Shown here one piece after another: positions 1-64,000 of a stretch of 64,000 nt of DNA. The position numbers and the translations under genes were made by a program. The notes below the pieces were generated by a model. It saw only the letters and a program-made list of their open reading frames with translations, was not told where the DNA came from and did no database searches. Within the stretch, counting starts at the first letter, position 1; every line of letters begins with the position of its first letter. This DNA is from Janthinobacterium agaricidamnosum (lineage in GTDB: Bacteria; Pseudomonadota; Gammaproteobacteria; Burkholderiales; Burkholderiaceae_D), in NCBI RefSeq assembly GCF_003667705.1, contig NZ_CP033019.1, positions 2,232,001-2,296,000 on the forward strand, written 5' to 3'.

Positions 1-792
1 CGGGCCATACTGAGCGATGGGCTCGTTCAAGGGCTGGCCGGCGACGAGGATCACGCGGCCGCCTTCCGGTGCTTCGATGCGCACGCCGTCGCTGCCTGGC
101 GTATTGGCGAAGATCGCCATGCGCAAGGCGGGTACGGCCTTGCCATCGACCCGCACTTCGCCACGGAACGTGTACAGGAAAGCGTTATGGCCTGGTGGCA
201 AGGGCTGCTCGAAGCTGCTGCCGGCAGGTAAGTCGATATCGAGGTAGAGCGGTTCCGTCAGCTCGCGCTGCACGGCGCCCGTCACGCCATGGCTCTCGCC
301 GGCGATCACTTGCACGGCCACGCCTGCGTCCGTCGTGTAGCGGGGGATCTCGGCGCTTGTAAAATCGCGGTACCACGGCGTGCGCATCTTGTCGCGCGCG
401 GGCAGGTTCAGCCACAGCTGAAAACCTTCCATCACGCCTTCTTCCTGCTCCGGCATTTCCGAATGGATCACGCCGCTGCCAGCCGTCATCCATTGCACGC
501 CGCCCGACGTCAGCAAGCCTTCGTGGCCCGCGCTGTCCTTGTGGCGCATGCGCCCCGTGATCATGTACGACACCGTTTCGAAACCCCGGTGCGGATGCTC
601 GGGGAAGCCGGCGATGTAGTCGTTCGGCTTGTCGCTGGCAAAGTTGTCGAGCATCAAGAACGGGTCGAGACGGCGCTGCAGCTGCTGCGTCAGCACGCGG
701 TTGATCTTCACGCCGGCGCCATCCATGACGGCCTGGCCGGCGATCACGCGCTCGACGGCGCGTGGCTTGTTGACGGTGGTGGTGTCGCTCAT
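1..792 (-). CDS. Pirin family protein, partial (runs off left edge)
   Basis: Bicupin of the pirin family; members are Fe-binding, and some act as quercetin dioxygenases or transcription cofactors. The reading frame is open from the ATG at 792 to base 1, giving 264 codons with the 3' end missing. The motif HPHRGFETV (about residues 66-74) and HSEMP (110-114) supply the usual three His and one Glu metal ligands (H66, H68, H110, E112). A purine-rich GGAGAG ribosome site lies just upstream of the ATG. It is 57 bp downstream of azoR on the same strand, so the two are probably co-transcribed under the divergent LysR regulator. Family assignment is firm; the actual substrate is unknown. Confidence 0.93.
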   Translation of the reverse strand, partial: MSDTTTVNKPRAVERVIAGQAVMDGAGVKINRVLTQQLQRRLDPFLMLDNFASDKPNDYIAGFPEHPHRGFETVSYMITGRMRHKDSAGHEGLLTSGGVQWMTAGSGVIHSEMPEQEEGVMEGFQLWLNLPARDKMRTPWYRDFTSAEIPRYTTDAGVAVQVIAGESHGVTGAVQRELTEPLYLDIDLPAGSSFEQPLPPGHNAFLYTFRGEVRVDGKAVPALRMAIFANTPGSDGVRIEAPEGGRVILVAGQPLNEPIAQYGP

Positions 793-849
793 TGTTCTCT
801 CCTCTAGGCCGGGACGGCGCCAGTGCGCCGTCCCTTTCACTGCTGGGGA

Positions 850-1449
850 TTACACCAGGATCGCGTTGATCTCGGCGTCCGCTTGCGCCTGCGCCTTGGC
901 CACGGCTTCCGGGCCCATGCCCATGCCTTCCGAATACACGTATTGCACGTCGGTCAGGCCCAGGAAGCCGAACATGGTGTTCAGGTAAGGCACCTGGCTA
1001 TCGTTGGCGCTATCGCGGTGCAAGCCGCCGCGGGACAGGCCCACGTAGACTTTCTTGCCGGTCAACAGGCCCACGGGACCGTTTTCCGTGTACTTGAAGG
1101 TGACATTGGCGCGGGCAATCGCGTCGAACCAGCTTTTCAGTTGCACGGTGATGCCGAAGTTGTACATGGGCGCGCCGATGACGATGACGTCGGCCGCTTG
1201 TACTTGCGCAATCAGCGCGTCGTCGAGGGCGATGCGGGCCGCCTGTTCCGGCGTGCGCTTGTCGGCCGGCGTGAACAGCGCTTGCAGGGTCGGCTCGTCG
1301 AGCACAGGGTGCGGTTGGGCAGCCAGGTCGCGGCGGACCAGGGCGGCGCCAGGATTGGCGGCTTGTACGCGGGCAACGATGGCGTCAGCCAGGCGGGTCG
1401 AGGCGGAGCCGGTGCTGCGGGCGCTGGAATTGATTTGCAGGATGTTCAT
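850..1449 (-). CDS. azoR: FMN-dependent NADH-azoreductase
   Basis: Flavodoxin-fold quinone/azo-compound reductase of 199 residues, the usual AzoR length. Visible marks are the N-terminal beta strand [11 protein letters not shown] followed by a Ser-rich FMN phosphate loop, the flavin-contact segment [18 protein letters not shown] (about 94-111) and the later LSRGG loop. The family reduces quinones and azo dyes by two-electron transfer from NADH and is often induced by electrophiles through a divergent LysR regulator. That is the arrangement here: the LysR gene starts 112 bp away on the other strand and pirin follows on the same strand. Confidence 0.95.
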
Positions 1450-1524
1450 CTTGTTTCTCCGTGTGAGGTGTCTTGCGATGGATGAACTATAGCAATTCCA
1501 AAAACCATCCGGAAGCCGTTAAAA

Positions 1525-1541
1525 TGGATAACATTAATCCA
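1525..1541. promoter_or_regulatory. Candidate LysR-type operator in the azoR / lysR divergent promoter region
   Basis: The sequence TGGATAACATTAATCCA is an interrupted palindrome with perfect arms TGGAT/ATCCA and a 7-base centre. It lies 21 bp upstream of the LysR start and 75 bp upstream of azoR, in the only AT-rich stretch of the intergenic region. LysR regulators commonly bind interrupted dyads of this size in divergent promoters. Binding here is inferred. Confidence 0.5.
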
Positions 1542-1561
1542 CCAATGGAACAATTAAAGCT

Positions 1562-2467
1562 ATGGATATCGATCCCGGAGATTTGCTGCTGTTCGCCCGC
1601 GTCGTCGAATGCGGCAGTTTTTCGCGCGCCGCCGTGCGCGTGGACTTGCCCAAGTCGACCCTGTCGCGCCGCATCTCGCAGCTGGAAGCGAAGCTGGGCG
1701 AGCGGCTGCTGCTGCGCACCACGCGCAAGCTGGCGCTGACGGAATTTGGCGCCAGCCTGCTCGAGCATGCGCGCAAGGTGGTCGAGGAAACGGAGGCGGC
1801 CGGCGCGCTGGCCCAGCACCGCCAGGCGGGACCCAGCGGCTTGCTGCGCATTTCCATGCCGGCCGACTTCGGCGACGCGCTGATGCGCCAGGTGCTGGCC
1901 GAATTCGTGCGCCGCTATCCGGCCATTTCGCTGGAACTCGACTTGTCGGCGCGCCGCGTGGATTTACTGGAAGAAAATTTCGACCTGGCCATCCGCATGG
2001 GCAACTTGCCCGACGACGCCAGCCTGTCCGCGCGCCGCGTGGCCTTCAGTACGCTGGCCTTGTATGCCTCGCCGCAATACACGAGCGTGCACGGCTTGCC
2101 CGAGCATCCCGACGATTTATATGGCCATGATTTGCTCAGCTTGCCACGGGCCGTGCATGGCCTCGTGCATTGGACTTTGATCCGCGGCAAGACGACGTGG
2201 GAGCGCGACTTGCCCGTGCGCCTGCTGGCAAACTCGCCGGAATTGCTGGTGCGCATGGCCTGCACGGGCGTGGGCATCGCGGCCAGCACGGACCGCTTTG
2301 CCAAGGCCTATGTGGCGACGGGGGAACTGGTGCGCGTGTTGCCGGAGTGGAGTTTTCCGCTGGTCACGGGCTGGGCCGTATTTCCCGGCCGGCGCCTGAT
2401 GCCGGCCAAGACGCGCGCGTTTCTGGATCTGATGGAAGAGATGTATCAAACGGACGCGCCCGTATAG
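1562..2467 (+). CDS. LysR family transcriptional regulator
   Basis: 301 residues, the normal LysR length. The N-terminal winged helix-turn-helix (about 5-64) reads FARVVECGSFSRAA then LPKSTLSRRISQLEAKLGERLL. The C-terminal half (about 90-295) is the periplasmic-binding-protein-like effector domain. It is divergent from azoR-pirin, so it probably controls that pair and its own synthesis through the dyad at 1525-1541. The subfamily resembles the large group regulating quinone and stress oxidoreductases. Its effector cannot be read from sequence. Confidence 0.95.
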   Translation: MDIDPGDLLLFARVVECGSFSRAAVRVDLPKSTLSRRISQLEAKLGERLLLRTTRKLALTEFGASLLEHARKVVEETEAAGALAQHRQAGPSGLLRISMPADFGDALMRQVLAEFVRRYPAISLELDLSARRVDLLEENFDLAIRMGNLPDDASLSARRVAFSTLALYASPQYTSVHGLPEHPDDLYGHDLLSLPRAVHGLVHWTLIRGKTTWERDLPVRLLANSPELLVRMACTGVGIAASTDRFAKAYVATGELVRVLPEWSFPLVTGWAVFPGRRLMPAKTRAFLDLMEEMYQTDAPV

Positions 2468-2484
2468 GCGCGCGTCCTGTTGGC

Positions 2485-3333
2485 TTAGCTGGGCAGGTTG
2501 CCCATGACTTCGCCCAGCTGCACGGGGCCGGCCGGTTGCCAGTTGGCGTTGAATTGCACGGTGTCTTTCGGGAACAGCATGACGACGGTGGAACCGAGCA
2601 GGAAGCGGCCCAGCTCTTCGCCCTGTTTCAGCACGACATTGTCGTTCGCATAGCTCCAGTCGCGGATCTCGCCCGTGCGGGGCGGGTTGACGACGCCGTG
2701 CCAGACGGTGGCCATGCTGCCGACGATGGTGGCGCCGACCAGGGTCATGACGAAGGGGCCGTTGGCCGTGTCGAACACGCAGACGACGCGCTCGTTGCGG
2801 GCGAACAGGCCGGGAATGCCGCGCGCCGTCGTCGGGTTGACGGAGAACAATTCACCTGGCACATAAATCATGCGCGTCAAACGGCCGTCGCACGGCATGT
2901 GGATGCGGTGGTAGTCGCGCGGGCTCAGGTACAGGTTGGCGAAGCTGCCATGTTCGAACTGGGCCGCCAGGGCCGCGTCGCCGCCCACCAGGGCCGTGGT
3001 GCTGAAGTTGTGGCCCTTGGCCTGGAAGATCTGGTCCTTGTCGATCTTGCCGAACTGGCTGATGCGGCCATCGACGGGGCAGATGTAGTCGGCCTTGGCC
3101 AGCGGACGGGCATCGGGGCGCAGCGCGCGCGTGAAAAAGTCGTTGAAGCTCGTGTAGTGCGTGATGTCCGGGTCCAGCGCCTCATCCATGTTGACGTTGT
3201 AACGGCCGACGAACCAGCGGATCAAACGGGTGGTCATGGCGCCGCCTTTGGCGCCGGCGATCCGGCCGGCAAAGTTGGTCAACGCTCCTTTTGGAAGCAG
3301 ATATTGAGGCAGGACGGCAAGACGGTCAGACAC
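2485..3333 (-). CDS. psd: Phosphatidylserine decarboxylase proenzyme
   Basis: Makes phosphatidylethanolamine from phosphatidylserine at the inner membrane. The proenzyme self-cleaves at the LGST motif near the C-terminus to form the pyruvoyl group; here it reads FLLGSTVVMLFP. Other family blocks are YTSFNDFFTR, the SPRDYHRIHMP histidine block and YVPGELFSVN. An upstream TTG at 3366 extends the frame, but the GTG at 3333 gives 282 residues, is preceded by AAAGG at good distance, and fits the family start (short lead-in, then LQYLLPK-like), so it is preferred. It is convergent with the LysR gene, with 17 bp between. Confidence 0.95.
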   Translation of the reverse strand: MSDRLAVLPQYLLPKGALTNFAGRIAGAKGGAMTTRLIRWFVGRYNVNMDEALDPDITHYTSFNDFFTRALRPDARPLAKADYICPVDGRISQFGKIDKDQIFQAKGHNFSTTALVGGDAALAAQFEHGSFANLYLSPRDYHRIHMPCDGRLTRMIYVPGELFSVNPTTARGIPGLFARNERVVCVFDTANGPFVMTLVGATIVGSMATVWHGVVNPPRTGEIRDWSYANDNVVLKQGEELGRFLLGSTVVMLFPKDTVQFNANWQPAGPVQLGEVMGNLPS

Positions 3334-3573
3334 GATGGGAAGCCTTTGACGGGGTGATGGGAACAATGGTGAAAACGCATTATAGCGGCGATGTGGCGCG
3401 CAATGATATGCGCCGTATGCAAGGGGGCGTATCGCAGCCTGCCGCCGAATTTAATTTGCTATAGGAAATATTTTCAGGAAACTGTGCCAGTCAGAAAAAA
3501 TTACAGCACAATACGGCGGCCTGTTTTTTAGCTTTCAGCCATTTTTATTCAGCCAACTTTTTTCAGTCAGGTC

Positions 3574-5787
3574 ATGATGCCACGCCGTTGCCTCCGCCTC
3601 ACCGTCCTTTGTTCCGCCGTTTTACTTGCATGGAATGCCCATGCCCAGCAATCCGAAACGCCGGCCGTTGATACCGCCGCCGTGCCGTTGAAGGCCGAAA
3701 AGGCTGAAAATCCCATGCAAACCGTCGAAGTCAAGGGCAGCGGCTACGATCCGCGCCGCGACGATACGGCCAGCAAGATGATCGTGGGCAGCGAGGAAAT
3801 CCTCAAGTATGGCGACACGAACGTCACCGACGTGCTCAAACGCTTGCCCGGCATTACCGTGTCCGGCGCAGCCGGGCGCTCGGGCGGCGAAATCCGCATG
3901 CGCGGGCTGGGCAGCGGCTACACGCAGATATTGCTCAACGGCGAACGGGCGCCGGCCGGTTTTTCGCTCGACACCCTGTCGCCCGACGTGATCGAGCGCA
4001 TCGAGATTTTGCATGCGGCCAGCGCCGAATACAGCACGCAGTCGATCGCCGGCACCATCAATGTGGTGCTCAAGAAAGCCGTGAAGACGGCGCAGCGCGA
4101 ACTCAAGCTGGGTGTGCAGGGCAGCGACGTGAGCTTTTCGCCCAGCGTGAATCTGCAACTGTCTGACCGCGACGGCAATTTTTCATACTCGCTGGCCGGT
4201 TCGCTGTACCGCTACGACTACCATTACGACAATCCCGGCCTGGAACTGGGCTACGCGCCCGACGGCCGGCAAAACCTGCTGCGTCGCACGAACGGCACGG
4301 GCGATGGCCGCCCGGAAGGCATCAATCTGTCGCCGCGCCTGAACTGGGTGCTGGCCAACGGCGACAACGTGACGGCGCAATTCTTTTTCAACGGCGGGCG
4401 CTCGAACCACCGCAATTTCAGCCGCGCGGAAACAGAACTGGGCTTGCGCCCCGATTACGACACCAACGCGGGCAGCTCCAGCAACCACAATGCCTTCGGC
4501 CGCAGCGACTTGACGTGGATGCACAAGCTGGGCGGCGGCGCCAAACTGGAACTGAAAATCGGCGCCTCGGCCGCCCGCAATACGTCCGACAGCCTGCAGC
4601 AAGGCTTTATCGACGGCGGCGGCCTGGCGCTCGAGCGCAAGGTGGGCGTGAAGGCGACGGAAAACGGCGTCAGTTCCACCGGCAAGTATTCCTCGCCCTT
4701 GCTGCCCGGCCATGCCCTGTCGATGGGCTGGGATGGCGCCTACACGGAGCGCGAGGAAACGCGCCGCCAGCGCGAAGCGGCCCTGGGCGTGCGTCCGCCC
4801 GTCAACAGCGACGAGGGTTTCGACGCCACCATCAAGCGCCTGGCCCTGTACGTGCAGGATGAATGGGAAATCACGCCGCGCTGGTCGATGTATGCGGGCG
4901 TGCGCTGGGAAGGCATCGATACGCGCAGCGCGGGCGATACCTACGACGAAGTGAACCAGCGCACCAGCGTGTGGAGCCCGCTGCTGCAAACCCTGTGGAA
5001 GTTGCCCGATACCAAGGGCGACCAGGTGCGCCTGGCCCTGACGCGCACCTACAAGGCGCAGCCCACGGCGAGCCTGATTCCGCGCCGCAATACCTCGACG
5101 AACAACAGCCAGACGGACCCTGACCGCGAAGGCAATCCCTACCTGAAACCGGAGCTGGCGCTGGGCATCGATGTCTCGTACGAGCACTACTGGGCCGAAG
5201 GTGCCTTGCTCAGCGCGCGCGCCTCGGCCCGCCGTATCGATGGTTATACGCGCCAGGGTTTGTTGTTCATCAATGAGCGCTGGGTGTCCACGCCCGTCAA
5301 CGATGGCCGCGCCAATACGCAGACATTGGAACTGGAAGCGAAGTTCCCGCTGCGCGCCGTGCTGGCCGCGCCCGTGCCGGCCATCGACCTGCGCGCCAGC
5401 GTCAGCCGCAACTGGTCACAGGTGGAGCAGGTGCCGGGGCCAAACAACCGGCTCGACCAGCAAACGCCCGTCAGCGGCAATGTCGGTCTCGACTACAAGA
5501 CGCCGGACGGCGTCTTGACCACGGGCGGCAGCTTCAACTTCCGCAATGGCGGCCCCGTGCGCATCACCGAGCGCCAGAGCGCCTATACGTCGCCGCGGCG
5601 CGACCTCGACATTTATGCGCTGTGGAAATTCGATGCGAAGAACCAGCTGCGCCTGGCCGTGTCTAACCTGCTGGCGCAAGACTTCGAAAGCGACACCATC
5701 TATGCGGACGCCAGCGGAACCATCGTGCGCAACAGCATCTCGCCGAGCTCGCCGCAGGCGCGCGCCACCCTGGAAATGAAGTTCTGA
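3574..5787 (+). CDS. TonB-dependent outer-membrane receptor
   Basis: 737 residues with a signal peptide (about 1-25, cleavage after AHA), a likely TonB box QTVEVKG near residue 50, then a plug domain (about 60-170) with the family blocks DVLKRLPGITV, IRMRGLGSGYTQILLNGER and IERIEIL. The rest is a beta barrel that ends in the outer-membrane signature Phe (ATLEMKF). It imports a siderophore, vitamin or oligosaccharide using the TonB-ExbBD system; the substrate cannot be told. No Fur box is apparent in the 240-bp upstream region, no partner transporter lies nearby, and it stands as a single gene. Confidence 0.93.
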   Translation: MMPRRCLRLTVLCSAVLLAWNAHAQQSETPAVDTAAVPLKAEKAENPMQTVEVKGSGYDPRRDDTASKMIVGSEEILKYGDTNVTDVLKRLPGITVSGAAGRSGGEIRMRGLGSGYTQILLNGERAPAGFSLDTLSPDVIERIEILHAASAEYSTQSIAGTINVVLKKAVKTAQRELKLGVQGSDVSFSPSVNLQLSDRDGNFSYSLAGSLYRYDYHYDNPGLELGYAPDGRQNLLRRTNGTGDGRPEGINLSPRLNWVLANGDNVTAQFFFNGGRSNHRNFSRAETELGLRPDYDTNAGSSSNHNAFGRSDLTWMHKLGGGAKLELKIGASAARNTSDSLQQGFIDGGGLALERKVGVKATENGVSSTGKYSSPLLPGHALSMGWDGAYTEREETRRQREAALGVRPPVNSDEGFDATIKRLALYVQDEWEITPRWSMYAGVRWEGIDTRSAGDTYDEVNQRTSVWSPLLQTLWKLPDTKGDQVRLALTRTYKAQPTASLIPRRNTSTNNSQTDPDREGNPYLKPELALGIDVSYEHYWAEGALLSARASARRIDGYTRQGLLFINERWVSTPVNDGRANTQTLELEAKFPLRAVLAAPVPAIDLRASVSRNWSQVEQVPGPNNRLDQQTPVSGNVGLDYKTPDGVLTTGGSFNFRNGGPVRITERQSAYTSPRRDLDIYALWKFDAKNQLRLAVSNLLAQDFESDTIYADASGTIVRNSISPSSPQARATLEMKF

Positions 5788-5906
5788 TGGCGATGTTCTC
5801 GCGCTGAAAACCCCGGCCGGCATCCCCGCTGGCCTATAATCTCGGCAATTGCGCGCGCGGCCAGCCCGTGCGCGCCGCCTTTTCATTTGCCAAGATTGCT
5901 TTCCCC

Positions 5907-7145
5907 ATGACGTTTTCCTCCCTCGGCCTGATCGATCCCCTGGCCCGCAAACTCGATGAGCTCGGCTATGCCAAGCCCACGCCCGTGCAGGCACAGGCAA
6001 TCCCGGCCGTGCTGGCCGGGCGCGACCTGATGGCCGCCGCCCAGACGGGCACGGGCAAGACGGCGGGCTTTGCCGTGCCGCTGCTGCAGCGCCTGACCCT
6101 GGAAGGCGTGGTGGCGCCGCAATGCGTGCGCGTGCTGGTGCTGGTGCCCACGCGCGAGCTGGCCGAGCAAGTCTATGCCAGCTTCCGCAGCTATGGCGGC
6201 AACTTGCCGCTGCGCAGCTTTGTCGCCTATGGCGGCGTGCCCATCGAGCCGCAGATCAGCAAGCTGCGCAAGGGCCTCGACGTGCTGGTGGCCACGCCGG
6301 GCCGTTTGCTGGACTTGCAGACGCAGGGCGCCGTCAAGTTCGAGCAATTGCAGACGCTGGTGCTGGATGAGGCGGACCGCATGCTGGACCTCGGTTTCGA
6401 GCGCGAGCTCGATATATTGCTGATGACGATGCCCAAGCAGCGCCAGACCCTGCTGTTCTCGGCCACCTTCTCGGACGCCATCCGCGCCATGGCGAAAACC
6501 ATGCTGAAGGACCCCGTGTCGGTGGAAGTGAGCGCGCGCAACAGCACGGTGAAAGCCGTCAAGCAGTCGGTGATCGTGTGCGACAAGAAACGCAAGCCGG
6601 AACTGTTTTTGCACTTGCTGAAGAAAAAGCGCTGGGGCCAGGTCCTCGTCTTCGTCAAGACGCGCAAGGGCGTCGAGCTGCTGGTGAATACCTTGCTGGA
6701 GCAGGGCGTGCGCGCCGATTCCATCCACGGCGACAAGACGCAGCCGAACCGCTTGCGCGCGCTGGCCCGCTTCAAATCGGCCGAGGTGCAGGTGCTGGTG
6801 GCTACCGACGTGGCCGCCCGTGGCCTCGACATCGATCAATTGCCCGTCGTCGTCAATTTCGACTTGCCAACGGTGGCGGAAGACTATATCCACCGCATCG
6901 GCCGCACGGGCCGCGCGGGCGCCTCGGGCGAAGCCATTTCCCTCGTCTGCGCCGATGAAGTCGAATTGCTGTCGGCCGTGGAAGCGCTGACGCGGCAAAC
7001 CCTCAAACGCAACGAGGAGCCCGGTTTTGAGGCGGAACACCGCGTGCCGGGCACGTCCGCCGGAGGCACGATTCAGAAAAAGATCGTGAAAGTGCTGGCG
7101 CCGAAGGCGGCGGAGCGGGCGAAAAAGCGCCGTTTTTATAAGTAA
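5907..7145 (+). CDS. rhlE: DEAD-box ATP-dependent RNA helicase, RhlE type
   Basis: 412 residues from the ATG at 5907. An in-frame GTG at 5868 would add 13 residues without family support. The helicase motifs are in order: Q motif (PTPVQAQAIP), motif I AAQTGTGKT, Ia PTRELAEQV, Ib TPGRLLDL, II DEAD (LDEADRMLDLGF), III SAT, V ATDVAARGLDI and VI HRIGRTGRAG. The basic C-terminal tail (KAAERAKKRRFYK) suits RNA binding. RhlE proteins take part in ribosome maturation and RNA decay. A good -10 hexamer TATAAT lies at 5835-5840 with no clear -35. Confidence 0.94.
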   Translation: MTFSSLGLIDPLARKLDELGYAKPTPVQAQAIPAVLAGRDLMAAAQTGTGKTAGFAVPLLQRLTLEGVVAPQCVRVLVLVPTRELAEQVYASFRSYGGNLPLRSFVAYGGVPIEPQISKLRKGLDVLVATPGRLLDLQTQGAVKFEQLQTLVLDEADRMLDLGFERELDILLMTMPKQRQTLLFSATFSDAIRAMAKTMLKDPVSVEVSARNSTVKAVKQSVIVCDKKRKPELFLHLLKKKRWGQVLVFVKTRKGVELLVNTLLEQGVRADSIHGDKTQPNRLRALARFKSAEVQVLVATDVAARGLDIDQLPVVVNFDLPTVAEDYIHRIGRTGRAGASGEAISLVCADEVELLSAVEALTRQTLKRNEEPGFEAEHRVPGTSAGGTIQKKIVKVLAPKAAERAKKRRFYK

Positions 7146-7196
7146 AGGACGCACAAGGCGCGCAGCACGGATATCGCATTCGTGCCATCATGCGCC

Positions 7197-7814
7197 ATGA
7201 CCTCGATACCTTTGTTCCCGCTCAATACGGTGCTGTATCCCGATGGCTATCTGCCCCTGCAGATCTTCGAGGTGCGCTACCTGGACATGATACGTCAGTG
7301 CATCATGGGAGAGCAGCCGTTCGGCGTGGTGCAGCTGCTGGACGGCGCCGAAGTGCGCAAGCCGGGCCAGCTGGAAACCCTGGCGCCCGTGGGTACCCTG
7401 GCGCGCGTCATCGACTGGGCCGCGCCCTTGTCGGGCTTGCTGCAAATCAAATGCATGGGCATGCAGCGCTTTCACATCGTCTCCAGCGAACAGCTGAAAA
7501 ACGGCTTGTGGATGGCGCAGGTCGAAACCTTGCCGCCCGATAAAACCATTCCCATCCCCCAGGAGCAGCAGAACGTGGCCGACGCACTCGGTGCCCTGAT
7601 CCGCACCTTGCAGGAGCAAAAGATTCCGCCCGATCAAATGCCCCTGCAGCCGCCGTACCGCCTCGACGAGTGCGGCTGGGTGGCGAACCGCTGGTGCGAG
7701 CTGCTGTCCCTGAGCGCCATGCAAAAGCAATTGCTGCTGAGCCAGGACAATCCCGTGCTGCGCCTGGAACTGGTGCAGGATATGCTCACGGAAAACGGCT
7801 TGCTGGAAGAGTAG
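7197..7814 (+). CDS. LON peptidase substrate-binding-domain protein
   Basis: 205 residues that match only the N-terminal substrate-binding (PUA-like) part of Lon protease: SIPLFPLNTVLYPDGYLPLQIF at the start, then FEVRYLDMI. There is no AAA or protease domain. Stand-alone LAN-domain proteins are common in betaproteobacteria and their role is uncertain. The ATG at 7197 gives the usual start; an upstream in-frame GTG at 7182 is less likely. It follows rhlE by 51 bp and may share its transcript. Confidence 0.88.
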   Translation: MTSIPLFPLNTVLYPDGYLPLQIFEVRYLDMIRQCIMGEQPFGVVQLLDGAEVRKPGQLETLAPVGTLARVIDWAAPLSGLLQIKCMGMQRFHIVSSEQLKNGLWMAQVETLPPDKTIPIPQEQQNVADALGALIRTLQEQKIPPDQMPLQPPYRLDECGWVANRWCELLSLSAMQKQLLLSQDNPVLRLELVQDMLTENGLLEE

Positions 7815-7878
7815 ACACGCCAGCCCGCATGTTTTCTCGCGCTTCCGTTGTGCAATTGCAATTTCTATTGAGAAATAC

Positions 7879-7937
7879 TTTACGCTTTGCCGCCGCTGGC
7901 ATAAGATAATGCCCCTGGGCAAGATTGCCCTGGGCAA
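7879..7937 (+). promoter_or_regulatory. Promoter and tandem palindromic operators of the KfrA-like gene
   Basis: A plausible sigma-70 promoter is TTTACG at 7879-7884, a 17-bp spacer, and TAAGAT at 7902-7907. Directly downstream sit two near-identical palindromes, TGCCCCTGGGCAA (7910-7922) and TTGCCCTGGGCAA (7925-7937), whose starts are 15 bp apart and so lie on one face of about 1.5 helical turns. Plasmid KfrA proteins bind iterated palindromes at their own promoter, so autoregulation is a reasonable inference. Confidence 0.55.
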
Positions 7938-7955
7938 CATTCAAGAGCAGACGAC

Positions 7956-8699
7956 ATGGCAAAAGTAAGCGCGGAACAGATCAATGCGGCAATGGAAGCG
8001 ATGGCGGGTGAAGGCCAGGCCATCACGGTGCGCGCCTTGCGCGAACGGCTGGGCAACGGCGCCTGCCTGGGTACCATCAGCAAGCTCTTGCAGCGTCGCA
8101 AGGCGGGCGCGCAGCGCCAGATCGCTGCCGCCGCCGAACTGTCGCCCGTGCTGCAGCAAGCCATCCTCGATTATGTAGGGCAGGAATTAAGCGCCAGCCA
8201 CAGCGCGCATGAAGCCGAGATGAACGACAATCAACAGGAATTGATGGACCTGGCCAGTGAGAACGAGCGCCAGCAAGAGTTGCTCGACCTGCAGGCGGGC
8301 GAGCTGGAAACCTTGCGCGAGGAACTCGAGCGCGAGCGGCAGGTGGCGAATCAGGCTAGAACGGACCTGGCCAAGGCGCAGCTGCGCCTGGAAGGCTTGC
8401 CGCGCCTGGAAGAGGCGGCCGAACAGGCGCGCATGGACCTGGCCAAGGCGCAATTCAAGCTCGAGGGAATACCGCGCCTGGAAGAGGCTGCCGAAGCGGC
8501 GCGCGCGGAACTGATCCAGGCCCAGCTGAAGCTGGAAAGCCTGACGCGCGTGGAAACGGAACTGGCGGCCGCCCGCCTGGAACTGGAAGCGGAACGCGAA
8601 GAGCTGGGCGAAACGCGCGCCGAGCTGGACGAAGAACGCACCTTGCGCATCAAGGCGCAGCAGTTTATCGTCGATCCGATCTTCAAAACACCTGTCTGA
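7956..8699 (+). CDS. KfrA-like N-terminal DNA-binding protein with long coiled coil
   Basis: 247 residues. The first about 60 (MAKVSAEQINAAMEAMAGEG onward, with VRALRERLG and TISKLLQRRK) resemble the DNA-binding head of plasmid KfrA. Residues about 85-235 are a nearly uninterrupted acidic coiled coil, followed by a short non-coil tail FIVDPIFKTPV. Residues 134-205 are three near-identical 24-residue units and a fourth, degenerate one follows. KfrA is a plasmid-encoded DNA-binding coiled-coil protein linked to partition and segregation; chromosomal relatives are little studied. The gene stands alone with its own promoter. No plasmid or phage genes are adjacent. Confidence 0.8.
   Translation: MAKVSAEQINAAMEAMAGEGQAITVRALRERLGNGACLGTISKLLQRRKAGAQRQIAAAAELSPVLQQAILDYVGQELSASHSAHEAEMNDNQQELMDLASENERQQELLDLQAGELETLREELERERQVANQARTDLAKAQLRLEGLPRLEEAAEQARMDLAKAQFKLEGIPRLEEAAEAARAELIQAQLKLESLTRVETELAAARLELEAEREELGETRAELDEERTLRIKAQQFIVDPIFKTPV
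8355..8642 (+). repeat. Four 72-bp tandem repeats coding 24-residue coiled-coil units
   Basis: Inside the KfrA-like gene, units start at residues 134, 158, 182 and 206. Units 1 and 2 share DLAKAQ, a LEG.PRLEEAAE core and an AR start; unit 3 keeps ARAELIQAQLKLES; unit 4 is degenerate. The 24-residue period is neither a heptad nor a hendecad multiple, so length changes by slippage would also shift the coil phase. Confidence 0.85.
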
Positions 8700-8862
8700 G
8701 GACGCCTGGCCTAAGCTGCTGCGCGTCGGTATAGGTAGCTCGCGACGGTTTTGTCAGGTGTCGATACGTCGGGGGAATATGTCATGCGAGCCTTGCTGGC
8801 TTAAAATGGCGCACTGTCGCGCCATGCCATGCCATGTGACGCCTTGATCGCAAAGAAGGTTT

Positions 8863-9810
8863 ATGTCTGTAGAAAAAGAAGTGCCGCTCCCGCTTGCGGC
8901 CGCCCCCATCGCGCCGCGCGCGCTGCCGCCCCGGCCGCCAGCCGAATTCAGCTCGCCCGAAGCGGCCCTGGCACGCAAGCTGGCGCGCGAAGACAAGGAT
9001 GCGCAGGTGCGCGGCGTTACGTCCATCGATGCCATGCGCGAGGCCATCAAGCGGGCGGCGCGTGACTTGCCCGCCATTACCGAAGTGCCGCGCCTGGCCA
9101 TGCTGGACGCCGCCGCCTTCCGTGCGCGCGCCGCGCTGGGCTTGCCCTTCCTGATGCGCGGGCTGGTGCGGCGCTGGCCTTTGTCGGCATTGGGGCCAGA
9201 GGTCTTGCGCGAACGGTTCAGCCACGTGCCCGTGCGCGCGCGGGTGGGCGACTATATCAACACGGCGTTCGCGGCCGACCGCGCCATGCAGGACATGTCG
9301 ATGGGGCAATATCTGGATATGGTGGAAGAAGGGGCGCACGCGTTGCCGCCGTACCTGGGCAACCTGGAATTGCGCGAGCTGAACCGTCTGTGCCACTGGC
9401 CCACGTATTTCGACAAGATGGGCCCGCCGCGCTTCTGGGTGGGGCCGGCCGGCACGGTGACGCCCCTGCATTGCGATTACGACGACAATATCTTCGCGCA
9501 AGTGTGGGGCCGCAAGCGCATCTTCCTGTCGCCGCCGCACCACGACGCCTTCCTGTATCCCAGCGAAGCGAACGCCATCCTGTTCGGTTCGCCCTTCGAC
9601 CCGGAAGCGCCCGATTTCCAGCGCTTCCCCCTGGCAAGCCAGGCGACCATGATCGATTGCATCGTCGAGCCGGGCGACATGCTGTACGTGCCCGCCGGCT
9701 GGTACCATCAGGTGCGCGCGCTGACGTTTTCGCTGTCGTCTAACCGCTGGGCCAGGGCCATGCCGCTGGCCTTGCATGGAGATACGGCGCTGCGGCGTAG
9801 CGAGGCCTGA
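8863..9810 (+). CDS. JmjC / cupin-8 family Fe(II)/2-oxoglutarate oxygenase
   Basis: 315 residues. A Pro/Ala-rich N-terminal stretch (about 8-30) precedes a cupin-like domain. The facial triad is visible: H203 and D205 in TPLHCDYDDN and H282 in GWYHQV; K218 in WGRKRIFL is a likely 2-oxoglutarate ligand. GPPRFWVGPAGT and VEPGDMLYVPAGW are typical of the bacterial cupin_8 branch, which hydroxylates protein or small-molecule substrates. The start ATG is preceded by AAAGAAGG. The target is unknown, and the next gene (ADP-ribosylglycohydrolase, same strand, 100 bp away) gives no clear link. Confidence 0.9.
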   Translation: MSVEKEVPLPLAAAPIAPRALPPRPPAEFSSPEAALARKLAREDKDAQVRGVTSIDAMREAIKRAARDLPAITEVPRLAMLDAAAFRARAALGLPFLMRGLVRRWPLSALGPEVLRERFSHVPVRARVGDYINTAFAADRAMQDMSMGQYLDMVEEGAHALPPYLGNLELRELNRLCHWPTYFDKMGPPRFWVGPAGTVTPLHCDYDDNIFAQVWGRKRIFLSPPHHDAFLYPSEANAILFGSPFDPEAPDFQRFPLASQATMIDCIVEPGDMLYVPAGWYHQVRALTFSLSSNRWARAMPLALHGDTALRRSEA

Positions 9811-9910
9811 TCTTATGGCGCGATGGCCAGTGCCTGCAGGCGCAGCGCGGCACCTCGTGCTGGCAGCGGAAACCGGATGAGTGTGGCCCGCCAGGAATCC
9901 ACGGAGAATC

Positions 9911-10837
9911 ATGATGGCGTCAACTTTGCACAAACCAACCTTACACAAGCGCTATCTGGGCGCCTTGCTGGGACTTGCCTGCGGCGATGCCGTCGGCACG
10001 ACCGTGGAATTTTCTCCACGCGGCAGCTTTGTGCCGGTGACGGGCATGACTGGCGGCGGTCCGTTCGGCTTGCAGCCGGGACAATGGACCGACGATACGT
10101 CGATGGCGCTGTGCCTGGCCGAAAGCCTGGTCCAGAAGGGGGCGTTCGATGCGGCGGACCAGATGGTGCGGTACTTGAACTGGTGGCAATGGGGCTACCT
10201 GAGTTCCACCGGCACCTGCTTCGATATCGGCGGCACGGTAAGGAGCGCGCTGGCCAGTTTCCAGGAGACGGGCAATCCCTGGAGCGGCTCCGCCGCGCCT
10301 GACACGGCGGGCAATGGGTCGCTCATGCGCCTGGTCCCCGTCGTGCTGTTTGCCTATCCCGATGCCGAAGCGGCCATGGCCTGCGCCGCCGACAGTTCCC
10401 GCACCACTCACGCGGCGCCGGAAGCCGTCGAAAGCTGCCAGCTGCTCGCCGCCTTGCTGTGCAGCGCGCTGGCGGGCACGGCGAAAGACGCGCTGCTGGA
10501 CAGCATTGCGTTCCGGCCTGCGGAACCGAAGCTGGTGGAGCTGGCCAGCGGCAGTTTCCTCGCCAAGACGGAGCAGCAGATACGCGGCACCGGTTATTGC
10601 GTGGAATCGCTGGAAGCGGCGCTCTGGTGCTTCTTCCATACCGACTCACTGGAAGCGGCGGTATTGCGCGCTGTCAATCTGGGCGAAGATGCCGATACGA
10701 CCGGCGCCATCGTCGGCCAGCTTGCCGGCGCCTATTATGGCGCCCAGGCGATTCCCCCGCTATGGCTGGATGCGCTGGCCATGCGCGACGATATCGAAGA
10801 ACTGGCGGGCAAATTGTTCGAGCGGGCCCGGGCCTAG
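9911..10837 (+). CDS. ADP-ribosylglycohydrolase family protein
   Basis: 308 residues of the DraG/ARH fold. The two Mg2+ sites are marked by TDDTS at residues 60-64 and GEDADTTGAI near 258-267, and the N-terminal LGALLGLACGDAVG is the family opening. Members remove ADP-ribose from Arg or other groups, or hydrolyse ADP-ribose derivatives. Chosen start: ATG ATG at 9911, preceded by GGAG. An upstream in-frame GTG at 9881 lacks support. No DraT, macro-domain or ART gene is adjacent, so the substrate is open. The stop codon overlaps that of the convergent methyltransferase. Confidence 0.9.
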   Translation: MMASTLHKPTLHKRYLGALLGLACGDAVGTTVEFSPRGSFVPVTGMTGGGPFGLQPGQWTDDTSMALCLAESLVQKGAFDAADQMVRYLNWWQWGYLSSTGTCFDIGGTVRSALASFQETGNPWSGSAAPDTAGNGSLMRLVPVVLFAYPDAEAAMACAADSSRTTHAAPEAVESCQLLAALLCSALAGTAKDALLDSIAFRPAEPKLVELASGSFLAKTEQQIRGTGYCVESLEAALWCFFHTDSLEAAVLRAVNLGEDADTTGAIVGQLAGAYYGAQAIPPLWLDALAMRDDIEELAGKLFERARA

Positions 10838-11565
10838 CGCAGGCTGCAGCCCACCAGCAGCAGCATCGGCCGCTCGCGCTCTTCCGCCAGGGCCGGCTGC
10901 TGCGCCACCTGTTCGTCGCTCGGCCCCCATTCTTCCACATGCTCCAGCTGGAAACCCGCTTGCAGCAGTGCATTGATGGTCGTGCCCAGGGTGCGGTGCT
11001 GCTTGATCACGCCAGGCGCCAGCCAGTCCGACACGCGCGGACCTTGCTGCTGGTAGCTGTCGACGGGCCAGCGCTTGCGGCCCTGTCCATCCGTCAGCCA
11101 GCCCGGCTGGCGCGGCGCCATGAAAATCGGGTGCTCGATGGAAAATACCAGCTTGCCGCCCGGCCTCAAGCCGTGGCGGATGGCGGCCAGCAAGGTGGCG
11201 AAATCCGCGATGTAGTGGAAGGCGAGCGAGCTGTAGATCAGGTCGTAGCCGGCTGGCGGCAAGGCCAGTTGTTCCAGATCAAGCCGGGCATAGCTGACAG
11301 CCGCATGTTCTCCCATGCCGCCCGCCTGCGCCAGCATCTTTTCCGACACGTCCACGCCCAATACCCGCGCCGCTCCCTGTTCTGCCGCCCAGCGGCAGAA
11401 CCAGCCATAGCCGCAACCCAGGTCGAGTACTTGCATGCCTTGTACGTCTGGCAGCATGGCGCGCAGGGCCGGCCATTCGGGCGCGCTGTCGAGGCCGCCG
11501 ATGGAGCGGGGCAGCTGGCTGTAGGCCGTGAAAAAGGCGTCGTTGTCGTAGATATTTTGGGTCAT
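10834..11565 (-). CDS. SAM-dependent class I methyltransferase
   Basis: 243 residues. Motif I VLDLGCGYGWFCRWAAEQG (about 46-64), acidic motif II GVDVSEKML, and the post-motif SLAFHYIADFATLL mark a Rossmann methyltransferase of the small-molecule type. A YQQQGPRVSDW block in the C-terminal part is often seen in betaproteobacterial paralogues. It overlaps the end of the CLC gene by ATGA (11562-11565), so it is translationally coupled to it. The substrate cannot be inferred. Confidence 0.88.
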   Translation of the reverse strand: MTQNIYDNDAFFTAYSQLPRSIGGLDSAPEWPALRAMLPDVQGMQVLDLGCGYGWFCRWAAEQGAARVLGVDVSEKMLAQAGGMGEHAAVSYARLDLEQLALPPAGYDLIYSSLAFHYIADFATLLAAIRHGLRPGGKLVFSIEHPIFMAPRQPGWLTDGQGRKRWPVDSYQQQGPRVSDWLAPGVIKQHRTLGTTINALLQAGFQLEHVEEWGPSDEQVAQQPALAEERERPMLLLVGCSLR

Positions 11566-12803
11566 GGTTCAAGATCCTGGTGGGCGCTGCGCTTGGCATG
11601 TCCGCCCCGCTGCGCCCGGTAAATGCCAGCGTGGCCGGAAAACAGGTAGGCCACGACGCAGGCGATGGCTGCGTACACGCCGATCTCGGCGCCGAACAGC
11701 TCCATCGCCATCAGGGTCGAGGCGATCGGCGTGTTGGCGGCGCCCGCGAACACGGCGACGAAGCCGATGGCGGCCAGCAAGGCGACGGGCTGGTGCAGCA
11801 GCGGCCCCAGCGCATTGCCCAGGGTCGCGCCGATGAAGAACAATGGCGTGACTTCACCGCCCTTGAAACCGGTGCCCAGCGAGACGATGGTAAACGCCAT
11901 CTTGCCGAGGAAATCCCAGGCGGGCAGCGGTTCCTTCAGGGCGTCAACGATGGTGGGGATGCCCAGGCCGATATATTTGTCGGTGCCCAGCAGCCACACG
12001 GCGACGGCGACGGCGAGGCCGCCTATCAGCGGGCGCAGCGGGGCGTAGGCAATTTTGCGCTTCATCAAGCCGCTCAAGCCGTGCGTGGCTTGCGCAAACA
12101 GTTTACCGGTCACGCCGAACAGCACGCCCGCGATGACCATGGCGGATAAAGTCCAGGCGGAGAGGGCGGGGATCAAGGGCACGGCGTAATGCGTATGCTG
12201 AACGCCCCACAGCAAGCCTACCTGGTCGGCGATGACGGCGGCGGCCAGGCAGGGCAGCATGGCTTCGTAGCGCAAGCGGCCGATGGCCAGCACTTCCAGG
12301 CCGAAGATGGCGCCGGCCAGCGGCGTGCCGAAGACGGAGGCAAAGCCGGCGCTGATGCCGGCCATCAGGATGATGCGGCGGTCTTCATTGTTCAGGCGAA
12401 ACATGCGCGTGAGCTGGTCGGCCAGCGCGCCGCCCATCTGCACGGCCGTGCCTTCGCGTCCGACGGAGGCGCCGAACAGATGCGAGATGACGGTGGCGCC
12501 CAGCACCAGCGGCGCCATGCGCAGCGGAATGATTTTTTTCGGATCGTGGATTTCATCGATGAGCAGATTCGCGCCGCCCTCGACACTGCTGCCGTAGCGC
12601 AGATATAGCCAGCCGACGGCAAAGCCCGCCACGGGCAGCAGCCAGATCAGCCAGGCGTGCGCCAGGCGCGTCGCGGTTGCCCATTCAAGGGCGAACAGGA
12701 AACCGGCCGAGGCGGTGCCAGCCAGCACGGCCACGACAAAGGCCAGCAGCAGCCATTTCAACAGATGCTGCAGCAGATCGGTGAGGGCGCTCAGGCGGTG
12801 CAT
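11562..12803 (-). CDS. CLC-family transporter, probably the fluoride-exporting CLC-F clade
   Basis: 413 residues, about 10 membrane segments, without cytosolic CBS domains. The external gating glutamate is in GREGTAVQMGG (E117), where chloride-type CLCs have GREGP. The canonical Cl- site GSGIP is replaced by EGGANLLIDEI (about 75-85), and GFKGGEVTPLFFIGA replaces the usual GAPGGIFAP. GREGT and the NLL-type substitution are hallmarks described for CLC-F proteins, which exchange F- for H+. It is annotated in many genomes as voltage-gated chloride channel. It lies 35 bp after the decarboxylase gene and is coupled to the methyltransferase gene. Assignment to the F- clade is inference from motifs. 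Confidence 0.8.
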   Translation of the reverse strand: MHRLSALTDLLQHLLKWLLLAFVVAVLAGTASAGFLFALEWATATRLAHAWLIWLLPVAGFAVGWLYLRYGSSVEGGANLLIDEIHDPKKIIPLRMAPLVLGATVISHLFGASVGREGTAVQMGGALADQLTRMFRLNNEDRRIILMAGISAGFASVFGTPLAGAIFGLEVLAIGRLRYEAMLPCLAAAVIADQVGLLWGVQHTHYAVPLIPALSAWTLSAMVIAGVLFGVTGKLFAQATHGLSGLMKRKIAYAPLRPLIGGLAVAVAVWLLGTDKYIGLGIPTIVDALKEPLPAWDFLGKMAFTIVSLGTGFKGGEVTPLFFIGATLGNALGPLLHQPVALLAAIGFVAVFAGAANTPIASTLMAMELFGAEIGVYAAIACVVAYLFSGHAGIYRAQRGGHAKRSAHQDLEP

Positions 12804-12838
12804 CGGTCATCCAGTCATGGGCGATGGGTGGGTGTTTC

Positions 12839-14428
12839 TTACAGGCCCAGTTCCGCCACCAGCGCCTGGCCGATGGCCCGCTGTTCGGCCAAAATGGCGC
12901 GCAGGTGGTGGGGGCGCGTCTTGACGTTCGTCATGACCACGCGCAATACATTCGTCGGGCCAGGGTAGCGCGTCGATTCCAGGACCGTGCGCGACACAAA
13001 ACTGTGGCCTTGCGCCTTTTGGCGGTTTTGCAGCTTGGCGTTCAAGGTGTTCAGTTGCTTGTTCAGCTCGGTCGCCGCCTCGACCTGTCCGCCGGCCAGC
13101 AAGCTGTCCATGCGCTGGCGCAAGGGCGCGGGCACGTAGCGGTAGGTGAGAATGAAGGTGTCGGAGCGCGTGACGAGTTCGAAATCCTGCTGGTCGGCCA
13201 ACAAGTCCTGCAACTGGCCGGACAGGGTGGCCGCCTGCTGCAGCAAGGTCGTGTAGCCGGACACGCCCAGCACCTTGAACGAGGTCCACAGTTTCAAGGC
13301 GTCGAAGCGGCGCGAGCCTTCCAGCGAGGTCTGGCCCAGGTCGCCCGAGTTATCGCGCAAGATGTAGTTGGCGTTGTGCTTCAGCAGGTTCAGGCTGGCG
13401 CCATCCTTGAACAGCACCATGCTTTGCGCCATCGGCACCCACAGCAATTTATGCCCGTCGATGACGACGGAGTCGGCCAGGGCGATGCCGTCGTAGAGGG
13501 GGCGGTACTGTTCCGCGATCAAGAGCGCGCCGCCCCAGGCCGCATCCACGTGGAACCAGATGGACTCGCGCGCGGCAATGGCCGCCATGGCGGCCAGCGG
13601 GTCGATGGCGCCCGTTTCCGTCGTGCCGGCGATGCCGATCATGGCGACGACCTTGATATTGCGCGATTTCAAATCGGCAATCGTCGCTTCCAGCGCGGTG
13701 ACGTCGATGCGGTTGTCGCGGTCGACGGCCACCAGGTGCAGGGCGTTTTCGCCGAGGCCCAAAGTCGCCAGCGCCTTTTTCACGGAATAATGGCTGCGGG
13801 CCGAACCGATCACGGCCAGTCCCGCGTAGCTAGAATCCTGCATGGCGGCAAACAGGCCGCGTTTGCGCGTGCCGGGCAATTGTTTTTCCAGCGCCACGGC
13901 CAGGGCCGTCAAATTGCCCATGGTGCCGCCATTGACGACATTGCCCAGCGCGCCGCTGGTGGCGGCCATGGCCTGCGCGTAGTCGGCGTCCGGCTGCTGG
14001 TACACCTGGCGGTGCAGCCAGCCCAGGATCTGTTTTTCGATCAGGGTCGACACATACGCCGTCTCGATCTTGACCTGGTTCTGGTTCAGGGTTGCCGTAA
14101 ACGCTTCAGCCAGCACGCTGATCCAGGGCAAGGCCTGCGTCATGTGGCCGATGTATTGCGGATGGTTCAGCTGGGCCGTATTGGCCAGCACGGTGGTGTC
14201 GAGCTCCTGCAGGAATTGCGCCACGGGCATGCCATGCGCGGGCAGGCAAGTGTCGGACAGCTGCGTCAGCAATTCCGCGTACGGCGTGTGCGGATACGGT
14301 TCGGCGCGTTCGGCGGCCAGCCAGCCGCCCAGCATGCGCAGCGCCTGCTGCAGGGGCGCAGGCTCCTGTTGCAGCGCATCGATGGAAAAATGCTGCTGCA
14401 GCAGCTGTTCGATAGGGGTCTCGGTCAT
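12839..14428 (-). CDS. PLP-dependent group II amino-acid decarboxylase
   Basis: 529 residues of the glutamate/aspartate/aromatic decarboxylase fold. The PLP lysine is K327 in VVIDGHKLLWVP, the cofactor aspartate lies in WFHVDAAWGG, and HPQYIGHMTQ and ATSGALGNVVNGGTMGNLTA are typical substrate/cofactor blocks. The closest style is the PanP-like aspartate/glutamate decarboxylase group; the exact amino acid is not determinable here. It is first in a minus-strand operon with the CLC transporter and methyltransferase. Decarboxylation consumes a proton, which fits an acid- or proton-linked partner, but no amino-acid antiporter is present. Confidence 0.88.
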   Translation of the reverse strand: MTETPIEQLLQQHFSIDALQQEPAPLQQALRMLGGWLAAERAEPYPHTPYAELLTQLSDTCLPAHGMPVAQFLQELDTTVLANTAQLNHPQYIGHMTQALPWISVLAEAFTATLNQNQVKIETAYVSTLIEKQILGWLHRQVYQQPDADYAQAMAATSGALGNVVNGGTMGNLTALAVALEKQLPGTRKRGLFAAMQDSSYAGLAVIGSARSHYSVKKALATLGLGENALHLVAVDRDNRIDVTALEATIADLKSRNIKVVAMIGIAGTTETGAIDPLAAMAAIAARESIWFHVDAAWGGALLIAEQYRPLYDGIALADSVVIDGHKLLWVPMAQSMVLFKDGASLNLLKHNANYILRDNSGDLGQTSLEGSRRFDALKLWTSFKVLGVSGYTTLLQQAATLSGQLQDLLADQQDFELVTRSDTFILTYRYVPAPLRQRMDSLLAGGQVEAATELNKQLNTLNAKLQNRQKAQGHSFVSRTVLESTRYPGPTNVLRVVMTNVKTRPHHLRAILAEQRAIGQALVAELGL

Positions 14429-14484
14429 GGCGCGTTGTCTTCTCTACGGATTGCTGGTGCCACGGTGACAAACGAATTGCGCCC

Positions 14485-14516
14485 AGGCGGAAGCGGGATT
14501 TTACCCGACTCCGCCT
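14485..14516. other. Hairpin between trpS and the decarboxylase gene
   Basis: An interrupted palindrome with outer arms AGGCGGA/TCCGCCT and inner arms CGGG/CCCG around an AT-rich loop. It sits 45 bp past the trpS stop codon on the minus strand. There is no T tract, so it is at best a weak terminator or RNA-end stabiliser. Confidence 0.45.
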
Positions 14517-14560
14517 GAGCGCATCAGTTTGCTATATCAGTTTGCTATTGCTGCGGGCGA

Positions 14561-15637
14561 TCAGAAGTAGTTGAGGCCCAGCGCCGACTTGACTTCGTCG
14601 GCCGTGCGGGCCGCCACTTCGCGCGCCTTGAAGGTGCCTTCCTTGAGCATCTGGATGACCTGGCCCTTGTCTTTGGCGAACTCTTCGCGGCGGGCGCGGA
14701 TCGGCGCCAGCATTTCCTGCAAGACCACATCCAGGCGCTTCTTGACGATGCTGTCGCCCAGGCCGCCGCGCACGTAATGGGCTTTCATTTCGGCCAGTGC
14801 CGCTTTTTCCGGATCGAACGCGTCCAGGTAAGTAAACGCGATGTTGCCTTCCAGGTGGCCCGGGTCTTCCACGCGCAGGTGCAGCGGGTCCGTATAAACT
14901 TTTTTCACGGCAGCCGTGATTTCGGCCGGGGTCGCGCCCAGGTTGATGGTGTTGCCCAGCGACTTGCTCATCTTCGCCTTGCCGTCGATGCCGGGCAGGC
15001 GGCCGATGTCCGGCACCAGCGCCTTGCATTCCATCAGCACTTCGCGGTTGTACATGCGGTTGAAACGGCGCACGATTTCATTCGTTTGCTCGATCATGGG
15101 GATCTGGTCTTCGCCCACGGGCACCACGCCCGCCTTGAAGGCCGTGATGTCGGCCGCCTGGCTGGCCGGGTAGGTCAAGAAACCGGCTGGAATGTCGCGC
15201 TCGAAGCCGCGCAGGCGGATTTCTTCCTTGACGGTGGGATTGCGCTCGAGGCGCGCCACGGTGACGATGTTCAGGTAGTAAAAGGTCAGCTCGGCCAGTT
15301 CCGGGATCTGCGACTGGATGAAGACCGTGGTCTTGCTCGGGTCGATGCCGACGGCGAGGTAGTCGAGCGCCACTTCGACGACATTGCGGTGCACCTTGTC
15401 GATGTCTTCCATATTGTCCGTCAGCGCTTGCGCGTCGGCCAGCATGATGAATTGCTTGTAGCTGTTCTGGTAGCGGACGCGGTCGCGCAGGCTGCCCACG
15501 TAGTGACCCAGGTGCAGGGGGCCGGTCGGGCGGTCGCCCGTCAGGATCACGGATTGCGAAGCGATGGCAGCGGGCGACAGCGGTGCTGCCGGTGCGTCGT
15601 TCTGGTCTTGGGTATCTGGGGTGTTAGGCAAGCTCAT
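14561..15637 (-). CDS. trpS: Tryptophan--tRNA ligase
   Basis: Class I aminoacyl-tRNA synthetase, 358 residues from the ATG at 15637, which is preceded by AAGGAAA. The open frame extends 43 codons upstream to 15766 but that part is non-conserved. The HIGH-type motif is HLGH (42-45, after PTGPL) and the KMSKS motif is at 222-226 ([11 protein letters not shown]). A Gln/Pro/Ala-rich N-terminal leader of about 25 residues precedes the catalytic domain. No T-box or Trp-rich leader peptide is visible in the 180 bp upstream. Confidence 0.96.
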
Positions 15638-15953
15638 CAAGTTTCCTTTTGAGCCGCCTGCATCGGGGATGATCCAGGCTGAGCCTGTTACGCCACCGAT
15701 CGAGGCGGCGTGGATCAAATTCACATCACTATAGAGTGGCCGCGCGAAAGTGAGCGGGACCACCAATTCAAGCAGGCGTGTTGTGACGGGATAAATTTCA
15801 TGGCGTTATGGTTGCAGTTCGGGCGCGTTCTGTCAAGTTGCGTGCCCATATATCTACTGCGCTGCGTCAGAGGCTAGCCTATTGTGGAACTTGCTTTCCG
15901 GGTACTATTGCCATTCGGCCACTTTTGCGTGGCATGAATCATTGGAGAACAGT

Positions 15954-17897
15954 ATGCGCGTGTCGTCCCCCGTCCGGCTCACCGGCCTGGCTTTTGTTAT
16001 CAGTTCCTTGTTTGCAGTACCGGCGATGGCGCAAACGCCGCCGATGACGCCCGATATCGGTGCCAAGCTGGTGCTGCCCGATATGAATGATTACGTCAAG
16101 CGCGTGGTGATGATCCCCATGCGCGACGGCGTCAAGCTGTACACGGTGATCGTCGTGCCGAAAGACGCCAAGCGGGCGCCGATCATGCTCACGCGCACGC
16201 CGTACAACGCAGCGCGCCGCGCGCAGCGCGCCACCAGCGCCAGCATGCTGGCCACCTTGCCGCAGGGCGACGACACCCTGGTGGAAAACGGCTACATCCG
16301 CGTATTCCAGGACGTGCGCGGCAAGCATGGCTCGGAAGGCGATTACGTGATGACGCGCCCCGTGCGCGGCCCGCTGAACAATACCAAGGTCGATAACGTG
16401 ACCGATGCGTGGGACACCATCGAGTGGCTGTCGAAAAATATTCCGGAAAGCAATGGCAAAGTGGGCATGCTCGGTTCCTCATATGAGGGACATACGGTGC
16501 TGATGGCCCTGGTCGATCCGCATCCGGCGCTGAAGGTGGCCATTCCCATGAGCGCCATGGTCGACGGCTGGCGCGGCGACGACTGGTTCCACAACGGCGC
16601 CTTCCGCATGCCGAGCTTGTCTTACCTGGCGTGGCAGACGAGCGTGCGCGGCAGCGGTGAGGCGCCCGTGCTGGGCGTCTACGACGACTACGACGCGTAT
16701 CTGCGCATCGGCTCGGCCGGTGATTTTGCGAAGAAATTTGGCATCGACAAGCTGACCTATACGAAAAAGCTGTTCGAACACCCGGCCTACGACAGTTACT
16801 GGCAGGAACAGGCGCTCGATAAAATCCTGGCCAAGCGTCCGCTGATCGTGCCCACCATGCACGTGGTGGGGCAGTGGGACCAGGAAGACATCTATGGCCC
16901 CTACGCCACCTACGCGGCGATGGAAGGGCGTGACAAGCACAACAACCTCAATTACCTGGCCATCGGCCCGTGGCGTCACAGCGGCGTCAACTATGACGGC
17001 TCCAGCCTGGGCGCCTTGAAGTTTGACGGCGATACGGCGCGCCAGTTCCGCGAAAAAGTCATGCAGCCATTCCTCAATCAATACCTGAAGGATGGTGCGC
17101 CGGAAGCGAACACGGCGCCCGTCGTGTCCTACCAGAGCGGCACGAATCAGTGGCAGCGCCTGCAGCAGTGGCCGCTGGCTTGCGAGACCTGCGACACGAA
17201 ATTGACGCCGATCTACCTGCAGGACGGTTCCAGGCTGGGCTTTGCGGCGCCATCGGGCGCTGCGGATGCGGCGCAAGGCGCGTTCGACGAATACGTGGCC
17301 GATCCCGCCAAACCCGTGCCTTTCGTGCCCCGTCCCGTGCGCCTCGGCGATGCCGACGTGTGGAAACCATGGCTGGTCAGCGACCAGCGCGGCTATGCGG
17401 ACCGCACGGACGTGCTCAGCTATGTTTCGGAACCGTTGAAAACGGCCGTGCGCATCGCCGGCGCGCCGATGGTCAACCTGTTCGCGGCCACCAGCGGCAC
17501 GGATGCCGACTGGGTGGTGAAACTGATCGACGTGTATCCGGACGAAGTACCGTCGCAGCCGGCCATGGGCGGCTACCAGCTGGGCGTGGCCATGGATATC
17601 TTCCGCGGCCGTTACCGCGACAGCTTCGAGCACCCGACACCGATACCGGCGGGCAAAGTGGAGCGCTACCGCTTCGCCTTGCCGAACGCGAATCATGTCT
17701 TCCTGCCCGGTCACCGCATTGCCGTGCAAGTACAGTCGAGCTGGTTCCCGCTGTACGACCGCAACCCGCAAAACTACGTGCCGAACATCTTCCTGGCCGA
17801 CCCGGGCCATTATAGAAAGGCGACGCAGCGCGTGTACCACGCGGCAGGGGCGGCCAGCGCCATCGAGTTGCCGATCGCGCCGCTCGACGCCCGCTAG
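15954..17897 (+). CDS. Secreted alpha-amino-acid ester hydrolase (CocE/NonD, S15-like)
   Basis: 647 residues from the ATG at 15954 (GGAGA site upstream). A signal peptide runs about 1-26 (AMAQ). The serine hydrolase triad is visible: S176 in GMLGSSYEGH, D309 in GQWDQEDIYG, H342 in GPWRHSGVNYDG. These blocks and WFHNGAF and FRGRYRDSFE agree closely with the Xanthomonas/Acetobacter alpha-amino-acid ester hydrolases, which hydrolyse or transfer alpha-amino acyl groups and act on beta-lactams such as ampicillin and cephalexin. The C-terminal jelly-roll domain is complete. It probably acts in the periplasm; the natural substrate is unknown. It ends convergently with, and overlaps, the EamA gene stop. 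Confidence 0.92.
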   Translation: MRVSSPVRLTGLAFVISSLFAVPAMAQTPPMTPDIGAKLVLPDMNDYVKRVVMIPMRDGVKLYTVIVVPKDAKRAPIMLTRTPYNAARRAQRATSASMLATLPQGDDTLVENGYIRVFQDVRGKHGSEGDYVMTRPVRGPLNNTKVDNVTDAWDTIEWLSKNIPESNGKVGMLGSSYEGHTVLMALVDPHPALKVAIPMSAMVDGWRGDDWFHNGAFRMPSLSYLAWQTSVRGSGEAPVLGVYDDYDAYLRIGSAGDFAKKFGIDKLTYTKKLFEHPAYDSYWQEQALDKILAKRPLIVPTMHVVGQWDQEDIYGPYATYAAMEGRDKHNNLNYLAIGPWRHSGVNYDGSSLGALKFDGDTARQFREKVMQPFLNQYLKDGAPEANTAPVVSYQSGTNQWQRLQQWPLACETCDTKLTPIYLQDGSRLGFAAPSGAADAAQGAFDEYVADPAKPVPFVPRPVRLGDADVWKPWLVSDQRGYADRTDVLSYVSEPLKTAVRIAGAPMVNLFAATSGTDADWVVKLIDVYPDEVPSQPAMGGYQLGVAMDIFRGRYRDSFEHPTPIPAGKVERYRFALPNANHVFLPGHRIAVQVQSSWFPLYDRNPQNYVPNIFLADPGHYRKATQRVYHAAGAASAIELPIAPLDAR

Positions 17898-18751
17898 GCG
17901 ATGCGCATCAAGACTGCTCCCGCCGCGATCAGGCCGATGGCCACATAGCGGCGGGGGCTGATTTTTTCGCGCAGGAACAGGGCCGCAATGGCGATGGCGA
18001 ACAGGATCGACGTTTCGCGCAGGGCCGCGATGGCGGCTACGGGCGCCTGCGTCATGGCCCACAGGGCCAGTCCATACGAGGCCAGGGTGCCGAAACCGCC
18101 GAGCGCGGCCAAACGCCATTGCGTTTGCGCATAGGCAAGCAGGCCGGCGCGGCGGCGCAGCACCGTCCACAGCAGCAGCCCGGTTCCGTTCAAGACGAAA
18201 ATCCACATCGTGTAGGCGGCCGGCGCGCCGGACAGGCGCACGCCGATGCCGTCGATCAGGGTATAGCTGGCGATGACGCAGGCGTTGCCCAGTGCAAAGG
18301 CGGTGGCGCGTCCCGTGTTTTTCGCGGCGATGGCCGTGGCGGGCCCGCGCGCGGCAATATACAGGCCGAGGATGCCCGCGCAGATGCAGGCGATGGCGCC
18401 CATTTGCATGGAAGACAGGCGTTCGCCGATCAGCGGCCAGCTGGCCAGCGCCACGATCAGCGGGGCGCTGCCGCGCATCAGCGGGTAGGCGTGGCTCATG
18501 TCGCCCGCCTTGTAGGCGGCCGCCAGCAGAGAATAATAGGCAAGCTGCGCCACGGCCGAGGCGGCCACGTAGGGCCAGCTGGCGGGCGCGGGAGCATCGA
18601 CGAAGGGCAGGATTGCCAGCGAGATCAGGGCCGCGCCAGCGGAGACGAGCACGGTCGTGAGGAAGGTATCCTTGCCCGACTTGACGATGGCATTCCAGCT
18701 GGCATGCAGCAGGGCGGCAAACAGGACGACGGCGACGACGAAACCGGACAT
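17894..18751 (-). CDS. EamA/DMT superfamily transporter
   Basis: 285 residues with about ten membrane segments in two five-helix repeats, typical of drug/metabolite (EamA) permeases; the second repeat ends LFLREKISPRRYVAIGLIAAG, a standard EamA ending (family text LGE.lt...GaaLIl.Gv). Likely an exporter or importer of small metabolites, substrate unknown. It lies 7 bp upstream of, and on the same strand as, the solute-binding protein gene's stop; the two read in the same direction (binding protein first), so they may be co-transcribed. Confidence 0.9.
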   Translation of the reverse strand: MSGFVVAVVLFAALLHASWNAIVKSGKDTFLTTVLVSAGAALISLAILPFVDAPAPASWPYVAASAVAQLAYYSLLAAAYKAGDMSHAYPLMRGSAPLIVALASWPLIGERLSSMQMGAIACICAGILGLYIAARGPATAIAAKNTGRATAFALGNACVIASYTLIDGIGVRLSGAPAAYTMWIFVLNGTGLLLWTVLRRRAGLLAYAQTQWRLAALGGFGTLASYGLALWAMTQAPVAAIAALRETSILFAIAIAALFLREKISPRRYVAIGLIAAGAVLMRIA

Positions 18752-18758
18752 GCAGGCC

Positions 18759-19586
18759 TTAGCGCGGGCGTATGCTCTGCGACAACAGTTCCTGGCGGTG
18801 ATGGCGCTGGAAGCCTTCCATCAGGGTGCCCGAGCGGCTGGCTTTTTCCAGCAGTTCGCGCAGGGCCGCCTGGTCATCCGCCGTCAGCGACTTGCGCGAC
18901 AGGTAGACGCCGCTCATGCCCCACGGCAATTCCGGCAAGGCTTCCAGACGCAGGCGGTCGGCCAGGCCATACACGCGCGCATCGTTTTGCGCCACGCCGG
19001 CCAGGATGGTGGGGCTCATGATCGTGGCGTCGATGAAGCCGCTTTGCATCAGGCGCGCCACGGACAGCGCATCGACCTCGTAGAACAGGCGGCCCTGGCT
19101 GCTCAGTTCCTTGGCCAGCGCCTGGTAAGAGGCGCCATAGTCGTAGCCGCGCACGAGCGCCACGCGCAAGTCGCGCCGCTCAAGCAATTCCTGCATGGTG
19201 TTGATGGGCGCGCGCGCGCCTTGCAGCGAGATCAGCAGGGGCCGGTTGCCCATCAAGGGGATGAACAGGCCGTGCTGGTCGCGCCGCGGCGTGCTGCTGG
19301 CGGGAATCAGCATATCGGCCTTGCCCGCCTCAAACATCGCCTCCAGGCGCGCCCGGGGCACGGCCGTGAAGATGAAATTGCAGCCCAGCTTGGCGCCCAT
19401 GCTACGCAGCAAGTCGGGGTAGATGCCGCCGATGGCGGCGCCATTGACCACCACGCTGGCGCCGATGGCCGAGACGGGCACCTGGATGTCGCGCGAGCAT
19501 TGCGCGCCCGCCAGGGTCGGCAGCGCCAGCGCCAGCATGGCCACGGTCCGGCGCCAGGCGCTGGAATAAAAGTCAGTCATACCCAT
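18759..19586 (-). CDS. Periplasmic solute-binding protein, family 3 type
   Basis: 275 residues. A signal peptide runs about 5-28 (ALPTLAGAQ). The rest is a bilobal binding fold of the amino-acid ABC family: GIYPDLLRSMGAKLGCNF, KADMLIPASSTPRRD and VALVRGYDYG. No ABC permease or ATPase lies beside it, so it may be a stand-alone sensor or an orphan binding protein. Start choice: ATG at 19586 is annotated, but the ATG at 19580 has AAGGA at a better distance and is equally likely; the difference is two residues. Confidence 0.85.
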   Translation of the reverse strand: MGMTDFYSSAWRRTVAMLALALPTLAGAQCSRDIQVPVSAIGASVVVNGAAIGGIYPDLLRSMGAKLGCNFIFTAVPRARLEAMFEAGKADMLIPASSTPRRDQHGLFIPLMGNRPLLISLQGARAPINTMQELLERRDLRVALVRGYDYGASYQALAKELSSQGRLFYEVDALSVARLMQSGFIDATIMSPTILAGVAQNDARVYGLADRLRLEALPELPWGMSGVYLSRKSLTADDQAALRELLEKASRSGTLMEGFQRHHRQELLSQSIRPR

Positions 19587-19680
19587 CCTTGCTCACCATC
19601 GAATCGCGGGCGTCGGCAACGTCCGCTTGATTATCCCATTCTCGCCTATTTATTTCTCAAATGCAATATTATCCTGCCGA

Positions 19681-20964
19681 CTACTTTGTGGTGGAAACCG
19701 CAAGTCTGGCCAGGCGCTGCGCCTGGAAGTAGCGCCAGGCCACCACGATGCCCAAGGTTTGCATGATGGCGCACAGATAGAAGGTGCTGCCGATGCGCCA
19801 GTCCTGTGCTGGCAAGTGGCTCACCTCGCCGAGGATCATGCTGCCGAGCAAAGGCATGATGATGATGCCCAGGCTGCTGATCGATTGCAGGGAGCCCATC
19901 AGTTCACCCTGTTCGCCGGCGTTCGATGATTTCGAGATGATGCCCTGCAGGGCCGGACCGGCGGCAAAGGCCAGCAGGTTGCACAGGATCAGCGCGTACA
20001 TCATCCAGCCTTGCGTGGCCAGGCCGTACAGCAGGTAGGTGAGGGCGCCCGAAGCCATGCCCAGCAGTGACAAACGCACTTCGCCGAAGCGCTTGATGAG
20101 GATGCCCAGCAAGCCCGCCTGCACGACGGCCGCGCACAGGCCCACGCAGAACATGGCGATGCCGTTCTGGCGCGGCGTCCAGTCGAAGCGGAAATGCGTG
20201 TACAGCACCCAGGTGGTGTTGAGCATCATCTGCGCAAACGTCATCAGGCCGAAGGCCAGCACCAGGCCGCGGATCTCCACGCGGCGCACCAGTTTCAGCA
20301 GGGCGGCAAACGGATTGATGCGCGCCCAGGTAAAGGACGCGCGGGGACCGGGCTGCAGCGATTCGGGCACGCAGAAATAGCCGTAGAGGAAATTGGCCGC
20401 CGACAGGCCGGCCGCCACGTAAAACGGCAGGCGCAGATTGACCTCGCCCAGCAGGCCGCCCAGCATGGGCCCGCAGATGAAGCCCAGGCCGAAGGCGGCG
20501 CCGATCTTGCCGAAACTCTTGGCACGGTTGTCGTGCGTGGAAATATCGGAGGCGTAGGCGGACGCGACCGACATGCTGGCCGACGAGACGCCGCCGATGA
20601 TGCGGCCGATGAACAGGCAGGCCAGGTTCGGCGCCCAGCCCGTGGCGAGAAAGTTGATGCCCATGCCGGCCATCGAGTACAGCAGCACGGGACGGCGTCC
20701 CACGCGGTCGCTGATGGCGCCCAGCATGGGCATGAAGATGAACTGCAGCAAGCCGAAGACGGCCGCCATGATGCCGTACCAGAATGCCTGCGCATCCTTG
20801 CCGTCGACAAAGTCGCCGATCAGGATGGGCAGCACGGGCACCACCAGGCCGATGCCCAGCATGTCGATGAAGACGCAGACGAGGATGAAATTGAGATTGC
20901 CGGCGCGCGCGGGCGCGGCGGGCGAGGACGGGGAATGGCTGTCGGGGCTGGTTTTATCGGACAT
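19681..20964 (-). CDS. Tet(A)-type major facilitator multidrug/tetracycline efflux protein
   Basis: 427 residues from the ATG at 20964; the frame is open another 46 codons upstream without membrane-protein character. Twelve membrane segments. MFS motif A appears as [14 protein letters not shown], and [21 protein letters not shown] is the typical first helix of TCR/Tet proteins, with [10 protein letters not shown] as the motif C region. Expected to exchange protons for drugs. No TetR gene is next to it, unlike acquired tet determinants, and codon use matches the neighbours, so it looks chromosomal and resident. Confidence 0.88.
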
Positions 20965-21083
20965 GCATGCTTTCGGCGCGTTGGCATCGCGCCGGCGCGT
21001 TACAGGATGCTGCTGACGCGCGGCGCGATAGCTGAGGCTTGCATTATAGACAGCATGCGCGTTGCTGGCTATCGCCGCCAAGC

Positions 21084-21734
21084 TTATGCGCCCATTCCCC
21101 ATTCGTCGGCAAAGGCGGCGCGGAAATCCGTCAGCACGGCCAGGCGCTGTTCGGCCAGCGCGCGGCCCGCCGCCGTCTGCATCTTGCCGGGCAGCTTGTC
21201 GAGCTTGGTGACGATATGGTCGAGTGCGTAGGCCTTGTCGTCGAGCGGGCGATGCGCTGCCAGCGGATCCGTGCCATGCGCCAGCGCGCTATCCATGCGC
21301 GCAGCCGTGTAGAACAGGCGCGCCAGTCCCACGGCGCCCAGCGCGTCGATACGGTCGGCATCCTGCACGATCTGCGCTTCGATCGTGTGCGGCGTCAAGT
21401 TGGCGGAAAAACTGTGCGTCTCGATGGCGTGGGCCACGCCGGCCAGTTTTTCTGGTGGAAAATCCAGTTCGGCCAGCTGGCGGCAAGCCAGCGCGGCCGC
21501 CTGGCGCGAGGCCAGATGGCGCTCGGGGTGGTTTTTCGGCAGGTTGATCAGGTCGTGCAGGTAGCACGCTGCTATCACGGTGAGGGCGTCGGCCTGCGCA
21601 TATTCCTGCAGCAGAACGCTGGCATTGCGCCAGACGCGGTGCAGGTGGTTGATGTCGTGGGCGCTGTCATCGCCCAGGCCGGCCGAGGCCAGCGCCAGCA
21701 GGCGTGGCTGCCATTGGGAAAGCAAAGAATGCAT
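21084..21734 (-). CDS. HD-domain phosphohydrolase
   Basis: 216 residues. The metal-binding H...HD...D pattern is visible: HDINHLHRVWRNA (H26 D27), CYLHDLINLPKNH and the distal DADRIDALGAVG. This is the YedJ-like family of predicted nucleotide or cyclic-nucleotide phosphohydrolases. The ATG at 21734 is clear. It lies upstream of the Tet-type MFS gene (119 bp) on the same strand. Biological role not known. Confidence 0.88.
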   Translation of the reverse strand: MHSLLSQWQPRLLALASAGLGDDSAHDINHLHRVWRNASVLLQEYAQADALTVIAACYLHDLINLPKNHPERHLASRQAAALACRQLAELDFPPEKLAGVAHAIETHSFSANLTPHTIEAQIVQDADRIDALGAVGLARLFYTAARMDSALAHGTDPLAAHRPLDDKAYALDHIVTKLDKLPGKMQTAAGRALAEQRLAVLTDFRAAFADEWGMGA

Positions 21735-21913
21735 GGTTCACCATCATAAAAAGCGGGGGGCGCCAGTGTGGCATAAAACGTGCGCACGCAACTATCCATT
21801 GCTCTAATGGTATTTGCTTTTTTATTTACTTCTGAGCAGAATGCGCGTCTTGGGGTTTTATTGCCCATAAGATATTTTTTTAAAACAATCATTCCACATT
21901 GAAAAGGATGCTC

Positions 21914-22450
21914 ATGCACCGTTATTGGCTGATAGTCGGTTTGTTACTTGCCTGCGGTCACGCGGCCACCTGGGCCCAGGAAGCTCCCCGCTATACCTTG
22001 ACAGAGGATATGGCGCAAACAGGCACAGTCATTAAACACAAGGGTGTGAAGGCCGGTATTCCCTTGAATTACAGCTATGCGCAACTCAGTGCGGAGCAGA
22101 AGCTTGCCGTACGGGATCAGTACGAAGGCATGCCGGCCACAGACGAGCCTCCCTATCCGCTCAAGGGCTTAGCACCTTTCTTGCGTGAAGTGTACGCGGC
22201 GCAGCGCATCTTGCAGGTGCGGGGCCAACTGGTGCTGGCGGTGCAGGTAAATAGCAAGGGGGAAGGCAAGGAAGTGGCCATCTTCGAGTCTCCGGACGAC
22301 AAGATGGCGAACTTCGCCGCGGCTGCCGCCATCAAGCAGCGCTACAAGCCGGGGCTGTGCGGCGGCGTGCCTTGCACCATGGATTTTGTGTATACCGTGA
22401 CATTCAACCTGCCGTCGAACGAGGAGGGCGGGGAGAGGGCGGCACCATAG
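21914..22450 (+). CDS. Secreted protein with a TonB C-terminal-like domain
   Basis: 178 residues from the ATG at 21914, which has AAGG six bases upstream; an earlier ATG at 21908 and TTG at 21899 are in frame. A signal peptide runs about 1-21 (ATWAQ). Residues about 100-170 (GQLVLAVQVNSKGEGKEVAI... then RYKPGLCGG) resemble the TonB C-terminal fold, which usually contacts outer-membrane receptors, but there is no membrane anchor or proline linker, so it cannot be a full TonB. The two cysteines in the C-terminal part (CGGVPC) may form a disulfide. Stand-alone gene after an AT-rich promoter region. Role unknown. Confidence 0.7.
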   Translation: MHRYWLIVGLLLACGHAATWAQEAPRYTLTEDMAQTGTVIKHKGVKAGIPLNYSYAQLSAEQKLAVRDQYEGMPATDEPPYPLKGLAPFLREVYAAQRILQVRGQLVLAVQVNSKGEGKEVAIFESPDDKMANFAAAAAIKQRYKPGLCGGVPCTMDFVYTVTFNLPSNEEGGERAAP

Positions 22451-22530
22451 CGGCTGGCGCCCAGGCGTGATGCTTTTGCTACAAAGTCAGATAATCGCGG
22501 TCCAGCGGAAACAACGATGCTCTTTTTTAG

Positions 22531-22581
22531 TGCACTGAAAATTTACATGCGGTAACATTGCCGTATTGCAATTTCAGTGCA
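22531..22581. repeat. 51-bp extended palindrome upstream of cheW
   Basis: Outer arms TGCACTGAAA (22531-22540) and TTTCAGTGCA (22572-22581) are perfect complements, and the inner part, ATGCGGTAAC / ATTGCCGTAT, is itself an imperfect palindrome. The full element folds into one long hairpin with a single register slip. It lies 74 bp before cheW and 80 bp after the TonB-C-like gene. It may be a terminator, a large operator or a small non-autonomous mobile element. Confidence 0.6.
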
Positions 22582-22654
22582 TTATTTAATAAATTCCCTA
22601 TGGGCGTCCAAGATTGGTGATAGGCGCGTCCTGCGACATTTCTAAAGGATCATC

Positions 22655-23146
22655 ATGAACACCAATTCCAGCGACACTGGCGCCACCGTTGCCAAGGCTG
22701 CCGAGTACCTGGCCTTTACCCTGGGCCAGGAAGAGTATGGCATCGACATCCAGAAAGTCAGCGAAATCCGCAGCTATGAAACGCCGACCCGCATCGCCAA
22801 CGCCCCCGAGTTCGTCAAGGGCGTGGTCAACCTGCGCGGCATCATTGTGCCGATCGTCGACATGCGCATCAAGTTCAACCTGGGCACGCCCAGCTATGAC
22901 CAGTTTACCGTCGTCATCATCCTCAATATCGGCAACCGCGTCGTCGGCATGGTCGTCGACCGCGTCTCCGACGTCACTACCCTGATGCCGGAACAGATCA
23001 AGCCGGCGCCGGACATGGGCCGTTCGATCAACACGGAATACGTGATCGGCCTGGGTACCATCGACGAGCGCATGCTGATCCTGGTCGACATTGACCAGCT
23101 GATGTCCAGCGCCGACATGGGCCTGATCGAAAAACTCGCAGCCTAG
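22655..23146 (+). CDS. cheW: Chemotaxis coupling protein CheW
   Basis: 163 residues, the standard length. It links chemoreceptors to the CheA kinase at the cell pole. The SH3-like fold is marked by EYLAFTLGQEEYGIDIQKV, the conserved turn VKGVVNLRGIIVPIVDMR and GMVVDRVSDV. AAAGGA precedes the ATG. Two chemoreceptor genes follow on the same strand, but a strong hairpin at 23283-23314 separates them. CheA and the other che genes are not in the window. Confidence 0.96.
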   Translation: MNTNSSDTGATVAKAAEYLAFTLGQEEYGIDIQKVSEIRSYETPTRIANAPEFVKGVVNLRGIIVPIVDMRIKFNLGTPSYDQFTVVIILNIGNRVVGMVVDRVSDVTTLMPEQIKPAPDMGRSINTEYVIGLGTIDERMLILVDIDQLMSSADMGLIEKLAA

Positions 23147-23282
23147 GCCGCCAGGAAAAGTCCGGGACGGCGTTGCATTGCCCCTGAACATTTCCCGACA
23201 TCCTAATCCGAGAGGGTTTCTTAAAAACAATTGACTCTCGACATTGCTTGGTTTTTCTGCAAGGCGCACGCTAGCGCATTTC

Positions 23283-23314
23283 CTGGCGCACGGTTCCGCC
23301 GAACCGTGCGCCAG
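23283..23314 (+). terminator. Strong hairpin downstream of cheW, terminator candidate
   Basis: Perfect arms CTGGCGCACGGTT / AACCGTGCGCCAG; with the inner C-G pair, 14 bp and a 4-base loop. It is followed by a loose T-rich stretch (TTTCACTTCAGTTTCACTTTT). It lies 137 bp past cheW and 114 bp before the first chemoreceptor gene. Confidence 0.7.
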
Positions 23315-23427
23315 TTTCACTTCAGTTTCACTTTTACACCCGCCTTGACACCGCCGCCAGCCAGCGCGCCAAAGGGAAGCCATCAGCCGTGCGGCATGCT
23401 GGCATCAGGGCTTTTTAGGATAGTCAC

Positions 23428-25062
23428 ATGAATGTATTACGCAACGTCAGCATCGGTGTCCGCCTCGGACTCGGTTTTGCCGTGATTTTGCTGTTTTCCA
23501 TGCTCATTACGGGCATCAGCGTCTGGCGCCTGCACGACGTGGCCAGCGCCACGCGCGTCATGATGGAGCAGCCGCTGGCGAAGGAACGCTATATTTCCGA
23601 CTGGTATGGCCGCATCGACAGCGCCGTGCGCCGCACCATCGCCATTGCCCGCAGCAGCGATACCTCGCTCAGCGGTTATTTCGCCGAAGAATCGAAAGTC
23701 TCGTCGGCCAGCTCGGCCGAGCTGCAAAAGAAAATCGAGGCCTTGATCGACAAGCCCGAGGAAAAAGCCATGTTCGCGGGCTTGCTGGAGCAGCGCAAGG
23801 TGTACATCGGTTCGCGCGACCAGGTCTACAAGCTCAAGGGTGAAGCGCAGGTCGATGCCGCCAATGAAGTGTTTGAAAAGACCTTCGTGCCGGCCGCCGC
23901 CAAGTACCAGAAGATGGTGCAGGACTTGCTGGAACACCAGCGCGCCAGCATCGACACGACGGCGCGCGAGATCGACGCCGTCGCCAATACCAGCCGCAAC
24001 CTGATGCTGGTGCTGGCCGCGCTGGCGCTGGCTTTTGGCGTTGTCTGTGCCTGGGTCTTGACGACGGGCATCGTGCGCCCCCTGCGCACGGCCGTGGATA
24101 TCGCCCGCAAGGTGGCCGATGGCGACTTGACGGCGCAGATCGACGCCAGCGCCAAGGATGAAACGGGGCAATTGCTGCAGGCGTTGAAGGACATGAACAC
24201 GAGCCTGCTCAACATCGTTGGCGAAGTGCGCAGCGGCACGGACAGCATCGCCACGTCCTCGACGCAGATTGCCGCCGGCAACCAGGACCTGTCTTCCCGC
24301 ACGGAAGAGCAGGCCGGTTCCCTGGAAGAGACGGCGTCTTCGATGGAAGAGCTCACTTCCACCGTGAAACAGAATGCGGACAATGCGCGCCAGGCGAACC
24401 AGTTGGCGGCGTCGGCCGCGCAAGTGGCCGTCAAGGGCGGCGAAGTCGTGGCGCAAGTGGTGGGCACGATGGAATCGATCAATGCGTCGTCGAACAAGAT
24501 CGTCGACATCATCAGCGTCATCGATGGCATCGCCTTCCAGACGAATATCCTGGCGCTGAACGCGGCCGTGGAAGCGGCCCGTGCAGGCGAGCAGGGCCGC
24601 GGCTTTGCCGTCGTGGCGTCCGAAGTGCGCAACCTGGCGCAGCGCTCGGCCAGCGCCGCGAAAGAAATCAAAACCCTGATCGGCGCGTCCGTCGAGCAAG
24701 TCAACGCGGGCAGCATGCTGGTGGCGCAAGCCGGTTCGACCATGAACGATATCGTCGACAGCGTGCAGCGCGTGAGCGACATCATCACGGAAATTACGGC
24801 CGCGAGCAGCGAGCAAAGCGTGGGCATCGACGAAATCAACCGGGCCATCGGCCAGATGGATGCCGTCACGCAGCAAAATGCGGCGCTGGTGGAAGAATCG
24901 GCGGCCGCCGCCGAATCGATGCAGCACCAGGCGCACAACCTGGCGCAGGTCGTCAGCGTGTTCAAGCTCAACGGCCAGCAGGCCAGCGGTGCGAACGGTG
25001 TAACACAAGCGCTGAAACGCCCGGCAGCGCCGCAAACCACCTTGCGCATCGGCACGCGCTGA
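23428..25062 (+). CDS. Methyl-accepting chemotaxis protein (copy 1)
   Basis: 544 residues. Membrane segment 1 about 11-31, periplasmic four-helix-bundle ligand domain about 32-188, membrane segment 2 about 190-212, HAMP about 213-265 ([20 protein letters not shown]), then the signalling domain with methylation helices and the conserved tip [19 protein letters not shown] followed by [18 protein letters not shown]. No C-terminal NWETF-type CheR tether. TTAGGATAGTCAC precedes the ATG. It is one of a tandem pair; see the next chemoreceptor for comparison. The ligand cannot be predicted. Confidence 0.95.
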
Positions 25063-25069
25063 TGCCGCT

Positions 25070-25090
25070 GCGGCCGCCCCGTGCGGCCGC
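25070..25090 (+). other. GC-rich hairpin between the two chemoreceptor genes
   Basis: Arms GCGGCCGC / GCGGCCGC around the loop CCCGT, starting 8 bases after the first stop codon, followed by TTTCTGCTGTCCCCCTTTTAT. It may end some of the transcript from copy 1 and let part continue into copy 2. Confidence 0.55.
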
Positions 25091-25143
25091 TTTCTGCTGT
25101 CCCCCTTTTATATAGTCTGGTTCCGCTTTTTTAGGATATTCAC

Positions 25144-26781
25144 ATGAATTTGTTAAGAAACGTCAGTATTGGTGTGCGCCTCGGCCTGGGTTTTGCCGTG
25201 ATTTTGCTGTTTTCCATGCTCATCACGGGCATCAGCGTGTGGCGTTTGCACGACGTGGCCACGGCCACGCGCACCATGATGGAACTCCCGCTGGCGAAGG
25301 AACGCTATATTTCCGACTGGTATTCCAAGATCGATAGCGGCGTGCGCCGCACCACGGCCATCGCGCGCAGCAGCGACACGACCTTGGGCGCGTATTTTGC
25401 GGAAGAGGCGAAACAGTCGTCCGTCGTCTCGGGCGAACTGCAAAAGAAAATCGAAGCCTTGATTTCCAGCCCGGAAGAAAAGGAACTGTTCCGCCTGGTG
25501 AGCGAACAGCGCAAGGTTTACCTCGATTCACGCGCGCAAGTATCGAAGCTGAAGGCGGATGGACAGGAAGCGGAAGCGGAGAAGGCTTTCCAGGGTATCT
25601 TCGTGCCCGGTTCGACGAAATACCTGAAAGTGGTCAACGACATGCTGCAGCACCAGCGCGCCAGCATCGACACGACGGCGCGCGAGATCGACGATGTCGC
25701 CAAGACGAGCCGCAACTTGCTGCTGACCCTGGCCGTGCTGGCGCTGGGCTTTGGCGTCGTCTGCGCCTGGTTGCTGACGATGGGCATCGTGCGTCCCCTG
25801 CGCACGGCCGTGGACATTGCCCGCAAGGTGGCCGATGGCGACTTGACGGCGCAGATCGATGCCAGCGCCAAGGATGAAACGGGGCAATTGCTGCAAGCGT
25901 TGAAGGACATGAACACGAGCCTGCTCAACATCGTCAGCGAAGTGCGTACGGGCACGGACAGCATTGCGACCTCGTCGACGGAAATTGCCGCCGGCAACCA
26001 GGACCTGTCTTCCCGCACGGAAGAGCAAGCCGGTTCCCTGGAAGAGACGGCGTCCTCGATGGAAGAATTGACCAGCACCGTGAAGCAGAATGCGGACAAT
26101 GCGCGCCAGGCGAACCAGTTGGCGGCATCGGCGGCGCAAGTGGCCGTCAAGGGCGGCGAAGTCGTGGCGCAAGTGGTGGGCACGATGGAATCGATCAATG
26201 CGTCGTCGAACAAGATCGTCGACATCATTTCCGTCATCGACGGCATCGCCTTCCAGACGAATATTCTGGCGCTGAACGCGGCCGTGGAAGCGGCCAGGGC
26301 CGGCGAGCAGGGCCGCGGCTTTGCCGTCGTGGCGTCCGAAGTGCGCAACCTGGCGCAGCGCTCGGCCAGCGCCGCGAAAGAGATCAAGACCCTGATCGGC
26401 GCGTCCGTCGAGCAAGTCAACGCGGGCAGCATGCTGGTGGCGCAGGCAGGCTCGACCATGAACGACATCGTCGACAGCGTGCAGCGCGTGAGCGACATCA
26501 TCACGGAAATCACGGCGGCCAGCAGCGAGCAAAGCGTGGGCATCGACGAGATCAACCGCGCCATCGGCCAGATGGATGCCGTCACGCAACAGAATGCGGC
26601 GCTGGTGGAAGAATCGGCGGCGGCCGCCGAATCGATGCAGCACCAGGCGCACAACCTGGCGCAGGTGGTCAGCGTGTTCAAATTGAATGGGCAGCAGGCC
26701 AGTGTCAGCGGCTTGAAGGGGGGCAAGCGTCCGGCAGCCAAGGCGCCAGCAGAAGCATTGCAGCTCGGCCGCGCCGCCTAA
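25144..26781 (+). CDS. Methyl-accepting chemotaxis protein (copy 2)
   Basis: 545 residues with the same architecture as copy 1, 81 bp downstream. From the HAMP domain to about residue 520 only four residue changes separate the two proteins (just before HAMP, and GEVRSG to SEVRTG, STQ to STE). The periplasmic domain (about 32-190) is much more diverged, with about three residues in five shared by eye, while the first 30 residues are nearly identical again. The pair therefore signals through the same CheW/CheA contacts but probably senses different ligands. The upstream sequence TTTTTTAGGATATTCAC is also almost the same as that of copy 1. Confidence 0.95.
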
Positions 26782-26803
26782 GTTGCTTACCCAGTAACGG
26801 CTG

Positions 26804-26828
26804 GGGTCGTACCCTGAGGGTACGACCC
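26804..26828. terminator. Bidirectional hairpin between convergent genes
   Basis: GGGTCGTACCC / GGGTACGACCC, 11 perfect pairs with the loop TGA, between the stop of chemoreceptor 2 and the stop of the RNase HI-like gene on the opposite strand (6 bp from the latter). No long T run. It likely ends both transcripts. Confidence 0.65.
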
Positions 26829-26834
26829 TGGTAT

Positions 26835-27347
26835 TCAAGCCTCTGGGGTGAAGCTTGCGATCGCCAGCTGCGACAGCCGGTCCGCCTCGCCATTGCGGTG
26901 GCGCGGCAGCCAGCGCAAGCTCACATCCGTGAATTGTTCCAGCAGGGCCACTACGGTGGCCCTCTGCGTTTCCAGTCCCTTGGCGCCCACGGGCGTCGTT
27001 CCCAGCACATCATTGATCACCACCTGGCTGTCGCCGTACAGCAGCAGTTGCACGGGCGGCGGGCGCACGCCGAGTGCCGCCTGCAGCACGGCCGTCAGGG
27101 CCGCATACTCCGCGTCGCTGCTGCTGCCATAACCGGCCGCTTCGCTCACTTCGATGCGTTCGCCATGCGGTCCCAGCAGCAGGGCGCCTATGCCCAGCTT
27201 GCCCGGGTTCGGGTGGGCGGACCCGTCGAACCAGCCGCGCCAGGCCAGCGGGCCGCCATGGTCCTGGCGCTTGAGCGCCAGCTGGGCGCGGCGCGCCTGC
27301 ATCCTGGCTTCCTTGCGCAGTTTGCGCGCCTCTGCCTCCGCCGTCAT
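26835..27347 (-). CDS. Ribonuclease HI-like protein with basic N-terminal helix
   Basis: 170 residues from the ATG at 27347, whose ATGA overlaps the stop of the upstream gene. The four acidic catalytic residues of RNase H are present: D41 (GWFDGSAHPNPG), E80 (SDAEYAAL), D106 (YGDSQVV) and D156 (RNGEADRLS). A basic, probably helical stretch (residues 5-28, RKLRKEARMQARRAQLALKR) precedes the fold and may bind nucleic acid. It is shorter at the C-terminus than E. coli RnhA and is of the reverse-transcriptase-like RNase HI group. Catalytically competent by motif; role likely RNA-DNA hybrid removal. Confidence 0.87.
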   Translation of the reverse strand: MTAEAEARKLRKEARMQARRAQLALKRQDHGGPLAWRGWFDGSAHPNPGKLGIGALLLGPHGERIEVSEAAGYGSSSDAEYAALTAVLQAALGVRPPPVQLLLYGDSQVVINDVLGTTPVGAKGLETQRATVVALLEQFTDVSLRWLPRHRNGEADRLSQLAIASFTPEA

Positions 27348-27685
27348 GGCTTGATCAGGAAGGTGTCGATGAGGCTGCCGATCCAGCACGCCACCAGCAC
27401 ACACACGGCCAGCGTCATGGCGGGGCCGTCGTTGGCGGAGAGCGCTTCCACTTTTTCCATGATCAGCTGCACGTCCAGGGGCAGGGCGCCGCTGTCGATC
27501 TGTGCCATAACCTGGTCCAATCGTGCCATGATCTGGCGCACTACGATCGCCAGCGCAACGAGGGCCGGCACGAGGAAGAGGCAGCCACGGGCCTTGCGGT
27601 GCAAGACAAAATGCCCGCTGCCGGGAAAGACGAGGGCCGACAGCAGCAGGGCGAGATGACGTTTGGAAAGGGAGGAGCCGCTCAT
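27344..27685 (-). CDS. Small membrane protein, function unknown
   Basis: 113 residues, about two to three membrane segments (about 8-26, 36-50, 88-108) with a short soluble segment between. The N-terminal part, LSALVFPGSGHFVLHRKARG, resembles the PG.GH...G motif of small uncharacterised membrane-protein families. It overlaps the RNase HI-like gene by ATGA and follows mgtA by 36 bp, so all three may be on one transcript. Confidence 0.75.
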   Translation of the reverse strand: MSGSSLSKRHLALLLSALVFPGSGHFVLHRKARGCLFLVPALVALAIVVRQIMARLDQVMAQIDSGALPLDVQLIMEKVEALSANDGPAMTLAVCVLVACWIGSLIDTFLIKP

Positions 27686-27721
27686 GCGTGCCTTTTGTAG
27701 GGGAAAGAGCGGCTCATCATA

Positions 27722-30406
27722 CTATTGCCAGCCGAATTTGCGCAGATACACGCGTTTCATGAACGTCGTCAGCACGGTGTAGCAGACGAGGATGCCCAGC
27801 AGCCATGGGAAATAGCCCAGCGGCAAGGCTTGCAGCTTGAAGTAGGTCGCCAGCGGTCCCATCGGCAGGAACACGCCCACGGCCATGATGACGGTGGTGG
27901 CCACCAGCAGGGGCACGGACGCGATGCTGTCGATGAAGGGCAGCTTGGGTGTGCGGATCAGGTGCACGATCAGCGTCTGCGTCAGCAAGCCGACGACGAA
28001 CCAGCCGGACTGGAACAGGGTCTGTTGTTCCGGCGTATTCGCGCCGAACACATGCCACATCAGGATAAACGTGCTGATGTCGAAGATCGAGCTGATGGGC
28101 CCGAAGAACACCATGAAGCGGCCGATGTCGCGCGGGTTCCAGGTCAAAGGCTGCTGGATCAGCTCGGCGTCGACATTGTCGAACGGGATGGCGATCTGCG
28201 ACACGTCGTACAGCAGGTTTTGCACCAGCAAGTGCAGCGGCAGCATGGGCAAGAACGGCAAAAAGGCGCTGGCCACCAGCACGGAAAACACATTGCCGAA
28301 GTTCGAGCTGGCCGTCATGCGGATGTATTTGAGCATGTTGCTGAAGGTGCGCCGGCCTTCCAGCACGCCTTCCTCGAGCACCATCAGGCTTTTTTCCAGC
28401 AGGATGATGTCGGCCGCTTCCTTGGCGATATCGACGGCCGAGTCGACGGAAATACCGATGTCGGCCGCGCGCAGGGCGGGCGCGTCGTTGATGCCGTCGC
28501 CCATGAAGCCGACGATATGGCCGTTGCCGCGCAGGGCGCGCACAAGGCGTTCCTTGTGCAGCGGGCTGAGCTTGGCAAACACGGTATTGTCTTCCGCAGC
28601 GCGGGCCAAAGTGGCGTCGTCCATGTCGTCCAGTTGCGGGCCTTGCAGCACGCCGTGCACGGCCAGGCCCACTTCGCGGCAAATCTTCGCCGTCACCAGG
28701 TGGTTGTCTCCCGTCAATACTTTCACGGTGACGCCATGTTCCGCCAGCGCGCGCAGGGCGGGCGCCGTCGATTCCTTCGGCGGATCAAGAAACGCCACAT
28801 AGCCGATCAGGGTCAGCGCCGTTTCATCGGCCACGCCGTACACGGTCTTATGGGGCGGCACTTCCTTGACGGCCACGGCCACTACGCGCAATCCTTCCGC
28901 GTTGAGGCCATGCGTGGTTTCCAGTACCTTGTCCAGCAGGGCCGCGTCGAGCGGAATGTTGACGCCGCCGAGGCGCAGATGGCTGCAGGCGGCGAGGATT
29001 TCCTCGACGGCGCCCTTGCAGATCAGCTCATGGTGGTCATTCTTTTCAGACACGACAACGGACATGCGGCGGCGCACGAAATCGAAGGGGATTTCATCGA
29101 CTTTCACGTAATCGCGGGCCAGTTGCATTTCCGTCTGCAATTCCACATGGTCGAGCACGGCGCGGTCGAGCAGGTTTTTCAGGCCGGTCTGGTAGTGGCT
29201 GTTCAGGTAGGCGAATTGCAGTACTTCATCGGACGGCTGGCCGAACACGTCCGTATGGCGTTCCAGCACGATCTTGTCCTGAGTCAAGGTGCCCGTTTTA
29301 TCTGTGCACAGCACGTCCATGGCGCCGAAGTTCTGGATCGCATCCAGGCGCTTCACGACGACTTTCTTTTTCGACAGTTTCACGGCGCCCTTGGCCAGGG
29401 TGCTGGTGACGATCATGGGCAGCATTTCCGGCGTCAGGCCCACGGCGACGGACAGGGCGAACAGGAACGCTTCCATCCAGTCGCCCTTGGTCCAGCCATT
29501 GATCAGGAACACGAGCGGCGCCATCACGAGGGCGAAGCGGATCAAGAGCCAGCTGACGCTGTTCACGCCCGCCTCGAACGCCGTGGGCGTGCGCTCGGTG
29601 GCCGTCACTCGCGTGGCGATGGTGCCGAAATAGGTGCGGTTTCCCGTGGCCAATACCAGCGCCGTGGCCGCGCCGGAGATTACATTCGTGCCCATGAACA
29701 GCAGATTGGCCAGTTCCATCGGGTCTTTGCCATGGGCGTCGGCCAGCTCTGCCATCTTTTCCACGGGCAGGGATTCGCCCGTCATGGCGGCCTGGCTGAC
29801 GAACAGGTCTTTCGCGGACAGCAGCCGGCAGTCGGCGGGGATCATGTCGCCGGCCGACAGCACGATGATGTCGCCCTGTACCAGCTGGCGGATGGGCAGC
29901 TCAATCTGCTGGCCATTGCGCAGCACGGTGGCGGTATTGCTGACCATGGCTTTCAGGCGTTCGGCGGCGCGGTTCGAGCGGCCTTCCTGCACGAAACGCA
30001 GCAGGGTTGATAAAATCACCATGGTGCCGATGACGATGGTCGCCTTCGGGTCTTCCGTCAGGTAGGACACGATGGCCAGCACGGTGAGCAGCAGGTTGAA
30101 CGGATTCTTGTAGCACAGCCACAGGTGCTGGTACCAGGCCAGCGGTTTCTCATGTTCGACCTCGTTCGGCCCCGTCTGCGCGCCGATGACTTGCGCCTCG
30201 GCATCGCGCAAGCCTTCCAGGCGCGTGTGCAGGCGGTTCAGGGCGCTGTCCAGGTCTTCATGGGCGGCGGCCAGCAGCTGGCGCGCCAGGTGGTCGGGCA
30301 CGGGGCGGGCCGTGCTGTTTTCCAGCGGCATGGCGCGGCGCCGGAAGTTGCCGGCCGTATGGCGCTTGCGCAGGAACGATTCGAATAAGCGGGTGAAGAG
30401 ATTCAT
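27722..30406 (-). CDS. mgtA: Magnesium-translocating P-type ATPase
   Basis: Imports Mg2+ across the inner membrane using ATP. 894 residues from the ATG at 30406, which is preceded by AAGGAAG; the in-frame upstream extension to 30496 is not family-like. Phosphorylation site D369 in VLCTDKTGTLTQD, the actuator TGES motif (AAMTGESLPVEK), the hinge FMGDGINDAPALRAADIG, and ten membrane segments with the type IIIB insertion pattern identify MgtA/MgtB. It is preceded by a strong promoter and a leader of about 300 nt with heavy secondary structure, which suggests Mg2+-dependent control at the RNA level. Confidence 0.95.
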   Translation of the reverse strand: MNLFTRLFESFLRKRHTAGNFRRRAMPLENSTARPVPDHLARQLLAAAHEDLDSALNRLHTRLEGLRDAEAQVIGAQTGPNEVEHEKPLAWYQHLWLCYKNPFNLLLTVLAIVSYLTEDPKATIVIGTMVILSTLLRFVQEGRSNRAAERLKAMVSNTATVLRNGQQIELPIRQLVQGDIIVLSAGDMIPADCRLLSAKDLFVSQAAMTGESLPVEKMAELADAHGKDPMELANLLFMGTNVISGAATALVLATGNRTYFGTIATRVTATERTPTAFEAGVNSVSWLLIRFALVMAPLVFLINGWTKGDWMEAFLFALSVAVGLTPEMLPMIVTSTLAKGAVKLSKKKVVVKRLDAIQNFGAMDVLCTDKTGTLTQDKIVLERHTDVFGQPSDEVLQFAYLNSHYQTGLKNLLDRAVLDHVELQTEMQLARDYVKVDEIPFDFVRRRMSVVVSEKNDHHELICKGAVEEILAACSHLRLGGVNIPLDAALLDKVLETTHGLNAEGLRVVAVAVKEVPPHKTVYGVADETALTLIGYVAFLDPPKESTAPALRALAEHGVTVKVLTGDNHLVTAKICREVGLAVHGVLQGPQLDDMDDATLARAAEDNTVFAKLSPLHKERLVRALRGNGHIVGFMGDGINDAPALRAADIGISVDSAVDIAKEAADIILLEKSLMVLEEGVLEGRRTFSNMLKYIRMTASSNFGNVFSVLVASAFLPFLPMLPLHLLVQNLLYDVSQIAIPFDNVDAELIQQPLTWNPRDIGRFMVFFGPISSIFDISTFILMWHVFGANTPEQQTLFQSGWFVVGLLTQTLIVHLIRTPKLPFIDSIASVPLLVATTVIMAVGVFLPMGPLATYFKLQALPLGYFPWLLGILVCYTVLTTFMKRVYLRKFGWQ

Positions 30407-30704
30407 GGCTCTTCCTTTCACGACGAGGTGTTGACGGGCGGCGCAGCCGCAGGCAAGACTTGCGTGCCGCCAAGACACAATCGTGCTGGCGGGCAATCCG
30501 GGTCAGTAGCCGGTCGCGATCGGAAAGAGGGGGGAGAGGCGCGCAGCCGGAGTGGCCGCGCGAGACACCGCACCTTGCTCAGCAAGGCACGGAGGAAAGA
30601 GCGTTCCGCGTTGCTTGCTGCTTAGCTGCCGAGGCAATCACCGATACAAGATCGGCTACTGTCACTAGAACAAGTACCCACGTGGGACTCCGTAAATGAA
30701 TAAT
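30407..30704 (-). ncRNA. Structured 5' leader of mgtA, candidate regulatory RNA
   Basis: RNA read on the minus strand from a predicted start near 30704. A long-range helix joins 30653-30663 to 30502-30512 (GACAGTAGCCG with CGGCTACTGAC, one mismatch). Inside it are hairpins at 30641-30655 (CCGAT/ATCGG), 30568-30592 (11 pairs including GU, loop TGA) and 30540-30562 (9 pairs, loop ACTCC). Nearer the start codon two hairpins, 30467-30492 and 30437-30471, compete for the same GGCGG strand, the usual logic of a switching expression platform about 20 nt before the ribosome site. It does not match the M-box consensus. Function inferred from position and folding. Confidence 0.55.
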
Positions 30705-30710
30705 GAGGGC

Positions 30711-30739
30711 ATCTTATGGATGGGCTGCAACAGTGTCAA
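30711..30739 (-). promoter_or_regulatory. Sigma-70 promoter of mgtA
   Basis: On the minus strand TTGACA (30734-30739), a spacer of exactly 17 bp, then TAAGAT (30711-30716): a near-consensus promoter, placing the start about 30704 and a leader of about 300 nt. A perfect palindrome CCCACGTGGG (30677-30686) just inside the transcript could be an operator. Confidence 0.8.
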
Positions 30740-31075
30740 CTGAAGAAATCTTAGCTTTCCAAAGTGTAATGTGGGCGTGGACGAACACGAAAGTCCGATG
30801 CCACGGCCATTCATGTTGTTGTGACAATGTGTGATTCTTTCTGCTTGGCAATCCGTTATGCTCGGGTACGCTGACGCGCTACTCCTGCAGGTTTCAGATC
30901 CGGCTCGAGATCAGGATGCCTTGGCCTTGTTGTGCTGTTTGCCGTCGTTCCGCTGACTTGCTTTCTACTGGTGCACGCCTAAACCGGACCCATTTTTGGC
31001 GTGGCGCGCCTCGCCAAGGGCTACGCGTTCCCTGCCAGCCTCCACGATGCTGCTGCTCCGCATGCGTAGAAACCC
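30740..31075. other. Intergenic stretch with no convincing gene
   Basis: Between the mgtA promoter and the first of two overlapping unknown ORFs. Short open frames on both strands are broken or have atypical Arg/Cys-rich composition, and none matches a family I know. The sequence looks like decayed coding DNA (for example around 30850-31070), but its origin cannot be read. Confidence 0.4.
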
Positions 31076-31351
31076 GTGAATAACTGTTATACGGCCGGCA
31101 CGATTGGCAGCGGCCGACGTTTTTCGGTTTATTGTGTTGAAGAAATTGAGTGGCAACAGTTTTGGGAGGTCTCCAACCTCCAGGCCGCCGGTGGTCGTTC
31201 ACCGGCGGCGGTACAGGCCGTGCTGGGCTCGCAGAATATTGATCTAATGGTGTACGTACCTGAGTTTTTCAACATCAAAGGGCGTGACCTGCCAACAACG
31301 GCAAGGAGCAGTCGTTCGAAGCGCAACTTGAGTAACTCAAATCAATGCTAA
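31076..31351 (+). CDS. Hypothetical 91-residue ORF, possibly a decayed gene end
   Basis: GTG start without a clear ribosome site. The middle (VEEIEWQQFWEVSNLQAAGG, then VLGSQNIDLMVYVPEFFN) has normal protein composition; the tail (TTARSSRSKRNLSNSNQC) does not. The stop TAA at 31349-31351 overlaps the ATG of the next ORF, so the pair could be coupled. It could be the 3' end of a larger gene whose front has decayed. Not recognised. Confidence 0.35.
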   Translation: MNNCYTAGTIGSGRRFSVYCVEEIEWQQFWEVSNLQAAGGRSPAAVQAVLGSQNIDLMVYVPEFFNIKGRDLPTTARSSRSKRNLSNSNQC

Positions 31352-31764
31352 AAATTATGGAATCTCAAATACAGCTTCAGTTGGGACAGAAAATTTCCCG
31401 CATTTCCTTATTTTTTTTCTCCTTAATTTTCTTTGGCTGCGCCTTTGCTCCTGAAGTTGTACCGGCTAATGTAAGGTTTTTTTCCTTGGCTGTATCGGCA
31501 TTATTTTATTGTGTAGGAAGCAATAAGTCTGCGTTGATTTCACCGACGAAGAGCTTGCAATGGCAGTTCATGCCGCCGATACCACGAGCTTTGTTTCTCG
31601 CTTTTTTTCAGTTGCTAGTATTGTCGGCTGTGATGATGCTCCTGGATGCTTAAATTGCCACGATTTCACTAGACACTGCTGAACTGCTCATCAGCTCTGG
31701 CTGGGCGACAGTTGCAAACAGTAAGCAATGCATGCAACGGGGCGGAGCCTGCCAACGACGGAAA
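31276..31764. repeat. Pair of short direct repeats flanking the small membrane protein
   Basis: Copies at 31276-31304 and 31735-31764 share CCTGCCAAC-ACGG-AA and a CAA-GGG start, roughly 22 of 29 positions, and both are followed by a GCG-AACTT stretch. They bracket the 102-residue ORF. The match is only moderate and could be chance or ancient duplication. Confidence 0.35.
31345..31653 (+). CDS. Small Phe-rich membrane protein, unknown
   Basis: 102 residues, with a second possible ATG at 31357. Three membrane segments are evident: about 19-36 (SLFFFSLIFFGCAF), 43-59 and 82-99. Its composition is Phe/Leu-rich and the DNA is visibly more AT-rich than the surroundings, suggesting acquired DNA. 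It overlaps the stop of the preceding ORF by 7 bp. Small membrane proteins in this position are sometimes immunity proteins, but no toxin domain can be recognised upstream. Confidence 0.5.
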   Translation: MLKIMESQIQLQLGQKISRISLFFFSLIFFGCAFAPEVVPANVRFFSLAVSALFYCVGSNKSALISPTKSLQWQFMPPIPRALFLAFFQLLVLSAVMMLLDA

Positions 31765-31911
31765 ACGGCGCACGCGGAACTTCGCATGCGAAAAATCCGG
31801 CAGCAAGCCGCACCACATTTGAAGGTGGCAAACCGCTGCTTCCGAAGAGTCGATGGCGGCTTGTGTCAGACCTGGTTGTCGGTTCAGCGTGTGACAGTTA
31901 GCTATACCGCA

Positions 31912-32520
31912 TCAGGCCGGTTGCGCCGCCATCGCCAGCGAATCGGACAATATCTGCCACAGCGCCGCATGGCGCTGCTGCAGCGCGGCGCCGCCCGCGT
32001 AGATCAGTTCCACGTGCAGGCTGTCGACGATGCCCAGGTAGGCTTGCGCGTACAGGTCGACGCGTTGCGGCGGCAGCGCGGGTGCCAGCCGGCCCAGGCT
32101 GGCCACGTAGTGCCGCTGCAATTGCGCCAGCAAGGCTTCGTAGCCCGTGCCCACTTCCACGCGCAGGGGCGCGGGCGGCAAATACGCCGTGCGCAGCAAA
32201 AAGCGCAAATGGGCTGACTCCGCATAGCGCTGCGCCATGCGGTCGCAGTACAGGGCACCGGCCCGCTGTCCGCCCGGCACCGCCAGCGCCGCCTCGTCGG
32301 CGAAGCAGGCGTCCATGAAGGCTTGCTCTTCGGCCAGCGCGTCGGCAAAGACGTCGAGGAAGAGGGCGTCTTTGCCGGCGAAGTGCGAGTACAGCGAGGC
32401 CTTGCGCATGCCTGCCTGCGCGGCGATGTCGCTGAGGGAGGAAGCGTCGTAGCCGTGCTCCGAAAAATGCACGACGGCGACGGCGCAGATGTTATCGGCC
32501 GAGGCCGAGCGTTTCTTCAT
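31912..32520 (-). CDS. TetR family transcriptional regulator
   Basis: 202 residues. The N-terminal helix-turn-helix is plain: AVVHFSEHGYDASSLSDIAA followed by AGMRKASLYSHFAGKDALF (about 14-52). The remainder is a ligand-binding helical domain of the AcrR/TetR_C kind. It is the second gene of an operon, 25 bp after the Bcr-type efflux gene, and the palindrome at 33830-33841 in that operon's promoter is the likely operator. Expected to repress the efflux pump until a drug or metabolite binds. Confidence 0.93.
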   Translation of the reverse strand: MKKRSASADNICAVAVVHFSEHGYDASSLSDIAAQAGMRKASLYSHFAGKDALFLDVFADALAEEQAFMDACFADEAALAVPGGQRAGALYCDRMAQRYAESAHLRFLLRTAYLPPAPLRVEVGTGYEALLAQLQRHYVASLGRLAPALPPQRVDLYAQAYLGIVDSLHVELIYAGGAALQQRHAALWQILSDSLAMAAQPA

Positions 32521-32545
32521 ATGAGGGTAGTAGTTGGGTGAAGCG

Positions 32546-33763
32546 TCAGTGCGCTCCCAGGCTGCTGGCGTGTGCCGGATGGATGCGCGCAGTGGCCAGG
32601 GTCAGCCATGATACCAGCAGGCCGGCCACGGTCAAGAACAGCAGCCAGGGCAATGGCCCCCATTCGGACAGGCCGGCCGCCAGCGGCGTGGCCAGCGACG
32701 ACAAGCTCATCTGGATGGCGCCCAGCAGCGCGGCCGTGGAGCCGAGCGCGCGTTGCTGCGAGCCCATGGCCATGGCCATCAGCGCCGCTTCCGCGATGCC
32801 TAGGCCAAACAGGGCCACGAACATGCCGGGGACGACGACCATGATTCCCCCTCCGGCCCAGGCACCGAGCAGGGCCAGCCCCGCGCCGGCCAGCATGGCG
32901 GCGCTGCCCGCCACGCTCAAGCGCGCCACGCCATGGCGGCTTACCAGGCGGCCGCTGGCCATGGCACCGAGCAGCACGGCCACGCCCGTCGCGCCGAACA
33001 CGAGGCCGAAACTGCCGGCGGACAGGCCGAAATCGCGCTGGTACACGAGCGACGCGCCGCCAATATACGCAAACAGGAAAAAGAATGCGGCCGACAGGGC
33101 CAGCGCGGGCAGCAGGAAGGCGCGGTCGAGCGCGATGCGCGCATACGTGCGGTGCATGCCTTTCGGCGATACACGCTGCTTCGGCGGCAAGGTTTCAGGC
33201 AGGAACAGCGCGCTATTGAGCAGGGTCAAGGCGCCCAGCGCGGCCAGGGCCAGCATCACGGCGCGCCAGCCGTAGTGCGCATCGAGCAAGCCGCCCACGG
33301 CGGGTGCCAGCACGGGCGCCAGGCCCACGATGGTCATCAACAGGGCAAACAGCTGCGCCGCCTGCACGCCGTCGGCCACGTCGCGCACCATGCTCATCAC
33401 CACGACCAGGGTCAGCGCCGCGCCCAGGCCTTGCACCGCCCGCGCCAGCAGCAGGGTGTGCAATTGCTCCGCCTGCGACGCCCATACGGCGGCCACGATG
33501 TAGACGGCGATGCCGGCCAGCAGCGGACGGCGCCGGCCCAGCATGTCCGTCAGTGGCCCGCACAGCAGCTGCCCGCCGCCCAGGGCCAGCAGAAAGACGG
33601 TCAGGCTCAGCTGCACGTTCGCATACGAAGTGTGCAGTTCGCGCGCCATGGCGGGCATCGAAGCGAGGTACATGTCGATGCCGGCCGGACCGAGCACGGC
33701 CACCAAGGCCAGGGAAGCCGCTAGAGCGAGACTGGCGGCGGGGAGAGTGGTTTGCTGCTGCAT
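32546..33763 (-). CDS. Bcr/CflA-type multidrug efflux MFS transporter
   Basis: 405 residues from the ATG at 33763, which is preceded by AAGGAAG; a GTG at 33823 is in frame but its codons are made of the leader hairpin. Twelve membrane segments, with GPAGIDMYLASMPAMARELH, the Bcr-type start, and motif A GPLTDMLGRRRPLLAG. Relatives export bicyclomycin, sulfonamides and chloramphenicol. Co-transcribed with the tetR gene and controlled from the 33830-33841 operator. Confidence 0.92.
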   Translation of the reverse strand: MQQQTTLPAASLALAASLALVAVLGPAGIDMYLASMPAMARELHTSYANVQLSLTVFLLALGGGQLLCGPLTDMLGRRRPLLAGIAVYIVAAVWASQAEQLHTLLLARAVQGLGAALTLVVVMSMVRDVADGVQAAQLFALLMTIVGLAPVLAPAVGGLLDAHYGWRAVMLALAALGALTLLNSALFLPETLPPKQRVSPKGMHRTYARIALDRAFLLPALALSAAFFFLFAYIGGASLVYQRDFGLSAGSFGLVFGATGVAVLLGAMASGRLVSRHGVARLSVAGSAAMLAGAGLALLGAWAGGGIMVVVPGMFVALFGLGIAEAALMAMAMGSQQRALGSTAALLGAIQMSLSSLATPLAAGLSEWGPLPWLLFLTVAGLLVSWLTLATARIHPAHASSLGAH

Positions 33764-33782
33764 TGTGCTTCCTTCATCGTTC

Positions 33783-33813
33783 AAAAACACGGCATGGACG
33801 CCGCCGTGTTTTT
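33783..33813 (-). other. Hairpin at the 5' end of the bcr-tetR transcript
   Basis: AAAAACACGGC and GCCGTGTTTTT are perfect complements with a 9-base loop. The predicted transcript starts near 33808 (-10 TACAAT on the minus strand at 33815-33820), so the hairpin sits at the very 5' end. It could stabilise the mRNA or act as an intrinsic terminator in either direction, since both sides are A/T runs. Confidence 0.55.
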
Positions 33814-33829
33814 TATTGTACACTTACTG

Positions 33830-33841
33830 CCTACCGGTAGG
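33830..33841. promoter_or_regulatory. TetR-type operator in the bcr-tetR promoter
   Basis: CCTACCGGTAGG is a perfect 12-bp palindrome lying upstream of the -10 TACAAT of bcr, with partial extension on both sides (TG...TA). TetR operators of this CTACCGGTAG form are common. It is also upstream of the two very small ORFs on the plus strand and could control both directions. Confidence 0.7.
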
Positions 33842-33874
33842 TAGCTTGTTCAATCAATGAAAAGGATGGGGACG

Positions 33875-33928
33875 ATGAAAAAGGAAACCATGACGGATGC
33901 GTTGCATCCGCAGGGAGGGCTGGCATGA
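33875..33928 (+). CDS. Very small ORF, 17 residues, possible leader peptide
   Basis: MKKETMTDALHPQGGLA, preceded by GGATGGGG at suitable distance; an in-frame ATG at 33857 would add six residues. Its stop overlaps the ATG of the following 52-residue ORF (ATGA). Translation is plausible but unproven. It lies directly downstream of the TetR operator. Confidence 0.35.
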   Translation: MKKETMTDALHPQGGLA

Positions 33929-34083
33929 CGGAAGTGGGCATTTCACTCAGCGGCGTGGCCGTGGCCTTGCTGTTTGCCGCCTGGAGTTCGCACCGCACGC
34001 GCTGCGAGCGGCGCGATGTCGTGTTGCTGACGATGCTGGGCACCGCCCTGGGATTGCCGGGCGCCGCATTGCTGGCGTTGTAG
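33925..34083 (+). CDS. Small membrane protein, 52 residues
   Basis: ATG preceded by GGGAGGG nine bases upstream. Two hydrophobic segments (about 5-19, GISLSGVAVALLFAA, and 34-52, VLLTMLGTALGLPGAALLAL) flank a charged loop (HRTRCERRD). Coupled by ATGA to the 17-residue ORF. The stop codon TAG is the first three bases of a REP element. Orientation and position make it the divergent partner of the Bcr/TetR operon. Function unknown. Confidence 0.5.
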   Translation: MTEVGISLSGVAVALLFAAWSSHRTRCERRDVVLLTMLGTALGLPGAALLAL

Positions 34084-34166
34084 GTCGGATTAGCGGAGCG
34101 TAATCCGACATCGCCACAAGCTCCAACCATGTGTCGGATTACGCGCTTGCGCGCTAATCCGACCTA
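34081..34166. repeat. Inverted pair of REP elements (REPIN-like)
   Basis: Two imperfect palindromic units, TAGGTCGGATTAGC...TAATCCGACA (34081-34110) and TGTCGGATTACGC...TAATCCGACCTA (34132-34166), in opposite orientation around a 21-bp spacer. GTCGGATTA/TAATCCGAC repeats are widespread in proteobacteria and usually depend on a RAYT transposase elsewhere in the genome. Confidence 0.85.
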
Positions 34167-34183
34167 CGTGGATGTGTAGGCAT

Positions 34184-34212
34184 AAAAAAAGGCAGGCCGT
34201 CTGGCCTGCCTT
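34184..34212 (-). terminator. Rho-independent terminator of gcvP
   Basis: On the minus strand AAGGCAGGCC / GGCCTGCCTT with the 4-base loop AGAC, followed by a run of seven T. It begins about 50 bp past the gcvP stop. Confidence 0.92.
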
Positions 34213-34261
34213 CCTGTAGTCGCTACGCCCGCGGAAGCGGGCGCTTGGCGCTTACTCTTGC

Positions 34262-37162
<2,901 letters not shown>

Positions 37163-37280
37163 GATATAGAGGCCAAAAAAGACTGAAAAACCGGGAGGCG
37201 GCGCGCGGGCGCGGCGGCGGGGTATCGCTACAAAATTAAATGCAAACGGGCCGCAAACGCGGCCCGTGAATCAAACGCGA

Positions 37281-37661
37281 TTACGCGCTGGTGGTGGCGC
37301 CATAGGCGGCAGCGTCGAGCAAGCCGTCCAGGGCCGACACGTCGGCTGGCTTGATCTTGAACAGCCAGTTGGCGTAGGCGTCGGCGTTGATCGACTCAGG
37401 CGAGTTGACCACGTCGTCGTTGACGGCCACGACTTCGCCGGCGATCGGCGCGTAGATGTCGCTCGCTGCCTTGACCGATTCCACCACGGCGGCGTCGTCG
37501 CCGGCGCCATAGCTGTTGCCCACGGTTGGCAGTTCGACGAAGACGATATCGCCCAGCGCGTCCTGCGCGTACTCGGTGATGCCGACGGTGATCGTGCCGT
37601 CGCCTTCAAGGCGTACCCATTCGTGGGAAGCGGTGTACTTCAGGTCTGCAGGAATGTTCAT
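37281..37661 (-). CDS. gcvH: Glycine cleavage system H protein
   Basis: 126 residues. The lipoyl lysine is K64 in [12 protein letters not shown]. It shuttles the aminomethyl group between the P, T and L proteins. The opening [22 protein letters not shown] is fully typical. It lies 73 bp after gcvT. Confidence 0.97.
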
Positions 37662-37734
37662 GTGTGGCTCCAGATGGTAAGTGTTCGTTATTGATTATGG
37701 TTGTACGGTCTTGCGGGCGGCTCTATAAATACGC

Positions 37735-38856
37735 TTACGCAGCCAGGATTTTACCGTTACGCACGAAAGGCAGCTTGACGACGGAAGCGGCCAGCTGCTT
37801 GCCGCGGATTTCCACGTGCACGGTGTCGCCCACGGCCACGCCGTTGGGCACGCGCGCGAGAGCAATGGCTTCCTGCATCGTCGGGCTGAAGGTGCCGCTG
37901 GTGATTTCGCCCGTGGCATCCGTGCCGGCGATGATGACTTTCTGGTGCGCGCGCAGCACGCCGCCTTTTTCGCGCAGGATCAGGCCCACGAATTGCGCGT
38001 TCTGGCCTTTCGCCAGCAGGGCGGCCTTGCCGATGAAGTCGCGCTCGCTGACCAGGTCGATGGTCCATGCCAGGCCCGCGTCGAGCGGGTTGACGCTTTC
38101 GTCCATGTCCTGGCCATACAGATTCATGCCTGCTTCCAGGCGCAGGGTGTCGCGCGCACCGAGGCCGGCCGGCTTGACGCCGGCGGCAGCCAGGGCGTTC
38201 CACAGCGCTTCCACCTGGGTGGCGGCCACGCCGATTTCAAAGCCGTCTTCGCCCGTGTAGCCGGTGCGCGCCAGCATGACTTCGCCGAAGGCCGTGTCCT
38301 TGACGATGACGACGTTGAAGGGCTTGATGGCTTCGGACGCGGCTTGCGTTTCCGGCAGCACTTGCCACACCTTGGCGCGCGCGTTCGGGCCTTGCACGGC
38401 CACCAGGGCCATCGCGTCTTTGCCATCGCGGCGCTGCGTGATCGTCAGGCCGCTGTTGGTGCCGGTATTTTGCTGCTGCATCCAGGCTACGTCTTTTTCA
38501 GCCGTGCCCGCGTTGACGACGAGGCGGAACCAGTTTTCGTTGAAGAAGTAGACGATCAGGTCATCGATGACGGTACCTTCGGCATTCAACATGCACGAGT
38601 ACAGCGCCTTGCCCGACACTTGCAGCTTGTCGACGTTGTTGGCCAGCAAGCCGCGCAGGAAGGCGCGCACATTCGGGCCTTCGATATCGACCACGCACAT
38701 ATGGGACACGTCGAACATGCCGGCGTCGCTGCGCACGGCGTTGTGTTCTTCGATTTGCGAGCCGTAGTTGACAGGCATGTCCCAGCCGCCGAAATCGACC
38801 ATGCGGGCGCCGAGGGCACGGTGGGCGTTGTTGAGTGGGGTCGCTTTGAGCGTCAT
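37735..38856 (-). CDS. gcvT: Aminomethyltransferase, T protein of the glycine cleavage system
   Basis: 373 residues from the ATG at 38856, preceded by GAGGAA; the frame stays open far upstream through the riboswitch, which is not coding. It transfers the one-carbon unit to tetrahydrofolate and releases ammonia. Family blocks are [20 protein letters not shown], the folate-site [12 protein letters not shown] and [13 protein letters not shown]. First gene of the operon. Confidence 0.97.
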
Positions 38857-38935
38857 GGATTCCTCGGGACGAAGGTAAAGGGGGAAGTTAACAAAACATA
38901 GAATAGCCAAACACGGCTTTCCAGCGTGATCACTG

Positions 38936-39147
38936 ACCCCCCTGTCCTTTGTACCTGAGAGATTACGGGGGCTTGCCCCGTGCGCCCCTTCGGTGGGCCG
39001 CCGGCATGTGCCGCGGCCGCTCTCCAGAGTTGAGCTAAAACGTGTCGCCAAAGCAACAGCTTCAGTCCGCCTGATCGGTCCTTTTGCCTGAGAGTTTTTG
39101 GGTAGTGCCCCTTCGGCGGCAACGCTGGGTTGCCCTCTCCCGATCAA
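38936..39147 (-). ncRNA. Tandem glycine riboswitch upstream of gcvT
   Basis: Two aptamers on the minus strand. Aptamer 1 (about 39072-39147) starts GATCGGGAGAGGG and ends with ACTCTCAGGCAAAAGGACC. Aptamer 2 (about 38940-39028) starts CTGGAGAGCGG and ends with TCTCTCAGGTACAAAGGAC. The CTCTCAGG-AAAGGAC cores are the conserved glycine-binding elements, and the two-aptamer form is the classical one controlling gcv operons. Gap to the gcvT start about 80 nt. Confidence 0.95.
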
Positions 39148-39155
39148 GTGGGAGG

Positions 39156-39184
39156 AATATATGCCAGCAGGGTGTTTCTGTCAA
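39156..39184 (-). promoter_or_regulatory. Sigma-70 promoter of the gcv operon
   Basis: On the minus strand TTGACA (39179-39184), a spacer of exactly 17 bp, TATATT (39156-39161). The start of transcription falls right at the beginning of the first glycine aptamer. Confidence 0.85.
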
Positions 39185-39321
39185 TCTGAAAAGACGTTGC
39201 CAAATTGCAGCAAAAGCCCCGGTTTGCGGGGCTGGGAGGGGCGCTGGCCCGGTGCAAAAGGGCGCCCGGCCGCGCGGGAATGCGCTATGATGAAATCCTG
39301 GCTTTCTTGCGGGTGCCTGCC

Positions 39322-39894
39322 ATGAACACTACACAAAGCGAGACGCAAAACAACACCGAGCAGCACGGTTACTTTACCCTCTCCGGCGACGTCAACAGCG
39401 ACATGGTGCGGCGCGTCTTCAATGCCGCCGCCGACATCACGGAAGACAAGCTCACCACCGCGCACATCCTGATCCAGTCCAACGGCGGCTATGTCAGCGA
39501 TGGCATCTGTCTGTACAACTTCCTCAGCAAGTTGCCGCTCGACATCATCACCTACAACGCGGGCGCCGTGGCGTCCATCGCCGTCACCCTGTTCCTGGCG
39601 GGGCGGCACCGCCATGCCAGCGACACGGCCCGCTTCATGGTGCACAAGTCGCATGCGACCGCCTCGCCCGGTTCGCGCCCCGATGCGCTCAGCATCATCG
39701 TCGAGGGCTTGCGCGCCGACGACATGCGCACCGAGCGCATCTTGCGCGGCCACGTCAACCTGACGGAAGAGCAGTGGCAGGTGCACGCGTATTCCGACCT
39801 GCACCTGACGGCCGACCAGGCGCTGGTAGTGGGCATGGTCGAATCGATCCGCGACTTTGCGCCGCCCAAGGGCAAGCGCCTGACGAATATCTGA
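39322..39894 (+). CDS. ClpP-like orphan serine protease
   Basis: 190 residues from the ATG at 39322. The ClpP/crotonase fold is marked by HILIQSNGGYVSDGICLYNF and the oxyanion/nucleophile segment GAVASIAV. The catalytic triad can be placed as S85, H108 (FMVHKSH) and D159 (YSDLHLTADQA), matching ClpP S97/H122/D171. It has no propeptide-like start and is not next to clpX or clpA. The upstream frame is open to 39205 but non-conserved. It could be a ClpP paralogue or a stand-alone peptidase; partner unknown. Confidence 0.82.
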   Translation: MNTTQSETQNNTEQHGYFTLSGDVNSDMVRRVFNAAADITEDKLTTAHILIQSNGGYVSDGICLYNFLSKLPLDIITYNAGAVASIAVTLFLAGRHRHASDTARFMVHKSHATASPGSRPDALSIIVEGLRADDMRTERILRGHVNLTEEQWQVHAYSDLHLTADQALVVGMVESIRDFAPPKGKRLTNI

Positions 39895-40056
39895 GGCGTC
39901 GCCGGTGCGGCATCCGCGAGAATATTTTCTTATGGCAATTTTCGAGGTGGAAATTGTAATGGAATGTAATTCTTGCCCGTAGTTGATGAAAACCCGGGTG
40001 CAAGCAGGGCCAGTCGTGGCATAGTGCACGCTGATCATGAAATAAGCGTAGGCACG

Positions 40057-40692
40057 ATGACTTGGTGGAATGGGATTTCTTTTGCGGCCGACATGTCCGT
40101 GATGGGGCCGGCTGGCGTGGCGATCGCCCTGTGGCTGCTCGTGTCGCGCCAGTGGCGGCTGGTACTCAGCTGGAGCTTGTGGTACGGCGGCGGCCTGGCC
40201 CTCGTGGTGCTGTCGAAGCTGGCCTTCATGAGTTGGGGCGTGGGCAGCAGCACGCTCGATTTTACCGGTTTCAGCGGCCACGCCATGCGCGCCGGCGCCG
40301 TGTTTCCCGTGCTGATGTATGTGCTGCTGCAGCGGGCCGAACCGCGCTGGCGCCATGCCGGCGTGCTGGTCGGCGTGGCCTTTGCCGTGCTGGTGGCCAT
40401 ATCCCGCGTGGTCGTGCATGCGCACAGCGTGTCCGAAGCCGTCAGCGGCTGCGTGCTGGGCCTGGCGCTGGCGCTGGGCTTCATGTGGAATGCCCGTGGC
40501 GCCGTCAATTTTGCCGTCAGCCATGCGCTGGCCCTGGCCAGCCTGGCGCTGATGGTGGTGCTGAGCTTCAAGGCGGAGCCCATGCCGACCGAACAATGGC
40601 TGCAAAAACTGGCCCTGGTGCTGTCCGGCCATGAGCGCGTTTTTTCCCGCGCGGACTGGAAACTGGCGCAGGATGGCCGTCCTGCCCCCTGA
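40057..40692 (+). CDS. PAP2-like membrane phosphatase, divergent
   Basis: 211 residues with five to six membrane segments. The PAP2 second motif appears as FSGHAMRAG and the third as SRVVVHAHSVSEAVSG. The third motif normally ends in Asp (SR-x5-H-x3-D) and here has Glu, and the first motif KxxxxxxRP is not visible, so activity is uncertain. Possible substrates in the family are lipid phosphates such as undecaprenyl diphosphate. Start ATG at 40057, weak ribosome site. Confidence 0.75.
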   Translation: MTWWNGISFAADMSVMGPAGVAIALWLLVSRQWRLVLSWSLWYGGGLALVVLSKLAFMSWGVGSSTLDFTGFSGHAMRAGAVFPVLMYVLLQRAEPRWRHAGVLVGVAFAVLVAISRVVVHAHSVSEAVSGCVLGLALALGFMWNARGAVNFAVSHALALASLALMVVLSFKAEPMPTEQWLQKLALVLSGHERVFSRADWKLAQDGRPAP

Positions 40693-40875
40693 TCCGCTGC
40701 CGGCAGGCACCTGGCGCGACGGTTTTTTGGCCAGAAAAGCATCAGGAAATGGTATGATGAAGCACTTTTTTGCGGCGAGCGGCCAGGCTGCCGTCGCGAT
40801 GCGGCATCTGAACTGAACATGAACCGGGTTCACCCATAATATAACCGCCAGCATAGGCCAGGAACTCTAAAACAC

Positions 40876-43800
40876 GTGCGTCTCTCTTCCATCAAGTTGT
40901 CGGGATTTAAGTCTTTCGTCGATCCCACCAATTTTCAGGTGCCAGGCCAGCTCGTGGGCGTGGTCGGGCCGAATGGCTGCGGCAAGTCGAACATCATCGA
41001 CGCCGTGCGCTGGGTGCTGGGCGAATCAAAAGCGTCCGAATTGCGCGGCGAATCGATGCAGGACGTCATTTTCAACGGCTCCACGCACCGCAAGCCGGCT
41101 GGCCGCGCCTCGGTCGAGCTGGTGTTCGATAACAACGATGGCAAGGCGTCCGGCCAGTGGGGCCAGTACGCCGAGATCGCCGTCAAGCGCACCTTGACGC
41201 GCGACGGCACCTCCACCTATTACATCAATGGCCAGCCCGTGCGCCGGCGCGACATCCAGGATATCTTCCTCGGCACGGGCCTCGGTCCGCGCGCCTATGC
41301 CATCATCGGCCAGGGCATGATTTCGCGCATCATCGAATCGCGCCCCGAAGAATTGCGCGTCTTCCTCGAGGAAGCGGCCGGGGTCTCCAAATACAAGGAA
41401 CGCCGCCGCGAGACGGAAAACCGCTTGCAGGACACGCGCGAGAATCTGCTGCGCGTCGAAGACATCTTGCGCGAACTCAATGCCAACCTGGAAAAACTGG
41501 AAGCGCAGGCGGCCGTGGCCACGCGTTTCCACGCCTTGCAGGCGGACCAGGAAGAAAAGCAGAAACTGTTGTGGCTGTTGCGCAAGAACGAGGCGCAAAA
41601 CGAGCAGACGCGCTATTTCCGCGAAGTGGAACAGGCGCAGACGGACCTGGAAGAGCAGACGGCCAAGCTGCGCAATGTCGAGCTGACCCTGGAACAGATG
41701 CGCCAGGCGCACTTTGCCGTGGGCGACCGGCTGCATACGGCGCAAGGCCATCTGTACCAGACGAATGCGGAAATCGGCAGCCTGGAAGCGCAGATCAAGT
41801 TCGTCATCGAATCGCGCGCCCGCCTGCAGGCCCAGCTGGCCACCCTGACGGCCCAGCGCGACCAGTGGACGCAACAGGGCGGCGAATACCAGGAACAGAT
41901 CGAAGAGGCGGAATTCCACCTCGAGGAACTGGCCGCCAAGGTGGAACAGTCGCAAATGATGGCTGAGCAGAAGGGCGAGCAATTGCCCGAGCTGGACGCC
42001 GCCTGGCGCGCCGCGCAAAACAAGAGCACGGAATCGCGCGCGCGGATCATGCAGGCCCAGCAGCAGCTGGAACTGGAATCGGCGCACCAGCGCAATGCCT
42101 CGAACATCCTGGCCAGCCTCTTGAGCCGCCGCGAGCGGCTACAGCAGGAAAAGAACAGCCTGAGTTTGCCCGACAGCAGCCACCTGGAAAACCTGAAACT
42201 GCAACTGGAAGAAAAGCAGCAAACCCTGGAAGAGCAGGGTTTCTACCTGGAAGAAGCGCTCGAGCAGCAGCCGAAGCTGGAGCAGGAGCGGGCCGAGGCG
42301 CAGGCGCAGGTCAATGCCGAGACGGCGGCCAATGCCCAGCTGGAAGCGCGTCTTTCTGCTTTGAAACAATTGCAGGAACGGGTGCAGACGCAGGGCAAGG
42401 TCCAGCCGTGGCTGAAAAAGCACGAACTCGACACCTTGCCCCGCCTGTGGCAAAAGCTGCAGATCGAGGCGGGCTGGGAAGCGGCCATGGAGTCGATCCT
42501 GCGCGAGCGTACGTCGGCCCTGCAACTGTCGAATATCGACTGGGCCAAGGCTTTCTTTGCGGACGCGCCGCCGGCCAAGCTGGCCCTGTACGCGCCATCG
42601 ACGGTGGCGCCGCTGCCGTTGCCGGATGTGCCAGGCCTGAAACCGTTTTTGAACTTGTTGAAACTGAACGATCCCGGCTTGCGCGGCTTGCTGCAGGATT
42701 GGCTGTACAACGCCTACGCCGTGGAAGACGCGGCCGAGGCGCTGGCCGAACGGGCGAAATTGCCGCCGGGCGGCTATTTCGTCACGCGCGCCGGTCACGT
42801 GGTCACGGCCACCAGCGTGCGCTTCTATGCGGCCGATTCGGAGCAGGAAGGCATGCTGGGCCGCCAGCAGGAAATCGAGAATATCGGCAAGCAGCTGCGC
42901 GCCCAGCAATTGCTGGCCGAAGAGGCGCGCGCCCGTTCCGTGCGGGCCGACGCCGCCGTGGCGACGCTCACGCGCAACCTGTCGGACTTGCGCCTGCGCA
43001 TACAGCAGCTCACTTCCTCCGTGCATACCCTGCAACTGGACGTGGTGAAACTGTCGGAAGTGGAAGCGCGCTTCAACCAGCGCAGCACGCAGATCGGCGC
43101 CGACCTGGCGGAAATTGCCGCGCAGGAAGCGGAGCAGCAGCAGATCAAGGCCGAATCGGAAGAGAAATTCGAACAGCTGGACATGGAGCTGGGCAATTTG
43201 CAGGAAGCGCACGAAGAAGGCCATACGGATTTCCTGCAGAAGGAACAGCGGCTGGCCGAGGCGCGCGAAGCCTTGCGCGACCTGGAGCGGGCCGCCAAGG
43301 ATACGGAATACGCGGAAAAAGCCCACCGCGCGAAGATCGAGGAATTGCGCCGCAATATCGCCACGGCCAGTACGCAGGCCCAGCAAGTGACGGAAAGCCT
43401 GGAAGCTGGCCAGCAGGAACTGGCCAGCCTGGAAAGCGGCGCGGCCGCCGACGGCTTGCAGGATCTGCTCGAGCGCCGCACGACGCAGGAGCGGGCGCTG
43501 GCCGACGCGCGCCATGAACTCGATCAAATTACGCAGCAGCTGCGCCTGTCCGAAGATGCGCGCACGCAATCGGAACGCAGCCTGCAGCCGCAGCGCGACA
43601 AGATCATGGAAATGCAGCTCAAGGAACAGGCCGCGCGCCTGAACCAGGAGCAATTCGCCCAGCAATTGCTGGAATCGGGCGCCGATGAAGCGGCCCTGAC
43701 GGAAAAACTGCATCCGGATATGCGTCCATCGTATCTGCAGGGCGAAGTCACGCGCCTGACCAATGCCATCACGGCACTGGGCGCCGTCAACCTGGCCGCG

Positions 43801-44399
43801 CTGGACGAACTGGCGCAGGCGTCGGAGCGCAAGAATTTCCTCGACGCCCAGAACGCCGACCTGACGGAAGCGATCAATACCCTGGAAGACGCGATCCACA
43901 AGATCGACAAGGAAACGCGCGACTTGCTGCAAGACACGTTCGACAAGGTCAACCACCACTTTTCCGAGCTGTTCCCCATCCTGTTCGGCGGGGGACAGGC
44001 CAGGCTGACCATGACGGGCGACGAGATTCTCGATTCCGGTGTACAAGTCATGGCGCAGCCTCCCGGCAAGAAAAATGCCACCATCCACCTGTTGTCCGGT
44101 GGAGAGAAGGCGCTGACCGCGACCGCATTGGTGTTTTCCATGTTCCGCCTGAATCCGGCGCCGTTCTGCCTGCTCGACGAAGTCGATGCACCGCTGGACG
44201 ATTCGAACACGGAACGCTTCTGCCGCATGGTCAAGCGCATGTCCGACCAGACCCAATTCCTTTTCATTTCGCATAACAAGATTGCGATGGAAATGGCCCA
44301 TCAATTGATCGGTGTGACGATGCAGGAGCAGGGCGTATCGCGCATCGTGGCGGTGGACATGGAGTCCGCCGCAAATTTTGCAACCGAGGCACAAGCAGC

Positions 44400-44403
<4 letters not shown>
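40876..44403 (+). CDS. smc: Chromosome segregation protein SMC
   Basis: 1175 residues from a GTG start with AGGA upstream. Walker A GPNGCGKSNI at residues 31-40; long coiled coils about 165-500 and 660-1010 around a hinge about 510-640; C-terminal signature LLSGGEKALTA (about 1072-1082) and Walker B FCLLDEVDAPLDDSN (about 1096). The core ATPase of the condensin-like complex that organises the chromosome. The stop overlaps the start of zipA by ATGA, so the two are translated together. Confidence 0.97.
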
Positions 44404-47932
<3,529 letters not shown>

Positions 47933-47952
47933 TCATTCATTACAGAAGACCC

Positions 47953-48846
47953 ATGAAAAAAATCAGAAAAGCAGTCTTTCCCGTCGCCGGCCTGGGCAGC
48001 CGTTTCTTGCCTGCGACCAAGGCGCAACCGAAGGAAATGTTGCCTATCGTTGACAAGCCATTGATACAGTACGCGGTCGAGGAAGCCGTGGCCGCGGGTA
48101 TCACGGAAATGATCTTCATCACGGGCCGCAACAAGCGCGCCATCGAAGACCATTTCGATACGGCCTATGAGCTCGAGTCGGAACTGGAAGCGGCCGGCAA
48201 GCGCCAGTTGCTGGAAATGGTGCAAAACGTCATTCCCAAGCACATCAATTGTATTTACATCCGCCAGTCGGCGCCGCTGGGCCTCGGGCATGCCGTGCTG
48301 TGCGCGCGTCCCGTGATCGGCGACGAGCCGTTTGCCGTCTTGCTGGCCGACGATTTCATGGATGTGGAAGAGGGCGTGCGCCCCGTGCTGGCGCAGATGG
48401 CCGATGTGTTCCAGTATGAAAACTGTTCCCTGCTGGCGGTGCAGGACGTGCCGCGCGCGGAAACCAGGCAGTACGGTATCGTCAGCGCCCAGCATTATCA
48501 GCCTGACCTGGAGCTGGTGTCGGGGATCGTGGAAAAACCCGTGCCGGAAGAGGCGCCGTCGACCCTCGCCGTGGTCGGCCGTTATGTGCTGACCAGCCGC
48601 ATCTTCGAGCACCTGGAAAAAATCGGTACGGGCGCCGGCGGTGAAATCCAGTTGACGGACGGCATCGCCGCCCTGATGCGTGAAGAGCGCGTGCTGGCTT
48701 ACCGTTACAAGGGGCAGCGTTATGATTGCGGCTCCAAGCTGGGTTATCTGAAGGCAACGACGGCGATGGGCATGAAACACCCGGAAACGGGCGCGGCCTT
48801 CCGCACTTACCTGCAAGAACTGCAATCGACACTGGACGCAAAATGA
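47953..48846 (+). CDS. galU: UTP--glucose-1-phosphate uridylyltransferase
   Basis: 297 residues. The nucleotide-binding start is [23 protein letters not shown], followed by [13 protein letters not shown] and the family blocks LLADDFMD and [13 protein letters not shown]. Makes UDP-glucose for polysaccharides and lipopolysaccharide. 20 bp after ligA; the stop overlaps the start of def. Confidence 0.96.
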
Positions 48847-49379
48847 CGGTACGTGAAATCCTGAAGATGGGCGATCCGCGCCTGCTGCGGATGGCCGAGC
48901 CCGTGCGTGAATTCGATACGCCCGAACTGCATGCCTTGATCGCCGACATGTTCGACACCATGCACGCGGCCAATGGCGCAGGCCTGGCGGCGCCGCAGAT
49001 CGGCGTCAACCTGCAAGTGGTGATCTACGGCTTCAAGCAGAACCTGCGCTATCCCGACGCGCCGCAAGTGCCGGAAACCGTGCTGATCAACCCCGTGCTG
49101 ACGCCTTTGTCGGAACGCAAGGAAGAGGGTTTTGAAGGCTGCCTGTCCGTGCCCGGCCTGCGCGGCAGCGTGCCGCGCTGGAGCGAGCTGCACTACGAAG
49201 GCGTCGACCAGTTCGGCCAGCCCATCAGCCGCGACTGCGACGGCTTCCATGCGCGCGTGGTGCAGCATGAAGTGGACCACCTGCACGGCATCCTGTATCC
49301 GATGCGTATCGTCGACTTCACGCAGTTCGGCTATACCGAGGTCATGTTCCCCGACCTGGATCCGAACGACGACGATTAA
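48843..49379 (+). CDS. def: Peptide deformylase
   Basis: 178 residues from the ATG at 48843, overlapping galU by ATGA; upstream codons in frame belong to the galU overlap and are not used. Three metal-enzyme motifs are complete: [18 protein letters not shown] (C100) and QHEVDHLHG (H142, E143, H146). Removes the formyl group from new proteins. Last gene of the five-gene smc operon. Confidence 0.96.
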
Positions 49380-49399
49380 TTGCCGCTTAACCTGGACGT

Positions 49400-49465
49400 C
49401 CGGGGTCAGACCCCCGGATGCGTTAGCGCAAAGCTATGTGTTGGCGGTGTTGAGGGTCTGACCCC
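49400..49465. repeat. Inverted pair of GGGGTCAGACCCC-type repeats
   Basis: CCGGGGTCAGACCCCCGG (49400-49417) and GGGTCTGACCCC (49454-49465) are inverted copies with a 36-bp spacer. Each folds alone and together they form a longer stem. They lie between def and the convergent ycgR-like gene and so can end both transcripts. Similar elements recur across Massilia and Janthinobacterium genomes. Confidence 0.65.
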
Positions 49466-49474
49466 AGTACTAAA

Positions 49475-50239
49475 CTAGCGCACCTTGCGGCTGCTGCCCA
49501 GGTTATCGAGCAATGCCTTCAGCTCATCCTGCATGGCATCCGTCAGGTTCAGGAAGCGGCAGCCGATCTGCACCTGCTCGCCCAGCAGGAAGGAGCGGAA
49601 GGTGCGCGACAGGCGGATTTCCAGGTCGGCGATCATGACCTTGTCCGGCCCCAGCTCCAGGCGCACGCGCGACAGCTTGCGGCCCACGTACAGGCCTACC
49701 GTGTCGCGCGGATGGGCGCGCATGCCGATGCCGCCGGCCGAGAAATCATACAGCTGCAATTCATATGGACGGCCCTCGAGCACGAAGGCGGCCAGGTAGT
49801 ACACGCCCAGCGGTGTTTCCAGGCGTGCCGATTCGCGCCGCTCCAGGACCAGGCAATGGCTGGGGAAGTTCGTCAGGTAGACGTTCGGCCGCTCGGGATA
49901 CGCTTGCCATTCGCCATTGATGGTGAACTGCAGTTTGGCGTTTTGTACCCACGATACAAACGTGGCGCCGCCAGACGGCAGGGTCGCACCTTCATTGAGT
50001 TCCAGCACGAATTGCGGCAAGTCATCGTCAACGGACAGGACGCGCCCCAGGATGAGGTCTTCGCCGCCAGCCGGGTAGATGGAGATGGCGTCGCCGTTGT
50101 CAGCCAGGCTGCACAAGGTTTCGCCGATATCCCACGGATCGCTCATATGGTGCGGCTTGGTGCCGGGGGCCATCGGCTCGGCCACGTCAGCCAGACTGGG
50201 CGCGCCCTTGCGCAGGGGATTGGGGATGGGATCGTTCAC
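49475..50239 (-). CDS. ycgR: Flagellar brake protein YcgR-like, PilZ domain
   Basis: 254 residues, GTG start. An N-terminal YcgR-type domain (about 35-130) precedes a PilZ domain (about 135-245) with the c-di-GMP-binding residues RRESARLETP (RxxxR) and DFSAGGIGMRA (D/NxSxxG). The protein probably slows or biases flagellar rotation when c-di-GMP is high. Convergent with the def operon; the chemotaxis genes of the window are 23 kb away. Confidence 0.9.
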   Translation of the reverse strand: MNDPIPNPLRKGAPSLADVAEPMAPGTKPHHMSDPWDIGETLCSLADNGDAISIYPAGGEDLILGRVLSVDDDLPQFVLELNEGATLPSGGATFVSWVQNAKLQFTINGEWQAYPERPNVYLTNFPSHCLVLERRESARLETPLGVYYLAAFVLEGRPYELQLYDFSAGGIGMRAHPRDTVGLYVGRKLSRVRLELGPDKVMIADLEIRLSRTFRSFLLGEQVQIGCRFLNLTDAMQDELKALLDNLGSSRKVR

Positions 50240-50384
50240 GACAGCGTATCTCTTTTGTTCTAATGGGGAATAGTGTATAGGTTTAAGGCAATATTTACTA
50301 AGTAAATCACAATAATTGATTTTATATCACTATATTCCTGTTGCTTATGTATGCAGGCCTGGCATGCCGCCTTGACGTCGCCGC

Positions 50385-51134
50385 TTAAAACTGTTCGTCT
50401 GCGCTCAAATAACGCCATTGGCCGGTCGGCAAGTCGCCCAGTTTGACCTTGCCGATGCGCACGCGTTTCAAACCCAGCACCTTCAGACCCACGGCTTCGC
50501 ACATGCGGCGGATCTGGCGTTTCTTGCCTTCGCGCAAGGTAAAGCTCAGCTGGTCTTCGTTTTGCCAGCGCACCTTGGCCGGCAACAGCGGCTTGCCGTC
50601 GAGCCACAGGCCGTGGTTGAGCTTTTTCAGCTCGCTGTCGGGCAGGGTGCCGCCCTTGGTGTAGCTCACGCGCACCAGGTATTCCTTGTCGATGTCGGTA
50701 TCGTGGCCGATCAGCTGCTTGGCCACGCGGCCGTCCTGCGTCAGGACCAGCAAGCCGACGGAATCGATGTCCAGCCGTCCCGCTGCCACCAGGCTGCGCA
50801 GCTGGGTCGGATGGAATTGTTCCGGGCTGCGGTCTTCCGCCCAGCGGTTTTCCGCCTTGATCAGGGCCACGGCGGGCGTGTAGCCGTCTTCGGCCTGGCC
50901 GCTGACGTAGCCGACGGGTTTGTTGATCAGCACGGTGACGCGCTTCGATTGCTCGGCCGCCGCCTGGCGTTCCACGGTGACTCTCTGGCTCGGGTAGACC
51001 TTGCTGCCCAGTTCGGACACCACCTTACCATCCACGCGGACCCAGCCGCGGGCGATCCATTCATCGGCTTCGCGGCGCGAGCACAGGCCCAGTTCGGACA
51101 TGCGTTTGGACAAGCGTAATAATTCTTCGGTCAT
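50385..51134 (-). CDS. rluF: rRNA pseudouridine synthase, RsuA/RluF family
   Basis: 249 residues. An N-terminal S4 RNA-binding domain (LSKRMSELGLCSRREADEWI) is followed by the synthase domain with catalytic D122 in GRLDIDSVGLLVLTQDG and the distal REGKKRQIRRMCEAVGLKVLGL. The C-terminal block LKRVRIGKVKLGDLPTGQWR is like E. coli RluF. Symbol is by resemblance; RluB or RluE is possible. Third in a map-glnD-rlu series, 41 bp after glnD. Confidence 0.88.
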   Translation of the reverse strand: MTEELLRLSKRMSELGLCSRREADEWIARGWVRVDGKVVSELGSKVYPSQRVTVERQAAAEQSKRVTVLINKPVGYVSGQAEDGYTPAVALIKAENRWAEDRSPEQFHPTQLRSLVAAGRLDIDSVGLLVLTQDGRVAKQLIGHDTDIDKEYLVRVSYTKGGTLPDSELKKLNHGLWLDGKPLLPAKVRWQNEDQLSFTLREGKKRQIRRMCEAVGLKVLGLKRVRIGKVKLGDLPTGQWRYLSADEQF

Positions 51135-51175
51135 GTTGTTTCAGTTTCAGTAAGGGTAGGCGCTGCGCGGAAAGC

Positions 51176-53743
51176 TTACACTTTCAGCGCATCGAGTAAA
51201 TCGGTTTCCAGCAATATCTGGTTGCGGGCATTGTTGAGCGCGGGGCCGTCGACGAGGAAGACGTCTTCGACCCGCTCGCCCAGGGTCATGATCTTGGCCG
51301 TGTGCAAGTTGATGCGGTACTTGGTCAACACGTTGGCGATCGCATACAGCAGGCCCGTGCGGTCGTTGGCCGCTACCGACAGCAGGTAGTACTGGCCCTT
51401 TTCATCGGGCCGCAAGTCCACCGTCGGCTGGAAGGGGAAGGTGCGCGACAGGCGCGACAGCCGTCCCTTGCCCGGCGGCGGCAGCGGCGTCTGCGACTGC
51501 AGCAATTCGCCCAGCTCATGCTCGATCAGGCTGATGATGTCGCGGTAGCTCTTGGCGAAGTTTTGCTCGGTGACGAGGAAGGTGTCGAGCGCATAGCCAT
51601 TTTTCGTCGTATGGATCTTCGCGTCGAGGATGCTGAAGTTCTTGCGGTCGAAATAGCTGCAGATGCGCGCGAACAGGTCGGGCTGGTCGGGAATGTACAC
51701 GGCCACCTGCAAGCCTTCGCCGATGGGCGCCAGCCGGCATTTTACCACCGGCAACTTGCTGTCGAGCTTGTCATACAGCGAGCGCGTCTGCCAGGCGATG
51801 TCGGACGCGTCGTGGCGCAGGAAATACGCCACGTCCAGCTGTTGCCACAGTTTCAGGTGCGCATCGGGCGGCAAGCCGTACAGGCGCAGGGTGGCCAGCG
51901 CTTCCTGCTGGCGGTTTTTGAGCTCGCGGTCGGCCGTGTGCGGCTCGCCGCCCAGCACGCGCAGGGTGATCTTGTACAGGTCTTCCAGCAGCTTGCCCTT
52001 CCAGGCATTCCACACTTTCGGGCTGGTGCCGCGGATGTCGGCCACCGTCAGCAGGTACAAGCCCGTCAGGTGGCGCTCGTCCTTGACCACTTTCGCAAAG
52101 GCGGCGATGACGTCGGGATCGGACAAGTCCTGCTTTTGCGCCACTTGCGACATGGTCAGGTGATTTTCCACCAAGAAAGCCACCAGTTCCGTGTCCTCGG
52201 CAGACAGGCCGTGGTCCTGGCAGAACTGGGTGGCGTCGGCCACGCCCAGCTTCGAGTGGTCGCCGCCGCGGCCCTTGGCGATGTCGTGGAACAGGGCCGC
52301 CACGTACAGCAGCCACGATTGCGAGAAATCGGCCATCAGCTGGCTGCAGAACGGATATTCGTGCGCGTGTTCGCTCATGGTGAAGCGGCGCATGTTGCGC
52401 ACCACCATCAGAATGTGCTGGTCGACCGTGTACACGTGGAACAGGTCGTGCTGCATCTGGCCCACGATGCGGCGGAAATTCGGCAGGTAGCGCCCCAGGA
52501 TGCTCATCTCGTTCATGCGCCGCAGCGCGTGGATGATGCCGACAGGGGCTTGCATGATGCGCAGGAAGAGGGCGCGGTTGACGGGATCCTGGCGGAAGGC
52601 GGCGTCGATCTTGAAGCGCGCGTGCCACAGGGCTCGCGTGGCGCGCGAGGTCATGCCCTTCAGGGCCGGGCGCTCCGTCATGAGCACGAAGACTTCCAGC
52701 ATGGCCGATGGGTATTGCTCGAACGTGTCGTCGGCGCTGATGTCGATCAGGCTGTTGACTTCATTGAAGCGCTCGTTGATGGGCACGGCCACGTCGTCCT
52801 GCGGGAACAGCCGCGCTTCGATGTTTTGCAGCAAAATCGTGTTGAGCTGGGTCACCGTCTTGGCGGCCCAGTAGTAGCGTTGCATGAGGAATTCGCTGGC
52901 ACGGCGCATGTGCGGCCCGCTGCCCGTCGCTTGCAGGCCCAGCGATTCGGCGATCGCCGTCTGCACGTCGAACACGAGGCGGTCTTCGCGCCGCCCGGCG
53001 TGCAGGTGCAGGCGCACGCGGATATCCTTGAAGGCGCGCTCCTTTTCCATCAGCTGGCGCGCTTCCGTCAGGGTGATCAGGCCGCCCGTGGCCAAGGTGC
53101 GCCACGAGTTCGCCAGGCCGGCCGCTTTGGCCACCCACAGGATCACCTGCAGGTCGCGCAGGCCGCCCGGGCTTTCCTTGCAATTCGGTTCCAGGCTGAA
53201 AGCCGTGTCTTCGTACTTGGCATGGCGCTGGCGCATTTCCGCCGTTTTTGCCTGGAAGAAGGCTTGCGGGTCCATGGCCGCGTCATAGCGCTGCTGCAAT
53301 TGCGCGAACAGGTCCGCGTTGCCGCACACGAGGCGCGCTTCGAGCAAGCTCGTCTGCACGGTGATGTCGGCCTTCGATTCGACCAGGCATTCATCGACGG
53401 TGCGGATGCTGTGGCCGATTTCCAGGCCCAGGTCCCACAGCAGTTGCACCAGTTCCTCGAGCTTTTCCTGCGTGGCGGCGTCCGGCGATTGTTGCAGCAG
53501 GATCAGCAGGTCGACGTCGGAATACGGAAACAGCTCGCCCCGGCCATAGCCGCCCACGCCCACCAGGGCCGTGCCTGGCGGCAAGCCCGCTTCCTGCCAG
53601 GCCCGCGCCAGCACGCCATCGACGCTGTGGCGCAGGCTGCGCAGCAGTTTTTCAGGCTTGCCGTCGGTCTGGAAGGCCGCAATGACGACCTGGCGGTCGG
53701 CTTTCAGTTGCTGTTTCAGCTGTTCCCGAACTTGCTTTTTCAT
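51176..53743 (-). CDS. glnD: [Protein-PII] uridylyltransferase / uridylyl-removing enzyme
   Basis: 855 residues. N-terminal nucleotidyltransferase site GGYGRGELFPYSDVDLLIL (G64-L82), central HD domain (H486 D487 in FHDIAKGRGGDHS) for UMP removal, and two C-terminal ACT domains (about 690-760 and 790-850) that sense glutamine. Sets PII uridylylation in nitrogen control. 58 bp after map. Confidence 0.97.
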   Translation of the reverse strand: MKKQVREQLKQQLKADRQVVIAAFQTDGKPEKLLRSLRHSVDGVLARAWQEAGLPPGTALVGVGGYGRGELFPYSDVDLLILLQQSPDAATQEKLEELVQLLWDLGLEIGHSIRTVDECLVESKADITVQTSLLEARLVCGNADLFAQLQQRYDAAMDPQAFFQAKTAEMRQRHAKYEDTAFSLEPNCKESPGGLRDLQVILWVAKAAGLANSWRTLATGGLITLTEARQLMEKERAFKDIRVRLHLHAGRREDRLVFDVQTAIAESLGLQATGSGPHMRRASEFLMQRYYWAAKTVTQLNTILLQNIEARLFPQDDVAVPINERFNEVNSLIDISADDTFEQYPSAMLEVFVLMTERPALKGMTSRATRALWHARFKIDAAFRQDPVNRALFLRIMQAPVGIIHALRRMNEMSILGRYLPNFRRIVGQMQHDLFHVYTVDQHILMVVRNMRRFTMSEHAHEYPFCSQLMADFSQSWLLYVAALFHDIAKGRGGDHSKLGVADATQFCQDHGLSAEDTELVAFLVENHLTMSQVAQKQDLSDPDVIAAFAKVVKDERHLTGLYLLTVADIRGTSPKVWNAWKGKLLEDLYKITLRVLGGEPHTADRELKNRQQEALATLRLYGLPPDAHLKLWQQLDVAYFLRHDASDIAWQTRSLYDKLDSKLPVVKCRLAPIGEGLQVAVYIPDQPDLFARICSYFDRKNFSILDAKIHTTKNGYALDTFLVTEQNFAKSYRDIISLIEHELGELLQSQTPLPPPGKGRLSRLSRTFPFQPTVDLRPDEKGQYYLLSVAANDRTGLLYAIANVLTKYRINLHTAKIMTLGERVEDVFLVDGPALNNARNQILLETDLLDALKV

Positions 53744-53801
53744 CTGGGCCCTGGGTGGCGGTGGGTCGGGTGGGGTCAGGCTTGATTAATAATGACGCTT
53801 A

Positions 53802-54614
53802 TCAGGCTTTATTGCCGATAAAGGCGGGCGGCGGCGGCATGCCCGGCGAGACGGTCAGCACTTCATAGCCCGTTTCCGTGACCAGCACCGTGTGCTCCCA
53901 TTGCGCCGACAGGCTGCGGTCCTTGGTTTTGATGGTCCAGCCATCGTTCATTTCGCGGATTTCGCGGCGGCCCGAGTTGATCATCGGTTCCACCGTGAAA
54001 ATCATGCCCGCTTCCAGGCGCTCCAGGGTGCCTGGCTTGCCGTAGTGCAAGACTTGCGGCTCTTCATGGAAGACCTTGCCGATGCCGTGGCCGCAGAATT
54101 CGCGTACCACGCTGTAGCCGGCCTTTTCCGCGTGCTGCTGGATGGCGTGGCCGATATCGCCCAGGTGGGCGCCCGGCTTGATCTGATCGATGCCCAGCCA
54201 CATGCACTCATAGGTGATTTCCGACAGGCGCTTGGCCAGGATGGTCGGCGTGCCGACGAGGAACATGCGGCTGTTGTCGCCGTGGTAGCCATCCTTGATG
54301 ACGGTGATGTCGAGGTTGACGGAGTCGCCGCTTTTCAGGACCTTGTCGCCGGGAATGCCATGGCAGATGACGTCGTTGACGGAGGTGCAGATGGCTTTCG
54401 GATAGGGCGTGTAGCCGGGCGGGCAGTAGTTGAGCGGGGCAGGGATGGTGCCTTGCACGTTGACCATGTATTCGTGGCACAGGCGATCGAGTTCGCCCGT
54501 CGTGACGCCCACCTTGACGAAGGGGGTAATGTAGTCGAGCACTTCGGCGCCGAGCTTGCCGGCAATGCGCATGCCTTCGATGTCGGCGGCGGTATTGATA
54601 CGGATGGTGGACAT
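53802..54614 (-). CDS. map: Methionine aminopeptidase, type I
   Basis: 270 residues from the ATG at 54614; the frame is open upstream to 54803 but not conserved. Metal ligands are in NLDITVIKDGYHGDNSRMF, FCGHGIGKVFHEEPQV, and the EPMINSG block with a distal Glu. Removes initiator methionine. Divergent from rpsB, as in most proteobacteria. Confidence 0.96.
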   Translation of the reverse strand: MSTIRINTAADIEGMRIAGKLGAEVLDYITPFVKVGVTTGELDRLCHEYMVNVQGTIPAPLNYCPPGYTPYPKAICTSVNDVICHGIPGDKVLKSGDSVNLDITVIKDGYHGDNSRMFLVGTPTILAKRLSEITYECMWLGIDQIKPGAHLGDIGHAIQQHAEKAGYSVVREFCGHGIGKVFHEEPQVLHYGKPGTLERLEAGMIFTVEPMINSGRREIREMNDGWTIKTKDRSLSAQWEHTVLVTETGYEVLTVSPGMPPPPAFIGNKA

Positions 54615-54851
54615 GGTGTAATTCGCAATCTGCAAGAATTCAGGTGAAAAGCACAGACGATTCCTGCTGTATGGGGAAAAGTCTGCAAATATGCCGAAAT
54701 TATAAACGAGGCGCCCTGAATCCGCCGCCTCCTTCCTATGGCCGGGAGGGGATTTGTGGGGAGAAAGCGGATGAAAAGGCGGTGCGGCCACGCCTTGCAC
54801 CATCGTGGTGCGCCGGCTGTTTCCGCAGGGCGCGCGATTTGCGGTGCGGAC
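54615..54851. other. Start of the map / rpsB divergent region, no gene seen
   Basis: AT-rich next to map (promoter of map likely, around 54640-54700) and then GC-rich without a coherent open frame. Together with 54852-55014 it forms a 400-bp intergenic region. Confidence 0.5.
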
Positions 54852-54880
54852 TTGATGCGGCAGGCATTTCAGTGTAGAAT
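54852..54880 (+). promoter_or_regulatory. Sigma-70 promoter of rpsB
   Basis: TTGATG (54852-54857), 17-bp spacer, TAGAAT (54875-54880). The leader to the rpsB ATG is about 127 nt and contains an inverted repeat TTGCTT / AAGCAA (54887-54910), a possible site for S2 autogenous control. Confidence 0.75.
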
Positions 54881-55014
54881 CCCGGGTTGCTTGAATTCTC
54901 TTTTAAGCAATGCAGTAAAACAGTGTCTTTAATTTATATAAACACGCGAATCCGGTCGACAAGGGTGCCTGTATGGTGACTGATCGGATTCCAGACCCAA
55001 CCCTGGAGTTAATA

Positions 55015-55767
55015 ATGTCCGTAACAATGCGCGAAATGCTGGAAGCCGGTGTCCACTTTGGTCACCAAACCCGTTTTTGGAATCCAAAAATGGCACCGTT
55101 CATCTTCGGCCATCGCAACAAGATCCACATCATCAACCTGGAAAAAACCATGGCGATGTACCAGGACGCAATGAAGCACGTGCGTCAACTGGCTGCAAAC
55201 CGTGGCACCATCCTGATGGTTGGCACCAAGCGTCAAGCTCGCGAAATCATCGCTGCTGAAGCACAACGCGCTGGCGTGCCTTTCGTTGATCAACGTTGGT
55301 TGGGCGGCATGCTGACCAACTTCAAAACGATCAAAACCTCGATCAAGCGTCTGAAAGACATGGAAGTGATGATCGAAGACGGTTCGATCGAGAAGCTGTC
55401 GAAAAAAGAAGCGCTGATGTTCTCCCGCGAAATGATCAAGCTGCAAAAATCGATCGGCGGCATCAAGGACATGGGCGGCATTCCTGACGCAATCTTCGTC
55501 GTCGACGTCGGCTACCACAAAGGTGCGATCACCGAAGCGGCTAAACTGGGTATCCCGGTCATCGGCGTTGTCGATACCAACCACTCCCCAGAAGGCGTGA
55601 ACTTCGTGATCCCAGGTAACGATGACTCCTCGAAAGCCATCATGTTGTACGCTCGCGGTGTTGCTGACGCAATCATCGAAGGCCGTGCAGCTGCCGGTAA
55701 CGAAGTTGTTGAAATGGTTAAAGCAGCCGCTGGCGACGAATTCGTCGAAGTTAACGAACAGGCTTAA
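55015..55767 (+). CDS. rpsB: 30S ribosomal protein S2
   Basis: 250 residues from the ATG at 55015 (GGAG upstream); a longer in-frame start at 54973 is not conserved. [20 protein letters not shown] and [14 protein letters not shown] are diagnostic. First gene of the rpsB-tsf series. A-rich, highly biased codons suggest high expression. Confidence 0.98.
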
Positions 55768-55773
55768 TGGCCA

Positions 55774-55791
55774 GGCTATCGCAAGATAGCC
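55774..55791 (+). other. GNRA hairpin after rpsB
   Basis: GGCTATC GCAA GATAGCC, seven perfect pairs and a GCAA tetraloop, 7 bases past the rpsB stop. Probably an mRNA 3'-end stabiliser or processing site between rpsB and tsf. Confidence 0.65.
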
Positions 55792-55814
55792 GTTTGTAAG
55801 CACAGCAGTAAGGG

Positions 55815-55846
55815 AAAAGGGGTGGCAGCAGCTCCCCCTTTTTTTT
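55815..55846 (+). terminator. Rho-independent terminator between rpsB and tsf
   Basis: AAAAGGGG and CCCCCTTTT arms around a GC-rich loop, followed by eight T. Likely partial, setting the ratio of S2 to EF-Ts. Confidence 0.85.
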
Positions 55847-55925
55847 AACAAAAAAACGATAGTGACCGCTGGCGAGGCATGCATGCCCGGCCGCGACTAT
55901 CGACTCACCGAATCAGGAGAAACAC

Positions 55926-56837
55926 ATGGCAGCGATTACAGCAGCGATGGTAGGCGAATTGCGCGGCAAAACCGACGCACCAATGATGGAATGCAAAAAA
56001 GCACTGACCGAAGCCGAAGGCGACATGGCTCGTGCGGAAGAGATCCTGCGCGTCAAACTGGGCGGCAAGGCATCGAAAGCATCGGCACGCATCACCGCTG
56101 AAGGCGTCGTGGCAACCTACATCGCCAATGGCGTAGGCGCCCTGGTCGAAGTGAACTCGGAAACCGACTTCGTTGCGAAAAACGACGATTTCCTGGCACT
56201 GGCCAACAACGCTGCCCGTCTGGTAGCGGAACACAACCCGGCTGACGTCGCTGCCCTGCTGGCCCTGCCACTCGATGGCAAGACCCTGGAAGACGTGCGC
56301 GCTGCCCTGATCGGCAAAATCGGCGAAAACATGACCATCCGCCGCTTCCAGCGTTTCGAAACCAGCGCCAAGCTGGCTTCGTACCTGCACGGTTCGCGCA
56401 TTGGCGTGATCGTCGAATTCGACGGCCCCGATGAGCAAGTGGGCAAAGACGTGGCCATGCACATCGCTGCCATGAAGCCAGTGTCGCTGTCGTCGAACGA
56501 AGTTCCTGCGGAACTGATCGAAAAAGAGCGTTCGGTTGCACAACTGAAAGCCGAAGAAGACGCAGCCAAAGCGGCCGCCGAAGGCAAGCCAGCGCAATCG
56601 CCGGAAATCCTGGCCAAGCGCCTGGAAGGTTCCGTACAGAAGTTCTTGAAAGAAGTTTCCCTGCTGAACCAAGCTTTCGTGAAAAACGACAAGCTGTCGG
56701 TTGAGCAAATGCTGAAGGCGGCTAACACCAGCGTCAAAGGTTTCGCCATGTACGTAGTGGGCGAGGGCATCGAGAAGAAGCAAGACGACTTCGCAGCAGA
56801 AGTCGCAGCACAGATGGCTGCCTCCCAGGGAGCGTAA
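55926..56837 (+). CDS. tsf: Elongation factor Ts
   Basis: 303 residues. N-terminal UBA-like domain ([24 protein letters not shown]) and the TDFVAKN core that contacts EF-Tu ([14 protein letters not shown]). Exchanges GDP on EF-Tu. ATG at 55926 with AGGAGA upstream. Confidence 0.98.
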
Positions 56838-56842
56838 GTAAA

Positions 56843-56866
56843 GCGGGCCGAGAGGCCCGTTTTTTT
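56843..56866 (+). terminator. Terminator after tsf
   Basis: CGGGCC GAGA GGCCCG stem-loop followed by seven T, 6 bases past the tsf stop. It separates translation genes from pyrH, though some readthrough is likely in this conserved cluster. Confidence 0.9.
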
Positions 56867-56984
56867 GGCCCGCCCGCACCTGTGTGCCGGGCGGCGGCAT
56901 GGGCAGCTTCCTCCCGCCTATCCGGCGCTGCAAGGCGCTGCGCCATGTCATACTCGAATAACCTCATTTATGGAGCCCCAGCTC

Positions 56985-57701
56985 ATGTCAAAACCAGCCT
57001 ACAAGCGCGTCCTCCTCAAGTTGTCCGGCGAAGCCCTGATGGGCGATGATCCCTACGGCATCAACCGCGCCACGATCGAGCGCATGGTGGCCGATGTGGC
57101 CGAGGTGGCGAAGTTGGGTGTGGAACTGGCAATCGTGATTGGCGGCGGCAATATCTTCCGCGGCGTCGCGCCTGGTGCGCAAGGCATGGACCGCGCCACC
57201 GCCGACTACATGGGCATGCTTGCCACGGTGATGAACGCACTGGCCCTGGCCGATGCCATGCGCCATGTCGGCATTACCGCGCGCGTCATGTCGGCCATCG
57301 GCATCGAACAAGTGGTCGAGCCGTACGTCCGCCCGAAAGCCCTGCAATACCTGGAAGAAGGCAAAGTGGTCGTCTTTGCCGCCGGTACCGGCAATCCGTT
57401 CTTCACCACCGATACGGCAGCCGCCCTGCGCGGTTCCGAGATCAGCGCCGAGATCGTCCTGAAGGCCACCAAGGTCGACGGCGTCTACACAGCCGATCCG
57501 AAGAAGGATCCGAACGCCACCCTGTTCCACACGATTACGTTCGACGACGCCATCGCCAAGCATCTGCAAGTAATGGATGCCACCGCATTCGCCCTGTGCC
57601 GCGACCAGAAACTGCCGATTAAAGTGTTTTCGATCACCAAGCCGGGCGCGCTGATGCGCGTCATCATGGGCGAAGACGAAGGCACCTTGGTTCACGTATA
57701 A
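56985..57701 (+). CDS. pyrH: UMP kinase
   Basis: 238 residues from the ATG at 56985 (GGAG upstream); the open frame extends to 56865 through the tsf terminator, which is not coding. [17 protein letters not shown] and the [11 protein letters not shown] block are the amino-acid-kinase-fold signatures. Phosphorylates UMP to UDP. Confidence 0.97.
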
Positions 57702-57867
57702 GGGAAGCGGAGCGCCGAGAAGCCGTCCATGGCTGCGTTGCAGTGCCTTGCCGTACATTCGGCGCCGCGCCTTGCCCTGAACGGTTTTTGGCACTCCCGA
57801 CTGCGCTGGTGTTTTCATCGCAAGCGAAGTAGCAATATTCATTATTATCAAGACAAGGAGTACAGCA

Positions 57868-58428
57868 ATGTCCTTAGCTGACGTTAAGAAAAATACCCAG
57901 GAACGCATGACGAAGTCGCTGGAAACACTGCGGGCCGACCTGGCCAAAGTGCGTACCGGCCGCGCCCATACGGGTATCCTGGACCACGTGATGGTCGAGT
58001 ACTACGGTTCGCCGACGGCGTTGACCCAGGTGGCCAACGTGACCCTGATCGATGCGCGCACCATCGGCGTGCAGCCGTACGAGAAGAAGATGGCCAACAC
58101 CATCGAAAAAGCCATCCGCGACGCCGACCTGGGTCTGAACCCATCGGCACAGGGCGACCTGATCCGCGTTCCGACGCCGCCGCTGACGGAAGAGCGCCGC
58201 AAGGAAATGGTCAAGCTGGTCAAGAGCGAAGCGGAAGACGCGAAAATCGCCGTGCGTAACATTCGCCGCGATGCGAATGAGTCGCTGAAAAAACTGGTCA
58301 AGGAAAAAGCCTGCTCCGAGGACGATGAGCGTCGCTCGTCGGAAGAAGTGCAGAAGCTGACGGACAAGTTTATTGCCGACATCGACAAGATGGTTGTCGA
58401 CAAAGAAAAAGAAGTGCTGACCGTCTAG
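57868..58428 (+). CDS. frr: Ribosome recycling factor
   Basis: 186 residues. [26 protein letters not shown] and [14 protein letters not shown] are diagnostic. Releases ribosomes from mRNA after termination. 166 bp after pyrH, with AAGGAG ahead of the ATG. Confidence 0.98.
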
Positions 58429-58446
58429 TTTTCAGTCCTTTTGGCG

Positions 58447-58477
58447 CTGCCCGGAAAAGCACGGCTTTTCCGGGCAG
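58447..58477. other. Long hairpin between frr and uppS
   Basis: CTGCCCGGAAAAG / CTTTTCCGGGCAG, 13 perfect pairs around CACGG. No T run follows directly, so it may be a weak terminator or an mRNA stability element. Confidence 0.6.
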
Positions 58478-58528
58478 TGCTATTTGGAGCATAATAGTTA
58501 TCTTTTATTTTTTGGTATTCGTGTTTTC

Positions 58529-59296
58529 ATGATCTATTCGAGTTCGACAACGGCAGTACCTGAAGTGGGCACGGTGCCGCGCCATGTGGCAATCATTATG
58601 GATGGCAATGGTCGCTGGGCAACCAAGCGCTTCCTGCCGCGTGTGGCTGGCCACGTCAAGGGCGCGGATGCCGTGCGCGGCATCGTCGAGGCTTGCATCG
58701 AGCGCGGCGTCGAATACCTGACCCTGTTTGCTTTCAGCTCGGAAAACTGGCGCCGCCCGGAAGAAGAGGTGTCGATGCTGATGCGCCTGTTCGTCACGAT
58801 GCTGGAACGCGAAGTGGTCAAGATGCATGCGAACGACATCCGCCTGAAGGTGGTGGGTGACTTGTCGCGCTTCAACGACGAGCTGCAAACCCTGATCGCC
58901 AATGCGGAGCGCAAGACGGCGAACAACACGCGCCTGACGGTGTCCATCTGCGCCAACTACGGCGGCCGCTGGGACATCATGCAGGCAGTCAATAAAATGA
59001 CGGCCCAGGTGCTCGCCGATGGCCAGTCTGCCGGACACGCTTACACGGAAGAGCAACTGGCGCCGCACCTGGCCATGGCTTACGCACCCGAGCCCGACCT
59101 GTTCATCCGCACGGGCGGCGAGCAGCGCATTTCCAATTTCCTCCTGTGGCAACTGGCGTACACTGAGTTGTTTTTCACCGAAACTTTCTGGCCCGACTTC
59201 AATGGCGAGTGCCTCGACGCGGCAATCGCGTCTTACCAGCAGCGCGAACGGCGCTTTGGCCGTACCAGCGCGCAATTAACTGAAAAGACAAACTGA
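58529..59296 (+). CDS. uppS: Undecaprenyl diphosphate synthase (isoprenyl transferase)
   Basis: 255 residues from the ATG at 58529; a longer in-frame start at 58484 lacks support. [12 protein letters not shown] is the cis-prenyltransferase signature with the catalytic Asp, and the later [21 protein letters not shown] is also typical. Makes the C55 carrier lipid for peptidoglycan. Its stop shares one base with the start of cdsA (TGATG). Confidence 0.96.
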
Positions 59297-60129
59297 TGCT
59301 GAAAACACGGATAATCACCGCCCTGGTCCTCCTGGCGGTCTTGCTGCCGGTTCTGTATCTGAATTATTTCCCCGCCTTCGCCGTGATCGCCACGGCGTTC
59401 TTCGGCGCCGCCGTATGGGAAAGCTTCCGCATCTTCAAAAATCGCCAGGCGCTGCTGATCGCCGCCGTCTGGACTGCCGCCTTCGCGTATACTTTTTTTG
59501 TCGGCAACGGCATGGCGCAGCTCAATTTCTGGTTCGCCCTGTGCGTGGCCATCTGGCTGATCCGCTTCGTGCCTTCGCTGGCAACAGGCTTGCCGCCCAC
59601 CGAAGGCCTGGGCAATACCTTGCTCAGCTTCGTGTACCCGGTGACCATCGTCGGCTGCTTCGTCGCCATCATCGCCCTGTTCCTGCATAGCCCTTTGTAC
59701 CTGCTGTCCGTGATGGCCCTCGTGTGGATCGCCGATATCGGCGCCTATTTCTCGGGCAAGGCGTTCGGCAAGCGCAAACTGGCGCCAAGTATTTCCCCAG
59801 GTAAGTCCTGGGAAGGCGCCATCGGCGGCGGCATCGCCGTGCTGGTCATCTCCGCCATCACCATCGTGGCCGCGCCATCGCTGCCGGTATTGCAAGACAC
59901 CTTCGCCGTGCAGCTGCAATTGCGCCGCGGCTGGCTGGTGGCCTTGCTGGTGCTGCTGCTGATCGTTGCGGCCAGCATCGTCGGCGACCTGTTCGAATCC
60001 CAGCTGAAGCGCCGCGCCGGCATCAAGGACAGCAGCAAGCTGCTGCCCGGCCATGGCGGCGTACTCGACCGTATCGATGCGCTGATCCCGGTCTTGCCAT
60101 TTGCCGCCCTCGTGGCCAGCTGGCTTTAA
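59296..60129 (+). CDS. cdsA: Phosphatidate cytidylyltransferase
   Basis: 277 residues with about seven to eight membrane segments; the family ending is [24 protein letters not shown]. Makes CDP-diacylglycerol, the precursor that feeds phosphatidylserine and so psd at 2.5 kb. Confidence 0.96.
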
Positions 60130-60137
60130 GGAAACTC

Positions 60138-61322
60138 ATGCAATACATCACCATTCTTGGCGCGACCGGCTCGATCGGCGTGTCCACCCTGGACGTGCTC
60201 GCGCGTCATCCGGAGCAATACAGCGTGTATGCGCTGAGCGCCCACAGCCGCGTGGCCGAACTGGCCGCCCAGTGCCTGCAATTCCGGCCCCGGCGCGCCG
60301 TCGTCGGCACGGCCGACGCCGCCCTTGAACTGACGCACTTGCTGCGCGGGCAGGGCGTCGATACGCAAGTCGAGTACGGCGTGGACGCCCTGTGCGACAT
60401 CGCCAGCGCGCCGCAGGTGACGGGCGTGATGGCGGCCATCGTCGGCGCGGCCGGCCTGGCGCCCACCCTGGCGGCAGCGCGTGCCGGCAAGAAAGTATTG
60501 CTGGCCAATAAAGAAGCGCTGGTCATGTCCGGCCAGCTGTTCATCGATGCCGTGCATGACAACGGCGCCGTGCTGCTGCCCATCGACAGCGAACACAACG
60601 CTATCTTCCAATGCATGCCGCACGCCCATGGCCGCGCGCCAGGCGCCGCGGGCGTGGCGAAAATCGTGCTGACGGCTTCCGGCGGCCCTTTCCTGACGCG
60701 CGACGTCGAGACGCTCGACACGGTCACGCCGGACCAGGCATGCAAGCATCCGACCTGGGCCATGGGGCGCAAGATTTCCGTCGATTCGGCCACCATGATG
60801 AACAAGGGCCTGGAAGTGATCGAGGCGCACTGGCTGTTCGGCGCGCCGGCCGACCAGATCGAGGTGCTGATCCACCCGCAAAGCGTGATCCATTCGATGG
60901 TCTCGTACATCGACGGTTCCGTGCTGGCCCAGCTGGGCAATCCGGACATGCGCACGCCGATCGCCCATGCGCTGGCGTATCCGCAGCGCATCGCTTCCGG
61001 CGTGGCGCAGCTGGACCTGGCCCAAGTGGCCACCTTGCAGTTCGAACGTCCCGATTTCCGCCGTTTCCCCTGCCTGGCGCTGGCCTTCGATGCCTTGCGC
61101 GCGGGCGGCACGGCGCCGGCTTTGCTCAATGCGGCCAATGAAGTGGCCGTGCAAGCGTTTCTTGACGAACAGATCGGCTTCCGCCAGATCGACAGGGTCA
61201 TCGCGCACGTGATCGAGACGGTGCCGCATGGCGCCGCTTCGAGCATCGACGCCGTGATGGAGCAGGACCGCCTGGCCAGAGCGGCCGCGCAAGCGTATAT
61301 CGCGCAAAGGCTGGCTGCATGA
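60138..61322 (+). CDS. dxr: 1-deoxy-D-xylulose 5-phosphate reductoisomerase
   Basis: 394 residues. NADPH-binding [14 protein letters not shown], active-site block ASGGPFL and [26 protein letters not shown]. Second step of the MEP isoprenoid pathway, matched to uppS two genes upstream. The stop overlaps the start of rseP by ATGA. Confidence 0.97.
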
Positions 61323-62680
61323 CGCTCATCACCACGTTGCTGGCCTTTATCGTCGCGCTCGGTTCGTTGATTACCCTGCACGAGCTGGGCCACTACCTGG
61401 TGGCGCGCTGGTGCGGCGTGAAAGTGCTGCGTTTCTCGATCGGCATGGGAAAAGTGGTGTATTCGCGCAAGTTTGGCAAGGACCAGACGGAATGGGCGAT
61501 CTCCGCGCTGCCGCTGGGCGGCTATGTCAGCATGCTCGACAGCCGCGCGCAAGACCTCAGCGACTTGCCGGAAAGCGAATTGCGCCGCGAATTCACGCGC
61601 CAGAGCGTGTGGCGCCGCATCGCCATCGTGGCCGCCGGCCCGCTGGCCAACTTCCTCGTCGCCATCGTGCTGTACGCGGGCCTGTTCATGCATGGCATCG
61701 AAGAGCCGTCGAGCAAGCTCGGCCCCGTGGCCGAACAGACTGCCGCCCATGCGGCCGGCTTGCGCAGCGGCGATACGGTCGAGTCGGTGAATGGCAAGCC
61801 CGTGGCCAGCTGGTCCGAGCTGCGCTGGGAACTGATCCAGGCTGCCCTCGACAAGCTGCCGGCGCGCATCGAAGTGCGCCGTCCCGACCGTGGCCAGCAG
61901 GAAGCGACCTTGCCGACGGCCAGTCTGACGGAGGCGGACCTGGAAGGCGACGTGCTGGGCAAGCTGGGGTTGACCCTGGCCCGTTCCGCGCCCACGCTGA
62001 TGGAAATCGTGCCCGATGGCGCCGCCGCGCGCGCCGGCCTGCAGAAAAACGACCAGATCCTGGCCATCGACGAACAGCCCGTGCACGACGTGGCGGCCGT
62101 CATCGCCACCCTGAGCCAGGCGCCGGGCCGCACCTTGCAATTGCAGCTCTTGCGCCAGGGCCAGGACCTGACCTTGCCCATTACGCCGGACGCCGTGCCG
62201 GGCGCCGGGGCAGAGGGAGCTGTAACAGTTGGTAAGATACAAGCAAAGCTGGGACAGGTGCCGGATATGATCACCGTGGCCTCCGGACCGTTCTCTGCCG
62301 TGGGCAAGGCGTCCGCCAAGGTCTGGGATACCAGTGTCATGAGCCTGAAAATGCTGGGCAAAATGATCACCGGCCAGGTTTCTCTGAAGAATGTGACGGG
62401 GCCTATTACTATCGCCGATTACGCAGGCCAGACGGCGCGCATCGGCTTGGTAAGCTACCTGAGCTTCATCGCCTTCATCAGTATCAGTCTGGGCGTGATG
62501 AATTTGCTACCCATTCCTGTTCTGGATGGCGGGCATTTGCTGTATTATTCGCTGGAAGTTTTGACCGGACGCCCCTTGCCGGAGCGCGTAGGCGAGATTG
62601 CCCAGCGCCTGGGGATAGGTTTGTTGCTGACCTTGATGGTGCTTGCCGTCTTTAATGACGTGTTGCGATTGCTGAATTAG
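61319..62680 (+). CDS. rseP: Site-2 zinc protease RseP
   Basis: 453 residues. Zinc motif HELGH at residues 21-25 in the first membrane segment, two PDZ domains (about 110-200 and 205-295) and the C-terminal block [16 protein letters not shown] with the third metal ligand. Cleaves anti-sigma factor RseA in the envelope stress response. Confidence 0.96.
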
Positions 62681-62763
62681 GACGCTGGTTGAGGCCATTG
62701 CGTGAGTCGCACAAGCAATCTTTTGTGTATGTTGTCCATTGATTTACCCATTGAATAACCCCA

Positions 62764-64000
62764 ATGAAATTACATTCTGCTCGTTTTGCCTTGCCTTCCT
62801 TTCGCCGCAGCCTGATCGGCGCCGCCGTCATGGCCATCTGTTCCGGCCACGCGCTGGCCGTCCAGCCATTTACAGTCAAGGACATCCGGGTCGAAGGGAT
62901 CCAGCGTACTGAAGCGGGCACCGTCTTTGCCTACCTGCCGGTGCGGGTCGGCGAAACGTTCTCCGACGAGAAGAGCGTTGCCGCCATCAAGGCCCTGTAT
63001 GCGACGGGCATGTTCAAGGATGTGCGCCTGGAAGCCGATGGCGACGTGCTGGTGGTGCTGGTCGAGGAACGTCCGGCCATCGCCAGCGTGGCATTTACCG
63101 GTACCAAGGAATTTGAAAAGGACGTGCTGGTCAAGGCGCTGAAGGAAATCGGCGTCGGTGAAGCCAAGATTTTCGACAAGGCCTCCGTCGACCGCGCGGA
63201 ACAGGAACTCAAGCGCCAGTACCTGTCGCATGGCCTGTACGGCGTGAAGATCACCACCACCGTCACGCCGATCGAGCGCAACCGCGTCAACGTGGTGTTC
63301 GCCGTCGACGAGGGCGACGTGGCCCGCATCAAGCAGATCAACATCGTCGGCAACAAGGCCTTCACGGACAAGGAACTGCGCGAGCAGCTTGCCCTGAACA
63401 CGGGCGGCTGGTTCAGCTGGTACACCAAGGCCGACCAGTATTCGAAGACCAAGCTGACGGGCGACATCGAAGCGCTGAAGTCCTACTATCTGGACCGCGG
63501 CTACATCGAGATGCAGGTCGATTCGACGCAAGTGTCGATCACGCCCGATAAAAAAGACATTTACCTGACGATCAACATCACCGAAGGTGAAAAGTACAAG
63601 ATCGCCGGCACCAAGTTCGAAGGCGAGATGTTCGGCCGCGAAGAAGAGCTCAAAGCGCTGAACCTGATGCGCGAAGGCGACATCTACTCGGGCGCGCGCC
63701 TGACGGCGACGAACAAGCGCATCCAGGACCGTCTGGCCACGTTCGGCTACGCCTTTGCCAATGTCAACGCCAATCCCGAAATCAACCGCGAAAAGCATGA
63801 AGTCGGTTTCACCTTCTTTATCGATCCGGGCAAGCGCGTCTACGTGCGCCACATGAATATCGCCGGCAACACCACCACGCGCGATGAAGTCATCCGCCGC
63901 GAATTCCGCCAGTTCGAATCGTCCTGGTACGACAGCAACAAGATCAAGCTGTCGCGCGACCGTGTCGACCGCCTCGGCTACTTCAAGGACGTGACCATCG
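62764..64000 (+). CDS. bamA: Outer-membrane assembly factor BamA, partial (runs off right edge)
   Basis: First 412 residues are present. Signal peptide about 1-32 (SGHALA), then POTRA domains in series: QPFTVKDIRVEGIQRTEAGT, then VAFTGTKEF, IKQINIVGNKAF, IAGTKFEGEMFG and VRHMNIAGNTTT (five starts). The C-terminal barrel is outside the window. Inserts beta-barrel proteins into the outer membrane. 83 bp after rseP; the ribosome site is weak. Confidence 0.96.
   Translation, partial: MKLHSARFALPSFRRSLIGAAVMAICSGHALAVQPFTVKDIRVEGIQRTEAGTVFAYLPVRVGETFSDEKSVAAIKALYATGMFKDVRLEADGDVLVVLVEERPAIASVAFTGTKEFEKDVLVKALKEIGVGEAKIFDKASVDRAEQELKRQYLSHGLYGVKITTTVTPIERNRVNVVFAVDEGDVARIKQINIVGNKAFTDKELREQLALNTGGWFSWYTKADQYSKTKLTGDIEALKSYYLDRGYIEMQVDSTQVSITPDKKDIYLTINITEGEKYKIAGTKFEGEMFGREEELKALNLMREGDIYSGARLTATNKRIQDRLATFGYAFANVNANPEINREKHEVGFTFFIDPGKRVYVRHMNIAGNTTTRDEVIRREFRQFESSWYDSNKIKLSRDRVDRLGYFKDVTI

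Follow-up and report, generated by a model that had tools for sequence, protein, structure and literature searches.

A candidate Mg2+-responsive leader RNA family upstream of Mg2+ transport genes in Burkholderiales and Pseudomonas

The window analyzed here is a 64,000-nucleotide stretch of the Janthinobacterium agaricidamnosum genome (NZ_CP033019.1, positions 2,232,001 to 2,296,000), and all coordinates refer to it unless another locus is named. Its reverse strand carries mgtA (27722-30406, ATG at 30406-30404), which codes for a magnesium-translocating P-type ATPase (TIGR01524, 1342 bits). A sigma-70-like promoter precedes the gene on the same strand (30711-30739), with the -35 box TTGACA at 30739-30734, a 17-nt spacer and the -10 box TAAGAT at 30716-30711. 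This near-consensus promoter had been pointed out in a preliminary description of the locus, and we found no second promoter-like site within 30350-30900 (shuffled sequences average 0.2). The 302-nt leader folds just modestly better than its shuffled versions (z of -1.66; 4 of 100 shuffles at least as stable), so that folding energy alone is weak evidence, and the case for a leader RNA is carried by conservation and by covariation, seen from genus to genus in P4, P7 and the competing P5. Two sites in the whole window match Rfam, both as parts of a tandem glycine riboswitch (RF00504, 38932-39152, reverse strand) located upstream of a glycine-cleavage region; by eye, the 966-aa ORF at 34262-37162 resembles a glycine dehydrogenase.

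A covariance model, R2, delimits in the leader a conserved RNA core of about 125 nt (30564-30692) with a score of 71 bits, the window's own copy being part of the training set, and a shorter model, R1, matches 30705-30623. The features that follow are all on the reverse strand and are listed from the 5' end of the RNA. A near-invariant GGAG (30688-30691) is followed by the P2 hairpin CCC-ACGU-GGG (30677-30686), whose three pairs are formed in 32/43, 59/71, and 62/71 sequences, by the P3 hairpin ACU-UGUUCU-AGU (30664-30675; 89.7% of cells paired, both-side change in one of three pairs), and by the P4 hairpin CCGAU-CUUGU-AUCGG (30641-30655; 73.0% of cells paired, both-side changes in five of six pairs). 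P5 (30580-30620) joins CAGCAAG at 30620-30614 to CUUGCUG at 30586-30580, with 82.1% of cells paired, and encloses the P6 hairpin CGCGGA/UCCGUG (30588-30610; both-side changes in three of four pairs). The 11-bp hairpin P7 (30568-30592) excludes both P5 and the 3' strand of P6. Immediately 3' of P7 lies the P8 hairpin (30540-30562), and 3' of P8 a C/U-rich, G-free stretch (30522-30539) that is rut-like, with a putative role. The conserved core ends well 5' of the start codon, and no intrinsic terminator was found in the leader of the window. The three internal hairpins anticipated by the preliminary description correspond to P4 (30655-30641), P7 (30592-30568), and P8 (30562-30540), while its list of helices lacked P2, P3, P5, and P6, which belong to the core at 30692-30564.

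No Rfam family, M-box included, matches the leader, which bears out the preliminary view that this is not an M-box, and the copies that were scanned gave no match either. A permissive Rfam scan of the leader returned just three weak matches, far below their cut-offs. The M-box covariance model had no match at gathering score (cmscan) in the window or in sets of 9, 20, and 18 loci, and permissive scans of two copies found nothing near it. The Mg_sensor model, which represents the Salmonella-type mgtA leader, had no match in the leader of the window.

The element is not confined to this locus. When the genus was searched with the DNA of the leader, 34 of 40 genomes matched, and 29 of those 34 had a further, short match at another locus. 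In the genome studied here, the second core copy is found at 4.92 Mb, before an mgtC/sapB gene (assigned by MgtC family models) whose start codon lies ca. 140 nt after the core. The promoter of this second copy (TTGACC-17-TAGACT) ends 20 nt before the GGAG, compared with 19 nt in the window, and the best promoter-like pair starts its -10 box 24 to 34 nt upstream of the GGAG in 99 of 118 homologous leaders. Some mgtA leaders of relatives (L034, L035, L037, L038, and L039) still end with the mgtC ribosome site and initial mgtC codons (ATGATCTG...), a remnant suggesting that duplication of the mgtC leader gave rise to the mgtA one.

To follow the family further, genomes were searched with R1 (82 positions, built from 13 family sequences) and R2 (123 positions, 44 sequences, none of them from Pseudomonas), neither search being conditioned on genes. 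Within the family, R1 matched 117 of 294 genomes at an E value of ≤0.05, of which ca. 15 could be chance; 104 of these matches were at ≤0.001, and six of the 13 above that value (the L057-type loci L163-L167) were rescored with R2 and confirmed where listed. In the order, R1 matched 31 of 399 genomes at ≤0.05, with 20 expected by chance and several loci having no element nearby; since this count includes chance matches, we relied instead on R2, which found the element in 41 of 399 genomes and 32 of 159 genera at an E value of ≤0.001. A class-wide sample gave R2 matches in 7 of 369 genomes at ≤0.01, namely, the window's own and six weak ones (1e-4 to 0.01) that are about what chance predicts (3.7 expected) and lie by ORFs that look unrelated by eye (rpoC-like, folP/glmM-like, and others). 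This sample had suggested a family limited to Burkholderiales, an idea that was overturned when named genomes were scanned with a degenerate 26-base pattern. The scan gave at least 120 stretches; among the 80 matches listed, 60 were in Pseudomonas and the others were in Oxalobacteraceae (the preliminary description had proposed an RNA of this family alone, which proved too narrow), Pigmentiphaga, and a Rhodocyclaceae MAG, and a Janthinobacterium psychrotolerans record also carried the element. R2 matched all 46 of the listed pattern loci on which it was run (71 to 118 bits). Since R2 holds no Pseudomonas sequence, its matches there are an independent test of the model: in the Pseudomonas genus of L208, 52 of 99 genomes matched at ≤0.001, of which 45 were at ≤1e-18, two at ca. 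1e-10 to 1e-12, and five were weak. The RNA spans Burkholderiales and Pseudomonas; many of the former carry it, as do roughly half of the species sampled in one Pseudomonas genus.

Among 14 genomes chosen by pattern, each had one copy except Noviherbaspirillum autotrophicum (G222/G1069), with four. No plasmid DNA similar to the window's leader was found, nor any from phages, and two plasmid records were similar to the DNA of another locus, L101. The conjugative IncP plasmid pSM0227-07 (L352, 4001-8126) carries the element followed by a hypothetical gene, mgtA, and mgtC (MgtC/SapB), with 86.5% identity by blastn; the element can therefore travel with these genes.

The named helices were counted on an alignment of 44 sequences made by MAFFT from sequence only (A3). 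For P3, P4, P6, and P7 together, 79.9% of the cells are paired, against 30 to 54% for slid versions of the same helices. Both-side changes occur in 18 of 24 pairs (reached by 6 of 500 shuffles), and there are 132 double-change cells versus 42.0 ± 7.2 in the shuffles (0/500), while further pair types were matched by 29 of 500 shuffles; in all of these comparisons, kinship can lift sequences above shuffles without any structure. P7 alone has 66 double-change cells versus 17.1 ± 5.8 (0/500), with pair types matched by 45/500. When P5 replaces P7 in the set, 81.4% of the cells are paired and there are 88 double-change cells versus 33.3 ± 4.8, with double-change pairs (66/500 shuffles) and pair types (171/500) not beyond shuffles. 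Taken alone, P5 has 22 double-change cells versus 8.8 ± 2.3, its both-side-change pairs (96/500) and pair types (298/500) do not go beyond shuffles, and its covariation score is barely above that of one slid control (0.248 versus 0.240). P5 and P7 both covary and share alignment columns 133-139; using one strand, they cannot coexist. The compensatory changes expected by the preliminary description of a riboswitch-like leader on a Mg2+ importer are therefore present in the homologs, as is strand competition, with the difference that the widely supported pair is P5 versus P7 and not the hairpins by the ribosome site.

Two other ways of explaining the conservation were considered. A stretch of 31 nt is extremely conserved within the genus, as would be the site of a DNA-level regulator just downstream of the promoter, but such a site would not call for compensatory changes in four helices, and both the distance and the sequence between conserved blocks vary, so that this explanation is hardly credible. 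The second is a translated leader peptide like MgtL, MgtM, or MgtP of Salmonella, in which the speed of the ribosome on a short upstream ORF picks the hairpin, a type of control known for Salmonella mgtA and mgtCBR (PMC3641672). Although ATG-started ORFs of at least 8 codons are found in 55 of 109 leaders, they are spread over three frames (37, 26, and 16), no frame is kept open (30 codons are free of stops in 11, 17, and 20 of the 109 leaders), and the core and its flanks show insertions of one base and altered loop lengths, making control by a leader peptide improbable.

Folding predictions gave a less uniform picture of the proposed leader RNA. RNAalifold predicted 0 pairs on a 71-sequence MAFFT alignment. 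In single-sequence ensembles, the mean pair probability was 0.55 for P7, 0.08 for P5, and 0.07 for both P3 and P6; in this analysis, the alignment columns misplace the P7 of the window by one, and the window energies derived from it were not used. The hand-drawn states of the window have nearly the same energy (-43.1 kcal/mol with P5 and -43.0 kcal/mol with P7), and the minimum-energy fold of the window core plus P8 (-61.6) is a third structure that is neither the P5 nor the P7 drawn state. Energy models omit tertiary contacts and ligands; hence, contrary folds are not fatal to the model, of which P5 is the least secure part. Compared with mononucleotide shuffles, the element folds better (z below -1) in 109 of 119 leaders (the 86 loci described below plus 33 of the 46 pattern loci tested with R2), and the 45 nt around and after the core end, where P8 lies, do so in 97 of the 119.

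Two features of the preliminary description proved to be clade-specific. The closing helix of the preliminary description is a perfect 9-bp long-range helix in the window (30504-30661), joining CAGUAGCCG at 30661-30653 to CGGCUACUG at 30512-30504, its last 3 bp overlapping P4. It recurs in 13 loci from a part of the window's family (12 at an offset of 36 to 45 within the searched stretch that follows the core, and L099 at an offset of 21); L129 has one compensated pair. As a family-wide feature it was rejected, matches of at least 8 bp being found in 24 of 107 leaders versus 14.5 expected from shuffles; a looser search gave at least 8 bp in 49 of 99 leaders, with a longer query that ran into P4. 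The same holds for the two alternative late hairpins before the ribosome site (30437-30492; one at 30492-30467 and the other at 30471-30437), which had been proposed to compete for one GGCGG strand: both can be drawn by eye on the sequence of the window, but they are clade-specific: by eye, 5 of 17 leaders, among them that of the window, have their sequence. The C-rich, rut-like stretch is strong in the window; in the family as a whole it shows no enrichment (47 of 119 leaders above their shuffles). A GGAG-UUCC helix after P8 was considered and is not claimed here, since GGAG is too constant for a covariation test. By eye, a CUCCCUG strand of mgtC-type leaders is able to pair with their ribosome site, which would suit translational control.

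The downstream genes were classified from 88 R2 matches on 89 loci (there was none in L125), reduced to 86 loci by dropping L118 and L119 as duplicate places. A long downstream ORF was available for 84 of them (L189 has none, and L034 was left out because of its wrong frame); the second ORF was taken at L038, where the first is an outer-membrane-like gene, and at L137 and L199 because of a spurious-looking first ORF. Pfam assigned the 84 proteins to P-type cation ATPases (39), OprB porins (11), Nramp (7), ABC permeases of the BPD_transp_1 type (7), MgtC (6), CorA (1), CtaG (1), and another porin (1), leaving 11 without a hit, most of which were placed by frame-independent signatures as an outer-membrane-like protein, ABC permease, or MgtA. 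The CtaG (cytochrome oxidase assembly) protein is coded by the long downstream ORF of the copy at L168. In the signature scan, 7 of the 86 loci matched no signature, and three loci scored as ABC followed by MgtA look spurious. MgtA, MgtC, Nramp, or CorA make up 53 of the 84 downstream genes, judged by position and not by expression. Of 27 Pseudomonas loci inspected by eye, 24 lead into mgtA and two into mgtC, with no call for one.

The outer-membrane-like protein (RPMITDDARIV...CQLESW) comes first in 9 of the 86 loci (L034, L038, L099, L134, L138, L158, L163, L179, and L185), and mgtA or mgtC is next in seven of the nine; the one from L138, the only one tested, had no Pfam or NCBIfam match. 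The Nramp protein of L131 has as its best PDB match the NRMT transporter EleNRMT (7qia), with 149 bits versus 71 for MntH. In the NRMT literature, the metal site is described as DxxG - TxxA/T in place of DxxN - A/CxxM. DPSG is present in all seven Nramp proteins, and in L131, the only one compared, DPSG of helix 1 fits DxxG, while helix 6 has TTIS versus TTIA of EleNRMT. At L207 (2575-7306), the operon behind the RNA codes for an OprB-type porin, a BPD_transp_1 permease with two domains, and an ABC ATPase that carries AAA_assoc_C; L348 (5596-8695) has the permease and the ATPase, L282 (2344-4068) part of the same set, and in L349 OprB is followed by mgtA. To our knowledge, this set is not known as a Mg2+ uptake system, and we consider the OprB porin, two-domain ABC permease, and ATPase a candidate for one. 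The membership of porins, ABC permeases, CtaG, and other first genes in a Mg2+ regulon is an inference.

This gene content weighs on what the RNA might sense. A cis-acting RNA that responds to a signal other than Mg2+ (a nucleotide, a polyamine, or another ion) or that is bound by a protein, with the Mg2+ genes as one of its outputs, would accommodate the porins, the ABC system, and CtaG, and gene context does not fix the ligand, a caution similar to that voiced for the mgtE motif in the consulted part of PMC11109978. Against it, four unrelated Mg2+-linked families (MgtA, MgtC, CorA, and NRMT-like Nramp) share the RNA and no other common factor was seen, so we regard a different signal as rather unlikely. 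The core might also be a separate trans-acting small RNA (sRNA) that merely starts at the same promoter. A pair of Burkholderia pseudomallei sRNAs, Cand449/846, is described in the available text of PMC3521395, where one of the two was confirmed by RT-PCR with sequencing and the pair has homologs with an mgtC2 gene among their neighbors. Nevertheless, the element repeatedly precedes Mg2+ transport genes, and in the same text the sRNA is reported across several phyla, at odds with the distribution found here, which leaves a trans-acting sRNA very improbable. Cand449/846 could instead be an earlier sighting of the present RNA, without an assigned function, a likeness based on neighbor genes and not on sequence; the upstream ORFs of eight loci, inspected by eye, did not show whether they are the same.

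Known Mg2+-sensing leader RNAs are the M-box and the enterobacterial mgtA/mgtC leaders. The M-box (ykoK) leads Mg2+ transporter genes, including mgtA, mgtE, and NRMT, and forms mutually exclusive structures. The RNA described here shares both traits but has other helices and conserved bases, no covariance-model match, and, in the window, no intrinsic terminator. The Salmonella/E. coli mgtA (Mg_sensor) and mgtCBR leaders, which form alternative stem-loops in a long leader, have the same target genes, mgtA and mgtC; unlike them, the new element lacks an Rfam match and a conserved leader-peptide frame (109 leaders), and a single RNA family serves both mgtA and mgtC. The yybP-ykoY Mn2+ riboswitch is also a metal-sensing leader and is found on P-type ATPase genes as well, but it had no match in the window leader. 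A yybP-ykoY riboswitch at L102 (2770-2900, reverse strand) and a copy of the new element are ca. 1.2 kb apart. The mgtE motif of Thioalkalivibrio, likewise a candidate metal riboswitch of a Mg2+ transporter gene, has 32 representatives in one genus and its ribosome site and AUG in the P4 stem, according to the available text of PMC11109978; the core of the new RNA ends well before the start codon, a distinction drawn from the description and not from an alignment. The available main text of a report of 104 motifs (PMC2864571) mentions neither magnesium nor mgtA. No such RNA was described at mgtA or mgtC of Burkholderiales or Pseudomonas in the open-licence literature, insofar as its text was accessible, nor in the passages retrieved on Cupriavidus. 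Apparently, this leader RNA family has not been described so far.

Judging from the comparison of sequences, this family of cis-regulatory RNAs at Mg2+ transport genes is almost certainly genuine. A covarying structure lies in the 5' leader of functionally linked genes, and P5 and P7 are mutually exclusive conserved structures, of which P5 is weaker on slid controls and single-sequence folds. The leader of the window is one member of this widespread cis-acting family at the 5' end of Mg2+-uptake mRNAs, and it probably acts as a Mg2+-responsive riboswitch. A direct response of the RNA to Mg2+ seems likely to a similar degree, the ligand being deduced from the downstream genes. With sufficient cytoplasmic Mg2+, the core with P5 and P6 would compact and hold the shared strand, lowering expression; at low Mg2+, P7 would form instead and the gene would be expressed. 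We lean only slightly toward this direction, repression at high Mg2+. The output step could be ribosome access or Rho-dependent termination. On present sequence evidence, the element is a strong candidate for a new class of Mg2+ riboswitch that may work like the M-box but is not one.

It is reasonably probable that the family constitutes an additional class of Mg2+-sensing riboswitch, unrelated in structure, working by a strand move between P5 and P7 and governing a regulon of MgtA, MgtC, CorA, and NRMT together with a predicted OprB/ABC uptake route. A separate class in well-studied Pseudomonas could explain how such bacteria set Mg2+ uptake, and it would offer a compact RNA for experiments on metal sensing and strand exchange. 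It would also point to OprB porins, an ABC permease with its ATPase, and an unnamed outer-membrane-like protein as probable components of Mg2+ uptake.
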